41,322 nucleotides of DNA from Candidatus Pacearchaeota archaeon (GTDB lineage Archaea > Nanobdellota > Nanobdellia > Pacearchaeales > GW2011-AR1), in the NCBI GenBank assembly GCA_017609915.1, contig JAFCDA010000007.1:1-41322 (forward strand), in the 5' to 3' direction. This document shows positions 1 to 41,322 of this stretch, piece by piece. The translations under genes were made by a program, and so were the position numbers. The notes below the pieces were generated by a model that was not told the DNA's origin, ran no database searches, and saw only the letters and a program-made list of their open reading frames with translations. How positions within the stretch are numbered: the stretch's first letter is position 1; every line of letters begins with the position of its first letter.

Positions 1-62
1 ATAACAGCAGAAACTGCTTGCCTTAATTTAATTGTTTTAAATTCCCCTTTTTCTTGTTCCAT
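1..62 (-). CDS. 5' end of an unidentified gene running off the window
   Basis: An open frame starts with ATG on the minus strand and stays open for the 20 codons available (MEQEKGEFKTIKLRQAVSAV). A TATA-like GCTTATAAAAT lies about 60 nt upstream on the same strand, between this gene and the tRNA region. Too little is present to assign a family, and the frame could be chance, although the charged start followed by a helical stretch looks like a real protein start. Confidence 0.35.
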   Translation of the reverse strand, partial: MEQEKGEFKTIKLRQAVSAV

Positions 63-148
63 TTATTTTAATTAATCTTTTTGATTTTTAAGAATATATG
101 TTGTGGATTATTAAGGATTTTATAAGCTTTATTAAATGATATAATAAC

Positions 149-164
149 CTTTAAAAATCACTTA
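149..164 (+). promoter_or_regulatory. TATA-type promoter of the tRNA-Ser locus
   Basis: The sequence CTTTAAAAATCACTTA holds a TATA-like TTTAAAAAT. Its centre is about 26 nt before position 181, where the tRNA-like repeat and cloverleaf begin, the usual TATA-to-start distance in archaea. The same 16 nt recur exactly at 376-391, after the tRNA. The role is inferred from sequence and spacing only. Confidence 0.5.
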
Positions 165-180
165 TTATTAACATATTTAA

Positions 181-278
181 TGCCTCCGTGCGATACAGAA
201 AATAAAATTTTCTGTCTCTTCAAAACCCATAAAAGATTTTGAAGACAATGGCATCCATTGTCGCACGAGTTGGTAGAT
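181..278 (+). ncRNA. Three-hairpin cloverleaf directly upstream of tRNA-Ser
   Basis: The stretch folds into a compact four-way junction. An outer 7-bp stem (187-193 with 261-267) encloses three hairpins: 195-203/207-215 (9 bp, loop 3), 217-225/237-245 (9 bp, loop 11) and 246-251/255-260 (6 bp, loop 3). Almost no base between the stems is unpaired. The first 13 nt, TGCCTCCGTGCGA, are identical to 278-290, the 5' end of the tRNA locus. The likely transcription start falls at 181. It could be an inserted element with a 13-bp target duplication, a 5' leader removed during tRNA maturation, or a separate RNA. No known family is recognised. Confidence 0.5.
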
Positions 279-358
279 GCCTCCGTGCGACAATGGTACT
301 CGAGCTGGCTTGAGACCAGTGCCCTTTGGGCTTCCCGGTTCGATTCCGGGCGGGGGCG
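279..358 (+). tRNA. tRNA-Ser (anticodon UGA)
   Basis: A complete cloverleaf is visible. The acceptor stem is GCCTCCG paired with CGGGGGC, with discriminator G358. The T arm is CCCGG/CCGGG around TTCGATT. The anticodon arm is GCTGG/CCAGT with loop CTTGAGA, giving anticodon UGA at 311-313. A long variable arm (GCCC, TTT, GGGC, 321-331) is typical of class II tRNAs such as Ser. The D arm is short (CGA/TCG) with GG in its loop. No CCA is encoded and no intron is seen within 279-358. The D-arm segment 285-296 is also complementary to 255-266 in the upstream cloverleaf. Confidence 0.93.
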
Positions 359-467
359 TTTTTTATTACAATAAACTTTAAAAATCACTTAAACCTACTG
401 ATTTCATTCTGTTATGGGGCTGTAGTAAAATGGGAAGATTGTCTGCTCTTGAACTACAAAATATAAA

Positions 468-1460
468 ATGACAAAACAAATAAAGTTTCTAAGATTAAAG
501 AATATTACAGATACTTCAAGATTTTTAGGTTACTTGCATAAGATTTATATGAAAAGAAAAACTGGGAAAAAGTTTAAAAAATTAAATTTAAATCATATAA
601 AATTTTCAAAGGGATTAGATTTAGATGTTCTTGGAATAGAATTTACTAATGTTTGTGATTTAAACTGTATATGGTGTCCATTAGATAGAATAAGAAAAGG
701 ATTTATGAAAATTGAATTATTAAAAAAAATCTTAAAAGATGTTGTTAAAAAGGAAAATAAAATAAAAAATATAGCTCTTCATCATGGAGGAGAAACTACA
801 TTACATCCAAAATTAAAAGAGATGCTTGATTTAATAAGGGAATATAAGATTAAGAATCCAAATTTTCCAAAAATTTCATTGTTAACAAATGCTAATCAAT
901 TAACAAAGGAAAAATCAAAAGCAATAATAGATTCAAAAGTTGTTGATTGGATGAGATTTAGTATAGATGGGGGAAATAAAGAAGATTTTGAGCATATAAG
1001 AAAAGGAGCAAAATGGGAAAGAGTTCTTGGAAATGTTCATAATTTTTTAAATATAAATAAAGGGATAAGTACATCTATATTTACAATATTAAAGGATAAG
1101 AAAAAATTTAGTAAAGAGTTTTTGAAGTTAGTTAGTAGGGTTGACGAACATAAAGTAGTATTTCCTCATGAATGGAGGGGGGAAATAAAAATAGAAAAAA
1201 ATAAATATAAAATTAATACAGCCTTATCAAAAAGGGAAGTTGGAGGATGTTCAAGGGCCTTTGGTAGTATGGATGTTTTGTGGGATGGAAGAATTGTTCC
1301 TTGTTGTACTGATTTAAATGGTGAGGGGGTTATTGGAAATATAAATGAAAATTCATTATTAGAAGTATTCAAGGGAAGGAGGAGAATATTTATATTAGAT
1401 AAAATGAAAAGAGGAAGAAGGTTTGAAATAAATTCCTGTAAAAATTGTCGTGAGGTATAA
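468..1460 (+). CDS. Radical SAM protein with SPASM-type C-terminus
   Basis: The protein has 330 residues. The radical SAM CxxxCxxC motif is at C63, C67 and C70 (NVCDLNCIWC), followed by a glycine-rich HHGGETTLHP segment and SIDGG, as in the SAM-binding half of the family. Cysteines 261, 279, 280, 324 and 327 near the end resemble a SPASM/Twitch auxiliary iron-sulfur domain. Such enzymes do radical chemistry on peptides or sugars; the substrate here is unknown. The acetyltransferase gene follows after one base, suggesting co-transcription in an envelope-modification unit. A TATA-like CTTTAAAAAT at 376 implies a leader of roughly 60 nt. Confidence 0.85.
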   Translation: MTKQIKFLRLKNITDTSRFLGYLHKIYMKRKTGKKFKKLNLNHIKFSKGLDLDVLGIEFTNVCDLNCIWCPLDRIRKGFMKIELLKKILKDVVKKENKIKNIALHHGGETTLHPKLKEMLDLIREYKIKNPNFPKISLLTNANQLTKEKSKAIIDSKVVDWMRFSIDGGNKEDFEHIRKGAKWERVLGNVHNFLNINKGISTSIFTILKDKKKFSKEFLKLVSRVDEHKVVFPHEWRGEIKIEKNKYKINTALSKREVGGCSRAFGSMDVLWDGRIVPCCTDLNGEGVIGNINENSLLEVFKGRRRIFILDKMKRGRRFEINSCKNCREV

Positions 1461-1461
1461 A

Positions 1462-2085
1462 ATGGTATATTTTGTTAAATTTATAAGAAAAGTATTAAAT
1501 CTTTTAAATAAAAAACCGACATTAAAAGAATATCCTAATAATTTTAAAGATTACAAAATAGGTAAGAACATATGTATAGGCAAACATACTTATGGAAAAC
1601 CAATTATTTTAAGTTGGGATCATACAGCAAAATTAAAAATAGGTAATTTTTGCTCTATTTCAGATAATGTTGTTATAATTTTGGGTGGTGATAGAGATCA
1701 TAAATATTATAATGTTTCAACCTACCCTTTTCATATTTTTTTAAAAGAATTTAAATACCTCCAAGAAGAGTCTCCCCCAATAAAAAAAGATGTTATTATT
1801 GGAAATGATGTATGGATTGGGTATGGTGCTACAATTCTCTCTGGAGTAAAAATAGGGGATGGTGCAATAATCGGGGCTAAAGCAGTAGTGTCAAAATCTG
1901 TTGGGCCATATTCAATTGTTGTTGGTAATCCTGGAAAAGTTATAAAAAAAAGATTTGATGGTGAGACTATTAAAAAATTATTAAAAATTAAATGGTGGAA
2001 TTTTGATTTAAAAAAAATCAAATCAAATATACCTCTTCTTTTAGACAAGGATATATCTGCATTTATTAAAAACCAAGAATGTTAA
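1462..2085 (+). CDS. Hexapeptide-repeat O-acetyltransferase (CatB/WbbJ-like)
   Basis: This is a left-handed beta-helix acyltransferase of 207 residues. Hexapeptide turns are seen in KIGNFCSIS and again in IIGNDVWIGYGATILSG, VKIGDGAIIGAKAVV and YSIVVGNPGKV. The RDHKYYNVSTYPF segment matches the catalytic-loop pattern of CatB-like xenobiotic or sugar acetyltransferases. It probably uses acetyl-CoA to acetylate a surface sugar. The start is placed at 1462, one base after the previous stop, because the TAA-A-ATG junction is the rule in this genome. A GTG at 1450 would add four residues and overlap the upstream gene. Confidence 0.85.
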   Translation: MVYFVKFIRKVLNLLNKKPTLKEYPNNFKDYKIGKNICIGKHTYGKPIILSWDHTAKLKIGNFCSISDNVVIILGGDRDHKYYNVSTYPFHIFLKEFKYLQEESPPIKKDVIIGNDVWIGYGATILSGVKIGDGAIIGAKAVVSKSVGPYSIVVGNPGKVIKKRFDGETIKKLLKIKWWNFDLKKIKSNIPLLLDKDISAFIKNQEC

Positions 2086-2146
2086 GGTCTTCTTCTTTAA
2101 TTAAATTTTTAGAAGTATTTAAATAATATTTTCCCTAAAATAATAC

Positions 2147-2719
2147 ATGGAAACAAAGAAGTGGGCAGTTTTAATAGTCATGATAGTAATGGTTGCAACT
2201 GTTTTTCTTTTGGCAAATAATGCTAAAGAAACTAAGGAATATATAACTCCTCCAGAAGATGTAATAACTGGTAGCATAGTTTATGATGAACCACTTACAT
2301 TAGAACAATTAAAAAAAGGTATAAACTTAAGTGGGGGGTGGAATGCTTTTAGATGGACAGATGAATTATCTGGTCCAATTTCTGCTCAAGAAGCTTTAAA
2401 ATCACTAGCAGATAACTATTTTTATATTTATGATTATTCTTCTAAAAAATTTTTCTTTAATCCTTATCAAAAATTAGCAGACTATAAAGATCAAAGATAT
2501 TATAAAGATAGAACTTTTGATAAATTAGAACCTGGAAAAAAATATGCTATATACATGGTAAAGGATAAGGTACAGTTACAATATGAGGTTCCTGAACCTG
2601 AAGGAGAAATTGAAGAATTAAAAGAAGAAAAAGGTTTACTAAATAATGTTTGGTTTTGGATAATTTTAATTATAATCATACTTCTATTGTATAAGAAGAA
2701 AATTTGGAAACTGAAATAA
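2147..2719 (+). CDS. Small two-membrane-span surface protein, unknown function
   Basis: The 190-residue protein has an N-terminal hydrophobic segment (about residues 6-24, signal anchor or signal peptide), a soluble middle and a C-terminal membrane span ending in lysines. The final span begins with NNVWFWIIL, almost the same as SNVWFWVIL in the protein at 6488-6928. Both have a hydrophobic N-terminus, so they look like members of one architectural class of bitopic, outward-facing proteins. An acidic, proline-containing linker (EPEGEIEELKEEKG) precedes the last span. No enzymatic motif is recognised. Confidence 0.65.
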   Translation: METKKWAVLIVMIVMVATVFLLANNAKETKEYITPPEDVITGSIVYDEPLTLEQLKKGINLSGGWNAFRWTDELSGPISAQEALKSLADNYFYIYDYSSKKFFFNPYQKLADYKDQRYYKDRTFDKLEPGKKYAIYMVKDKVQLQYEVPEPEGEIEELKEEKGLLNNVWFWIILIIIILLLYKKKIWKLK

Positions 2720-2815
2720 AGAAGACATATTTTTATAAATAGTATATAATATCTAATACACATGCTTAATTTAGAACTGATACATAGTCCTTTCTAAAAA
2801 AATATTTTAACTAAA

Positions 2816-3553
2816 ATGATAAAGATATTTATAGAAAATCAAATTGCAAAAAGAACTGTGTTAGGAAGATTGCTCATGTTTTCTAATGAAGTTTTAACAC
2901 TTACTAAATTTTATTTAGGCTTTAATACATTTAGCACACTTAATCTTCAATTTACTAATTCTTGTAATTTAAATTGTAAATGGTGTGGATTAAAAAGAGG
3001 AAAAGATATAATGAGTGAAAAAACCCTAATTAAAACACTTGAAAAGATTAAAAAATATCATATAAAAAACTTAAACCTATGGTCTGGTGGAGAAATATTA
3101 ATGCATCCAAATATAATTAATCTTTTAAAAATAATAAAAAGATATAAAAATTACAAAATTACTTTACTGACAAATGGTATGTTGTTGACTCCAAGTTTAA
3201 GTAAAAAGATAATTGAACTAAATGTTCTTGACCAAATGATGTTTAGTATTGATGGTGGTTCTGGAAAAGAATGTGAAAGATTAAGATCTGGAGTAAAATG
3301 GAAAGAAATCCCCTCTGTTGTGCATATTGATGGAACAACAAGACCTCAAACAGTTAGGAAAAAAGACAATCCAAGATATCACAAATTAATAAAAGAATTT
3401 GAAAAAATAAAAGGAACTCCAGTTTTATTAAACACTTCTTTTAATGATAAAGGAGAACCAATTGTTTGTTCTCCTCAAGATTCTTTAAAATCATTTAAAA
3501 AAACTAATTTAGATTATTTAGCAAGGGGTAATTTTTTAGTAAAGAAACAGTGA
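2816..3553 (+). pseudogene. Radical SAM N-terminus fused to a carbamoyltransferase C-terminus
   Basis: Residues 1 to about 165 are a radical SAM half: CxxxCxxC at C50, C54 and C57, then LWSGGEILMHPN and FSIDGG, closely parallel to the gene at 468. At about residue 166 (near nt 3311) the sequence switches to the C-terminal end of the NodU/CmcH carbamoyltransferase family: VHIDGTTRPQTV, NPRYHKLI, GTPVLLNTSFN, GEPIVCSPQDSLKSF and LDYLARGNFLV. Both parts are incomplete: the SPASM end and the carbamoyltransferase catalytic N-terminus are missing. The frame is open across the junction. This is best explained by a deletion joining two neighbouring genes, or by an assembly chimera. A functional fusion is possible but less likely. 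Confidence 0.7.
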
Positions 3554-3616
3554 AAGATATTTTATTTATCTTGAATTTCTAGAAAACTTTAAAAATAATG
3601 ATATATACATGTATAT

Positions 3617-3910
3617 ATGAATAAAAAAGGCATTGTATTGGACCTAACAGGATTTTATGTATTTGAGTCAGTTCCAACTAAATTTGGAAATGGTGCTCAT
3701 GTATTGATTTCTAAAAAATATATTGAAAAAAGAATTAAAATTATTGTTGGAAAACCAACTAAAGTTAGAAATAATAAGATAGAAATTGATTTTTTTGGTA
3801 ATGAAATTTTAGAAAGAATTCCTAGTAAATTTGGGACAGGATTTCATATTATTGTTCCTAAGGAACATATTGGAAAGAAAATTAAATTAATTGTAAGGAG
3901 TGGAAGATGA
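3617..3910 (+). CDS. Tandemly duplicated DUF2080-like small protein
   Basis: The 97 residues contain two copies of one unit. Copy 1 is roughly residues 8-45 (ESVPTKFGNGAHVLISKKYI, then KRIKIIV). Copy 2 is roughly 52-94 (ERIPSKFGTGFHIIVPKEHI, then KKIKLIV). The G-x-H/A-x-x-(V/I)-PK pattern resembles DUF2080, small AbrB-like archaeal proteins often called transposon-encoded; that link is from memory of the family. The fold may be a DNA-binding beta barrel formed from both halves. Its stop overlaps the start of the large surface protein by ATGA, so the two are probably translated together. Confidence 0.6.
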   Translation: MNKKGIVLDLTGFYVFESVPTKFGNGAHVLISKKYIEKRIKIIVGKPTKVRNNKIEIDFFGNEILERIPSKFGTGFHIIVPKEHIGKKIKLIVRSGR

Positions 3911-6447
3911 AAAAAGAAAAACTATTATTGATATTAATTTTGTTAGTAATTTTATGTGTGATATTTTTGCCAATCACCAGTGCACAACCTACTATAAATT
4001 TTACATTACCAACCCCATCAAATGGAACAACAGTAAATTCTGATTCAATTTATGTTAATCTAACAGGACAAGGAGGAGAACATTATTCATTTGTAGATTT
4101 TGATAATGATAATGTTTTATGGATGAGGATGGATTATATTAATCAATCAAATGGTGTTGGAGCACTAGTTTATGATAATTCTAGTTATGCTAATAATGCA
4201 ACTGCTAAGGGAGATGCTAATCAAACACCAGATGGTAAATTTGGAAAAGCATATGTTTTTGATGGAACTACTGATTTCATCACAATACTAGATCATACTT
4301 CTTTAGATTTGAATACAAGTTTTACTATTTCTATTTGGATTAAGCCTGGAGCAGATATGGGCGCTGGAAGTGGTGATAGGATGATTATTGGAAAAGAATC
4401 TGCTACCCCATGCACTTATGCTTGGTCAGTTTATATGGATGATGGAAAAATAAGACTAAAAGCTGGTTCTATTCCTTGTGGTGCAAGCAGTGCAATATCT
4501 AATGATTTATTGGCCTTAGATGCATGGACTCATGTAGTTGTAATGTATAAAAAATCAACAAGCCAGCAAATATTTTATATAAATGGAACTTATGATAAAA
4601 GTTCTACTTCAAATGTTTATAGTATAAATAAGAATTCTCAAAATGTTACAATAGGAATGAGAACTGGTGGAGGTATGGCTTTTAATGGAACAATAGATGA
4701 TATTATTATTATAAATAGAACATTAGATGCAAATGAAATTTCTTCTTTATATAATTCAACTGCTTCACAGTATTATCATAATTTTACAGATTTAGATGAT
4801 GGGCAACATCATTTTATAGGTTATGTAATAAATGGTTCTGAATTAAATGAATCAGAAAGATATGTGGCTAGTGATGGAAATTCTCCAAATGCGGTAATCG
4901 GACAAAACACTTCTCAAGTTGAATATTCAAGTGAGGGGATAAATATTAACTGGACAGCTACAGATGATAATGGGATTAATTATACAATCCTTAATATAAC
5001 TTATCCAAATAATACAATATTATATAATTCAACTTCAAGTTCTGGAGAGATTAATTTAACAAGCACTGCTAACTTGTCAGTGTTAGGTATTTATAATATT
5101 ACTTTATGGGCAAATGATAGTTCTGGGAATTCAGGTATAACAAGCACTATTTTTAGTGTAAATGATACTATTTATCCTAATATAACTTTAATCTCGCCGG
5201 CAAATGATATATCTTCAACAACTGATGCATATAATTTTACTTTTAATGTTTCAGATAATAATACTATCTCAAATTGTAGTTTAATTTTAGATGGAAACAT
5301 TATTAATACCTTAACTAGTGTAAGTAAAGCTCCTTCAACTATGGGCATGTATAATTCTTCATTAAGTGTTGCAAGTCATACTTGGAGTATAAATTGTACT
5401 GATGTAGCAAACAATGAAGAAAATAGCTCTGAAAGAACATTAACTGTCTCTTCTTCTACTTCTTCGACTCCTTCTACACCAGGAGGAAGTGGCGGGACTT
5501 TTGTTAAAGAATGTGAAACAGATGAGGATTGTAATGAAAGCTATTCATGTTATAATAAACAATGTGTGAAATTATTTGATGTTAAAATAATAAAAGTTGA
5601 TTCTCCAATAGAACAAGAACAATTTTTTAATTTTACTTATTTAGTAAAAGCAATGGCTGAGATTAACAGTGATGTTATTATAGATTTTTGGCTTGAAAAA
5701 AATAAGGAAAAAATAACTTCTGGTTTTGATACTATTTATTTTGGTAGTTTTGAAGAAAGAACAGAAAACTCTCAATTATTTTTGCCAGGAAATATCGATG
5801 ATGGAATTTATGATTTTTATGTTCAAGCAAGTTATGAAAATTATAAAGCAAAAGCTTTAAGAACAATACAAGTAGGGGAAAGTTTTGAAGAACTTCAAGA
5901 AATTAAACCTTTTCCAAAATCAATTTATTATTTAATTATTTTAATTCTTTTAATCTTAATAACAATTATTTTAATTCTTTACATTAAAGCTAGAAAGGAA
6001 TCACACCATAGTTTAATAAGAGGTGTTGGGATTATTGGGTTTAGCTTAATTGGAATTTTATTTTTTGGGCAAAATAATATCACTGGAAATGTTACTGGTT
6101 CTAATTTAATTAAAAATTGGTTTAGTTTTTTATATTTCTTTTTTATTATTGGGATCCTGGGTTTGTTTGTTTTTTTGCATAGAAAAAATACTAAAAAAAT
6201 AAATATAATTAAAATGAAAAATGAATATGGATACTCTAATCTTAAAGATTTAATTAATAAAAAGGTTTATTGTGATGGAGATTATATTGGTAAAGTTAAA
6301 GATGTTATTTTAAATGATTGTAAAATTGAAACTTTAAAAATAAGGCCTTCTAAAAAATCTAAAAGAAAGGGCATTATTTTAAAATATAAACATGTAGATA
6401 ATGTTGGGGATATTGTAATTATAAATAATAAATTATATAAAATTTAA
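3907..6447 (+). CDS. Large surface protein: LamG, Ig-like repeats, three membrane spans, PRC-barrel
   Basis: The protein has 846 residues. It has a signal peptide (about 1-26, ending TSA), a LamG/concanavalin-type domain (about 70-285, with FDGTTDFI, FTISIWIKP, WTHVVVMY and GTIDDIII), and two Ig-like segments (about 330-515). A short Cys-rich EC-x6-C-x4-SC-x4-QC motif (near 535-555) and another beta-rich region follow. Three hydrophobic spans lie between about 675 and 765. The last about 70 residues look like a PRC-barrel (VYCDGDYIGKVKDVIL, ending NVGDIVIINN). Many N-x-S/T sequons sit in the outer part. It may bind glycans outside and connect to the cytoplasm through the PRC-barrel; this is inference. 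Confidence 0.75.
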   Translation: MKKEKLLLILILLVILCVIFLPITSAQPTINFTLPTPSNGTTVNSDSIYVNLTGQGGEHYSFVDFDNDNVLWMRMDYINQSNGVGALVYDNSSYANNATAKGDANQTPDGKFGKAYVFDGTTDFITILDHTSLDLNTSFTISIWIKPGADMGAGSGDRMIIGKESATPCTYAWSVYMDDGKIRLKAGSIPCGASSAISNDLLALDAWTHVVVMYKKSTSQQIFYINGTYDKSSTSNVYSINKNSQNVTIGMRTGGGMAFNGTIDDIIIINRTLDANEISSLYNSTASQYYHNFTDLDDGQHHFIGYVINGSELNESERYVASDGNSPNAVIGQNTSQVEYSSEGININWTATDDNGINYTILNITYPNNTILYNSTSSSGEINLTSTANLSVLGIYNITLWANDSSGNSGITSTIFSVNDTIYPNITLISPANDISSTTDAYNFTFNVSDNNTISNCSLILDGNIINTLTSVSKAPSTMGMYNSSLSVASHTWSINCTDVANNEENSSERTLTVSSSTSSTPSTPGGSGGTFVKECETDEDCNESYSCYNKQCVKLFDVKIIKVDSPIEQEQFFNFTYLVKAMAEINSDVIIDFWLEKNKEKITSGFDTIYFGSFEERTENSQLFLPGNIDDGIYDFYVQASYENYKAKALRTIQVGESFEELQEIKPFPKSIYYLIILILLILITIILILYIKARKESHHSLIRGVGIIGFSLIGILFFGQNNITGNVTGSNLIKNWFSFLYFFFIIGILGLFVFLHRKNTKKINIIKMKNEYGYSNLKDLINKKVYCDGDYIGKVKDVILNDCKIETLKIRPSKKSKRKGIILKYKHVDNVGDIVIINNKLYKI

Positions 6448-6487
6448 TTATAAAAACATTTATAAAGGATACTTAATTAATATTAAT

Positions 6488-6928
6488 ATGAAAATTAAAA
6501 AAGGGGATTTAACAACTTTGGTGGTGATGATAGTAATCATTCTCCTTTTAATTTATTTTATTCCAAAGTTTACTGGAGACGCAGTTCAATCAGTTCCTTG
6601 TGTTGATAGTGATGGCGGAAAAATATATACTGTTCAAGGAACTGTTCAGAAAGGAGTTGCAGTTCAAGTTACAGATTATTGTTTAGATGAGACCCAATTA
6701 AGAGAGCACTATTGTTCAGATAATCAATTTAAAGCTCTTGAAGTGGATTATTACAATTGTCCAAATGGGTGTTCAAATGGTGCTTGTGTTCAAACTTCAT
6801 CAAGTCAACCAGGTGGAACATTAGGTGCAGAAAAACCATTTGTAAGTGCAAGTAATGTTTGGTTTTGGGTAATTTTAGCAGTTGTGCTAATAGTTTTATT
6901 CTTAATCATTAAAAAACTTAAGAGATAA
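6488..6928 (+). CDS. Small bitopic membrane protein with Cys-rich ectodomain
   Basis: The protein has 146 residues: an N-terminal hydrophobic segment (about 10-28), an ectodomain with six or more cysteines (PCVD, DYCLD, HYCSD, YNCPNGCSNGACV) that probably form disulfides, a Ser/Gly/Pro linker, and a C-terminal span starting SNVWFWVIL and ending in KKLKR. The last span matches that of the protein at 2147-2719. It follows the LamG protein on the same strand by 40 nt with a TATA-like TTTATAAAGG between, so it may have its own promoter. Function unknown. Confidence 0.65.
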   Translation: MKIKKGDLTTLVVMIVIILLLIYFIPKFTGDAVQSVPCVDSDGGKIYTVQGTVQKGVAVQVTDYCLDETQLREHYCSDNQFKALEVDYYNCPNGCSNGACVQTSSSQPGGTLGAEKPFVSASNVWFWVILAVVLIVLFLIIKKLKR

Positions 6929-6951
6929 TTTTTATTTTTTTAATATTTACC
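6929..6951. terminator. T/A-rich spacer between convergent genes
   Basis: The 23 nt between two convergent stop codons are nearly all A and T, with runs TTTTTATTTTTTTAAT. Oligo-T runs are the usual archaeal termination signal, and the complementary strand carries a weaker run. It may serve both genes; no hairpin is present. Confidence 0.35.
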
Positions 6952-7245
6952 TTATTTAAAAAATTTAGAAACTTTTTCTAAAAATCCTTCCTTAGTTTTT
7001 ATTTCAGAAATAAGAATTGGTTTATTTTCTTCATCAATAACTTTATAGGTTATTTGAGGTTTTTCTTTCATTAAAGGAGCTTTAGCTGCAAGTCTTTTAT
7101 TTGCAATTTCAATTGCTTTATTAATGGAAATTTTTGAATATCCTTGGTTTATTAAAGAAAATCTTAAAGAATCTACAGTATATCCTTTTGAAAGATTTTT
7201 TAGTATATAATCTGCTAGTTGTTGAATATAATTTGTTAGTTGCAT
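6952..7245 (-). CDS. Hypothetical protein with helical N-terminal module
   Basis: The 97-residue protein is predicted soluble. Residues 4-50 (LADYILKNLSKGYTVDSLRF, then INQGYSKISINKAIEIAN) have the look of a small helical bundle in which a Gly-Tyr turn precedes each helix, similar in feel to UBA-like or HTH-like modules. The C-terminal half is charged. It is convergent with the upstream membrane protein gene and divergent from the glycosyltransferase gene. No family is recognised. Confidence 0.55.
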   Translation of the reverse strand: MQLTNYIQQLADYILKNLSKGYTVDSLRFSLINQGYSKISINKAIEIANKRLAAKAPLMKEKPQITYKVIDEENKPILISEIKTKEGFLEKVSKFFK

Positions 7246-7406
7246 AATTTTTAAACAACTTATAAGTTTAAAAATATAGTTGAGATAAGATGTAATATTT
7301 TAAAGATGTTACAAAATATAAATCTTATATGATAATGAAACCCATTCATAATATGCTATATTAAGATATAAAAATCTTTATAATGAAAAAGAACTAATTT
7401 TAAAAA

Positions 7407-8252
7407 ATGAAAAAGCCAATTGTTTCTTTGATTTTAGCTACTTATAATAGTTCTAAATTTTTAGACGAACTCTTAAACTCTTTAAAAAAACAGACTTTTA
7501 AAAATTATGAACTAATAATAATAGATGATTGTAGTCAAGATAATACAAGGGAGATTTTAAAGAAAAGAGGTTATAAGTTTCTTAAAAATGAAAAAAGAAT
7601 GGGTTGTACAAAAACCTTAAACAAAGCGATAACTATTTCTAAAGGAGATTTTATTTTTAGGCTCGATCATGATATGGTTTATGACCCTAATTGTATAAAA
7701 GACATGGTAAAAACCATTACTTCAAATAAAGATGTAGGAATTGCTGGTTCTCGTTCTTATTATTATAAAGACAAAAATAAAATAAGGTCTTTTGGAATAA
7801 ATCTCAATCTTATAACAAGTAAAGTGCAAATTATAGGTAAAGATGAAATAGACAATCATCAATTTGATCATATAAAGAAAATAGATTCTATTAGTGGAGG
7901 AAATATGATGATTAAAAGAGAGGTTTTTAATAAAATAGGGTTATATTCTAAAGATTATTTTCTTTATTATTCAGACTTAGATTTTTGTTACAAAGCTAAA
8001 AATGCAGGATATAAAACTGTTCTTTCTAAAGCTAAAGCTTGGCATAAAAAACAAAAGAAAGACGTACTTAATACAAATCAACTGACTTATCTTTTAAGAG
8101 ATAGATTAACCTTTATGAAAAAAAACTCAAAGAATTATTATTTGTTTTTGATTATTTTCTTGTTTTTTTATATTCCTTATAATATTTTAATAAACCCTAA
8201 ATTTATTAAGGCATTTATTAAGGTATTTTTTAATAAGAGAAAAATGTTTTAG
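7407..8252 (+). CDS. Family 2 glycosyltransferase
   Basis: The 281-residue protein is a GT-A fold enzyme. It starts with PIVSLILATYNSSKFLDELL and LIIIDDCSQDNT, carries the metal-binding DHD at 87-89 (FRLDHDMVYDP), and has the acceptor-side SGGNMMIKREVF and YYSDLDFCYKAKNAGYK segments typical of rhamnosyl- or GlcNAc-type GT2 enzymes. A hydrophobic C-terminal stretch (about 245-262) may tether it to the inner face of the membrane. It probably adds a sugar to a lipid-linked or surface glycan. A TATA-like CTTTATAATG about 30 nt before the ATG suggests a nearly leaderless transcript. Confidence 0.88.
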   Translation: MKKPIVSLILATYNSSKFLDELLNSLKKQTFKNYELIIIDDCSQDNTREILKKRGYKFLKNEKRMGCTKTLNKAITISKGDFIFRLDHDMVYDPNCIKDMVKTITSNKDVGIAGSRSYYYKDKNKIRSFGINLNLITSKVQIIGKDEIDNHQFDHIKKIDSISGGNMMIKREVFNKIGLYSKDYFLYYSDLDFCYKAKNAGYKTVLSKAKAWHKKQKKDVLNTNQLTYLLRDRLTFMKKNSKNYYLFLIIFLFFYIPYNILINPKFIKAFIKVFFNKRKMF

Positions 8253-8368
8253 AATTCTATTTAGGGTTTTTTCATTACCTCTATGAATAATAATGAGGTG
8301 AATATAATGAAAGCTATTCAGATAATAAAGCTTTAAAATTTATAGGTATTGCAGATAAATAAAACAAA

Positions 8369-9838
8369 TTAATACTCAACCATTAATTTCTTATTTTTAT
8401 TATAAAACTTTATAGCATGTTCAAGTTTTTCTTTTGAAATTGCATAAACTGTCATTATTTTATCCCCATTTTTTATTTTTTGATTAGCTTTTTTATGAAG
8501 GTAAATTCCTGATGCTTTATCTTGAGGACAACCTGCAAATTTTGCAAGTTCATTTATTAATTTATTATCATAACTTTTTATTTTTTTATTGGATTTCGCA
8601 TATATTGTGTGAGTGTATTTTCCTGGTTTAAATTTTCTTATTTTTCCTTTTTGTGCTTTTATTATTTGTTCAAATTTTTTAAATGCTTTTCCTGAATCAA
8701 GAATTTCCTGTGCTAATATCTTTCCCTTATTTTTCTTTGCTTTTCCTGCCATTTCTAATAATCTTCCTGCAAGCATAACTGATTTTTCTTCTAAATCTTT
8801 TGGCCCATCTTCTCTTTTTAAAATTTTAATTACATCATTTATTTCTAAAAATGGACCTATTGCATTGCCTATTGGTTCTCTTCCATCTGTTAAAACAACT
8901 TCTAATTTTAAGTCAAATCTTTTTCCTAAACTTATAAATCTTGTTTTTAAATTATTTGCTTGTCTTTTATTTACTTTAGCTGATTTTCCATAAGGAATAT
9001 CTATTAAAACATAATTACTATCTACTGAAATTTTTTTAGAGATAATGCTTGCAAGTAATTGGGTAGTTGAATCTATTTTAACTACTCTTTCTACTTTTAT
9101 TATTTTATCATCAACAGGAGCTAATCCTAAGGCTCCTCCCCAAACTAAACAAGCATTTGTTTTTTTAATTATTTTTTTAATTTCTTTTATTGAAAAATCT
9201 ACTTTTGCTATTGTCTCTATTACATCTACTGTTGCTGCTGCAGTTGTTATTGCTCTTGAAGAAGTTTTTGGCATGACTAATCCTGCTGTAGCACAGATTG
9301 GAACTATTATTGGAGTTGTTCTATTTCCTGCAATTCCTCCAATACAATGTTTGTCAACTACTTTGCCTCTTAATTTAAGGTGTTTGCCTGTTTCTACCAT
9401 AGATTGTATTAAATTTTTAGTTTCATTTAAAGACATGCCCTTGCTGTTTAATGCAGCAATAAAAAATGCAATTTCTGCTTCTCTAAGAGCATTATGTGCA
9501 ATATCTTGAACAATTTCTTGGATTTCTTGTTTATTTAATTCTTCTCCTTTTAGTTTCTTTTTAATTAAATTAATACTTTTTGGACGTTCTGTTATTTCTA
9601 CATCTACAAAATCTCCTTTTTTTAATTTTAAATGATGGATTACAGTATTAGAAACCGCTATTTCATGAGGTTTTATTATATTTGAAATAGTATTAACAAT
9701 TGAAATAATTTTTTTATTTGCTTTTTTCACAGAAATCCTATTATCGATGTGCAAACTCATTTCTTCAGCTGTTTTTTCATGAATCATACATACAGGTCTT
9801 CCTGTTAAGAATTTTAAGATTTTTACTTTTAATTTCAT
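8369..9838 (-). CDS. deoA: AMP phosphorylase
   Basis: The protein has 489 residues, near the usual 500 of archaeal AMP phosphorylases. An N-terminal beta-barrel-like domain (1-85) precedes a thymidine-phosphorylase fold with KHCIGGIAGNRTTPIIVPI, the PKTSSRAITTAAATVDVIE signature, WGGALGLAPVDD and DIPYGKSAKV. It phosphorolyses AMP (also CMP/UMP) to the free base and ribose 1,5-bisphosphate. The next enzyme, R15P isomerase, is at 31330-32136. The third step, type III RuBisCO, is not in the window. The upstream region has ATATCTTATAA as a TATA-like box and two small hairpins before the ATG. Convergent with the GT2 gene. Confidence 0.92.
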   Translation of the reverse strand: MKLKVKILKFLTGRPVCMIHEKTAEEMSLHIDNRISVKKANKKIISIVNTISNIIKPHEIAVSNTVIHHLKLKKGDFVDVEITERPKSINLIKKKLKGEELNKQEIQEIVQDIAHNALREAEIAFFIAALNSKGMSLNETKNLIQSMVETGKHLKLRGKVVDKHCIGGIAGNRTTPIIVPICATAGLVMPKTSSRAITTAAATVDVIETIAKVDFSIKEIKKIIKKTNACLVWGGALGLAPVDDKIIKVERVVKIDSTTQLLASIISKKISVDSNYVLIDIPYGKSAKVNKRQANNLKTRFISLGKRFDLKLEVVLTDGREPIGNAIGPFLEINDVIKILKREDGPKDLEEKSVMLAGRLLEMAGKAKKNKGKILAQEILDSGKAFKKFEQIIKAQKGKIRKFKPGKYTHTIYAKSNKKIKSYDNKLINELAKFAGCPQDKASGIYLHKKANQKIKNGDKIMTVYAISKEKLEHAIKFYNKNKKLMVEY

Positions 9839-9967
9839 TTTCCGAAGTTTGATACCTCAAACGAGGAATTGAAAAATTTTAGATTTTTCATTTTGCCTCT
9901 TTTTTTTATTTTTATCTAGATTTTATAAGATATTGATGTACTTAGAAAAGAAAAATAGTTTTTATAT

Positions 9968-11035
9968 TTAACTTATTAGCCCCTTAAGTTTAGATTCTTC
10001 AACTTTTTTGAAAATTATATCCTTACTAAATGTTTTCTTTCTATAAAGTTCTATAACTAAAAGAACATAAGCTAATACTAAAGGTCCTATTATAAGCCCA
10101 AGTACTCCAAATACAAAAAGCCCACCAAGCATACCAATAATAACAATTGCTGAATTTATTTCGGTTTTTCTTGAAACCATTAAGGGTCTAATGAAAACAT
10201 CAATCCAAGAAATTATAACTAAACCATAAATTAGTAATCCAATTCCTGCTCCTGTTCTTCCTGCCATAAATAAATAAATATCTACAGGAAGCCAAACTAA
10301 CCAAGGTCCAATTAAAGGTATTATTCCGACAAACATAGTTAATATAGTTAAGATGAGCGCATTTGGAACACCAAAAATAAAATATCCAATTCCTGCAATT
10401 ATCCCTTGAGCAATTCCAATAATAATTTGTCCTAATAAAACAGAATTTGTTATGTCTTTAAATTGTTTAAAGAATTTTTCTTGTGTTTCTTTTCCTAAAT
10501 GAGACAAGGACCTCATATATTCTACTCCTTTTTTTCCATCTCTTAATGAAAAAAAGAAAACAAAAATTACAATAAATAATTGAAGCATTATTACTGGGAG
10601 ATTTAAAATAAGAGAAGTAAATTTGCTAAGAGAACTAGCAAGCATATTTGAAATAAAACTGTTTAAAGAACCTGCTAGATTTGCTGAAATTTCGGTAGAT
10701 AGAAATGTAGGAAGAATTTCACCTATTGCATTTTCTAAATTAGAGTTTTGTAAAGAAAAATATAAATCAATTGCTTGATTTGCTAATGAGTTAAATATTA
10801 ACCAAATGACTAATAAAATTATTACTATTAATCCTATACATATTAAAAAAGCTGATAAATTCTCACTTTTAAATTTTGATAAAAACCATTTATATATTGG
10901 ATAAAATATATATGCTAATAAGATTCCAAAAAGTATTGACATTGCAACCGGCCTTATAATCATAATTGCTAATATAAAAAGCCCAGCCACAAGTGCGAGA
11001 GTTATTAGATTTTTAAAGTCTTCTTTGTCCAACAT
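9968..11035 (-). CDS. AI-2E family transporter (PerM/YdiK-like)
   Basis: The 355-residue integral membrane protein has about seven to eight spans. It carries family segments such as LLAYIFYPIYKWF near the start, a central soluble loop, and GQIIIGIAQGIIAGIGYFIF, VGIIPLIGPWLVWLPVDIYL and FGVLGLIIGPLVLAY near the end. Members are permeases or antiporters of uncertain substrate. Its own TATA-like CATTTATAAAG lies about 26 nt before the ATG. A copy of the recurrent leader element lies 85 nt further upstream on the same strand. Confidence 0.88.
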   Translation of the reverse strand: MLDKEDFKNLITLALVAGLFILAIMIIRPVAMSILFGILLAYIFYPIYKWFLSKFKSENLSAFLICIGLIVIILLVIWLIFNSLANQAIDLYFSLQNSNLENAIGEILPTFLSTEISANLAGSLNSFISNMLASSLSKFTSLILNLPVIMLQLFIVIFVFFFSLRDGKKGVEYMRSLSHLGKETQEKFFKQFKDITNSVLLGQIIIGIAQGIIAGIGYFIFGVPNALILTILTMFVGIIPLIGPWLVWLPVDIYLFMAGRTGAGIGLLIYGLVIISWIDVFIRPLMVSRKTEINSAIVIIGMLGGLFVFGVLGLIIGPLVLAYVLLVIELYRKKTFSKDIIFKKVEESKLKGLIS

Positions 11036-11120
11036 GAAATTATATAGGTGGAATTCTTTATAAATGTTGTTTTATCACAGCATTTATGTTAGTTTTAATA
11101 TTAGTTTTATCTGTTTTATT

Positions 11121-11220
11121 TATCTATATCTTTTAAAACTTAAAGTTGTGAAGATAGGTAGTTTAATCTTTGAAGCCTCAAATCTCTGTTAAGCGTCTCT
11201 TTTTATGTTTATAATATATT
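11121..11220 (-). promoter_or_regulatory. Recurrent leader element, copy 1 (upstream of AI-2E gene)
   Basis: On the minus strand it begins AATATATTATAAACATAAAA and contains AAGATTAAACTACC, then CAACTTTAAG and ATATAGATAAATAA. It matches copy 8 (30271-30356) along its whole length. The core hairpin here is AAGAT/ATCTT. This copy is separated from the gene by a further TATA box, which suggests that the element may be an independent unit. Confidence 0.6.
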
Positions 11221-11272
11221 GATATTAAAGTTATTAGATAAGCTTTATAAATTAAAATAAACTTTCTTCTTC

Positions 11273-11929
11273 ATGGATTCATTTATAAAAAAAATTTGGC
11301 AAGGAAATGGAGAAGAAGCACATTATCAATTTACTAGATTTAGTAAAGGAAGATTTGAGGGTAGAGCTGTTTTAAATTTACATAGAACTTCTAAAATTAA
11401 GTTAAAAGGTAGTTTTGAATGGGCTAATGATTTTGTTAATCTTGCTAATGAATCAGGAGATATAAAATTTTCTGGGATTGTGTTAAGTAGGGAAGAATTA
11501 GACTTAGAAAATGAGAAAAAGAAAAAAGCTGTTTTTCAATATGAGGTTTCAGATATTGACTCAGAAAAAATAAATGAAATAAAAGACAAAGCTTATGCTT
11601 TATTATTAAGTGGGCAAGGAGAAGAAATTCTTTTAAAAATTAAGAAAAAACTTCCAAAACCAGGAAAAAGTAAAGATAAGGTTGATGATAAGTTTTGTCA
11701 GCTTGAATTAAATCTAAATCAATGGGATAAAGTTAAAGATGCATTTATGTTTCCTGAATGTAAGAAATACAGAGTATCCCATATATTTGAAATAAATGAA
11801 ATAGTTATCCCGGAAGGAGAAAAAGATTTTGAAAAAGTAAGACTTTCTGCAAAAAGAAAAGGAAAAATTATTAGAAAAATAGAAGTTGATAAACGAGAAA
11901 GTGAAGATGAGAAAGAGTTTGAGGTGTGA
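11273..11929 (+). CDS. Hypothetical protein, 218 residues
   Basis: This soluble protein has no membrane span. Residues 1-90 are rich in beta-type segments (EAHYQFTRFSKGRFEGRAVL, LKGSFEWANDFVNLAN) and the rest is strongly charged (KKKLPKPGKSKDKVDD), ending in a Glu-rich tail. The first 50 residues could be a small RNA-, DNA- or lipid-binding beta domain, but no family is recognised. A TATA-like CTTTATAAAT at 11243 lies about 26 nt before the ATG, implying a leaderless message. Its stop is 8 bp from the stop of the disrupted toxin on the other strand. Confidence 0.6.
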   Translation: MDSFIKKIWQGNGEEAHYQFTRFSKGRFEGRAVLNLHRTSKIKLKGSFEWANDFVNLANESGDIKFSGIVLSREELDLENEKKKKAVFQYEVSDIDSEKINEIKDKAYALLLSGQGEEILLKIKKKLPKPGKSKDKVDDKFCQLELNLNQWDKVKDAFMFPECKKYRVSHIFEINEIVIPEGEKDFEKVRLSAKRKGKIIRKIEVDKRESEDEKEFEV

Positions 11930-11937
11930 GAATGAAA

Positions 11938-12261
11938 CTAGAACTTAAACAATCTTTCATAATCTTTATGATTCATCCAATCAAGGACAACTGCAATTAA
12001 TTAAATTTCTCCAGAATTAGTTAAAGAATAAAGAAGCCTCCAAGAAGAAGGAAGATTATAAATCCAAAGATTATTTATTCCATATTTTTCAATTAACTTT
12101 TTAGGAATAAGTTTCTTTTTAACATTTCTTCCACAATAACAATTTCCTTTTATATCCTTAATTGCTTTTATAAGTGCCTTTTTAGTAGGATCTTTTTCTA
12201 TTAAATTATTAAAAGCATCTTCTAAACTATCATCTACAAATACGATTTTATCTGGTATCAT
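11938..12261 (-). pseudogene. RelE/ParE-like toxin with in-frame TAA stop
   Basis: The first 86 codons encode a RelE-type toxin (IEKDPTKKALIKAIKDIKG, LIPKKLIEKYGI, LWIYNLPSSWRLLYSL) and stop at TAA 12001-12003. Past the stop, in the same frame, 20 more codons read LIAVVLDWMNHKDYERLFKF and end at TAG 11938-11940. That is the classical C-terminus of the family (ILDW-x-x-HKDYE). One base change, GAA to TAA, would explain the break. The missing end holds residues usually needed for activity, so the toxin is probably dead. It overlaps the antitoxin by ATGA at 12258-12261. Confidence 0.75.
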
Positions 12262-12557
12262 ATTTTTATCTCTGCTCTATTTTTAATTTTTTCATAAAAT
12301 TCTGGATTCCAGATGTAAACAACATAACCTTCATTATCATAAGCTATTTTATGGATGCTTTTTAAATATTCCATTATCACCTGAAATGTTTGCCACATAA
12401 CTTTTTTCGGGAGTTTTTTGAAAAGTTCTGTCTTCTTATATTCTCCAGAATTATCATCAATAAACTTTTCGACCATTAAAACAGTCTGAAGTGTAGGACT
12501 TCTAGCTATATCATTATTTTCCATATAACTTTTTTTGCGAAATATTTTTGTTTCCAT
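12258..12557 (-). CDS. Antitoxin-like winged-helix protein of a type II TA pair
   Basis: The 99-residue protein resembles archaeal antitoxin-type winged helices: SPTLQTVLMVEKFIDDNSGE, ELFKKLPKKVMWQTFQVIM, then a wing and VVYIWNPEFYEKI. It precedes the RelE-like toxin with a four-base overlap, the usual antitoxin-first order. It presumably binds the toxin and represses its own operon. An 18-bp palindrome lies just upstream, and a TATA-like TTTAAATA lies about 30 nt before this ATG, so the message is probably leaderless and starts at 12557 rather than at the second Met, 11 codons later. It may survive as a stand-alone repressor. Confidence 0.65.
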   Translation of the reverse strand: METKIFRKKSYMENNDIARSPTLQTVLMVEKFIDDNSGEYKKTELFKKLPKKVMWQTFQVIMEYLKSIHKIAYDNEGYVVYIWNPEFYEKIKNRAEIKI

Positions 12558-12562
12558 TATGA

Positions 12563-12580
12563 TAATATCAATTGATATTA
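12563..12580. promoter_or_regulatory. 18-bp palindromic operator of the TA pair
   Basis: TAATATCAATTGATATTA is a perfect 18-bp palindrome. It sits between the TATA-like TTTAAATA (12583-12590, read on the minus strand) and the antitoxin ATG at 12557, so a dimer bound there would cover the transcription start. Autoregulation by antitoxins is well known; the link here is by position. Confidence 0.6.
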
Positions 12581-12648
12581 CTATTTAAATCTTTTGCTAA
12601 TGAATTTCCTCAACTTAAAGAAAAACGCTCAAACCTCTCATATGAATT

Positions 12649-12754
12649 AATGTTTTGCAGAACTATTGAAGATCTTAATAAATTAATCAAGAAATTTGCA
12701 AAAACAGATGAGGCTATACCCTTGCTGATGTTTTTGTATAAAGAGAAAGAATAA
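12649..12754 (+). CDS. Short open frame, possible gene remnant
   Basis: From ATG 12649 the frame encodes 34 residues (MFCRTIEDLNKLIKKFAKTD, then EAIPLLMFLYKEKE). The frame is also open upstream to 12572 without an ATG start (FANEFPQLKEKRSNLSYEL). It looks like the helical end of a protein whose front was lost where the TA pair now stands. No family is recognised, and it could be non-coding. Confidence 0.3.
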
Positions 12755-12764
12755 ATACTTATTC

Positions 12765-13118
12765 CTACTCATATGGTTTAAAAAATTCTTCATCAACAAA
12801 TTCTACGTCTGCAGATTGACTAGGAGTATATCCTTTTTTAAAATAAATTCCTTTTGAGTAATCTCCAAGAGTGTAACCTGCTTTTTTAATTTCTGCTAAA
12901 TCCCATTTTCCATCAGCATCTAAATCAGTTAATAGAGTGTATCCTAAAGCAGACTTTCCAGCCAAATAATCAGGATGTAAAATAATCGATTGATTTTGAC
13001 TTGGTGTTGGGATAGGATTTTTTTTAACTATCCCCTTATTTGTTTTCTTACAACCTGCAATTGTAAGAGCTCCGACTATTGTTGCTCCAATCATAATGTT
13101 TTTTAGTGTTTCTTTCAT
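12765..13118 (-). CDS. Lipoprotein with one EF-hand-like calcium loop
   Basis: The 117-residue protein has a signal peptide ending in a lipobox, LTIAGC, so Cys23 is the likely lipid-anchored residue. The exported part has a perfect EF-hand/dockerin-type loop, DLDADGKWDLAE (D1, D3, D5, G6, D9, E12), near residue 66, and a repeated G-Y-T motif (ALGYTLL, KAGYTLG, KKGYTPS). It has a clear Shine-Dalgarno (GGGGGA) about 10 nt before the ATG, unusual in this window, and a TATA-like TTTATATAT upstream. It is divergent from the TrmB-like regulator, which may control it. Confidence 0.7.
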   Translation of the reverse strand: MKETLKNIMIGATIVGALTIAGCKKTNKGIVKKNPIPTPSQNQSIILHPDYLAGKSALGYTLLTDLDADGKWDLAEIKKAGYTLGDYSKGIYFKKGYTPSQSADVEFVDEEFFKPYE

Positions 13119-13183
13119 TTTGTTATTCCCCCTTACATTTTACCTCTAAAATATATAAAAATAGTAATATTTAAATATTAGGT

Positions 13184-13197
13184 TACCCTTAAGGGTA
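13184..13197. promoter_or_regulatory. 14-bp palindromic operator before the TrmB-like gene
   Basis: TACCCTTAAGGGTA is a perfect palindrome. With one bulged T it extends to GGT/ACC on both sides. It lies between a TATA-like TTTAAATA (about 13170-13177) and the ATG at 13201, so it overlaps the expected start of a leaderless transcript. It is GC-rich for this genome and a good candidate for autoregulation by the TrmB-like protein, and perhaps for control of the divergent lipoprotein gene. Confidence 0.55.
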
Positions 13198-13200
13198 CCT

Positions 13201-13953
13201 ATGGAAATACTAAAAGAAATAGGTTTATCTGAATCTGAGAAAAAAGTATATTTAGCTTTGTTAGATTTAGGAGATTCCACAAGGGGGAATATTGTAAATG
13301 AATCAGGAGTTACAGGATCCAAAGTTTATGAACTTTTGGAGAAATTACAAGGAAAGGGGCTAATATCTATTTATATTAAAGATAAAATTAAGCACTTTAA
13401 ACCAACCAATCCAAAGCAATTGCTTAATTATTTAGAAGAAAAAAAGACTAAAATGTCTGAAATAGAAGAACAAACTAAGAAAATTATACCAACCTTATTA
13501 TTAAAATATGATTCATCTAAAAAAGAACAGGAAGTAGAATTGATTACAGGATTAAGGGGTTTACAGATTATTTTTAGAGAACAAGTAGAATCCTTAAAAG
13601 GAAATGATGTATGTTATGTTATCGGAGGAACTAAGGGTTCTGATGAAGAAATTGTGCAAGGATTTTTCGAAAAAATCCATTTGATGAGAGAGAAAAAGAA
13701 GATTAAAACTAAAATGTTGTTCAATCTCAGGCAAAAACAAACAACAAGTAAATTATATTCTTCAAAAAAATATCCTCACACCTCAACAAAATATATTGAA
13801 CATTCTTCTCCTGTAGCAATTAATATCTATAAAGATAAAACAATAATAATCATTTTCGGGGAACAAATAACTTCTATTCACATAAAATCTCAAGATGTTG
13901 CAAATAGTTTTATAGAATACTTCAATTTGTTATGGAAACAAGCTAAAAAATAA
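13201..13953 (+). CDS. TrmB-family transcriptional regulator
   Basis: The 250-residue protein has an N-terminal winged helix (LKEIGLSESEKKVYLALLDL, GNIVNESGVTGSKVYELLEK, GLISIYIKDKIKHFKPTNP), then a helical linker with coiled-coil character (NYLEEKKTKMSEIEEQTKK). The C-terminal effector domain is of the TrmB-like, phospholipase-D-like type (QEVELITGLRGLQIIFREQV). Archaeal members sense sugars or other metabolites. A palindrome sits at its transcription start. The next intergenic region leads into the ribosomal cluster. Confidence 0.88.
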   Translation: MEILKEIGLSESEKKVYLALLDLGDSTRGNIVNESGVTGSKVYELLEKLQGKGLISIYIKDKIKHFKPTNPKQLLNYLEEKKTKMSEIEEQTKKIIPTLLLKYDSSKKEQEVELITGLRGLQIIFREQVESLKGNDVCYVIGGTKGSDEEIVQGFFEKIHLMREKKKIKTKMLFNLRQKQTTSKLYSSKKYPHTSTKYIEHSSPVAINIYKDKTIIIIFGEQITSIHIKSQDVANSFIEYFNLLWKQAKK

Positions 13954-14174
13954 CCTATCCCTTCCATCTCGACAATATTTATAAATCAAAGCAATCTAGA
14001 TAGAATAATAAGCAATATTGGTAAAACAGGGTCAAAAAAATACCCTTGATTATGCCACAATGTCTTGTCTTCGGCAGGGGCATTAACAAAACCTTTATAA
14101 ACACGTTCTTTCTTGAGTTTTTATAAGATAAATTAAATCTTATTTTTTGATAACAGCTGGTTTTAACTAGCAGG
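13954..14174. other. Gene-free stretch with TATA-like boxes and two small hairpins
   Basis: With copy 2 of the leader element, this forms a 345-bp gap before rpl3. TATA-like sequences occur at ATATTTATAAATC (about 13976), CCTTTATAAAC (about 14092) and TTTTTATAAG (about 14117). Between them are two adjacent hairpins, CAGGGT/ACCCTTG (14027-14048) and ATGCC/GGCAT (14052-14083, loop containing TCTTCGGC). These could be a small RNA, but no known family is recognised. Confidence 0.35.
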
Positions 14175-14280
14175 TTCAGCATAGAGAGATATACAAATGA
14201 GAAGATTAAGCTACTCTCAACCCTTTCAAAAAGGCTTGACCCAAAGGATAGCTTAATAATTTATAAGATTCCAAAATATA
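14175..14280 (+). promoter_or_regulatory. Recurrent leader element, copy 2 (upstream of rpl3)
   Basis: It contains CAGCATAGAGAGAT, ATGAGAAGATTAAGCTACTC and, 3', AATTTATAAGATTCC plus AAAATATA, which matches copy 7 before secY. The 5' CTTATAAG is absent here. The 3' TATA-like segment lies about 36 nt before the L3 ATG, compatible with a near-leaderless start. Confidence 0.65.
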
Positions 14281-14298
14281 AAACACTAAAACACAAAT

Positions 14299-15249
14299 AT
14301 GTCAAAGAAAAGCGGACCAAGACACGGAAGCCTTCAATTTTATCCAAGAGTAAGGGCAAAGAAGATTTTACCTAGAGGTAAGTGGAATTCTCTTTTTAAT
14401 GAAGGTGTTGGATTACTTGGATTTATTGGATATAAAGTAGGGATGAAATCTGCTTTTGTTAAAGACAATACTCCAAATTCATTAACAAAAGGACAAAGAA
14501 TTGTTTTACCTGTAACAATTATTGAATGCCCTACAATAAAGATTTTTTCTATAAGATTTTATAAAGATAATAAGGTGGTTGGAGAAGTTTTAAATGAAAA
14601 TATAGATAAAGAAATGAAGAAAAAAATAAAGCTTCCAAAACAAAAAAACAAGAAAATTGAAGAAATCAAAGAGAAATATGATGATATTAAGGTTATTGTT
14701 TATTCTCAAGTTAAAAAAACAGGTATTAAGAAAAAGCCAGACATTACTGAAATTGGTCTTTCTGGAAGTGTTAGTGAAAAATTAGATTTTGTTGAAAATA
14801 ATTTATCAAAAGAAATTTCTATTAAAGATGTTTTTAATGAAGGAATTGTTGATATTAGGGCAGTTACAAAAGGAAAAGGGACACAAGGACCAACAAAAAG
14901 ATTTGGATTATCTTTAAAGTCACATAAATCTGAAAAAGGAGTTAGAGGACCTGGAAGTGGGGGTTCATGGCATCCTGCAAGAGTTGAATTTATGCAACCT
15001 ATGGCAGGACAAATGGGATTTTTTACAAGAGTTGTTTATAATAATAAAATAATTGATATTAATGACATAAAAGAAAAAGATATTAATCCTTCACAAGGAT
15101 TTAAGTATTTTGGAAAGATTAAAACAGATTATATTATTGTTCATGGAAGTATTCAAGGGCCTGCTAAAAGACAATTATTAATTACTGTTCCTTTAAGAGC
15201 AACTAAAAATCAAACTAAAAAAAGCTATGAGTTATTGGAGATAAGATGA
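14299..15249 (+). CDS. rpl3p: Ribosomal protein uL3 (L3)
   Basis: The 316-residue protein is a normal archaeal L3. It starts SKKSGPRHGSLQFYPR, has GFIGYKVGMKS, and carries the RNA-binding loop VTKGKGTQGPTKRFG followed by GPGSGGSWHPARV and MAGQMGFFTRVV. It belongs to the large subunit near the peptidyl transferase centre. It is the first gene of the ribosomal cluster and is preceded by copy 2 of the leader element. Its stop overlaps the next start (ATGA), which places an unknown small gene directly behind it, where L4 is expected. Confidence 0.97.
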   Translation: MSKKSGPRHGSLQFYPRVRAKKILPRGKWNSLFNEGVGLLGFIGYKVGMKSAFVKDNTPNSLTKGQRIVLPVTIIECPTIKIFSIRFYKDNKVVGEVLNENIDKEMKKKIKLPKQKNKKIEEIKEKYDDIKVIVYSQVKKTGIKKKPDITEIGLSGSVSEKLDFVENNLSKEISIKDVFNEGIVDIRAVTKGKGTQGPTKRFGLSLKSHKSEKGVRGPGSGGSWHPARVEFMQPMAGQMGFFTRVVYNNKIIDINDIKEKDINPSQGFKYFGKIKTDYIIVHGSIQGPAKRQLLITVPLRATKNQTKKSYELLEIR

Positions 15250-15590
15250 AGATGCAAGGAAAAAAAATGAAAAAATTAGAAGAAATAAATTCTCTTTTAA
15301 AAAGAGGTTTAATAAAAGTTAGATTAATTTATAATGAAGATAGATATAAAAATACCCCTATAGATAATGGCTTTCTTGATATTGTTAAGCAGAGAATGAT
15401 AAGAGTTTTACTTCCCCATCCACGTGCACCAAATATAATCTGTCAATATAGAGCTTTAAAACAAAATCTTACTATCAATAGAGGAGTTTTGTATTTTGAT
15501 GAAAATAAAACAGAGGTTATTCATACTCCTCAGTTAAATAGAGATTATCCTGGTTTTAATGATAAACTAAAACAAGTTGGATTAAAATAA
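15246..15590 (+). CDS. Unknown 114-residue protein between L3 and L4
   Basis: The start overlaps the L3 stop by four bases and L4 follows after 4 nt, so it is translated within the cluster. The protein is basic, with a helical start (KKMKKLEEINSLLKRGLIKV) and a middle part RMIRVLLPHPRAPNIICQYR that may bind RNA; no membrane span. ATGs at codons 3 and 8 are alternative starts. In most archaea rpl3 and rpl4 are adjacent, so this is an insertion, perhaps lineage-specific. No family is recognised. Confidence 0.75.
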   Translation: MKMQGKKMKKLEEINSLLKRGLIKVRLIYNEDRYKNTPIDNGFLDIVKQRMIRVLLPHPRAPNIICQYRALKQNLTINRGVLYFDENKTEVIHTPQLNRDYPGFNDKLKQVGLK

Positions 15591-15594
15591 CAAA

Positions 15595-16470
15595 ATGAAA
15601 GCACAAATATTAAACATAACAGGAAAGAAAGCAAAAGAAATTGAAACAAACTTATTTGAAGAACCAATAAGAGAAGATATTATTTGTAAAATTGCTGAAG
15701 CTGAAAAATTAAAACAACCTCATTCTTCAAAATATAGGGCAGGTATGAATAGATCTGCTTCTGGAAATGTTACACATAGAAGACATTCTTGGAAATCAGA
15801 TAGAGGAAGAGGACTTTCAAGAGTTCCAAGAAAGATTTTTTGGAGAAGAGGAACTCAATTTTCATGGCAAGGTGCAATTATTCCTTCAGTAAAAGGTGGA
15901 AGAAGAGCACATCCTCCAAAAGGACATGTTAATTTAAAAAAGATAAATAAAAAAGAAATGAAAAAAGCATTATTATCTGCTTTAACATATACAAGCTCTA
16001 TTAATGAAATAAAAAAGAAATATGCTTCATTAAAAAACGAAAAAGTTGAAATTAATTTACCCATAATTCTTGAAGATAAATCATTAGGTTTAAACACAAA
16101 AGATTTTTTCAAATTTTTAGAGAAAATTTTAGGAAATTTATATAATGTTGCTATTCAGAAAAAAGCTATTAGGGCTGGTAAAGGAACACGAAGAGGAAGA
16201 AAATATAAAAAAAATGCAGGGATATTATTTATTATTGGAAAAAATAACAAAAAGAAAATAAAAGGAATTGAAATTATTAACTCTGATAATTTACTTGTTA
16301 GTGATTTAGCTTCAAATGGTGCAAGATTAACAATTTTTACTGAAGAAGCTGTTAATGATTTAGAAAGATTAATTAATAAACCAGTATCTAATAAAACTTC
16401 AAGAGAGAAGAAGAGTAGCTTAAGTGGAAAATCAGATATTAGTAAAAAATCTAAGGAGAAGAAAAAATGA
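15595..16470 (+). CDS. rpl4p: Ribosomal protein uL4 (L4), with extra C-terminal tail
   Basis: The protein has 291 residues. The core shows RSASGNVTHRRHSWKSDRGR, RVPRKIFWRRGTQF and GGRRAHPPKG, matching archaeal L4 and its exit-tunnel loop. KKAIRAGKGTRRGRKYKKNA and VSDLASNGARLTIFTEEAV complete the fold. After about residue 258 comes a disordered Ser/Lys tail (NKPVSNKTSREKKSS, then LSGKSDISKKSKEKKK). It resembles part of the N-terminal extension of L22. An internal GGAG precedes the L23 start, which overlaps by ATGA. Confidence 0.96.
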   Translation: MKAQILNITGKKAKEIETNLFEEPIREDIICKIAEAEKLKQPHSSKYRAGMNRSASGNVTHRRHSWKSDRGRGLSRVPRKIFWRRGTQFSWQGAIIPSVKGGRRAHPPKGHVNLKKINKKEMKKALLSALTYTSSINEIKKKYASLKNEKVEINLPIILEDKSLGLNTKDFFKFLEKILGNLYNVAIQKKAIRAGKGTRRGRKYKKNAGILFIIGKNNKKKIKGIEIINSDNLLVSDLASNGARLTIFTEEAVNDLERLINKPVSNKTSREKKSSLSGKSDISKKSKEKKK

Positions 16471-16703
16471 AATTAATGACAACTGAAAAAGCAGTAAGAT
16501 TAATTGAACTTAATAATACTTTAGTTATAGAAATAGATAGAAGAGCTTCAAGAACTCAGATTAAAAAAGATTTTGAAGAAATGTTTAATGTTAAAGTAGA
16601 TTCAATAAATATCTTAATAAGGAAAAATAAGAAACTAGCTTATGTTAAATTAAATGAAAAAAATCCTGCGATTGATATTGCAACAAAGGTGGGGATGATA
16701 TAG
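16467..16703 (+). CDS. rpl23p: Ribosomal protein uL23 (L23)
   Basis: The 78-residue protein is short but complete for an archaeal L23: TTEKAVRLIELNNTLVIEID, RASRTQIKKDFEEMFNVKVD, and KKLAYVKLNEKNPAIDIATK followed by VGMI. It sits at the tunnel exit and is a docking site for SRP and SecY. It overlaps L4 by four bases, with GGAG inside the L4 tail as a likely Shine-Dalgarno. After its stop the sequence GGAGG occurs, then a leader element before L2. Confidence 0.95.
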   Translation: MKLMTTEKAVRLIELNNTLVIEIDRRASRTQIKKDFEEMFNVKVDSINILIRKNKKLAYVKLNEKNPAIDIATKVGMI

Positions 16704-16720
16704 GAGGAATCAATTAAACT

Positions 16721-16800
16721 AATATCTTATAAGCACAAAGATATGAAGATGATAACTTTATCTATTCATCAACTCAGCTTTAAGATTTATAGGAATATAA
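16721..16800 (+). promoter_or_regulatory. Recurrent leader element, copy 3 (between L23 and L2)
   Basis: It has the full 5' AATATCTTATAAGCAC, the core GATATGAAGATGATAACTTT with hairpin GATGA/TCATC, and the 3' CAGCTTTAAGATTTATAGG. The 3' part can pair with the 5' part (TCTTATAAGC with GCTTTAAGA, one bulge). The TATA-like GATTTATAGG is about 24 nt before the L2 ATG. Confidence 0.7.
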
Positions 16801-16809
16801 AAAATTAAA

Positions 16810-17520
16810 ATGGGAAAACGAATAACACAACAAGCTCGAGGAAAAGGAAGTTTAACTTTTAGAGTTAGACCAAAAGCTTACAAATATAAAGTGACATATC
16901 CTTCATTAAGAGCTTCTGGAAAAGGAAAAATAATCAAATTATTTAATTCCCAAGGACATTCTGCTCCTCTTGTTAAAATTAAGATTGGAAAAGAGATTTT
17001 CTTTAATCCTGCAGCATCAGGAATATATGAAGGGCAAGAAATAATGATTAATGAAGAAAGAGAAAATAAAATCCCTGAAATAGGAGATATTTTAAAACTA
17101 AAAGATATTCCTCAAGGAACAAAAGTGTTTAATATTGAAATAGTTCCTGGAGCAGGAGGAAAATATTTGAGAAGTTCAGGATGTTCTGCTTTAATATTAG
17201 TTAAAGATGAGAAGGGTGTTGAAATTATTATTGGTAGAAGAAAAATAAAATTAAATGAAAATGGCAGAGCAACTGTTGGAATTGCTGCTGGAGAAGGAAG
17301 ATTAACAAAACCAATTATTAGAGCAGGGAAAAAACATCATATGATGCTATCTAAAGGAAGAAAATGGCATAGGACTTCACCTGTTAAAGTTAATGCAGTT
17401 GACCATCCTTTTGGTGGTGGAAGAGGAAAAAGAATCAAAAGTAAAATTGCTAAGAGAAATGCCCCTCCTGGAAAAAAAGTAGGGCATCTTAGTCCAAGTA
17501 GAACAGGGAAGAAAAAATAA
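16810..17520 (+). CDS. rpl2p: Ribosomal protein uL2 (L2)
   Basis: The 236-residue protein is a normal archaeal L2: GKRITQQARGKGSLTFRV, VPGAGGKYLRSSGCSALIL, and the conserved C-terminal region NAVDHPFGGGRGKRIKSK with its essential His. It belongs to the large subunit core near the subunit interface. It starts a sub-operon behind leader element copy 3. S19 follows after 2 nt. Confidence 0.97.
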   Translation: MGKRITQQARGKGSLTFRVRPKAYKYKVTYPSLRASGKGKIIKLFNSQGHSAPLVKIKIGKEIFFNPAASGIYEGQEIMINEERENKIPEIGDILKLKDIPQGTKVFNIEIVPGAGGKYLRSSGCSALILVKDEKGVEIIIGRRKIKLNENGRATVGIAAGEGRLTKPIIRAGKKHHMMLSKGRKWHRTSPVKVNAVDHPFGGGRGKRIKSKIAKRNAPPGKKVGHLSPSRTGKKK

Positions 17521-17522
17521 AA

Positions 17523-17930
17523 ATGGAAGAAAAATTTAAACTAACAAAGAAAGAATTTAAGTACAGAGGAAAAACTATGGAAGAATTAAATCACATGGAT
17601 ATTCGGGAATTTGCTAGATTACTTAAATCAAATGAAAGAAGAACAGCATTAAGACAATCTGATGAATTACAAAAATTCGTTTTAAAATGTAAAGATAAAG
17701 CTTTGAAAAAAAGACCAATAAAAACTCATTCAAGATACTTGGTAATTGTTCCTCAAATAGTTGGATTAAGAATTAGTGTTTATAATGGAAGAGAATTTGT
17801 TCCTGTTCAAATTGAAAAAGAAATGTTAGGACATAGATTAGGAGAATTTTCTGTTACTAGAAATAAAGTTAAACATGGAGCAGCAGGGGTTGGTGCAACT
17901 CGTTCAAGCTCTTCTCTAAGTGTGAAGTAA
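17523..17930 (+). CDS. rps19p: Ribosomal protein uS19 (S19)
   Basis: The protein has 135 residues. It matches archaeal S19: KKEFKYRGKTMEELNHMDIR, EFARLLKSNERRTALR, then KTHSRYLVIVPQIVGLRISV, YNGREFVPVQIEKEMLGHRL, and GEFSVTRNKVKHGAAGVGAT. It is part of the small-subunit head. The order L2-S19-L22 is normal. The next gene starts one base after its stop (TAAG-ATGG). Confidence 0.97.
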   Translation: MEEKFKLTKKEFKYRGKTMEELNHMDIREFARLLKSNERRTALRQSDELQKFVLKCKDKALKKRPIKTHSRYLVIVPQIVGLRISVYNGREFVPVQIEKEMLGHRLGEFSVTRNKVKHGAAGVGATRSSSSLSVK

Positions 17931-17931
17931 G

Positions 17932-18606
17932 ATGGAAGAAAATAAACAAGAACAAAAAATAGAAAAGAAAATAGCTGTAGATGTAGCTAAAACAGAAGAA
18001 AAAGTAGAAGAACACAAGATTACTCAAAAACAAGCTGATAAAGAAATTAAACAAGAAGTTAAGGAAGATATTAAAGAAAAAACTGAAACAAATAAACCAG
18101 TATCTCCTAAAATATCAAGTGATGATAAGAGTAACTTAGGTGAAAAAAAAGATATAGATAAAGATGATAAAAAACCAATCAAAAAACCAGAACACAAAGG
18201 CCCAAGAAAAACAGAGGCGATTGTTAATGGGAAAAACTTGCCTATTTCAACAAAATATGCTATTGCTATTTGTAATCTTATAAGAAATAAAGATATTGAT
18301 AAAGCAATTTCTATTATGGAACAAGCTGAAAAAATGAAAATAGCAGTTCCTATGACTGGGGAAATACCTCATAGAAAAGGAAAGATGATGTCTGGAAGAT
18401 ATCCTGTAAAAGCTTCAAAACACTTTGTTTTATTATTAAAAAGTTTAAGAGCAAATGCTTTGATGAATGAATTAGAATTAGAAAAATATAAAATATTTTG
18501 CAAGGCAAATATTGCCTCAAGACCTTATAGGAGATTTGGTAAAGGAAAATTTAAAAGAACTCATGTTGAACTTAAATTAATTAAACGTGTGAGGAAAAAG
18601 AAATAA
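17932..18606 (+). CDS. rpl22p: Ribosomal protein uL22 (L22), with long N-terminal extension
   Basis: The protein has 224 residues, about 85 more than usual at the N-terminus. The core starts around HKGPRKTEAIVNGKNLPIST and shows NLIRNKDIDKAISIMEQAEK, VPMTGEIPHRKGKMMSGRYP and RPYRRFGKGKFKRTHVELKL. The Lys/Glu-rich extension has two modules found in other ribosomal proteins here. KTEEKVEEHKITQKQADKEI recurs in the S3 tail (81 nt with six differences), and NKPVSPKISSDDKSNLGEKK resembles the L4 tail. The usual next gene, S3, is missing and lies at 26036; S17 follows instead. Confidence 0.95.
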   Translation: MEENKQEQKIEKKIAVDVAKTEEKVEEHKITQKQADKEIKQEVKEDIKEKTETNKPVSPKISSDDKSNLGEKKDIDKDDKKPIKKPEHKGPRKTEAIVNGKNLPISTKYAIAICNLIRNKDIDKAISIMEQAEKMKIAVPMTGEIPHRKGKMMSGRYPVKASKHFVLLLKSLRANALMNELELEKYKIFCKANIASRPYRRFGKGKFKRTHVELKLIKRVRKKK

Positions 18607-18608
18607 AA

Positions 18609-18923
18609 ATGGCAGATAAAAAAACAAATTGCAATGATAAGTTTTGTCCAATACATGGGCATACAAGTCTTAGGGGAAGAACTTTTAAAGGGAAAGTTAT
18701 AAGAAAGTTTCCTAAAAGAGTTTGTATTGAATTTGAAAGAACTATTTATATTAAGAAATACGAAAGATATGCTAAAAGAAAAACAAAACTTCATGCAAGA
18801 TTACCTGAGTGTATGAGCCATGACATTGATATTGGAGATTATATTGAAATTAAAGAATGCAGGCCAATTAGCAAAATAGTTCATTTTATTGTTGTAAAAA
18901 AAATTAGGGGGGGAGAAAAATAA
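18609..18923 (+). CDS. rps17p: Ribosomal protein uS17 (S17)
   Basis: The protein has 104 residues. It matches archaeal S17: NDKFCPIHGHTSLRGRTFKG, KVIRKFPKRVCIEFER, YIKKYERYAKRKTKLHARLP and IGDYIEIKECRPISKIVHFI. The CPIHG start is typical of archaeal members. It follows L22 directly because the S3-L29-aIF1 block normally found between them has moved. The stop-start spacing is 1-2 nt on both sides. Confidence 0.96.
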   Translation: MADKKTNCNDKFCPIHGHTSLRGRTFKGKVIRKFPKRVCIEFERTIYIKKYERYAKRKTKLHARLPECMSHDIDIGDYIEIKECRPISKIVHFIVVKKIRGGEK

Positions 18924-18924
18924 A

Positions 18925-19230
18925 ATGGAAATAAATATTGTAAAAGAATATAAGAGATTTATATATAATTATGATTTTAATAGAGATTTATCTCTAAGAA
19001 CAGATAAACCTCCTCTTGCTAGATGGGCTTATGGAGCTTGTGAAGAATGGGTAAGAGATTTTGAGGAACTTTTCAAAATATGGCTTGAAAAAGATTTTAC
19101 AGGACCTTGTATTGATGAAAAAGGGGTTAAAATTCTTATGAAAAGAACAAAAGAAGATTTGCCTATTATAAAACAAAAATTAAGAACAAAATTTAGTGAT
19201 AATCGAGTTTTAATGGAGGAACTAAAATAA
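18925..19230 (+). CDS. Unknown 101-residue protein between S17 and L14
   Basis: It starts one base after the S17 stop and ends one base before L14, so it is certainly in the operon. The protein is soluble, with many aromatic residues: YKRFIYNYDFNRDLSL, LARWAYGACEEWVRDFEELF and KIWLEKDFTGPCIDE. It is acidic in the middle, unlike a ribosomal protein, and mostly helical in appearance. S17 and L14 are normally adjacent in archaea. No family is recognised. Confidence 0.75.
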   Translation: MEINIVKEYKRFIYNYDFNRDLSLRTDKPPLARWAYGACEEWVRDFEELFKIWLEKDFTGPCIDEKGVKILMKRTKEDLPIIKQKLRTKFSDNRVLMEELK

Positions 19231-19231
19231 A

Positions 19232-19633
19232 ATGCAAGGCGTAGGAGCAAAATTAACTCGAGGATTAAATCTTGGAAGCAATGTTTTAGCAAGTGATAAT
19301 AGTGGGGCAAGAATTGTTAGAATTGTTAGTGTAAAAGGTGGAAAAACTAAAAAAGGAAGACAGCAATATGCTAAAATTGGAGATAAAGTAAAAATATCTG
19401 TTAGAAAAGGAAATCCTGAAATGAAAGGGGAAGTTTTTGATGCAGTTGTAATAAGACAAAGAAAACCTTTTAGAAGAAATACAGGACAAAGAGTTGCGTT
19501 TATGGATAATGCAGTTGCATTATTAAAAGATGATAAAGGAAATCCAAAAGGAACTCAAATTAAAGGACCAATAGCAAAAGAAGTTTCTGAAAGATGGAAA
19601 TTCTTAGGTAAAATAACTAAATTTGTTGTATAA
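19232..19633 (+). CDS. rpl14p: Ribosomal protein uL14 (L14)
   Basis: The 133-residue protein is a normal archaeal L14: KLTRGLNLGSNVLASDNSGA, RIVRIVSVKGGKTKKGRQQY, GDKVKISVRKGNPEMKGEV, DAVVIRQRKPFRRNTGQRVA and IKGPIAKEVSERW. It is at the large-subunit interface near the factor-binding site. An unknown 85-residue gene lies behind it, before L24. Confidence 0.97.
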   Translation: MQGVGAKLTRGLNLGSNVLASDNSGARIVRIVSVKGGKTKKGRQQYAKIGDKVKISVRKGNPEMKGEVFDAVVIRQRKPFRRNTGQRVAFMDNAVALLKDDKGNPKGTQIKGPIAKEVSERWKFLGKITKFVV

Positions 19634-19638
19634 ATAAA

Positions 19639-19896
19639 ATGAAACAAAATAATAATTATCAAAATATTGAGGATCAAATAAGGCAAGAATTGGAAAAAGT
19701 TAGAAACCTAACAGTTGGGTTAAGTTGTTCAGAAGATGTTACTTCTGGAGATAGTAGAAAAGACCGACTTAGAAAGGGGTTAACTAATCTGGGAATCTCT
19801 TTAAGCTTAGCAAAAACTAAAAGTTTGTTACAAAAATTACCAAAAACTTATCATTCACTTACTGAATTAAACGATTTGTATTGGAAATTAATATAG
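19639..19896 (+). CDS. Unknown 85-residue protein between L14 and L24
   Basis: It is 5 nt after the L14 stop and 3 nt before L24. The protein is mostly helical and basic: NYQNIEDQIRQELEKVRNLT, a central Ser/Asp-rich loop SCSEDVTSGDSRKDRLRKGL, and SLAKTKSLLQKLPKTYHSLT. No zinc motif or membrane span is present. L14 and L24 are normally adjacent, so this is another inserted gene. No family is recognised. Confidence 0.7.
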   Translation: MKQNNNYQNIEDQIRQELEKVRNLTVGLSCSEDVTSGDSRKDRLRKGLTNLGISLSLAKTKSLLQKLPKTYHSLTELNDLYWKLI

Positions 19897-19899
19897 AAA

Positions 19900-20424
19900 A
19901 TGAAACAAAAATTTTCAAAACATTGGAAAGCAAGTAGACAACCTCGAAAGCAAAGAAAATACAGAGCTAATGCTCCGCTTCATATTAAAAGAAAATTTTT
20001 ATCTGCAAATTTAAGCAAAGCTCTTAAACAAAAATATGGAAGGAAAAGTTTTCCATTAAAAAAAGAAGATAAAGTAAAAATCATGAAAGGAGAATTTAGA
20101 AAAAAAACTGGAAAAATAAATTCAGTAGATTTAAAAAAATCAAGAGTAAGTATTGAAGGACTTCAAAGAACTAAAAAAGATGGAACCAAAATTAATGTTT
20201 GGTTTAATGCTTCAAATTTACAAATTCAAGAACTAAATTTAGAAGATAAAAAAAGGAAAATGGCTATTGAAAGAAACCGTAAGGAAACCAAGGTTTCCTT
20301 AACAAGTCAACCATCCTTAAAGAGTGAAAATAAATCTAAAGAGAAAACTACTGAGAATAAAAAAACAGATACTGAAATTAAACTTAAGGGGAAAAACAAA
20401 AATGACACACCTGAAAAGAAATAA
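19900..20424 (+). CDS. rpl24p: Ribosomal protein uL24 (L24), with Lys-rich tail
   Basis: The protein has 174 residues. The core (about 1-120) matches archaeal L24: KQKFSKHWKASRQPRKQRKY, RANAPLHIKRKFLSANLSKA, and the KOW motif VKIMKGEFRKKTGKINSVDL. The last 50 residues are a disordered Lys/Glu/Thr tail. The tail's coding region overlaps the S4e start by 23 nt in another frame. It is an assembly initiator protein of the large subunit. Confidence 0.95.
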   Translation: MKQKFSKHWKASRQPRKQRKYRANAPLHIKRKFLSANLSKALKQKYGRKSFPLKKEDKVKIMKGEFRKKTGKINSVDLKKSRVSIEGLQRTKKDGTKINVWFNASNLQIQELNLEDKKRKMAIERNRKETKVSLTSQPSLKSENKSKEKTTENKKTDTEIKLKGKNKNDTPEKK

Positions 20425-21058
20425 AATTGGAAAATTTTGGCCTGTTCCAAGAAAAGGAACAAAATACTTAGCTGTACCAAGCCATAATAAAAATAATGCA
20501 ATTTCTTTAGTGGTTGTTATGAGAGATATTCTTAAACTTGTTAAAAATAAAAAGGAATTAAAGAGAATAATAAATGAAAGAAGAATTCAAATCAATCATA
20601 AAAATATTGAGGAAACAAATTATCCTGTTTGCTTATTTGATGTAATTAATTTTCCTGATATTAAAAAGAACTATAGAGCAATGTTATCAACAAGCAAAAA
20701 AATGATTTTTGAAGAAATTCCTGATGAAGAAGCTAAAACAAAAATTTTCAAAGTAATTAGTAAAAAAACTTTATCTAATAAAAAAATGCAATTAAATCTA
20801 ATGCATGGTAAAAATATAATTTCTGATGAAAAAGTCAAAACAGGGGATTCTGTTATTTTAGACCTTAAGGATAATAAAATATTGAAAATAATTTCAATGA
20901 AAGAAGGATCAAATGTGTTTGTAACAAAGGGAAAACATGCTGGACATCAAGGAAAAATACAGGAAATTATGGATAGAGGGGGTAAATCAATTGCTAAAAT
21001 AATTTCAGATGAAGGAAAGGTAAATGTTTGGATTAAAAATATAATTGTAACTGGATAA
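20402..21058 (+). CDS. rps4e: Ribosomal protein eS4 (S4e)
   Basis: The start is placed at ATG 20402 because the protein then begins MTHLKRNKIGKFWPVPRKGT, the usual S4e N-terminus; the frame is open further upstream but that part is out-of-frame L24 tail. The 218 residues include NKKELKRIINERRIQINHK, an S4-like RNA-binding segment, YPVCLFDVINFPDIKKNYRA, and a C-terminal KOW region NVFVTKGKHAGHQGKIQEIM. It overlaps L24 by 23 nt. Part of the small subunit in archaea and eukaryotes. Confidence 0.96.
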   Translation: MTHLKRNKIGKFWPVPRKGTKYLAVPSHNKNNAISLVVVMRDILKLVKNKKELKRIINERRIQINHKNIEETNYPVCLFDVINFPDIKKNYRAMLSTSKKMIFEEIPDEEAKTKIFKVISKKTLSNKKMQLNLMHGKNIISDEKVKTGDSVILDLKDNKILKIISMKEGSNVFVTKGKHAGHQGKIQEIMDRGGKSIAKIISDEGKVNVWIKNIIVTG

Positions 21059-21059
21059 A

Positions 21060-21710
21060 ATGGAGGCACAACTAACAAAACCAATTGAAAAAGAAAAACC
21101 AATATCTAATAAAAACAAACCTTTAGAAAAGGTTATGATCCAAAAAGGAGAGAATGATAAGAATAGCTCAAGCTCTGAAGAATTAGATATGAAGGTAAAT
21201 GAAATTAAACAAAATATAATGAGAGAAATTGAAATTGAGAAAATAGTGCTTAATTGCGGAGGAATTGGAGATAAACTTGAAAAATCAATAAAATTACTTG
21301 AAATGATAACTAAAAGAAAAATACAGAGATTAAAATCTACTAGAAGAATTCCTGCTTTTGCAATTGCTCCTGGAAAAGAAAGTGGATGTAAAGTTACAAT
21401 AAGAAATAAAGAACAAATTAAAAATTTATTAAAAAGATTTTTTGCAGTTTTAGAAAATGAGATTTCAAATAAAAAAATAACTGAAAATCATTTCTCATTT
21501 GGAATTCCAGAATATATTGAGGTTCCTGGATTAGAATATAATAGGGATGTTGGAATTTTAGGTTTTGAAGTTGATGTTGTTTTCAAAAGAAAAGGGAAGA
21601 GAGTTAAAATAAAAAAAATAAAGAGGGGAAAGTATCCTAAGAAACAACATGTTACAAAACAAGAGATAATTGATTTTTTAAAGATAAATTTTGGAATGGA
21701 GATAATTTAA
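21060..21710 (+). CDS. rpl5p: Ribosomal protein uL5 (L5), with N-terminal extension
   Basis: The protein has 216 residues. The core begins about residue 54 ([20 protein letters not shown]) and shows [57 protein letters not shown] and [19 protein letters not shown]. The first about 50 residues form an unusual charged, Ser-rich extension ([25 protein letters not shown]) that recalls the KPVSNK motif in the L4 tail. L5 binds 5S rRNA in the central protuberance. The S14 gene follows after one base. Confidence 0.95.
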
Positions 21711-21711
21711 A

Positions 21712-21942
21712 ATGACAGCAAGTGATTGGAGAAAAGCATTGAAACAGTTTAAAAGAAAACCTGTTATTAGAGATAAATATATCAAACATAACAAACCTAA
21801 GGAAAGAACAACAGGGATAGCTAAGAAAAAATGTGAAAAATGTGGAAGATTTGGTGCTATGATAAATAAATATGGTCTAAATTTATGCAGACATTGTTTT
21901 AGAGAAATTGCTGAAGATTTAGGATTTAAAAAATATAGTTAA
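21712..21942 (+). CDS. rps14p: Ribosomal protein uS14 (S14), zinc-binding type
   Basis: The protein has 76 residues. The C-terminal part carries the zinc ribbon [20 protein letters not shown] followed by [17 protein letters not shown], i.e. CxxC-x14-CxxC. The N-terminal about 35 residues are longer than in many archaeal S14 proteins ([20 protein letters not shown]). It belongs to the small-subunit head. After it comes a short gap with leader element copy 4, before S8. Confidence 0.95.
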
Positions 21943-21960
21943 AATAAAATGGAAATTAAA

Positions 21961-22040
21961 CTAATTTATAAAATATTACGAGATGAAGATGAGAGAATTA
22001 AGCTACTCATAACAGAACTTAGGGATTTTAATATTATAAA
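21961..22040 (+). promoter_or_regulatory. Recurrent leader element, copy 4 (between S14 and S8)
   Basis: The core AGATGAAGATGAGAGAATTA, AGCTACTCATAAC and the 3' GAACTTAGGGATTTTAATAT match the family; the 5' TATA part is degenerate (TTTATAAAATATTAC). The core hairpin is ATGAG/CTCAT. A 37-codon frame (21950-22063) runs through it, but its sequence follows the element rather than protein-like constraint, so it is not called as a gene. Confidence 0.6.
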
Positions 22041-22063
22041 TAAAAATAGAATAAACAAATAAA

Positions 22064-22435
22064 ATGTCACAAGATATTGTTGCAGATGCATTAAACCAAA
22101 TAATGAATGCCAAAAAGGCAAGAAAAACTAAGGTAGTTATAAAAAAGCATTCAAAACTACTTAGAAATATTTTAGATATAGCTAAGCAATCAGGATTTTT
22201 AGATTATGAAGTTGATGGAAGAGAAATAAAAGTTGAGATTAAAAAATTAAATGAAATTCAGGCAATTAAGCCAAGATATACTGTATCTATTAAAAAGATA
22301 AACCATTATGTGAGGAGATATCTTCCAGCAAAAAATTTTGGATTAGTGATTATTTCTACAAATAAAGGTTTAATGATACATTATGATGCTGAAAAAGAAA
22401 ATCTAGGAGGATGCTTGATAGCTTATATGTTCTAA
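22064..22435 (+). CDS. rps8p: Ribosomal protein uS8 (S8)
   Basis: The 123-residue protein is a normal archaeal S8: DIVADALNQIMNAKKARKTK, LLRNILDIAKQSGFLDYEV, KPRYTVSIKKINHYVRRYLP and AKNFGLVIISTNKGLMIHYD, ending GGCLIAYMF. It binds the central domain of 16S rRNA. Its TAA shares a base with the L6 ATG (TAATG). Confidence 0.96.
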   Translation: MSQDIVADALNQIMNAKKARKTKVVIKKHSKLLRNILDIAKQSGFLDYEVDGREIKVEIKKLNEIQAIKPRYTVSIKKINHYVRRYLPAKNFGLVIISTNKGLMIHYDAEKENLGGCLIAYMF

Positions 22436-22986
22436 TGGCAGAAAAAGAAAAACTAAAAGAAGAAATTGAAATTCCAGAAGGAATTAATGTAAATATTGAA
22501 GATGATGAAATAATTATGAAAAAAGATAGTTCTGAGCTTAAAAGAATATTAAATTCACGAATAAATGTAAAAATAGAAGAAAATAAAATTATTGTTGAAT
22601 CTGGTACAACTAAAAATGAAAAAAAGATTTTTGGAACAACTAAAGCTCATATAAGGAATATGATTAAAGGATTAACTGAGGGATTTAAATATAAACTTCA
22701 GATTTCTACAGTTCATTTCCCAATAACTGTTGAACATGATAAAGCAAATAATCAATTAATTGTTAAGAATTTTTTAGGAGAGAAAAAAGATAGAATAATA
22801 AAATTAATAGAAGGGGTTGATATTAAAATAGATAAAGAATTTATTGAAATTGAATCAATAAATATAGAAAAAGCAGGGCAATGTGCTGCAAATATTGAAA
22901 AAGGAACAAAAGTAAAGAAAAAAGATAGAAGAATTTTCCAAGACGGAATATTTATTATTGAAAAACCAACTAGGAGGTTTTTGTAA
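22435..22986 (+). CDS. rpl6p: Ribosomal protein uL6 (L6)
   Basis: The protein has 183 residues with the start at 22435, which makes the TAATG junction with S8. An ATG at 22411 would add eight residues within the S8 end and is less likely. It starts EKEKLKEEIEIPEGINVNIE and shows GTTKAHIRNMIKGLTEGFKY, KLQISTVHFPITVEHD, VKNFLGEKKDRIIKLIEGVD and KKDRRIFQDGIFIIEKPTRR. It is located near the sarcin-ricin loop. A leader element with weak similarity follows. Confidence 0.95.
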   Translation: MAEKEKLKEEIEIPEGINVNIEDDEIIMKKDSSELKRILNSRINVKIEENKIIVESGTTKNEKKIFGTTKAHIRNMIKGLTEGFKYKLQISTVHFPITVEHDKANNQLIVKNFLGEKKDRIIKLIEGVDIKIDKEFIEIESINIEKAGQCAANIEKGTKVKKKDRRIFQDGIFIIEKPTRRFL

Positions 22987-23004
22987 GATGATAATAGAAT
23001 TTAA

Positions 23005-23077
23005 AATATCAATAATAAATAAAATTAAGAAGTATACCTTACTAATCTTCAAGGCTATTAGGAGTTAAGAGATATTG
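23005..23077 (+). promoter_or_regulatory. Recurrent leader element, copy 5 (between L6 and L32e), weak
   Basis: The 3' half CTTACTAATCTTCAAGGCTA and TTAGGAGTTAAGAGATAT resembles copy 6 (GCTATTCATCTTCAAAGCTG, TTATTAGTTAAAACATAT). The 5' half is degenerate: AAAATATCAATAATAAAT and AAATTAAGAAG. It occupies a 105-nt gap in an otherwise tightly packed operon. Confidence 0.4.
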
Positions 23078-23091
23078 AGGAAAATAATAAA

Positions 23092-23775
23092 ATGGCAAAG
23101 AAAAAACAAAAATTCATGAGAACAGATTTTAGAAAATACTCAAAACTAGGAGTTAGAAGGAAAAATAAACAAAAATATAGGAAAGCTAAAGGTATTGATA
23201 ATAAAATTAGATTAAAGATGAAAGGTCATGTACAGGGTGTTAGTATTGGATTTAGAAGCGATAAAAAAGAAAGAGGATTGATTCAAGGACTAAGTCCTGT
23301 TATAGTTAATAATCTTAAGGAATTAAAAAAGATTAGTAAAGATGAGATTGCAATTATTGCTAAGATTGGTAGTAAAAAAAGAAAAGATCTTTTAGATTAT
23401 GCTATTAAGAACAATATCAAATTATCAATTGATGCAAAAAAGGCTTTAGAAAAAATTGAAAGTAACTTAAAGAAAGTTAAAGATAAAAAAGCTAAAAGAA
23501 ATGCTAGAAAAATTGAGAAAGATAAAAAAGCTAAAAAAGAAGCTGAGAAAAAAGCAAAACAAGAAGCTAAAGAAGCAAAAAAAGAAATTCAAGGAGAAAA
23601 AACTAAAACAGAAACTACTGAAGAAAAAACTACTGAAAAACCAAACGAAAAACCAACTGATATCTCTAAAAAATCTGAAGAAAAACCTACTGAGAGTAAG
23701 AAATTAATGAGTAGAGATACTGAGAAAGATAATAAAAAACAAATTAAATCAAATAATTATGGACGAGGCAATTGA
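23092..23775 (+). CDS. rpl32e: Ribosomal protein eL32 (L32e), with long charged tail
   Basis: The protein has 227 residues. The core (about 1-125) matches archaeal L32e: KKKQKFMRTDFRKYSKLGVR, RKNKQKYRKAKGIDNKIRLK, GFRSDKKERGLIQGLSPVIV, and IAIIAKIGSKKRKDLLDYA. The last 100 residues are Lys/Glu/Ala-rich and probably helical then disordered (RNARKIEKDKKAKKEAEKKA, TTEEKTTEKPNEKPTDISKK). Tails of this length are unusual. The stop overlaps the region of the next start. Confidence 0.94.
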   Translation: MAKKKQKFMRTDFRKYSKLGVRRKNKQKYRKAKGIDNKIRLKMKGHVQGVSIGFRSDKKERGLIQGLSPVIVNNLKELKKISKDEIAIIAKIGSKKRKDLLDYAIKNNIKLSIDAKKALEKIESNLKKVKDKKAKRNARKIEKDKKAKKEAEKKAKQEAKEAKKEIQGEKTKTETTEEKTTEKPNEKPTDISKKSEEKPTESKKLMSRDTEKDNKKQIKSNNYGRGN

Positions 23776-23777
23776 AA

Positions 23778-24041
23778 ATGAATAATGAAGAATTAATAAC
23801 AACTCAAGAAAGATATCATCAATTAATGCGTGATAAAGATTATAAGGAAGCTTTAGAGTTAAATGCTCAACTTCATAAAGAATTTTCAGATAGATTTTCA
23901 AAATTAGAAGAACCTGAAAGACAAAAATATAAACTAAGAATGACTTCCTTAGATGTAGCTGCTCTTGCTCTTAATGGTTTATTAGGAAAAGATATAAGAT
24001 TGACTGCAAGAAAAATTCAAGGAGAAGCTGGGAGAAACTAA
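23778..24041 (+). CDS. Unknown 87-residue helical protein between L32e and L19e
   Basis: It starts at ATG 23778, two bases after the L32e stop (a TTG at 23772 would overlap it). The protein is helical and acidic at first: NNEELITTQERYHQLMRDKD, YKEALELNAQLHKEFSDRFS, KLEEPERQKYKLRMTSLDVA, with a basic end LTARKIQGEAGRN. The first 45 residues resemble a TPR-like helix pair, but the match is loose. L32e and L19e are normally adjacent. L19e follows after 2 nt. Confidence 0.7.
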   Translation: MNNEELITTQERYHQLMRDKDYKEALELNAQLHKEFSDRFSKLEEPERQKYKLRMTSLDVAALALNGLLGKDIRLTARKIQGEAGRN

Positions 24042-24043
24042 AA

Positions 24044-24574
24044 ATGAACTTATCTAAGAAAAAACAACTCGCATCTAAGGTATTAAAGACTGGAAAGAAA
24101 AGAATTCATTTTAATAGTGAAAATCTTGCTGAAATAAAAGAAGCAATCACAAAACAAGATATTAAAGACTTGTATAAAGAAGGGATAATTACAATTAAAC
24201 CAATTAAAGGAAGAAAAAGGATTAAAAAAAGAAAAACTAAAAGAGGTCCTGGAAAAATCAAAAAGAAAGTTAAGAAAAGAAAACAAACTTATGTTAAAAT
24301 AACTAGAAAATTAAGAGAATATTTAAGACATTTAAAAAAACAAGGAATAATTACTAATGAATTGTTTTTAGAACTAAGAAAAAAAATAAGAATGAGAGAT
24401 TTCAGAAGTAAAGCTCATCTTAAAGAACATTTAGAAGGATTAGAAGAAGTTAATCTTAATCAAATTGTGGTTTCAAAGACAAAACCAAAAACTAAAAAGA
24501 AAATTGTTAAGGCTAAAAAACCAAAAAAAGACATTAAAGAAAAAACCACAAAACCTAAGGAGAAGAAAAAATGA
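24044..24574 (+). CDS. rpl19e: Ribosomal protein eL19 (L19e), with Lys-rich tail
   Basis: The protein has 176 residues. It matches archaeal L19e: NLSKKKQLASKVLKTGKKRI, HFNSENLAEIKEAITKQDIK, GRKRIKKRKTKRGPGKIKKK and LREYLRHLKKQGIITNELFL. The final 30 residues form a Lys/Pro tail. The last 20 nt, with GGAG and the overlapping ATGA, are identical to those at the L4-L23 junction, so they may couple translation to the next small gene. Confidence 0.95.
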   Translation: MNLSKKKQLASKVLKTGKKRIHFNSENLAEIKEAITKQDIKDLYKEGIITIKPIKGRKRIKKRKTKRGPGKIKKKVKKRKQTYVKITRKLREYLRHLKKQGIITNELFLELRKKIRMRDFRSKAHLKEHLEGLEEVNLNQIVVSKTKPKTKKKIVKAKKPKKDIKEKTTKPKEKKK

Positions 24575-24765
24575 TAGGAAACTATAGTGAATGTGGTCTT
24601 GCACTTAAATGTACAACCTATGATAGTAGCAATCCTTGTGAAAAGCCTACTCACAGATTCCTAAGAAAACCAAAGTGTTATGTTCCAAAAAAACAAAATT
24701 TCATCCTTGATTTGCCTAGAAAATTTGTTGGGTCCTTTATGGAAATGGGGGAAATGGAGAATTAG
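24571..24765 (+). CDS. Unknown Cys-containing 64-residue protein between L19e and L18
   Basis: It overlaps L19e by ATGA, with a GGAG about 7 nt before the start, and L18 begins 4 nt after its stop. The protein has cysteines at 8, 14, 23 and 36 (SECGLALKC, NPCEKP, KPKCYVP), which could bind zinc but not in a standard CxxC arrangement. HRFLRKPKCYVPKKQ is basic. The rest, ILDLPRKFVGSFMEMGEMEN, is helical. L19e and L18 are normally adjacent. No family is recognised. Confidence 0.65.
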   Translation: MIGNYSECGLALKCTTYDSSNPCEKPTHRFLRKPKCYVPKKQNFILDLPRKFVGSFMEMGEMEN

Positions 24766-24769
24766 AAAA

Positions 24770-25318
24770 ATGAAAAAACAAAGAAAAATAGATAAAAAAC
24801 GGAGAAGACAAGCAAAAACAAATTATAATAAAAGATTGATTTTACTTAAAGGAAAATTTCCAAGATTAGTTATTAGAAAAACAAATAGATACATCATATT
24901 GCAAATAATTGAAAGTAAACATGCTAAAGATAAAGTTCTTTATTCTGTTAATACAAAAGAATTATTAAAATTAGAATGGCCAGAAGAAAGAAAAGGAAGT
25001 TTAAAATCAATAAGTGCGGCATATTTAGGGGGATTATTATTAGGGAAAAAAGCTAAACAATTGAAAGAAAAAATTATATTAGATACAGGACTTATACCAA
25101 ATACAAAAGGTTCAAGGATTTATGCTGCTGTTAAAGGATTAGCAGATTCTGGAATAGAAATAGATTATAATGAAAAGATTATGCCTTCTAAAGAAAGGAT
25201 ACAAGGAGAGCATATTAAATTAGATATCAAACCCATTATAGATAAAATTGGAGTTAAAGTAAAAGACATAAAAGAGGTCAATAACTCTAAAGAATTAAAG
25301 GAGGTTGAAAAACAATAA
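24770..25318 (+). CDS. rpl18p: Ribosomal protein uL18 (L18)
   Basis: The protein has 182 residues with the start at ATG 24770, because the frame upstream lies inside the previous gene in another frame and is not L18-like. It shows RRRQAKTNYNKRLILLKGKF, PRLVIRKTNRYIILQIIESK, ISAAYLGGLLLGKKAKQLKE, and GSRIYAAVKGLADSGIEIDY. It binds 5S rRNA next to L5. The C-terminal 20 residues are a charged tail. Confidence 0.95.
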   Translation: MKKQRKIDKKRRRQAKTNYNKRLILLKGKFPRLVIRKTNRYIILQIIESKHAKDKVLYSVNTKELLKLEWPEERKGSLKSISAAYLGGLLLGKKAKQLKEKIILDTGLIPNTKGSRIYAAVKGLADSGIEIDYNEKIMPSKERIQGEHIKLDIKPIIDKIGVKVKDIKEVNNSKELKEVEKQ

Positions 25319-25320
25319 AA

Positions 25321-26034
25321 ATGGAAAGAAGATTTAATCGACCTAAAAGAAGCAAAGAAGAAATAGCTAAAATCAGAGAAGAAAGAATAAAACAAGAGCA
25401 TGAGAAACATTTGGAATCCTGGATACCTAAAACAAAATTAGGCAAACTTGTCAAAGCAGGAAAAATTAAAAACATAGATGAAGCTCTAAAACATAAAATA
25501 CTTGAACCAGAAATTGTAGATATTTTATTAAAATTAAACTCAGAGATTCTTAATATAGGGCAGGCAAAAGGAAAATTCGGAGGAGGTAAAAGAAGGGCTT
25601 GGAGACAAACTCAGAAAAAAACTGCAGAAGGAAATGTCCCAACTTTTTCATGTATGTGTGTTGTTGGAAATCAAGATGGTTATGTTGGATTAGGTTATGG
25701 AAGAGCAAAAGAAACACTTCCTGCAAGAGCAAAAGCTCTAAGAAAAGCTAAACTTAATATTATGAAAATTAAAAGAGGATGTGCAAGTTTTGATTGTGTT
25801 TGTGAAGAAGCTCATACTGTTCCATTTATTGTTAAAGGAAAGATGGGAAGTTGTAAAGTGAAGTTAATTCCTGCAGCTCAAGGAACAGGATTAGTTATCG
25901 GAGATGAATGCAAGAAAATATTGAAATTAGCTGGAATCAAAGATGTTTATAGTGTTACTAATGGGAAGATTAGAACAACAATAAATTTAGCTAAAGCATG
26001 CATAGATGCTCTAAAGAAAACTATGGAGATGTAA
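25321..26034 (+). CDS. rps5p: Ribosomal protein uS5 (S5)
   Basis: The 237-residue protein is a normal archaeal S5. A helical N-terminus (RSKEEIAKIREERIKQEHEK, ESWIPKTKLGKLVKAGKIKN) precedes the S5 domain (TFSCMCVVGNQDGYVGLGYG, RAKETLPARAKALRKAKLNI) and the C-terminal fold (VKLIPAAQGTGLVIGDECKK, AGIKDVYSVTNGKIRTTINL). The normal next gene is L30, but here S3-L29-aIF1 intervenes. S3 starts one base after its stop. Confidence 0.96.
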   Translation: MERRFNRPKRSKEEIAKIREERIKQEHEKHLESWIPKTKLGKLVKAGKIKNIDEALKHKILEPEIVDILLKLNSEILNIGQAKGKFGGGKRRAWRQTQKKTAEGNVPTFSCMCVVGNQDGYVGLGYGRAKETLPARAKALRKAKLNIMKIKRGCASFDCVCEEAHTVPFIVKGKMGSCKVKLIPAAQGTGLVIGDECKKILKLAGIKDVYSVTNGKIRTTINLAKACIDALKKTMEM

Positions 26035-26035
26035 G

Positions 26036-26938
26036 ATGGAAGAAAGAAAATTCATAAACTTAAAGAAAGAAGAATTTGGAATAAAAGAATACATAAAGAG
26101 AAATTTAGGTAAAGGTAAAATTAGTAGATTAGATATTGAATATACTCCTATAGGTGAAAAAATCATTATTTCAACAAGTAAACCTGGATTAGTTATAGGT
26201 AGACGGGGAGAGAAGATACAAGAATTAACAACAATCTTAAAAACCAGATTTAAACTTGAAAACCCTCATATTGAAATAAATGAAATTGCAAACCCTTTGT
26301 TTGACGCTCAATTAGTTGCAGATGAAATTTCAATGGCTTTAGAAAGAATGGGTAATTTGAAATTCAAGGTTATTGCATATCGGAAATTGCAAGAAATTAT
26401 AAATGCTGGTGCATTGGGTTGTGAATTAAGATTATCAGGAAAACTTCCAAGTGAAAGATCAAGAACTTGGAGATTTGCAGAAGGTTATTTAAAAAAAGCA
26501 GGAGAGCCGAGCAAAGAAATTGACAGAGCACAAGCAACAGCATTAACTAAAACAGGAATTATTGGAATAAAAGTAGCAATTATGTCTCCTAATGCAAGAA
26601 TTTATGATAAAATTGATATTGATGAGCAAATAAAAAAGCAAATAAATGAAGAACCTGAAGAAGAAGATTTTATCAAAAAGAAAACCAAAGAAAAATCTGA
26701 AGAAGAAGTTGAAAAAAAACCAAAACCTAAAAAAATAAAAAAACCTATTAAAAACAAGAAAGAAAAGAAAAAACCTAAGAAAGAAACAGATAAAAAAATA
26801 GAAAAGGAAGAAAAAGAATTAGCTAAAGAAATAACTAAAACAGAAGAAAAAGTAGAGAAACATAAGATTACTCAAAAACAAGCTGATAAGGAGATTAAAC
26901 AAGAAGTTAAAGAAGGGGTTAAGGAGTTAAAAAAATAA
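26036..26938 (+). CDS. rps3p: Ribosomal protein uS3 (S3), relocated and with long tail
   Basis: The protein has 300 residues. The KH domain carries GLVIGRRGEKIQELTTIL, and the S3 C-terminal domain shows GALGCELRLSGKLPSERSRT and KTGIIGIKVAIMSPNARIYD. After about residue 205 comes a 95-residue Lys/Glu tail. Its end, KTEEKVEKHKITQKQADKEI, matches the N-terminal extension of L22. S3 normally follows L22 directly; here it is 7.4 kb away, between S5 and L29. It is part of the mRNA entry site of the small subunit. Confidence 0.95.
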   Translation: MEERKFINLKKEEFGIKEYIKRNLGKGKISRLDIEYTPIGEKIIISTSKPGLVIGRRGEKIQELTTILKTRFKLENPHIEINEIANPLFDAQLVADEISMALERMGNLKFKVIAYRKLQEIINAGALGCELRLSGKLPSERSRTWRFAEGYLKKAGEPSKEIDRAQATALTKTGIIGIKVAIMSPNARIYDKIDIDEQIKKQINEEPEEEDFIKKKTKEKSEEEVEKKPKPKKIKKPIKNKKEKKKPKKETDKKIEKEEKELAKEITKTEEKVEKHKITQKQADKEIKQEVKEGVKELKK

Positions 26939-26939
26939 A

Positions 26940-27143
26940 ATGGCAATATTAAAAACAACAGATATTTCAAAGATGTCTAAAAAGGAAATCGAAGGAAAAA
27001 CAAAAGAATTAAAAATGGAATTAATTAAAAATAAAATTAGCTCAGGCAAAGGTGGAAAAATGAAGACTAGAGAAATTAAAAGAACAATTGCAAGATTACT
27101 TACACTCAAAAGATTAAATTCTGGAGAGAACAAGGAAAAATAA
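26940..27143 (+). CDS. rpl29p: Ribosomal protein uL29 (L29)
   Basis: The 67-residue protein is a normal L29: LKTTDISKMSKKEIEGKTKE, KMELIKNKISSGKGGKMKTR, and EIKRTIARLLTLKRLNSGEN. Its position behind S3 and before aIF1 preserves the ancestral order of that block. It sits at the tunnel exit near L23. One base separates it from S3. Confidence 0.93.
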   Translation: MAILKTTDISKMSKKEIEGKTKELKMELIKNKISSGKGGKMKTREIKRTIARLLTLKRLNSGENKEK

Positions 27144-27147
27144 AACA

Positions 27148-27447
27148 ATGGATATATGTCCAAAATGTGGATTGCCTTTACAAGCTTGTGTTTGTGAAGA
27201 AATAGCTAAAACAGAGCAAAGAATACATGTCCGAACTGAAAAGAAAAGGTTTGGAAAATTGATAACAATTGCCTCTGGATTTCAAGGTGTGGGCTTGAAA
27301 ACTATTGCAAAAAGTCTTAAACAGACTTTAGCATGTGGAGGAACAATAAAAGACAACACTGTTGAACTCCAAGGAGATCACTCCAAAGCAATTAAACCTG
27401 CTTTGATTAATCTTGGGTTTTCAGAAGATACAATAGAAGTAGCATAA
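27148..27447 (+). CDS. Translation initiation factor aIF1 (SUI1 family)
   Basis: The 99-residue protein has an N-terminal zinc-binding-like MDICPKCGLPLQACVCEE and the SUI1 fold: QRIHVRTEKKRFGKLITIAS, GFQGVGLKTIAKSLKQTLAC, GGTIKDNTVELQGDHSKAIK, LGFSEDTIEV. It monitors start codon selection on the small subunit. In many archaea it lies in the ribosomal cluster after L29, as here. It ends the relocated block, and a leader element follows. Confidence 0.95.
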   Translation: MDICPKCGLPLQACVCEEIAKTEQRIHVRTEKKRFGKLITIASGFQGVGLKTIAKSLKQTLACGGTIKDNTVELQGDHSKAIKPALINLGFSEDTIEVA

Positions 27448-27522
27448 AGGCAAAAATAATTTAAAAATAGAAAGGGATGGTAAAGGTAAATATAAATGTA
27501 AGAATACAAAAAATAACAAAAT

Positions 27523-27600
27523 CAATATCTTATAAGCATAGGGAGAGATGAGATGATTTAGCTATTCATCTTCAAAGCTGTTATTAGTTAAAACATATAA
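27523..27600 (+). promoter_or_regulatory. Recurrent leader element, copy 6 (upstream of L30)
   Basis: CAATATCTTATAAGCATAGG, GAGAGATGAGATGATTTAGC and TATTCATCTTCAAAGCTG form a full copy. The core hairpin is AGATGA/TCATCT (6 bp), different in sequence from the ATGAG/CTCAT hairpin of copy 4. The 3' ACATATAAAG is about 26 nt before the L30 ATG. Confidence 0.7.
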
Positions 27601-27620
27601 AGAAAAATAATATAAACAAA

Positions 27621-28007
27621 ATGGAAAAAAATATTAAAAAACCAGTATCTGAAAAAAAAATAGCAATAATTAGGATATCAGGGATGGTAAAGGTTAGTAG
27701 AGATATAGAGGATACTTTATATAAATTAAGATTAAGAAGAAAATATTCCTGTGTTGTTGTTACTTTAAATGAATCTCTAAAAGGAATGTTGGAAAAAGTA
27801 AAATATTATGTTGCTTATGGTGAAATTGATAAAGAAACTTATGATAAATTATTAAAAGCTCGTGGGAAAAAAGTAAATGGTAAATTAAAACCTTTTTTTA
27901 GATTACATCCTCCAAGAAAAGGAATTAAAAGTAAACTGCAATACCCAAAAGGAGTTTTAGGAAATAATAAAGCTGATATAAATAAATTAATTGTGAGGAT
28001 GTTGTAA
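27621..28007 (+). CDS. rpl30p: Ribosomal protein uL30 (L30)
   Basis: The 128-residue protein begins MEKNIKKPVSEKKIAIIRIS and has RDIEDTLYKLRLRRKYSCVV, VTLNESLKGMLEKVKYYVAY, GEIDKETYDKLLKARGKK, and the C-terminal HPPRKGIKSKLQYPKGVLGN of the archaeal type. Part of the large subunit. The first residues carry the KPVS motif also seen in L4 and L22 extensions. One base separates it from the next small gene (TAAG-ATGG). Confidence 0.94.
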   Translation: MEKNIKKPVSEKKIAIIRISGMVKVSRDIEDTLYKLRLRRKYSCVVVTLNESLKGMLEKVKYYVAYGEIDKETYDKLLKARGKKVNGKLKPFFRLHPPRKGIKSKLQYPKGVLGNNKADINKLIVRML

Positions 28008-28008
28008 G

Positions 28009-28269
28009 ATGGGAGAAATGAGTAAAAGGCATCTTGCAGAAGAAATCGGAATAAACATCTTAAAAACTGGAGCTGTTTTTTTAAATTCTAAAGTTAGCCC
28101 AAATGATAAATTAAAAGCAGGAGGAAAAATTGCTAAACTTTTAGAATTTGCTGAAAATAATGGTATTGATACCAAAAAGTATAGAGATAATTTAGATGCA
28201 ATGGATATACGCACTGGAGGAGCAATACAATATGCAATTTTTTCGCATGTTTCTATAACTTCAAACTAA
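28009..28269 (+). CDS. Unknown 86-residue protein between L30 and L15
   Basis: It is one base after L30 and 2 nt before L15, so it is in the operon. It is mainly helical: SKRHLAEEIGINILKTGAVF, SPNDKLKAGGKIAKLLEFAE, NGIDTKKYRDNLDAMDIRTG. A second ATG three codons on is an alternative start. It is near neutral, unlike a ribosomal protein. L30 and L15 are normally adjacent. No family is recognised. Confidence 0.7.
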   Translation: MGEMSKRHLAEEIGINILKTGAVFLNSKVSPNDKLKAGGKIAKLLEFAENNGIDTKKYRDNLDAMDIRTGGAIQYAIFSHVSITSN

Positions 28270-28271
28270 AA

Positions 28272-28754
28272 ATGGTAATGAAAATAAAGAAGAAAAAGAA
28301 AGCAGTAAGGATGAGAGGTTCAAACTCTCATGGCTGGGGCTTTAGAAAAAAACATAAAGGTAGAGGACACAGGGGTGGAACAGGTATGGCAGGAACAGGA
28401 AAAAGAGCAGATCATAAAAAAACTTTAATCAATAAATTATATGGAAACAAATATTTTGGAAAAAGAGATAGGGGAATTACAAGTTTATCTTTGAAAAAAG
28501 ATAGATCAAAAGTTATTAATTTAAGGAAAATTAATGAAAAATTCAAAGGACAATCTGAAATTGATTTAAAAGACTTTAAAATTCTTGGAGATGGAGATAT
28601 TGAAAAAGCAGTTACTATAACTGCAAAAGCTTTTACTAAAAGTGCTAAAGAAAAAATAGAAAAAGCAGGTGGAAAAATTATTGTTCCTGCTAAAAAAGAA
28701 AAGATTGTTAAAGTAAAAGAAAAAACTGAGAAAGAAATAACTGAAAATAAATAA
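28272..28754 (+). CDS. rpl15p: Ribosomal protein uL15 (L15)
   Basis: The protein has 160 residues. The Gly/Arg-rich N-terminus (MRGSNSHGWGFRKKHKGRGH, RGGTGMAGTGKRADHKKT) and the C-terminal domain (INLRKINEKFKGQSEIDLKD, FTKSAKEKIEKAGGKIIVPA) are normal for archaeal L15. A Lys/Glu tail of about 20 residues ends it. Part of the large subunit. It is followed by a leader element and secY. Confidence 0.95.
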   Translation: MVMKIKKKKKAVRMRGSNSHGWGFRKKHKGRGHRGGTGMAGTGKRADHKKTLINKLYGNKYFGKRDRGITSLSLKKDRSKVINLRKINEKFKGQSEIDLKDFKILGDGDIEKAVTITAKAFTKSAKEKIEKAGGKIIVPAKKEKIVKVKEKTEKEITENK

Positions 28755-28761
28755 AAATATC

Positions 28762-28854
28762 AATATCTTATAAGTGTAGGAAGATGTATGGATGAGGAAA
28801 TTAAGCTACTCAGATAATTTCTCTTTTATGAGCTTATAAGATTCCAAAATATAA
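28762..28854 (+). promoter_or_regulatory. Recurrent leader element, copy 7 (upstream of secY)
   Basis: This is the best copy for the outer stem: 5' TCTTATAAG pairs perfectly with 3' CTTATAAGA. The core is GTAGGAAGATGTATGGATGA and AAATTAAGCTACTCAGATAA with hairpin TGAG/CTCA. The 3' AGCTTATAAGATTCCAAAAT equals the 3' end of copy 2 and lies about 27 nt before the ATG. Confidence 0.7.
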
Positions 28855-28861
28855 TAAAAAA

Positions 28862-30226
28862 ATGGAATTTAAAGACATATTAAAAAACTTGCCAGAAGTG
28901 CAAAGTCCTACTGAAAAGAAATTAAGTTTTAATGTTAAATTAAAATGGACTATAATAATTCTTGTTGCTTTTTTTATTCTTTCTAATATTGCTCTTTATG
29001 GTCTAGCAAATAATGCTATGGAAAGATTTGAATATTTAGCAGTTATTATGGGAACAAGTTTTGGTTCAATTATAAGCTTAGGTATTGGACCAATTGTAAT
29101 GGCTTCTATTATCTTACAATTATTAGTTGGAAGCAAAATTTTAGATATTGATACATCAACTGTTGAAGGGAAGAAATTTTTTGTAGGTTTACAAAAATTA
29201 ATGGTTTTCTTTTTTATATTTTTTGAAGCATTAATATATGTTTTAATGCGAGGACTTGAAGCAATGCCTGGTTATACTGCAATTGTTATAGGGCAATTAA
29301 TACTTGGTGGTTTAGCAATATTATTTATGGATGAGGTTTGCCAAAAATGGGGATTTGGAAGTGGGGTAAGTTTGTTTATTGCAGCAGGAGTAGGTTGGAG
29401 ATTATTTACAGCAGCATTTGGATTTTTAGGTTCAGAAGGACAATTCCAAGCATCAGGAAGAATAATTGCATTATTCATAAGTTTAATGAATGCAGATTCT
29501 CAGGGTGCTATGTTGGCTTTAGCAGCTATTCTTGCAACAGTTATCTTATTTTTAGGGGTTGTATGGGCTCAATCATTAAAAATTGAAATTCCTTTATCTT
29601 ATGATAGAATAAGAGGTTATTCAATGAAATGGCCATTAAAATTCTTTTATGCTTCTGTTATTCCTGTTATTTTAACAGCTGCTTTAATTGCCAATCTGCA
29701 ATTATTTGGTGGATTGCTGCAAAATTGGATGGGAAGACCAACTATCTTAGGTAATGTTGTAAATGGTCAAGCAGTTTCTGGATTTTTGTATTGGGTTGGT
29801 TCAACAAATATTGTTGCAAGAATAATTCAAGGAAGTTGGGAATGGAGATTATTAGGGCAAATATTTGGACATGTTGTATTTTTTATGTTTTTTGCTGCTT
29901 TGTTTTCTGTATTTTGGGTTAAAACATCTGGAATGGATGCTTCAGCTCAAGCTCAAAATATTTTAAAATCAGGATTACAAATTCCTGGATTTAGAAAAGA
30001 TGAAAGAATTTTAGAATCTATATTAAAACGATATGTTATGCCTTTAACAATAATGGGTGGTATGGCTATTGGATTATTAGCTGCATTAGCAGATATTTTA
30101 GGAGCTTTAGTGGCAGGAACTGCATTATTATTAGGGATTATGATTATATTCCAGTTTTATGAAAACATTGCACAACAACATGCAATGGATATGCATCCTG
30201 CAATGAAAAAAATGATGGGTGCTTAG
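28862..30226 (+). CDS. secY: Preprotein translocase subunit SecY
   Basis: The 454-residue membrane protein has about ten spans. It starts with a cytosolic helix (MEFKDILKNLPEVQSPTEKK) and shows NIALYGLANNAMERFEYLAV, GSIISLGIGPIVMASIILQL (channel region), GSGVSLFIAAGVGWRLF and the cytosolic loop IEIPLSYDRIRGYSMKWPLK. It ends FYENIAQQHAMDMHPAMKKM. It is the protein-conducting channel; its position after L15 is universal. A leader element with two TATA-like boxes precedes it, so it may be transcribed separately from L15. Confidence 0.97.
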   Translation: MEFKDILKNLPEVQSPTEKKLSFNVKLKWTIIILVAFFILSNIALYGLANNAMERFEYLAVIMGTSFGSIISLGIGPIVMASIILQLLVGSKILDIDTSTVEGKKFFVGLQKLMVFFFIFFEALIYVLMRGLEAMPGYTAIVIGQLILGGLAILFMDEVCQKWGFGSGVSLFIAAGVGWRLFTAAFGFLGSEGQFQASGRIIALFISLMNADSQGAMLALAAILATVILFLGVVWAQSLKIEIPLSYDRIRGYSMKWPLKFFYASVIPVILTAALIANLQLFGGLLQNWMGRPTILGNVVNGQAVSGFLYWVGSTNIVARIIQGSWEWRLLGQIFGHVVFFMFFAALFSVFWVKTSGMDASAQAQNILKSGLQIPGFRKDERILESILKRYVMPLTIMGGMAIGLLAALADILGALVAGTALLLGIMIIFQFYENIAQQHAMDMHPAMKKMMGA

Positions 30227-30270
30227 ATTTAAAAACTAAACCCTATTATTAAAACCATAAAGAGGGGAAA

Positions 30271-30356
30271 CTAATATTTTATAAGCATAGGGAGAGATAA
30301 AGAGGATAAGTTTAAGTTACTCATCTCCATAACTTTAAGTCTTACAAAATATAGAT
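30271..30356 (+). promoter_or_regulatory. Recurrent leader element, copy 8 (upstream of DUF106 gene)
   Basis: TAATATTTTATAAGCATAGG, GAGAGATAAAGAGGATAAGT, TTAAGTTACTCATCTCCATA and ACTTTAAGTCTTACAAAATA form a full copy, followed by TAGATAAATAA as in copy 1 on the other strand. The core can close by GAGAT/ATCTC. It separates secY from the DUF106 gene. Confidence 0.7.
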
Positions 30357-30376
30357 AAATAATAAAAAACAAAAAA

Positions 30377-30781
30377 ATGCCAATAACAGAATTAATTCAA
30401 GCTAATCCAAGAACAGCAATTATTATTTTATCACTTATAGTTACTTTGTTTATAACAGTTGTTACTTATTTTATGACAGATAGGGTGAGAATGAAAGAAA
30501 TAAAGGACAAGCAAAAAGCCCTTAGGCTTGAGATTAAAGAATTCAAACATGATCCTGCAAAGATAATGGAGCTTAATAAACAAATGATGGAAGATATGCC
30601 TGAGCAATTAAAACATTCTTTTAAACCAATGCTAGTTACAATTATCCCTTTATTAATTCTTCTTGGCTGGTTAAGATCAACTTTTGCAGAGACTACAATT
30701 GCTTCTACATGGATTTGGTGGTATATTGGTTCTTCTATTGTCTTTAGTATGGGGTTAAGAAAGATTTTTGGTTTGCAGTGA
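30377..30781 (+). CDS. DUF106 membrane insertase (YidC/EMC3-like)
   Basis: The 134-residue protein has a first span (RTAIIILSLIVTLFITVVTYF), a cytosolic coiled coil (DRVRMKEIKDKQKALRLEIK, EFKHDPAKIMELNKQMMEDM), and two more spans (MLVTIIPLLILLGWLRSTF and WIWWYIGSSIVFSMGLRKIF). This is the archaeal DUF106/EMC3-like fold, related to YidC, thought to insert membrane proteins. Its place behind secY is common in archaea and fits a shared role. Confidence 0.92.
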   Translation: MPITELIQANPRTAIIILSLIVTLFITVVTYFMTDRVRMKEIKDKQKALRLEIKEFKHDPAKIMELNKQMMEDMPEQLKHSFKPMLVTIIPLLILLGWLRSTFAETTIASTWIWWYIGSSIVFSMGLRKIFGLQ

Positions 30782-30796
30782 AATTGTTTATTTAAT

Positions 30797-31171
30797 TTAT
30801 TTCTTAGAAACTAATAGTAGTAAATACAAATAACCTGCTAATAAAATACCTATACAATCTATTAAAATATCAGAAATTGTGCATGCTCTTCCTATAACAA
30901 ATAACTGATGAATTTCATCACTGATCGCATAAAAAATCGCTAAAACAAGACCTGTAAAAATTAAGTTTTTCTTTTTCCCTTTAATTAAAGAAATAAGTAA
31001 AAAAAAACTAAAAAAGAAAAATGCATAAAAATGATATATAATTGTTTTGTATCCAAAACCTCCTAAAGGAGCACTTTTAAAACTTAAGGAGGATAAATAA
31101 AAAATAACAATTGCAATTAAAATAGTAATTATCCAAGAAATTTTATTATGTTTTTCAAACCAAGATATCAT
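30797..31171 (-). CDS. VanZ-like family membrane protein
   Basis: The 124-residue protein has four hydrophobic segments. The VanZ-like signature is clear: LSSLSFKSAPLGGFGYKTII, YHFYAFFFFSFFLL, LAIFYAISDEIHQLFVIGRA, and CTISDILIDCIGILLAGYLY. Members include teicoplanin-resistance VanZ and many uncharacterised proteins. Convergent with the DUF106 gene by 15 bp. Leader element copy 9 lies 67 nt before its start. Confidence 0.8.
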   Translation of the reverse strand: MISWFEKHNKISWIITILIAIVIFYLSSLSFKSAPLGGFGYKTIIYHFYAFFFFSFFLLISLIKGKKKNLIFTGLVLAIFYAISDEIHQLFVIGRACTISDILIDCIGILLAGYLYLLLLVSKK

Positions 31172-31237
31172 TTTACCTTTTTTAATATTGGTATTTGATA
31201 TTTTAGTTATTTAAGGTTTTATGTGATTAATTCCTTA

Positions 31238-31319
31238 GTATCTTATTATATCTTAAGTTATATAAAAGAAGGTGACTTAACATATCATCTGTATCTCTTC
31301 CTATGCTTAGAAGATATTT
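31238..31319 (-). promoter_or_regulatory. Recurrent leader element, copy 9 (upstream of vanZ-like gene)
   Basis: On the minus strand it reads AAATATCTTCTAAGCATAGG, AAGAGATACAGATGATATGT, TAAGTCACC and ATAACTTAAGATATAATAAG. The 5' and 3' ends can pair (TATCTT with AAGATA). It occupies most of the gap between the R15P isomerase stop and the VanZ-like start. Confidence 0.65.
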
Positions 31320-31329
31320 ATTATGAAAT

Positions 31330-32136
31330 TCATTTAACTTTCTTTAAAAATTCTGGGTAAGAAAGTTTTCCTAATTCTGAGATAATTCCTGTAATATTTT
31401 GTTTTTTTACTAATTCAAATGCAAAATTCTGGATTTTTATTTTTCTTGGGGTTTTTTTCCAAACTTCTTTTAAATTTCTTTTTTCAAGTTGAATTTTTTT
31501 ATTAGAATATTTCCAAGAATCTGATAAAATATAAACTGGAATTTTATTTGTTTTTGCAATTTGTGTAAACATTCCACTTCCTACTTTGTTTATTACTGTT
31601 TTTTTTGTTATTGCATCTGCACCTAATAAAACTAAATCAACATCTTTTGTTCCTTGTGATTTTGTTAAAGCAATTGTTGCTGCAGAATCTACAAACATTG
31701 TTGTTTTAATTCCTGCTTTTTTTAATTCTCTTGCTGTTTTTCTTCCTTGATAAAGTGGGCGAGTTTCTGTATTATAAACTTCAAAATTTTTGCCTTTGTT
31801 TTTTGCATAAATTAAAGCATCAACAACAGTTGAAGAATGACAATGAGTAAAAATCACATAATTGTTTTTAATTAATTTTAAAACTTGTTTGTTAATTGCC
31901 TCTTGATTTCTATCTAATTTTTTTAATAATTCCTTATATGAAATTTTATCTGCTATTTCAAGAGCTTTTTCAAGCATTGGTTCTGTTGGTCTTAATGAAA
32001 GAAGTTTTTTCTTTGATTTTATAGTTGGTATTAATTGATATGCTTGAAAACCTGCTTTTGCTATTTCTCTTGCTCCTTGGATTTTAATAGATTTTATTTT
32101 TTTACTAATTTGATTAAATCTTTTTTGTTTTTGCAT
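31330..32136 (-). CDS. e2b2: Ribose-1,5-bisphosphate isomerase (eIF2B-related)
   Basis: The 268-residue protein belongs to the eIF2B alpha/beta/delta superfamily. FTHCHSSTVVDALI includes Cys99, ETRPLYQGRKTARELKKAGI binds the sugar phosphate, and LLGADAIT includes Asp174. Cys and Asp at these places are catalytic in the Thermococcus R15P isomerase. It converts R15P from AMP phosphorylase to ribulose 1,5-bisphosphate. It is about 50 residues shorter than that enzyme at the N-terminus. An aIF2B-type regulator or methylthioribose isomerase is a less likely alternative. Leader element copy 10 lies upstream. Confidence 0.82.
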   Translation of the reverse strand: MQKQKRFNQISKKIKSIKIQGAREIAKAGFQAYQLIPTIKSKKKLLSLRPTEPMLEKALEIADKISYKELLKKLDRNQEAINKQVLKLIKNNYVIFTHCHSSTVVDALIYAKNKGKNFEVYNTETRPLYQGRKTARELKKAGIKTTMFVDSAATIALTKSQGTKDVDLVLLGADAITKKTVINKVGSGMFTQIAKTNKIPVYILSDSWKYSNKKIQLEKRNLKEVWKKTPRKIKIQNFAFELVKKQNITGIISELGKLSYPEFLKKVK

Positions 32137-32162
32137 TTTTGTTATTTTATCTGGAATTTGAT

Positions 32163-32226
32163 TAATTTTTAAGTTGTTGAATAACTTAATCTAAGTTAAG
32201 TATCTCTTTATTTTTGATAGGATATT
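32163..32226 (-). promoter_or_regulatory. Recurrent leader element, copy 10 (upstream of R15P isomerase), weak
   Basis: On the minus strand AATATCCTATC, AAAGAGATACTTAACTTAGA, TTAAGTTATTCAACAACTTA and AAAATTAATC recall the family core (AGAGATA, GATTAAGCTA, TTCA, AACTTTAAG). Spacing is shorter and the match is partial, so membership is tentative. It ends about 27 nt before the ATG. Confidence 0.4.
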
Positions 32227-32241
32227 AATATTTGCCTCTTT

Positions 32242-33102
32242 TTAAAACAAAACAGGAGTTATAAAAACTTCAATTAAGGCTGCAGCAAAGAGCAGTACTA
32301 CAGATAATATGACCAAATTTAAGGAATCTTGAAGGATTATCCAAAACTTTTCTGAATGAATGTCATGCCTTATTACTGCTATACTAATAATTCCTCCTGC
32401 TAAAGCTCCTGCAAAATATGCTCCTATTTCAGGAACCCCATGTATCATATACCTCATTAACCCTAATGGAAGGTTGGCTAAATTTGATTCTGAAAATATT
32501 CCTATAGCTGCACTTATTACACTTGCGTTCCAGGCTAAAATAAATATAGCTCCTGCACCAAAAAGCAGAGAAAACACTAAAGTAAATATTAAAACATAGA
32601 TATTATTTGCAAAAATATTAACTATTTTGTCTTTAGCAGTTAAAAAAGCAGTTGTCTTAGAAACATGTTTTATGCCATATTCAGAAACACATTCTTCAAA
32701 ATATGCTGGTTTGTTTATAATACAATATGTTTCAATTTGGGCCCTAAAATTTTGATTTCCATCTGCAAAAACAATATACCAAAAAGAAAATGCTACAATA
32801 AAACCCATAAACAAAAACATAAAATAAGTAAGTGCTTTTGTATGCTCTTTTAATAATAATTTAAATCCTTTTATCTGTAAATCTTTTTCTTCTTCATTTT
32901 TAATTGCATAATATATAAATGGTATTGAAAACATAACAACAAAAGTAACAACTAAGATTCCTGTGTATTTTGAAAGAACAGGGTCTCCTGAAAATATCCA
33001 TTTAACTAAAAGCAAAGACACTGTTGCATAAAATGCCCCAATAAAAAACATTTCCCATGGGCGCTTTTCTGCTTTCTTTGGATTAACAAGCATTTCTAGC
33101 AT
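32242..33102 (-). CDS. SpoIIM/DUF95 family membrane protein
   Basis: The 286-residue protein has about six spans. It shows a conserved MLEMLVNPKKAEKRPWEMFF start common in archaeal members, NNIYVLIFTLVFSLLFGAGA, IFILAWNASVISAAIGIF, and the family signature MIHGVPEIGAYFAGALAGGI. SpoIIM in spore formers is needed for engulfment; archaeal members are of unknown role. An alternative start at the second Met would remove three residues. Leader element copy 11 is upstream. Confidence 0.88.
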   Translation of the reverse strand: MLEMLVNPKKAEKRPWEMFFIGAFYATVSLLLVKWIFSGDPVLSKYTGILVVTFVVMFSIPFIYYAIKNEEEKDLQIKGFKLLLKEHTKALTYFMFLFMGFIVAFSFWYIVFADGNQNFRAQIETYCIINKPAYFEECVSEYGIKHVSKTTAFLTAKDKIVNIFANNIYVLIFTLVFSLLFGAGAIFILAWNASVISAAIGIFSESNLANLPLGLMRYMIHGVPEIGAYFAGALAGGIISIAVIRHDIHSEKFWIILQDSLNLVILSVVLLFAAALIEVFITPVLF

Positions 33103-33123
33103 TTTATTTGTTTTATTTTAAAC

Positions 33124-33201
33124 TAATATCTCTATAAATCTTAAGCCTTGTTATGAGTAGCTTAGATGATTCTCCTCTTCATCTTGATTTATAAGATACT
33201 G
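33124..33201 (-). promoter_or_regulatory. Recurrent leader element, copy 11 (upstream of SpoIIM-like gene)
   Basis: On the minus strand it reads CAGTATCTTATAAATCAAGA, TGAAGAGGAGAATCATCTAA, GCTACTCATAACAAGGCTTA and AGATTTATAGAGATATTAG. The core hairpin is AGATGA/TCATCT, and the 5' CTTATAAATC pairs with the 3' GATTTATAGAG. The 3' TATA-like part lies about 32 nt before the ATG. Confidence 0.7.
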
Positions 33202-33358
33202 ATTATTAATATTTCCTCCTTTTTTATTATGTATATCTAGTTAATTCTTATTTTTAAACATTGCTTAATATAACCTAATAATTGTACATTAAATAAATTT
33301 AAAAAGCAGTTATACTAAATAAAATTGTATAGAAAAGACCTGAATATTTAATAAAACT
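33202..33358. other. Divergent intergenic stretch without a visible gene
   Basis: Together with leader copies 11 and 12 this forms a 382-bp gap between divergent genes. Between the two copies the sequence is AT-rich and I see no open frame, hairpin or repeat that stands out; T-rich runs occur near 33220. Confidence 0.5.
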
Positions 33359-33472
33359 GATATCTTATAAGCATAGAAAGATATAGATGATAAGATTAAG
33401 CAAAGAGAGTGTTACGGAAGGGATGTGCCCTTGCTAGATAATTAAACTCCTATGCGCTTGTAAAAATACTGA
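33359..33472 (+). promoter_or_regulatory. Recurrent leader element, copy 12 (upstream of zinc ribbon gene)
   Basis: It opens with GATATCTTATAAGCATAGAA and AGATATAGATGATAAGATTA, then AGCAAAGAGAG. The 3' half is different from the others, with a GC-richer segment GGGATGTGCCCTTGC. It ends in CTCCTATGCGCTTGTAAA, which can pair with the 5' AAGCATAG (CTATGC with GCATAG). So the outer pairing is kept by different bases. Confidence 0.65.
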
Positions 33473-33484
33473 TAAAACATCAAA

Positions 33485-33637
33485 ATGGTTAAATATATTT
33501 GTATAAATTGTAATTATGGATTTGAAACAGAAAAAGAAAACCCCTTGGAATGCCCTCATTGTGGTACAGATCGTTTTGAAAAAGATAAATCTGCAGAAGA
33601 ACTTTTAGAAGAAATTGGGAGGATATTGGAGGGGTGA
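33485..33637 (+). CDS. Small zinc ribbon protein, 50 residues
   Basis: The protein reads MVKYICINCNYGFETEKENP, then LECPHCGTDRFEKDKSAEEL, then LEEIGRILEG. The two CxxC pairs (CINC, CPHC) form a rubredoxin/RPC12-like zinc ribbon. It is preceded by leader element copy 12 and followed by a methyltransferase gene 16 nt later. Likely a small nucleic-acid or protein binding factor. The stop is TGA at 33635. Confidence 0.8.
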   Translation: MVKYICINCNYGFETEKENPLECPHCGTDRFEKDKSAEELLEEIGRILEG

Positions 33638-33653
33638 TTTTTATACTTTATAC

Positions 33654-34310
33654 ATGAAAAAAATTAAACTAAGAAATGATGGGGGAGCATTTATTTTGCC
33701 TATTAACACTATTTGGAGACTTCCTAAAGATAAAACCTATAACCTCTTAGATATTGGTGCAGCAGAAAATTATTTGAAAGAATTATTACCAGAAAATGTA
33801 AACTATTTTAGTTTAGATGTTGCAGGAAAACAAAATTATATACATAATTTAGATAAATTTCCAATGCCTATTTCTGATGATCAATTTGATATTATAGTTT
33901 GTTTAGAAACATTAGAACATACTATGTATCCACATAAAGTAATGAAAGAACTTTTAAGAATATCAAAGCCAAATGCTTTATTTTTTCTATCTATGCCTAA
34001 TGAATATAATTTTTATTGCAGATTTAATTATTTAATAGGTAAAAAAACAAGTGTTCAAGAACCTTTTATGGTTGTTGAAAAACATAGACATATTCATTTA
34101 CCAAGAGTTAAAGATGTTTTAGATTTTTTTTCAGATTATGTGCATATCAAAGAAACAGATTATAAGTGGTATTCTAGAACTGGTGCCCATGGCACAGGAT
34201 TTAAAAAGAAAGTTTTTCTAATAATAGATAAAATAATAAATAAATTTTCTAAAATTTATCCTGCCCTTTTTACAAGGACAGTTGTGATTAAAGGGATAAA
34301 AAAGAGTTAA
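33654..34310 (+). CDS. Class I SAM-dependent methyltransferase
   Basis: The 218-residue protein (ATG 33654; a TTG at 33615 would overlap the zinc ribbon gene) has motif I as YNLLDIGAAENYLKELL, the acidic end of beta-2 in NYFSLDVAGK, and motif IV with FDIIVCLETLEHTMYPHKVM and LRISKPNALFFLSMPNEYNF. This is the methyltransferase type 11 pattern, often acting on sugars or lipids. HRHIHLPRVKDVLDFFS near the C-terminus is typical for sugar or lipid-linked glycan methyltransferases. It lies before aglB, so it may work on surface glycans. Confidence 0.83.
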   Translation: MKKIKLRNDGGAFILPINTIWRLPKDKTYNLLDIGAAENYLKELLPENVNYFSLDVAGKQNYIHNLDKFPMPISDDQFDIIVCLETLEHTMYPHKVMKELLRISKPNALFFLSMPNEYNFYCRFNYLIGKKTSVQEPFMVVEKHRHIHLPRVKDVLDFFSDYVHIKETDYKWYSRTGAHGTGFKKKVFLIIDKIINKFSKIYPALFTRTVVIKGIKKS

Positions 34311-34332
34311 TAATATAAATAGAACTTAACAA

Positions 34333-34428
34333 ATATCTATATCTTATAAGCATAAGAAGAGATAGAGATGATAAGATTAAGCTTATGAAATCAGATAATA
34401 AGGCTCAAAGATTTATAGAGATATAAAT
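34333..34428 (+). promoter_or_regulatory. Recurrent leader element, copy 13 (upstream of aglB)
   Basis: ATATCTATATCTTATAAGCA, TAAGAAGAGATAGAGATGAT, AAGATTAAGCTTATGAAATC and AAGGCTCAAAGATTTATAGA form a full copy. The 3' GATTTATAGAGATAT can pair with the 5' ATATCTTATAAGC. The 3' TATA-like box is about 27 nt before the ATG. Confidence 0.7.
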
Positions 34429-36426
34429 TAAACAAAAAAATGGTTGAAGGAATAGAATTAAATGTTGGAAGCATAGATGTTAGTAATACTGATATTAAAA
34501 AAGATAATGATAAACAAGAAGAAACAATAGAAGAGAATTTTATTGAAGATACTAGAGGGGAAATTAATATAGAACAAACAGAAAAGATTATTAAAGAAAG
34601 AAAAGAGAAAATACTTGGTTTTTTTAAGGCAAAAAACCTTTGGGTTATTATTCTCTTACTAATTGCTGTAATTTTAGGTATTTATCTTAGAAGTATGCCT
34701 ATGCTAGATCATGGAGGAAATCCTGGTTTATGGGATATTACTACAAATACATGGACTTTAGGACCTGATTTAGATCCTTGGTTATTTTTTAGATATACTA
34801 AGACAATTGTTGAGCAAGGAGGTTTACCAGAAGTAGATATGATGAGAAATGTTCCTTTAGGATTTGATACTTCTATAGAAACCCCTCTATTACCCTATAT
34901 GATTGTATGGACTTATTCTTTTTTAAATATTTTTTCAGATGTTAGCGTTATTTATGCAGCTGCTATTTTTCCTGTAATAATGTTCGCACTGACAATAATT
35001 GTTTTTTTTCTTTTTGTCAGAGAAATCTTTATTAGAAAAACTAAGGAGAGTAAGGTTAAAGCTAATATTATTGCATTAATTTCTAGTTTTTTTATGATAG
35101 TTATTCCTGCGTTTTTATCAAGAACAATAGCAGGAATTCCTGAAAAAGAATCTACTGCTTTCTTTTTTATGTTTCTTGCATTTTATTTGTTTTTAAAAGC
35201 ATGGAAATCTGAAAATTTAAAAAAAGCTATAATTTTTGCTATTTTAGCTGGAATTGTTACTGCTTTAATGAGATTAGTTTGGGGCGGGGTTCTTTACTTA
35301 CTCTTAACAATCGCACTTGCTAGCTTTGTTTCATTTATCTTAAATAAAATTCATAAAAAAGAATTTATAGTATATTCTTCCTGGCTTTTTGTTTCATTGA
35401 TATTAATATTTTTCTTTTTTTCAAATAAAATTCCATTAGTAGATTTAATTTTAACAAGTTTAGATACTGCAGTTTGTTTTTTAATTTTTTTAATCTTTTT
35501 AATACATTTTATTATATGGAACACAAAATTATCTAAACTTAAAATACTTGAAAAAATCAAACTTCCTAAAAATATTATTTCAATGATTATTGCATTTATT
35601 TTTATTTTTATTTTGATATCAATTATTTTAGGTCCTAGTTTTATTGTTAGTCAAGTAAATAGAGTACATCAAATAATTTTTAAACCAACTTATGGGAGAT
35701 GGGGAGTAACTGTTGCTGAAAGTAGGCAGCCTTTTTTTACAGAATGGGGGGCAAGTTTTGGTCCGTTTATAAAAAATATTCCTGTGTTTTTTTGGTTATT
35801 TTTTGCTGGTTCTGTTGTTTTATTTAAAAAAATGTTAAATAAAATTAAACAAAAAGATTCTTGGATTTTAACAGGAACCTATTTTTTATTTTTAATAGGA
35901 ATAATATTTTCAAGATATTCTAGCTCAAGTATTTTTAATGGGAGTAGTTTTATTAGCAAGTCTTTTTATTATATTTCTGCTTTAATTTTAATTGGTTCTT
36001 TAATTTATTATTATATAAAATACCATAAAGAAAGAGATAATGGTTTTGAACAAATAGATTATAAATTATTAATTTTGTTTGCATTATTTATTCTTGGTTT
36101 ATTTGGTGCAAGAAGTGCTATAAGATTAATCCTAGTATTAGCTCCTATAACTACAATTTTTGTTGGTTATTTGATTGTAGAATCAATTAGTAGATTTAGA
36201 AAAACAGATGGTGAAATTGGAAAAATTATTTTAGGCACATTAATTATATTAATTTTATTATTAAGTATTTTTGCTTTTTACACATTTTATCAGGGGGTTA
36301 AAGCTCAATCATATGGTATGGTTCCTTCTTCTTATAATCAACAATGGCAAAAAGCAATGAAATGGGTAAGAGAAGAAACACCTAAAGATGCTGTTTTTGG
36401 GCATTGGTGGGATTATGGTTATTGGG

Positions 36427-36478
36427 TGCAAAGTATTGGAGAAAGAGCAACTTGCAAAGTATTGGAGAAAGAGCAACT
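36427..36478 (+). repeat. Perfect 26-bp tandem duplication in aglB
   Basis: The unit TGCAAAGTATTGGAGAAAGA GCAACT occurs twice head to tail with no mismatch. It duplicates the codons for QSIGERAT just behind WWDYG, and its length is not a multiple of three, so the frame is lost. Confidence 0.95.
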
Positions 36479-36635
36479 GTTTTAGATGGAGGTAATGCAA
36501 TTGTATATTGGAATTATTTAATGGGTAGGCATGTGTTAACAGGAGATAATCAAAAAGATGCTTTAGAATTTTTATATAACCATAATACAACTCATTTGTT
36601 GATTGATTCTTCAGATATTGGAAAATATGGTGCTT

Positions 36636-36661
36636 ATTCAAGTATTGGATTCAAGTATTGG
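36636..36661 (+). repeat. Perfect 13-bp tandem duplication in aglB
   Basis: The unit ATTCAAGTATTGG occurs twice with no mismatch. It shares AAGTATTGG with the 26-bp repeat. It shifts the frame by one, which brings the reading back to the original frame downstream. Confidence 0.95.
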
Positions 36662-37436
36662 CAGTAATGAAGATTATGATAGAATTTCTGGAATTGGTGT
36701 TTTTACTTTAGATGAATCACAAACACAAGAAACACAAGATCAAATCATGTTTGTTTATTCTGGAGGTATTAGTCTTGATGAAGATTTAATAATTAATGAA
36801 AATGGAAAAGAAATTTTGCTTCCAGCAGGAAGTTCAGGAGTTGGTGCTATAATTTTGCCTATTAAAAACACTGGAAATCTAAATGATGTTTCAAAAGCAG
36901 GTCAACCATATATTGTCATAGTATATCAAGGATTACAGCATAAAGTAAATTTAAGATATTTATATGCTGGTGGAGAATTTATTGATTTTGGTTCTGGAAT
37001 TGAAGCTTGTGCCTATATTTTTCCAAGACTTCTTTATCAATCACAAGGGCTTAGTTCAAATCCAATTGGTGCTACTATGTTTATTTCTCCAAGATTAATG
37101 AGAGGTATGTTTTCTCAAGTTTATCTTTTAAATGACCCTTTGAATAATTTCCCTAACTTTAAATTAACTCATTCTGAACCTAATTTTATTATAGATGATT
37201 TGAATCATCAAGGGATGAATTTGCCTGAGATTATATTTTATTCTGGTATTCGAGGACCAATAAAAATCTGGGAAATTGAATATACTGGACAAGAACAAAT
37301 CAAAGAAGAATATTTAGATAAAGATTATTCTAAGTATATAGATTGGAGATTGTGATAGTTTTGTACAGAAAATTTAATCAGAACTCTTTCCCTTTAGATG
37401 ATTTTATTATGAAGTGGGGGTTTTTAAATTTAAGAA

Positions 37437-37814
37437 CTATGCTACTGGTTTTATGTGAATTCTATAAAATCTCCAATCTTTTGACTCCTTTTGGTTAATT
37501 GCCTCTCCAAAAGTTATATTAACATAATCTGCTTTAGGTGTAACCTCCATCATAGTTTTATCTAAACTGCAGCCTCCAGAATGATGATGATAACTTTGGT
37601 AAGTTAAATTAAGTTTACCTTTATTAGGAGCAATAACAACTAATTTTGTTGATGATCTTCCATGTCTTCTAACATTTCTTTCCCAAACATTTACTAAAAT
37701 TTTATTATCACACTTAACATGGCCAATATGTTCGTTAAGAAAGTTTATGCTTCTACTTAATCTCTCTCTTACCGCAGTATTGTTTGTTTTAAAATTTGGA
37801 TCTAAATAACTCAT
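37437..37814 (-). CDS. Hypothetical protein, 125 residues
   Basis: The protein is soluble and basic, beta-rich in its second half: KLVVIAPNKGKLNLTYQSYH, HHSGGCSLDKTMMEVTPKAD, YVNITFGEAINQKESKDWRF. The His-rich YHHHSGGC could bind a metal. The N-terminal part (NTAVRERLSRSINFLNEHIG) is helical. No family is recognised. Convergent with aglB. Confidence 0.55.
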   Translation of the reverse strand: MSYLDPNFKTNNTAVRERLSRSINFLNEHIGHVKCDNKILVNVWERNVRRHGRSSTKLVVIAPNKGKLNLTYQSYHHHSGGCSLDKTMMEVTPKADYVNITFGEAINQKESKDWRFYRIHIKPVA

Positions 37815-37880
37815 TAAATTCTTAAGACTTATCAGTTTTTAAAAGTTATTATATTAGAAAATATGCAATAAGAAAAAACA

Positions 37881-38267
37881 CTATTTCTTCTTAAAAGCCC
37901 ATAATAAAGAACCTAAAAAAGCAATTGGAATAGCTACTATAATCCCTGCAAAATAAGCTATGTTTGCATTTAATACACTTTCTCCTAAAATATTTAAGAT
38001 TGAATTTCCTACCCAGATATTTGCAAAAATCGCAACTGCATAAACAATAAACCACTTGATAGCACTTGTTTTAACAGAGGTTTTTGATGAAAAAGTAAAA
38101 TTCCTATTAACTCCAAAATTAAAGACCATTGAAATTCCTGCTGAAATTACTTTTGAAAAAATAAATCCTATTCCAGTATTATAAAATGCATTAAAAAATA
38201 TCCAATCAATCAAGAAGGCCCCAAAACCAACAAAACAAAAAGCTACAAATTTAGAGAATAATTTCAT
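37881..38267 (-). CDS. GtrA-like membrane protein
   Basis: The 128-residue protein has four spans of the GtrA/DPMS family: FVAFCFVGFGAFLIDWIFFN, FIFSKVISAGISMVFNFGVN followed by RNFTFSS, IKWFIVYAVAIFANIWVGNS, and ANIAYFAGIIVAIPIAFLGS. GtrA proteins are thought to move polyprenyl- or dolichyl-linked sugars across the membrane. Its start touches the stop of the aglH-like gene, so the two form an operon for lipid-linked glycan handling. Confidence 0.83.
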   Translation of the reverse strand: MKLFSKFVAFCFVGFGAFLIDWIFFNAFYNTGIGFIFSKVISAGISMVFNFGVNRNFTFSSKTSVKTSAIKWFIVYAVAIFANIWVGNSILNILGESVLNANIAYFAGIIVAIPIAFLGSLLWAFKKK

Positions 38268-39194
38268 TTAAAACAATCCTCCTCTAAAAATAATTAAAGC
38301 TAATAAACAAAGGATTATTTGAAATATAAATATTAAATATGTGACATCTCTTTCATATACTTTTCTTTTGAATTTCTTTAAAATAAGTAAGGATAAATGA
38401 GTCAAACCATAAATCTTATTATGGGGCATTTCTAAACTTCCATCTTTTTGAGGAATAAGAAAAGATTGTTTTTTTAATCTGCCTCTTAATTTTAAAATTA
38501 CTTCAAGAATATAAGGAATAAATATAAAAATTGCTATTTTTTCAAAGTTTCCTAAAATAGCCATAATAGCAATTAATGCACCAATAGCCCATGTTAAAGA
38601 ATCTCCTGGGAAAACCTTTGCATGTGGTTTATTATAGATATAGAAAACTAATAAAGAGACAACCATGCATAATCCAATTAAAGCTAGCCAAGAAGAACCA
38701 CTAACATAAGCTATAAATGATAAAAAACTCAAGATTATGATTCCTTGTCCAGATTCTAAACCCCCAAGTCCTGCTAAAAAATTATAACTAGTTGTTGCTC
38801 CAACAACCCCTAATGGGACTATTAATAAAGGATATAAGATTCCAAATTCTACTGTTCCTAAAAACAACTAATGGAATTGAAGCTAAAAAAGCAAGAAAGA
38901 GTCTAAATCTTGCAGAAATTCCTCCATGTTGCCATCCAAACAAATCATCAACAATACCAAGAAGAGCTAAAATTAATATAACACTTAATAATGCAAATAT
39001 GTCCAAGGTTGTTGTATTGCTCTTTAGAATAAATGTTTTTATTGCAACATAAGATAAAACCCCTAAAACAGATTGAGTTTATGCATTTCTTCCCATAAAA
39101 GCCCAACCCTCTTACATTTTTTTATCCATTTTGGAAGAATTAGAGCAGTTAAGATAAAGCTGATAAGTAGTGGTGTTATTAAGATTATGTCCAT
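38268..39194 (-). pseudogene. aglH: Frameshifted AglH/ALG7-like GlcNAc-1-phosphate transferase
   Basis: Three frames together cover most of a MraY/WecA/ALG7-type enzyme. Piece 1 (from ATG 39194) reads LPKWIKKCKRVGLLWEEMHK and stops at TAG 39063-39065. Piece 2 (frame ending near 38865) reads VLGVLSYVAIKTFIL and LGIVDDLFGWQHGGISARFR, with the conserved DDLFGW. Piece 3 (to 38268) reads GTVEFGILYPLLIVPLGVVG, NFLAGLGGLESGQG and FPGDSLTWAIGALIA. The glycine-rich segment expected between pieces 1 and 2 is missing, which points to small deletions. The enzyme would load GlcNAc-phosphate on dolichyl phosphate, the first step of N-glycan assembly. Damage or assembly error cannot be separated here. Confidence 0.8.
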
Positions 39195-39250
39195 TACTTA
39201 ATATAAAATTTTGGGTTTTTAAGGATTATTAAGGATGGTTATAGTGGATT

Positions 39251-39268
39251 GGGGGTGGGTGGGGTAGG
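39251..39268 (+). other. G-run cluster, possible G-quadruplex
   Basis: GGGGGTGGGTGGGGTAGG stands out in a genome of about 30% GC. Three runs of three or more G and one of two could form a G-quadruplex on the plus strand. It lies between the stop of the 259-residue gene and the aglH-like start, so minus-strand transcripts carry a C-rich run there. Confidence 0.45.
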
Positions 39269-39282
39269 TTGTGGAAGAGCTA

Positions 39283-40062
39283 TCAATAAAGTTTCTTGAA
39301 TATAGAAACTTCTAATTTTGGAAATCCTTGATTCCCTCCCTTAGATATTTTTATCTCATATCCTTCTTCTTCAAAGAAGTTTTCAGATTCTAATTGGGCA
39401 ATTGCTCCTTCCACTATTCTCATGGGTTTTTCATATAATGCCAAGATAAAAAAACGAGGGTTCTTATCCTGGGCCTGCCTTCTGCAAAAAGTTATAATTT
39501 CCTCCCAATCATCATCATTGCCAGCGAATTTTGAGGATTTTTGCCAATCATCTACTAACCCATTAAATTCTTCTTCTAATTGTTCTTCCGGATAGCCATT
39601 CACTTTTAATTGTGCTAAATATGCAAGAATAGTTGGGAAAAATTCAGTAGTCGGAAGCTTCGCGATTTTGAGAAGCCTTCTTCCACCAGGCTGGTGTATT
39701 ATCTCTCTTTTTATTTGATATATACGATTTCTATGTCTATCTACTTCTTCATTTTTTTCTATTTTTTTATTATATTCAGATAGTAAAATCCCTGTTCTAA
39801 TAAGATTTATATGTTTATATTTTGGAACTAACATACTTATTTGCATATATTTTGGGTCTGCATTTGCTTGCTGTAAGAATAAAGCCTCTGTTTTATCAGG
39901 AACAAAAGCATACTTTCCCTCATTGTGTTTATCAATTATTATTTGTTTAATTTTTTCAAATCCTGGTTTAGAGTAATCAACTATCCCCTTGCCTGTTAAA
40001 TATATTAAAACCTCTTTTAAAGGCAAATTAGAAATAAAAACTAGAATCTCTTCAATCACCAT
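39283..40062 (-). CDS. Hypothetical protein, 259 residues
   Basis: The protein is soluble. A short hydrophobic start (EEILVFISNLPLKEVLIYLT) precedes a helical, charged body (EYNKKIEKNEEVDRHRNRIY, LPTTEFFPTILAYLAQLKVN, GYPEEQLEEEFNGLVDDWQK) and a beta-type end (EEEGYEIKISKGGNQGFPKL). No catalytic or nucleic-acid motif is recognised. It overlaps the upstream 88-residue gene by 11 nt, so the two are one operon. Base composition is slightly richer in G and C than the ribosomal region, which may point to transfer. Confidence 0.6.
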   Translation of the reverse strand: MVIEEILVFISNLPLKEVLIYLTGKGIVDYSKPGFEKIKQIIIDKHNEGKYAFVPDKTEALFLQQANADPKYMQISMLVPKYKHINLIRTGILLSEYNKKIEKNEEVDRHRNRIYQIKREIIHQPGGRRLLKIAKLPTTEFFPTILAYLAQLKVNGYPEEQLEEEFNGLVDDWQKSSKFAGNDDDWEEIITFCRRQAQDKNPRFFILALYEKPMRIVEGAIAQLESENFFEEEGYEIKISKGGNQGFPKLEVSIFKKLY

Positions 40063-40318
40063 TATTTTCTTCAGGAGATTCTTTTTTTATAAGAAATTCT
40101 GAGATAGCAGTGGGGGTCCCATCCATAATTTCTAAAGAACCCGGGGCAAGTAATGCAAATTTAGCCTCTATAAATCTGTTAGGATTTTCTTTTGATCTAA
40201 TCTTTTCTTTTGAAGGGGTTAAAACATACCCTTCTTCATCTACATCATAATCAAAAGCTCTAAGAAGCAAAACTCTTTCTTTCTCACCCAATTCTTCAAA
40301 TATTATTTCCTGTGTCAT
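40052..40318 (-). CDS. Hypothetical protein, 88 residues
   Basis: The acidic small protein reads EIIFEELGEKERVLLLRAFD, YDVDEEGYVLTPSKEKIRSK, EAKFALLAPGSLEIMDGTPT, AISEFLIKK. Size and beginning resemble small regulatory or antitoxin-like proteins, but no DNA-binding motif is clear. It precedes and overlaps the 259-residue gene. A TATA-like CCTTATAAAATT lies upstream on the minus strand, about 30 nt before the ATG. Confidence 0.6.
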   Translation of the reverse strand: MTQEIIFEELGEKERVLLLRAFDYDVDEEGYVLTPSKEKIRSKENPNRFIEAKFALLAPGSLEIMDGTPTAISEFLIKKESPEENNGD

Positions 40319-40394
40319 ATTTATTTAATAAAACCCTTTTTTCTAATTTTATAAGGATTATTATATTTAAAAACCTATCTTAAAAATATCTATT

Positions 40395-40856
40395 TTAATC
40401 TTTCTTGAAATAGGAATTTATTATAAAAGCTACAATTGGGCCAATTGCAATAATAACAAAAACAAGAAAAACATATTTTATCCAAGAGTTGCCTTCATTT
40501 ATCAAACCTAAATCATTAATAAAAGTATAAATTCCAATTAAGGCTAAAATTGCTGCTGTAAATGCGATAATTCTATTAAACTCTTTCTGAGCCCCTCTAT
40601 TTTTATAATCAATTAAAAATTCTACTCCTGAATCAGTTAGGTGTACATGACTAATGTTCTCCTGGCTAATATCTTTATTATTCTCATCCTTATATGTTAT
40701 TTTAATAAATTTTCTTATTGCTAAATAGGGTATTACATTCTTGAATTTTCTATCAATTAACATCTTCTTTACTTTTGGGACTATGACTGTTGGCCCCTGG
40801 ATATTATAAAGCGCATTTAAAAATTCTATAACATTATCTATAAATCTTTTACTCAT
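40395..40856 (-). CDS. Winged-helix-like protein with two C-terminal membrane spans
   Basis: The protein has 153 residues. The first about 90 look like a small helix-rich domain with a wing-like hairpin (DNVIEFLNALYNIQGPTVIV, PYLAIRKFIKITYKDENNKD, HVHLTDSGVEFLIDYKNRG), as in many archaeal HTH proteins. Two spans follow (FNRIIAFTAAILALIGIYTF, YVFLVFVIIAIGPIVAFIIN). It overlaps the upstream gene by ATGA. The role is unknown; a membrane-bound regulator or effector are possible. Confidence 0.6.
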   Translation of the reverse strand: MSKRFIDNVIEFLNALYNIQGPTVIVPKVKKMLIDRKFKNVIPYLAIRKFIKITYKDENNKDISQENISHVHLTDSGVEFLIDYKNRGAQKEFNRIIAFTAAILALIGIYTFINDLGLINEGNSWIKYVFLVFVIIAIGPIVAFIINSYFKKD

Positions 40857-41263
40857 TTTCTATTCTCCAACTCTGAAATTCTGTCTTCTAATTCTGCAAA
40901 TTTTTTCTCATAAATTTTATCTTTTCTGAGAACATAACCAGAAACTTCTGAAATTCTTTTTCTACATTCATTTAAGCGAGAAATTAAGTAAGGAATTAAA
41001 TTAATAAGATTACTATTTTTAGTTTTTCCACCAATTTTTATAGGGAATACATCAAAATTTAAAAATTTTTTAAATAAGGATATCTGAAGGCCCATATTTT
41101 TAGAAGGAACTGGTTGTTTAATTATTTTTGGAACAATTATCTCCCTAGTTTGTGTAACTATTTTTGGAATCCCTCGCTGTTTTAATTGATTTTGGAAACG
41201 TTTTTCTCTACCTTTTGCCAGTGCTCTTGATTGTTTTATAGAAATAGGTCTTTTCTTTCTCAT
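40853..41263 (-). CDS. Basic hypothetical protein with C-terminal coiled coil
   Basis: The protein has 136 residues. It has a strongly basic N-terminus (RKKRPISIKQSRALAKGREK, RFQNQLKQRGIPKIV) that may bind nucleic acid, and a C-terminal heptad-like helix (DKIYEKKFAELEDRISELEN). Its stop overlaps the winged-helix/membrane protein start by four bases. No family is recognised. A 12-bp palindrome lies just upstream. Confidence 0.6.
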   Translation of the reverse strand: MRKKRPISIKQSRALAKGREKRFQNQLKQRGIPKIVTQTREIIVPKIIKQPVPSKNMGLQISLFKKFLNFDVFPIKIGGKTKNSNLINLIPYLISRLNECRKRISEVSGYVLRKDKIYEKKFAELEDRISELENRK

Positions 41264-41271
41264 GGTTTTTT

Positions 41272-41283
41272 AAGGAATTCCTT
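41272..41283. promoter_or_regulatory. 12-bp palindrome upstream of the minus-strand cluster
   Basis: AAGGAATTCCTT is a perfect palindrome 9 nt before the ATG at 41263 (minus strand). A TATA-like GTTTTTAAAG follows at about 41285-41295. The layout, palindrome between TATA and ATG, matches the TA pair and the TrmB-like gene, so it may be an operator. Confidence 0.4.
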
Positions 41284-41322
41284 CTTTAAAAACAATTTCT
41301 ATACTAGAACACAACTTTCTAA

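Follow-up and report, generated by a model that had tools for sequence, protein, structure and literature searches.

A radical SAM N-terminal half joined in frame to a carbamoyltransferase end in a Pacearchaeota surface-glycan locus, probably a product of local deletion

In known carbamoyltransferases, carbamoyl phosphate is adenylated by a YrdC-like domain, while transfer of the carbamoyl group falls to a Kae1-like domain that has an iron site (PMC9633730). The open reading frame (ORF) described here resembles enzymes of the NodU/CmcH/TobZ type (O-carbamoyltransferases, PF02543 + PF16861; TobZ 3ven, GdmN 7vyj) in its last ~85 residues, which include the HxD..R.Q and NTSFN..GEP motifs, but it lacks the Kae1-like transfer domain, the first half of the YrdC-like domain and the KxR segment. 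With the radical SAM-SPASM/twitch proteins (PF04055 + PF13186) it shares the CX3CX2C motif, the GGE motif and the first four barrel strands, but it has neither the end of the barrel nor the SPASM/auxiliary cluster domain. Intact relatives of the two halves match known structures: a relative of the radical SAM half matches BtrN (4m7t), and the carbamoyltransferase of a congener (G017) matches TobZ over its full length. The arrangement also recalls the chimeric pseudogenes generated by deletion through microhomology-mediated illegitimate recombination, in which truncated neighbours are joined at a short repeat and intact parents are found in relatives. It differs from these in that the open frame survives, since the common bases share the codon phase.

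The window, i.e. the whole stretch of DNA analysed (41,322 nucleotides), is the entire contig C18 of a 521-kb draft genome (65% complete, 27 contigs) of a Candidatus Pacearchaeota archaeon, whose ribosomal protein L3 has its best match in the archaeal L3 model and whose genome size and gene content suggest one of the small-genome DPANN lineages. The ORF at 2816-3553 (forward strand) encodes 245 residues, in which, as the earlier note had read it, a radical SAM N-terminal half runs in frame into the end of a NodU/CmcH carbamoyltransferase; 85 residues of the latter are present. Pfam Radical_SAM matches residues 45-164 (E = 1.8e-15) and Carbam_trans_C residues 162-244 (E = 2.9e-31), both far beyond chance. 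The matches cover only positions 2-128 of 166 and 88-170 of 170 of the respective models, so that both break mid-model, at one shared point, and the other half of each parent is missing, again as noted earlier. The radical SAM(-SPASM) half (2816-3294) retains the CX3CX2C motif (C50, C54 and C57; 2963-2986) and the GGE motif (3086-3094). The carbamoyltransferase part (3303-3553, including the stop codon) corresponds to the latter half of a YrdC-like domain; it is 80% identical to residues 480-564 of the G017 carbamoyltransferase. There are no stops or frameshifts in the fused frame. The radical SAM half is closest to the intact gene at the syntenic position in G008, a genome of the same genus (48% identity); next, further out, comes the radical SAM gene of G168, which belongs to another genus of the same family. 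The window also contains an intact radical SAM-SPASM paralog (468-1460, forward strand; Pfam Radical_SAM and SPASM), which the N-terminal half follows, as had been claimed, at 42-45% identity (45% over residues 28-170); it is not the direct parent of the fused half. At the edge of this paralog and the hexapeptide-transferase gene paired with it lies a tRNA-Ser gene (TGA anticodon, 278-359), and a near-copy of its first bases is found ~100 bp upstream, at 181.

The similarity to carbamoyltransferases begins at KWKEIPSVVHIDG, and the joint lies within AAA TGG (nucleotides 3295-3302, forward strand). The codons of the fusion around it read AGA TCT GGA GTA AAA TGG AAA GAA ATC CCC, those of the G017 carbamoyltransferase at the same site AGA GAA AAA TGG AAA GAA GTT CCT, and those of the radical SAM gene at 468 AGA AAA GGA GCA AAA TGG GAA AGA; G-A-K-W with AAA TGG is common to three radical SAM relatives at this site. 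The fusion is identical to the carbamoyltransferase over 13 nucleotides (3295-3307) and has 7 nucleotides in common with the radical SAM paralog. Together, these identities place the breakpoint at 3295-3302, slightly upstream of the position near 3311 given in the earlier note, whose join otherwise stands. The stretch AAAATGG has one and the same codon phase in the paralog and in the G017 gene. Any exchange there therefore keeps the frame, and thus the open frame of the fusion is no evidence for selection.

Across the genus, the backbone of the locus is conserved (an AI-2E transporter, AMP phosphorylase, mostly an antiporter, and a 97-aa ORF) and the region beyond it varies. Upstream of the fusion lies a membrane-anchored ORF of 190 residues (2147-2719), with orthologs in G008 and G017 at 69% and 50% identity; the ortholog flanks the intact radical SAM gene in G008 and stands two ORFs upstream of the intact carbamoyltransferase gene in G017. 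Downstream are a tandem DUF2080 protein (3617-3910; Pfam DUF2080, 52% identity to the ortholog that follows the intact radical SAM gene in G008), a surface protein with LamG (Laminin_G_3), Big_7-like and PRC-barrel regions (3907-6447) and, at the far end of the variable slot, a secreted or membrane ORF of 146 residues (6488-6928) that is conserved in G008 and G017; all of these are on the forward strand. The 97-aa ORF (6952-7245, reverse strand) is a conserved locus marker present in 15 of 18 genomes of the genus, and an archaeal-type AMP phosphorylase (8369-9838, reverse strand; NCBIfam AMP_phos) anchors the locus throughout the genus. Between these two (7245-8372), where most congeners have a Na/H-type antiporter, the window has instead a GT2 glycosyltransferase gene (7407-8252, forward strand; Pfam Glycos_transf_2, 3.5e-32) of the type seen in the sugar clusters of G017, G008 and G168 (51-57% identity). 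A scan for promoters and terminators, based on a bacterial consensus, found no more sites than in shuffled sequence.

Both parents of the fusion are found intact in relatives. In G008, a 337-aa radical SAM-SPASM gene is flanked by orthologs of both the 190-aa and the tandem DUF2080 ORF, and the order that follows (surface protein, 146-aa ORF, 97-aa ORF) is that of the window. In G017, a 567-aa carbamoyltransferase gene lies between the 190-aa and 146-aa ORFs and adjoins a GT2 gene. In G168, intact radical SAM, GT2 and carbamoyltransferase genes are consecutive on one strand, at a locus different from the slot of the fusion. The radical SAM and carbamoyltransferase parents are natural neighbours, because they occur intact in the locus of G008 and G017 and in the cassette of G168. 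The arrangement of full-length genes side by side that the earlier note had envisaged is seen in that one cassette, with the GT2 gene in between; in the fusion's own slot it was found in none of the genomes.

We estimated synonymous divergence (dS, by the simple NG86 method, on stretches that are short and AT-rich) for each half and for genes of the locus. The fused tail against the G017 carbamoyltransferase gave 0.59, with AMP phosphorylase at 0.47 and two small neighbours at 0.38-0.69; the radical SAM half against G008 gave 0.87, with AMP phosphorylase at 0.66 and the neighbouring 190-aa gene at 0.95. Since these values are close to those of the locus genes, both halves look as if they were inherited vertically with the locus. 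In the tail, 7 changes fall on the branch of the fusion (residues before the joint excluded) versus 10 on the branch of the intact G017 gene. Family-conserved residues are retained at 16 of 17 positions in the tail, and conserved columns at 14 of 15 in the radical SAM half. Such values suggest that either the break is recent or the halves are still constrained; both fit the data.

What is left of each parent bears on what the product could do. The three cysteines C50-C54-C57 are invariant in 12 aligned relatives, and H170, D172, R176, Q178 and N206-N210 of the tail are nearly invariant. However, the Pfam match to the radical SAM barrel ends at 128 of 166 positions, with four strands before the joint in the predicted structure, so that a complete (beta/alpha)6 partial barrel is absent, as is the SPASM domain, which the 468, G008 and G168 proteins possess. 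The Kae1-like domain (Carbam_trans_N), which the full-length carbamoyltransferases of G017 and G168 carry, has no match in the fusion, and the YrdC-like domain is reduced to positions 88-170 of 170. The KxR segment is missing, the KHRE of G017 (aligned to KDRE of TobZ) lying upstream of the joint. Of two residues altered in TobZ structures, the Met of 3vf2 is absent from the fusion and the Ser of 3vf4 is retained. An AlphaFold model, computed from a shallow alignment, has four barrel-type strands and a mean pLDDT of 61.9, with values below 50 at residues 160-178 (the joint) and at the conserved residues 205-218; the low pLDDT on a shallow alignment makes this prediction weak evidence. Judged from these sequence features, the fusion product most likely has neither parental activity.

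Searches of 55 relatives, of 200 genomes from the order and of 371 from the phylum (overlapping sets) gave no second fusion of this kind. None appeared in phage records, or when GTDB species genomes and IMG/VR were scanned with sequence patterns, a method that detects close relatives only; no paper on such a fusion was found in the literature. The many homologs with exactly this fusion that would make it a real family, a possibility in the earlier note, thus did not appear in several hundred related archaeal genomes. With essential parts lacking from both halves as well, the suggestion that the ORF, if expressed, would be a new architecture finds no backing. Several candidates were rejected. 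A frame of 562 residues in G478, matched by residues 63-244 of the query, is an ordinary full-length carbamoyltransferase, the match into the radical SAM half being a chance extension, and the candidate in G488 is likewise an ordinary carbamoyltransferase. ORFs of 830-900 residues in G168, G308, G225 and G249 are carbamoyltransferases with an intein. Phage matches starting from residue 94-140 lie in carbamoyltransferase genes where annotated, and cover at most 59% of the query.

We consider the ORF to be, probably, a pseudogene of recent origin, formed by a deletion fusion in a variable locus for surface glycans. A local deletion would have left the first ~160 codons of a radical SAM-SPASM gene running straight into the final ~85 of a carbamoyltransferase gene downstream of it, with the loss of ~1.9 kb, or ~2.7 kb if a GT2 gene stood between the parents. 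The break would have occurred through the short microhomology AAAATGG, in phase in both parents, and the open frame would have arisen without selection for the fused protein. We infer that this lineage once had the two genes together, that one deletion event linked them and that the resulting protein has no activity. The parents, intact in the same locus of the two congeners and in one cassette in G168, argue for such a deletion and, with the vertical-like divergence and the in-phase microhomology, lend good support to the earlier proposal of a deletion fusion between neighbouring surface-sugar genes. On the other side, the fused frame is stop-free and unshifted whereas a decaying gene gains such lesions over time, G168 belongs to another genus and has its cassette at another locus with a GT2 gene between the parents, and the joint of the fusion is known from the assembly alone. 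In a close variant of the deletion-fusion reading, two alleles of the variable locus would have recombined, the first carrying the radical SAM gene and the second the carbamoyltransferase gene, and left a real chimeric remnant. We regard it as quite unlikely: G008 and G017 do each have only one of the two genes in the slot, but G168 has both on one chromosome, and a deletion requires one event in one genome.

It is also conceivable, though unlikely, that the contig joins the radical SAM end of one strain to the carbamoyltransferase end of another, in which case no cell would have the fusion. The source genome, a draft of 27 contigs, is 65% complete, and mixed strains are plausible because the locus varies strongly between relatives. 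However, the 7-13 nucleotides common to the joint and either parent-like gene are fewer than usual assembly k-mers, and the genes either side of the joint form one conserved locus. The junction region is single-copy: no second copy of its DNA was found in the assembly, where the best other matches are short A-rich stretches. Neither missing half was found in the (incomplete) bin, which has no N-terminal part of a carbamoyltransferase and, besides the intact 468 paralog, no second radical SAM C-terminal half. Very improbable is a functional protein of this one lineage in which a SAM-binding half-barrel and a YrdC-like tail would act together, e.g. as a carbamoyl-phosphate- or nucleotide-binding regulator. 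The intact frame, the retained CX3CX2C, GGE, NTSFN and HxD motifs and a tail that changes no faster would suit such a protein, but frame and conservation are equally expected from a recent in-phase deletion. Both halves are broken inside a fold, the KxR segment and the Kae1-like domain are gone, the predicted model is weak, and none of the other genomes searched has the fusion. A deletion fusion, our preferred reading, is an ordinary kind of gene-decay event with an instructive join. It cautions that a two-domain ORF in frame may be a deletion scar, the frame being explained here by in-phase microhomology alone. It also draws attention to a recurring gene set (radical SAM-SPASM, GT2 and carbamoyltransferase) in a variable surface locus of these small-genome archaea, where genes that are intact, split or lost can be set against one another.

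The searches also gave several observations on carbamoyltransferase genes themselves. Those of G168, G308, G225 and G249 (L112:9411-12116, L140:25-2526, L141:2917-5583 and L142:4100-6763) each contain an intein of the LAGLIDADG type, in frame and at one common site immediately behind the KxR motif, with site sequences KHRE/C...SGN/S WRPF or LHR/C...CGN/T EFMPF. The intein in L112 is matched by Pfam LAGLIDADG_3 (6.6e-7) and Intein_splicing (5.7e-5), and those in L140, L141 and L142 were recognised by eye; nothing was found on this intein in the literature. By eye, a 295-aa ORF (L112:13191-14075) between an rmlA-like nucleotidyltransferase gene and an rmlB-like dehydratase gene is a candidate free homing endonuclease. 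In two IMG/VR records (L037:6330-6890 and L036:6315-6875), a 187-aa ORF whose match is confined to the C-terminal part of carbamoyltransferases lies ~1 kb after a full-length carbamoyltransferase gene and is a possible stand-alone YrdC-like domain. The carbamoyltransferase of G471 is in two overlapping ORFs of 461 and 108 residues (L145:3358-5021), probably split by a frameshift; this gene may be decaying too, or the split may reflect a sequencing error. In Streptomyces sp. NRRL S-337 (L068:3094-6261), the carbamoyltransferase tail forms residues 970-1048 of a 1056-aa ORF, which either carries a long extension at its N-terminus or was called from too early a start.
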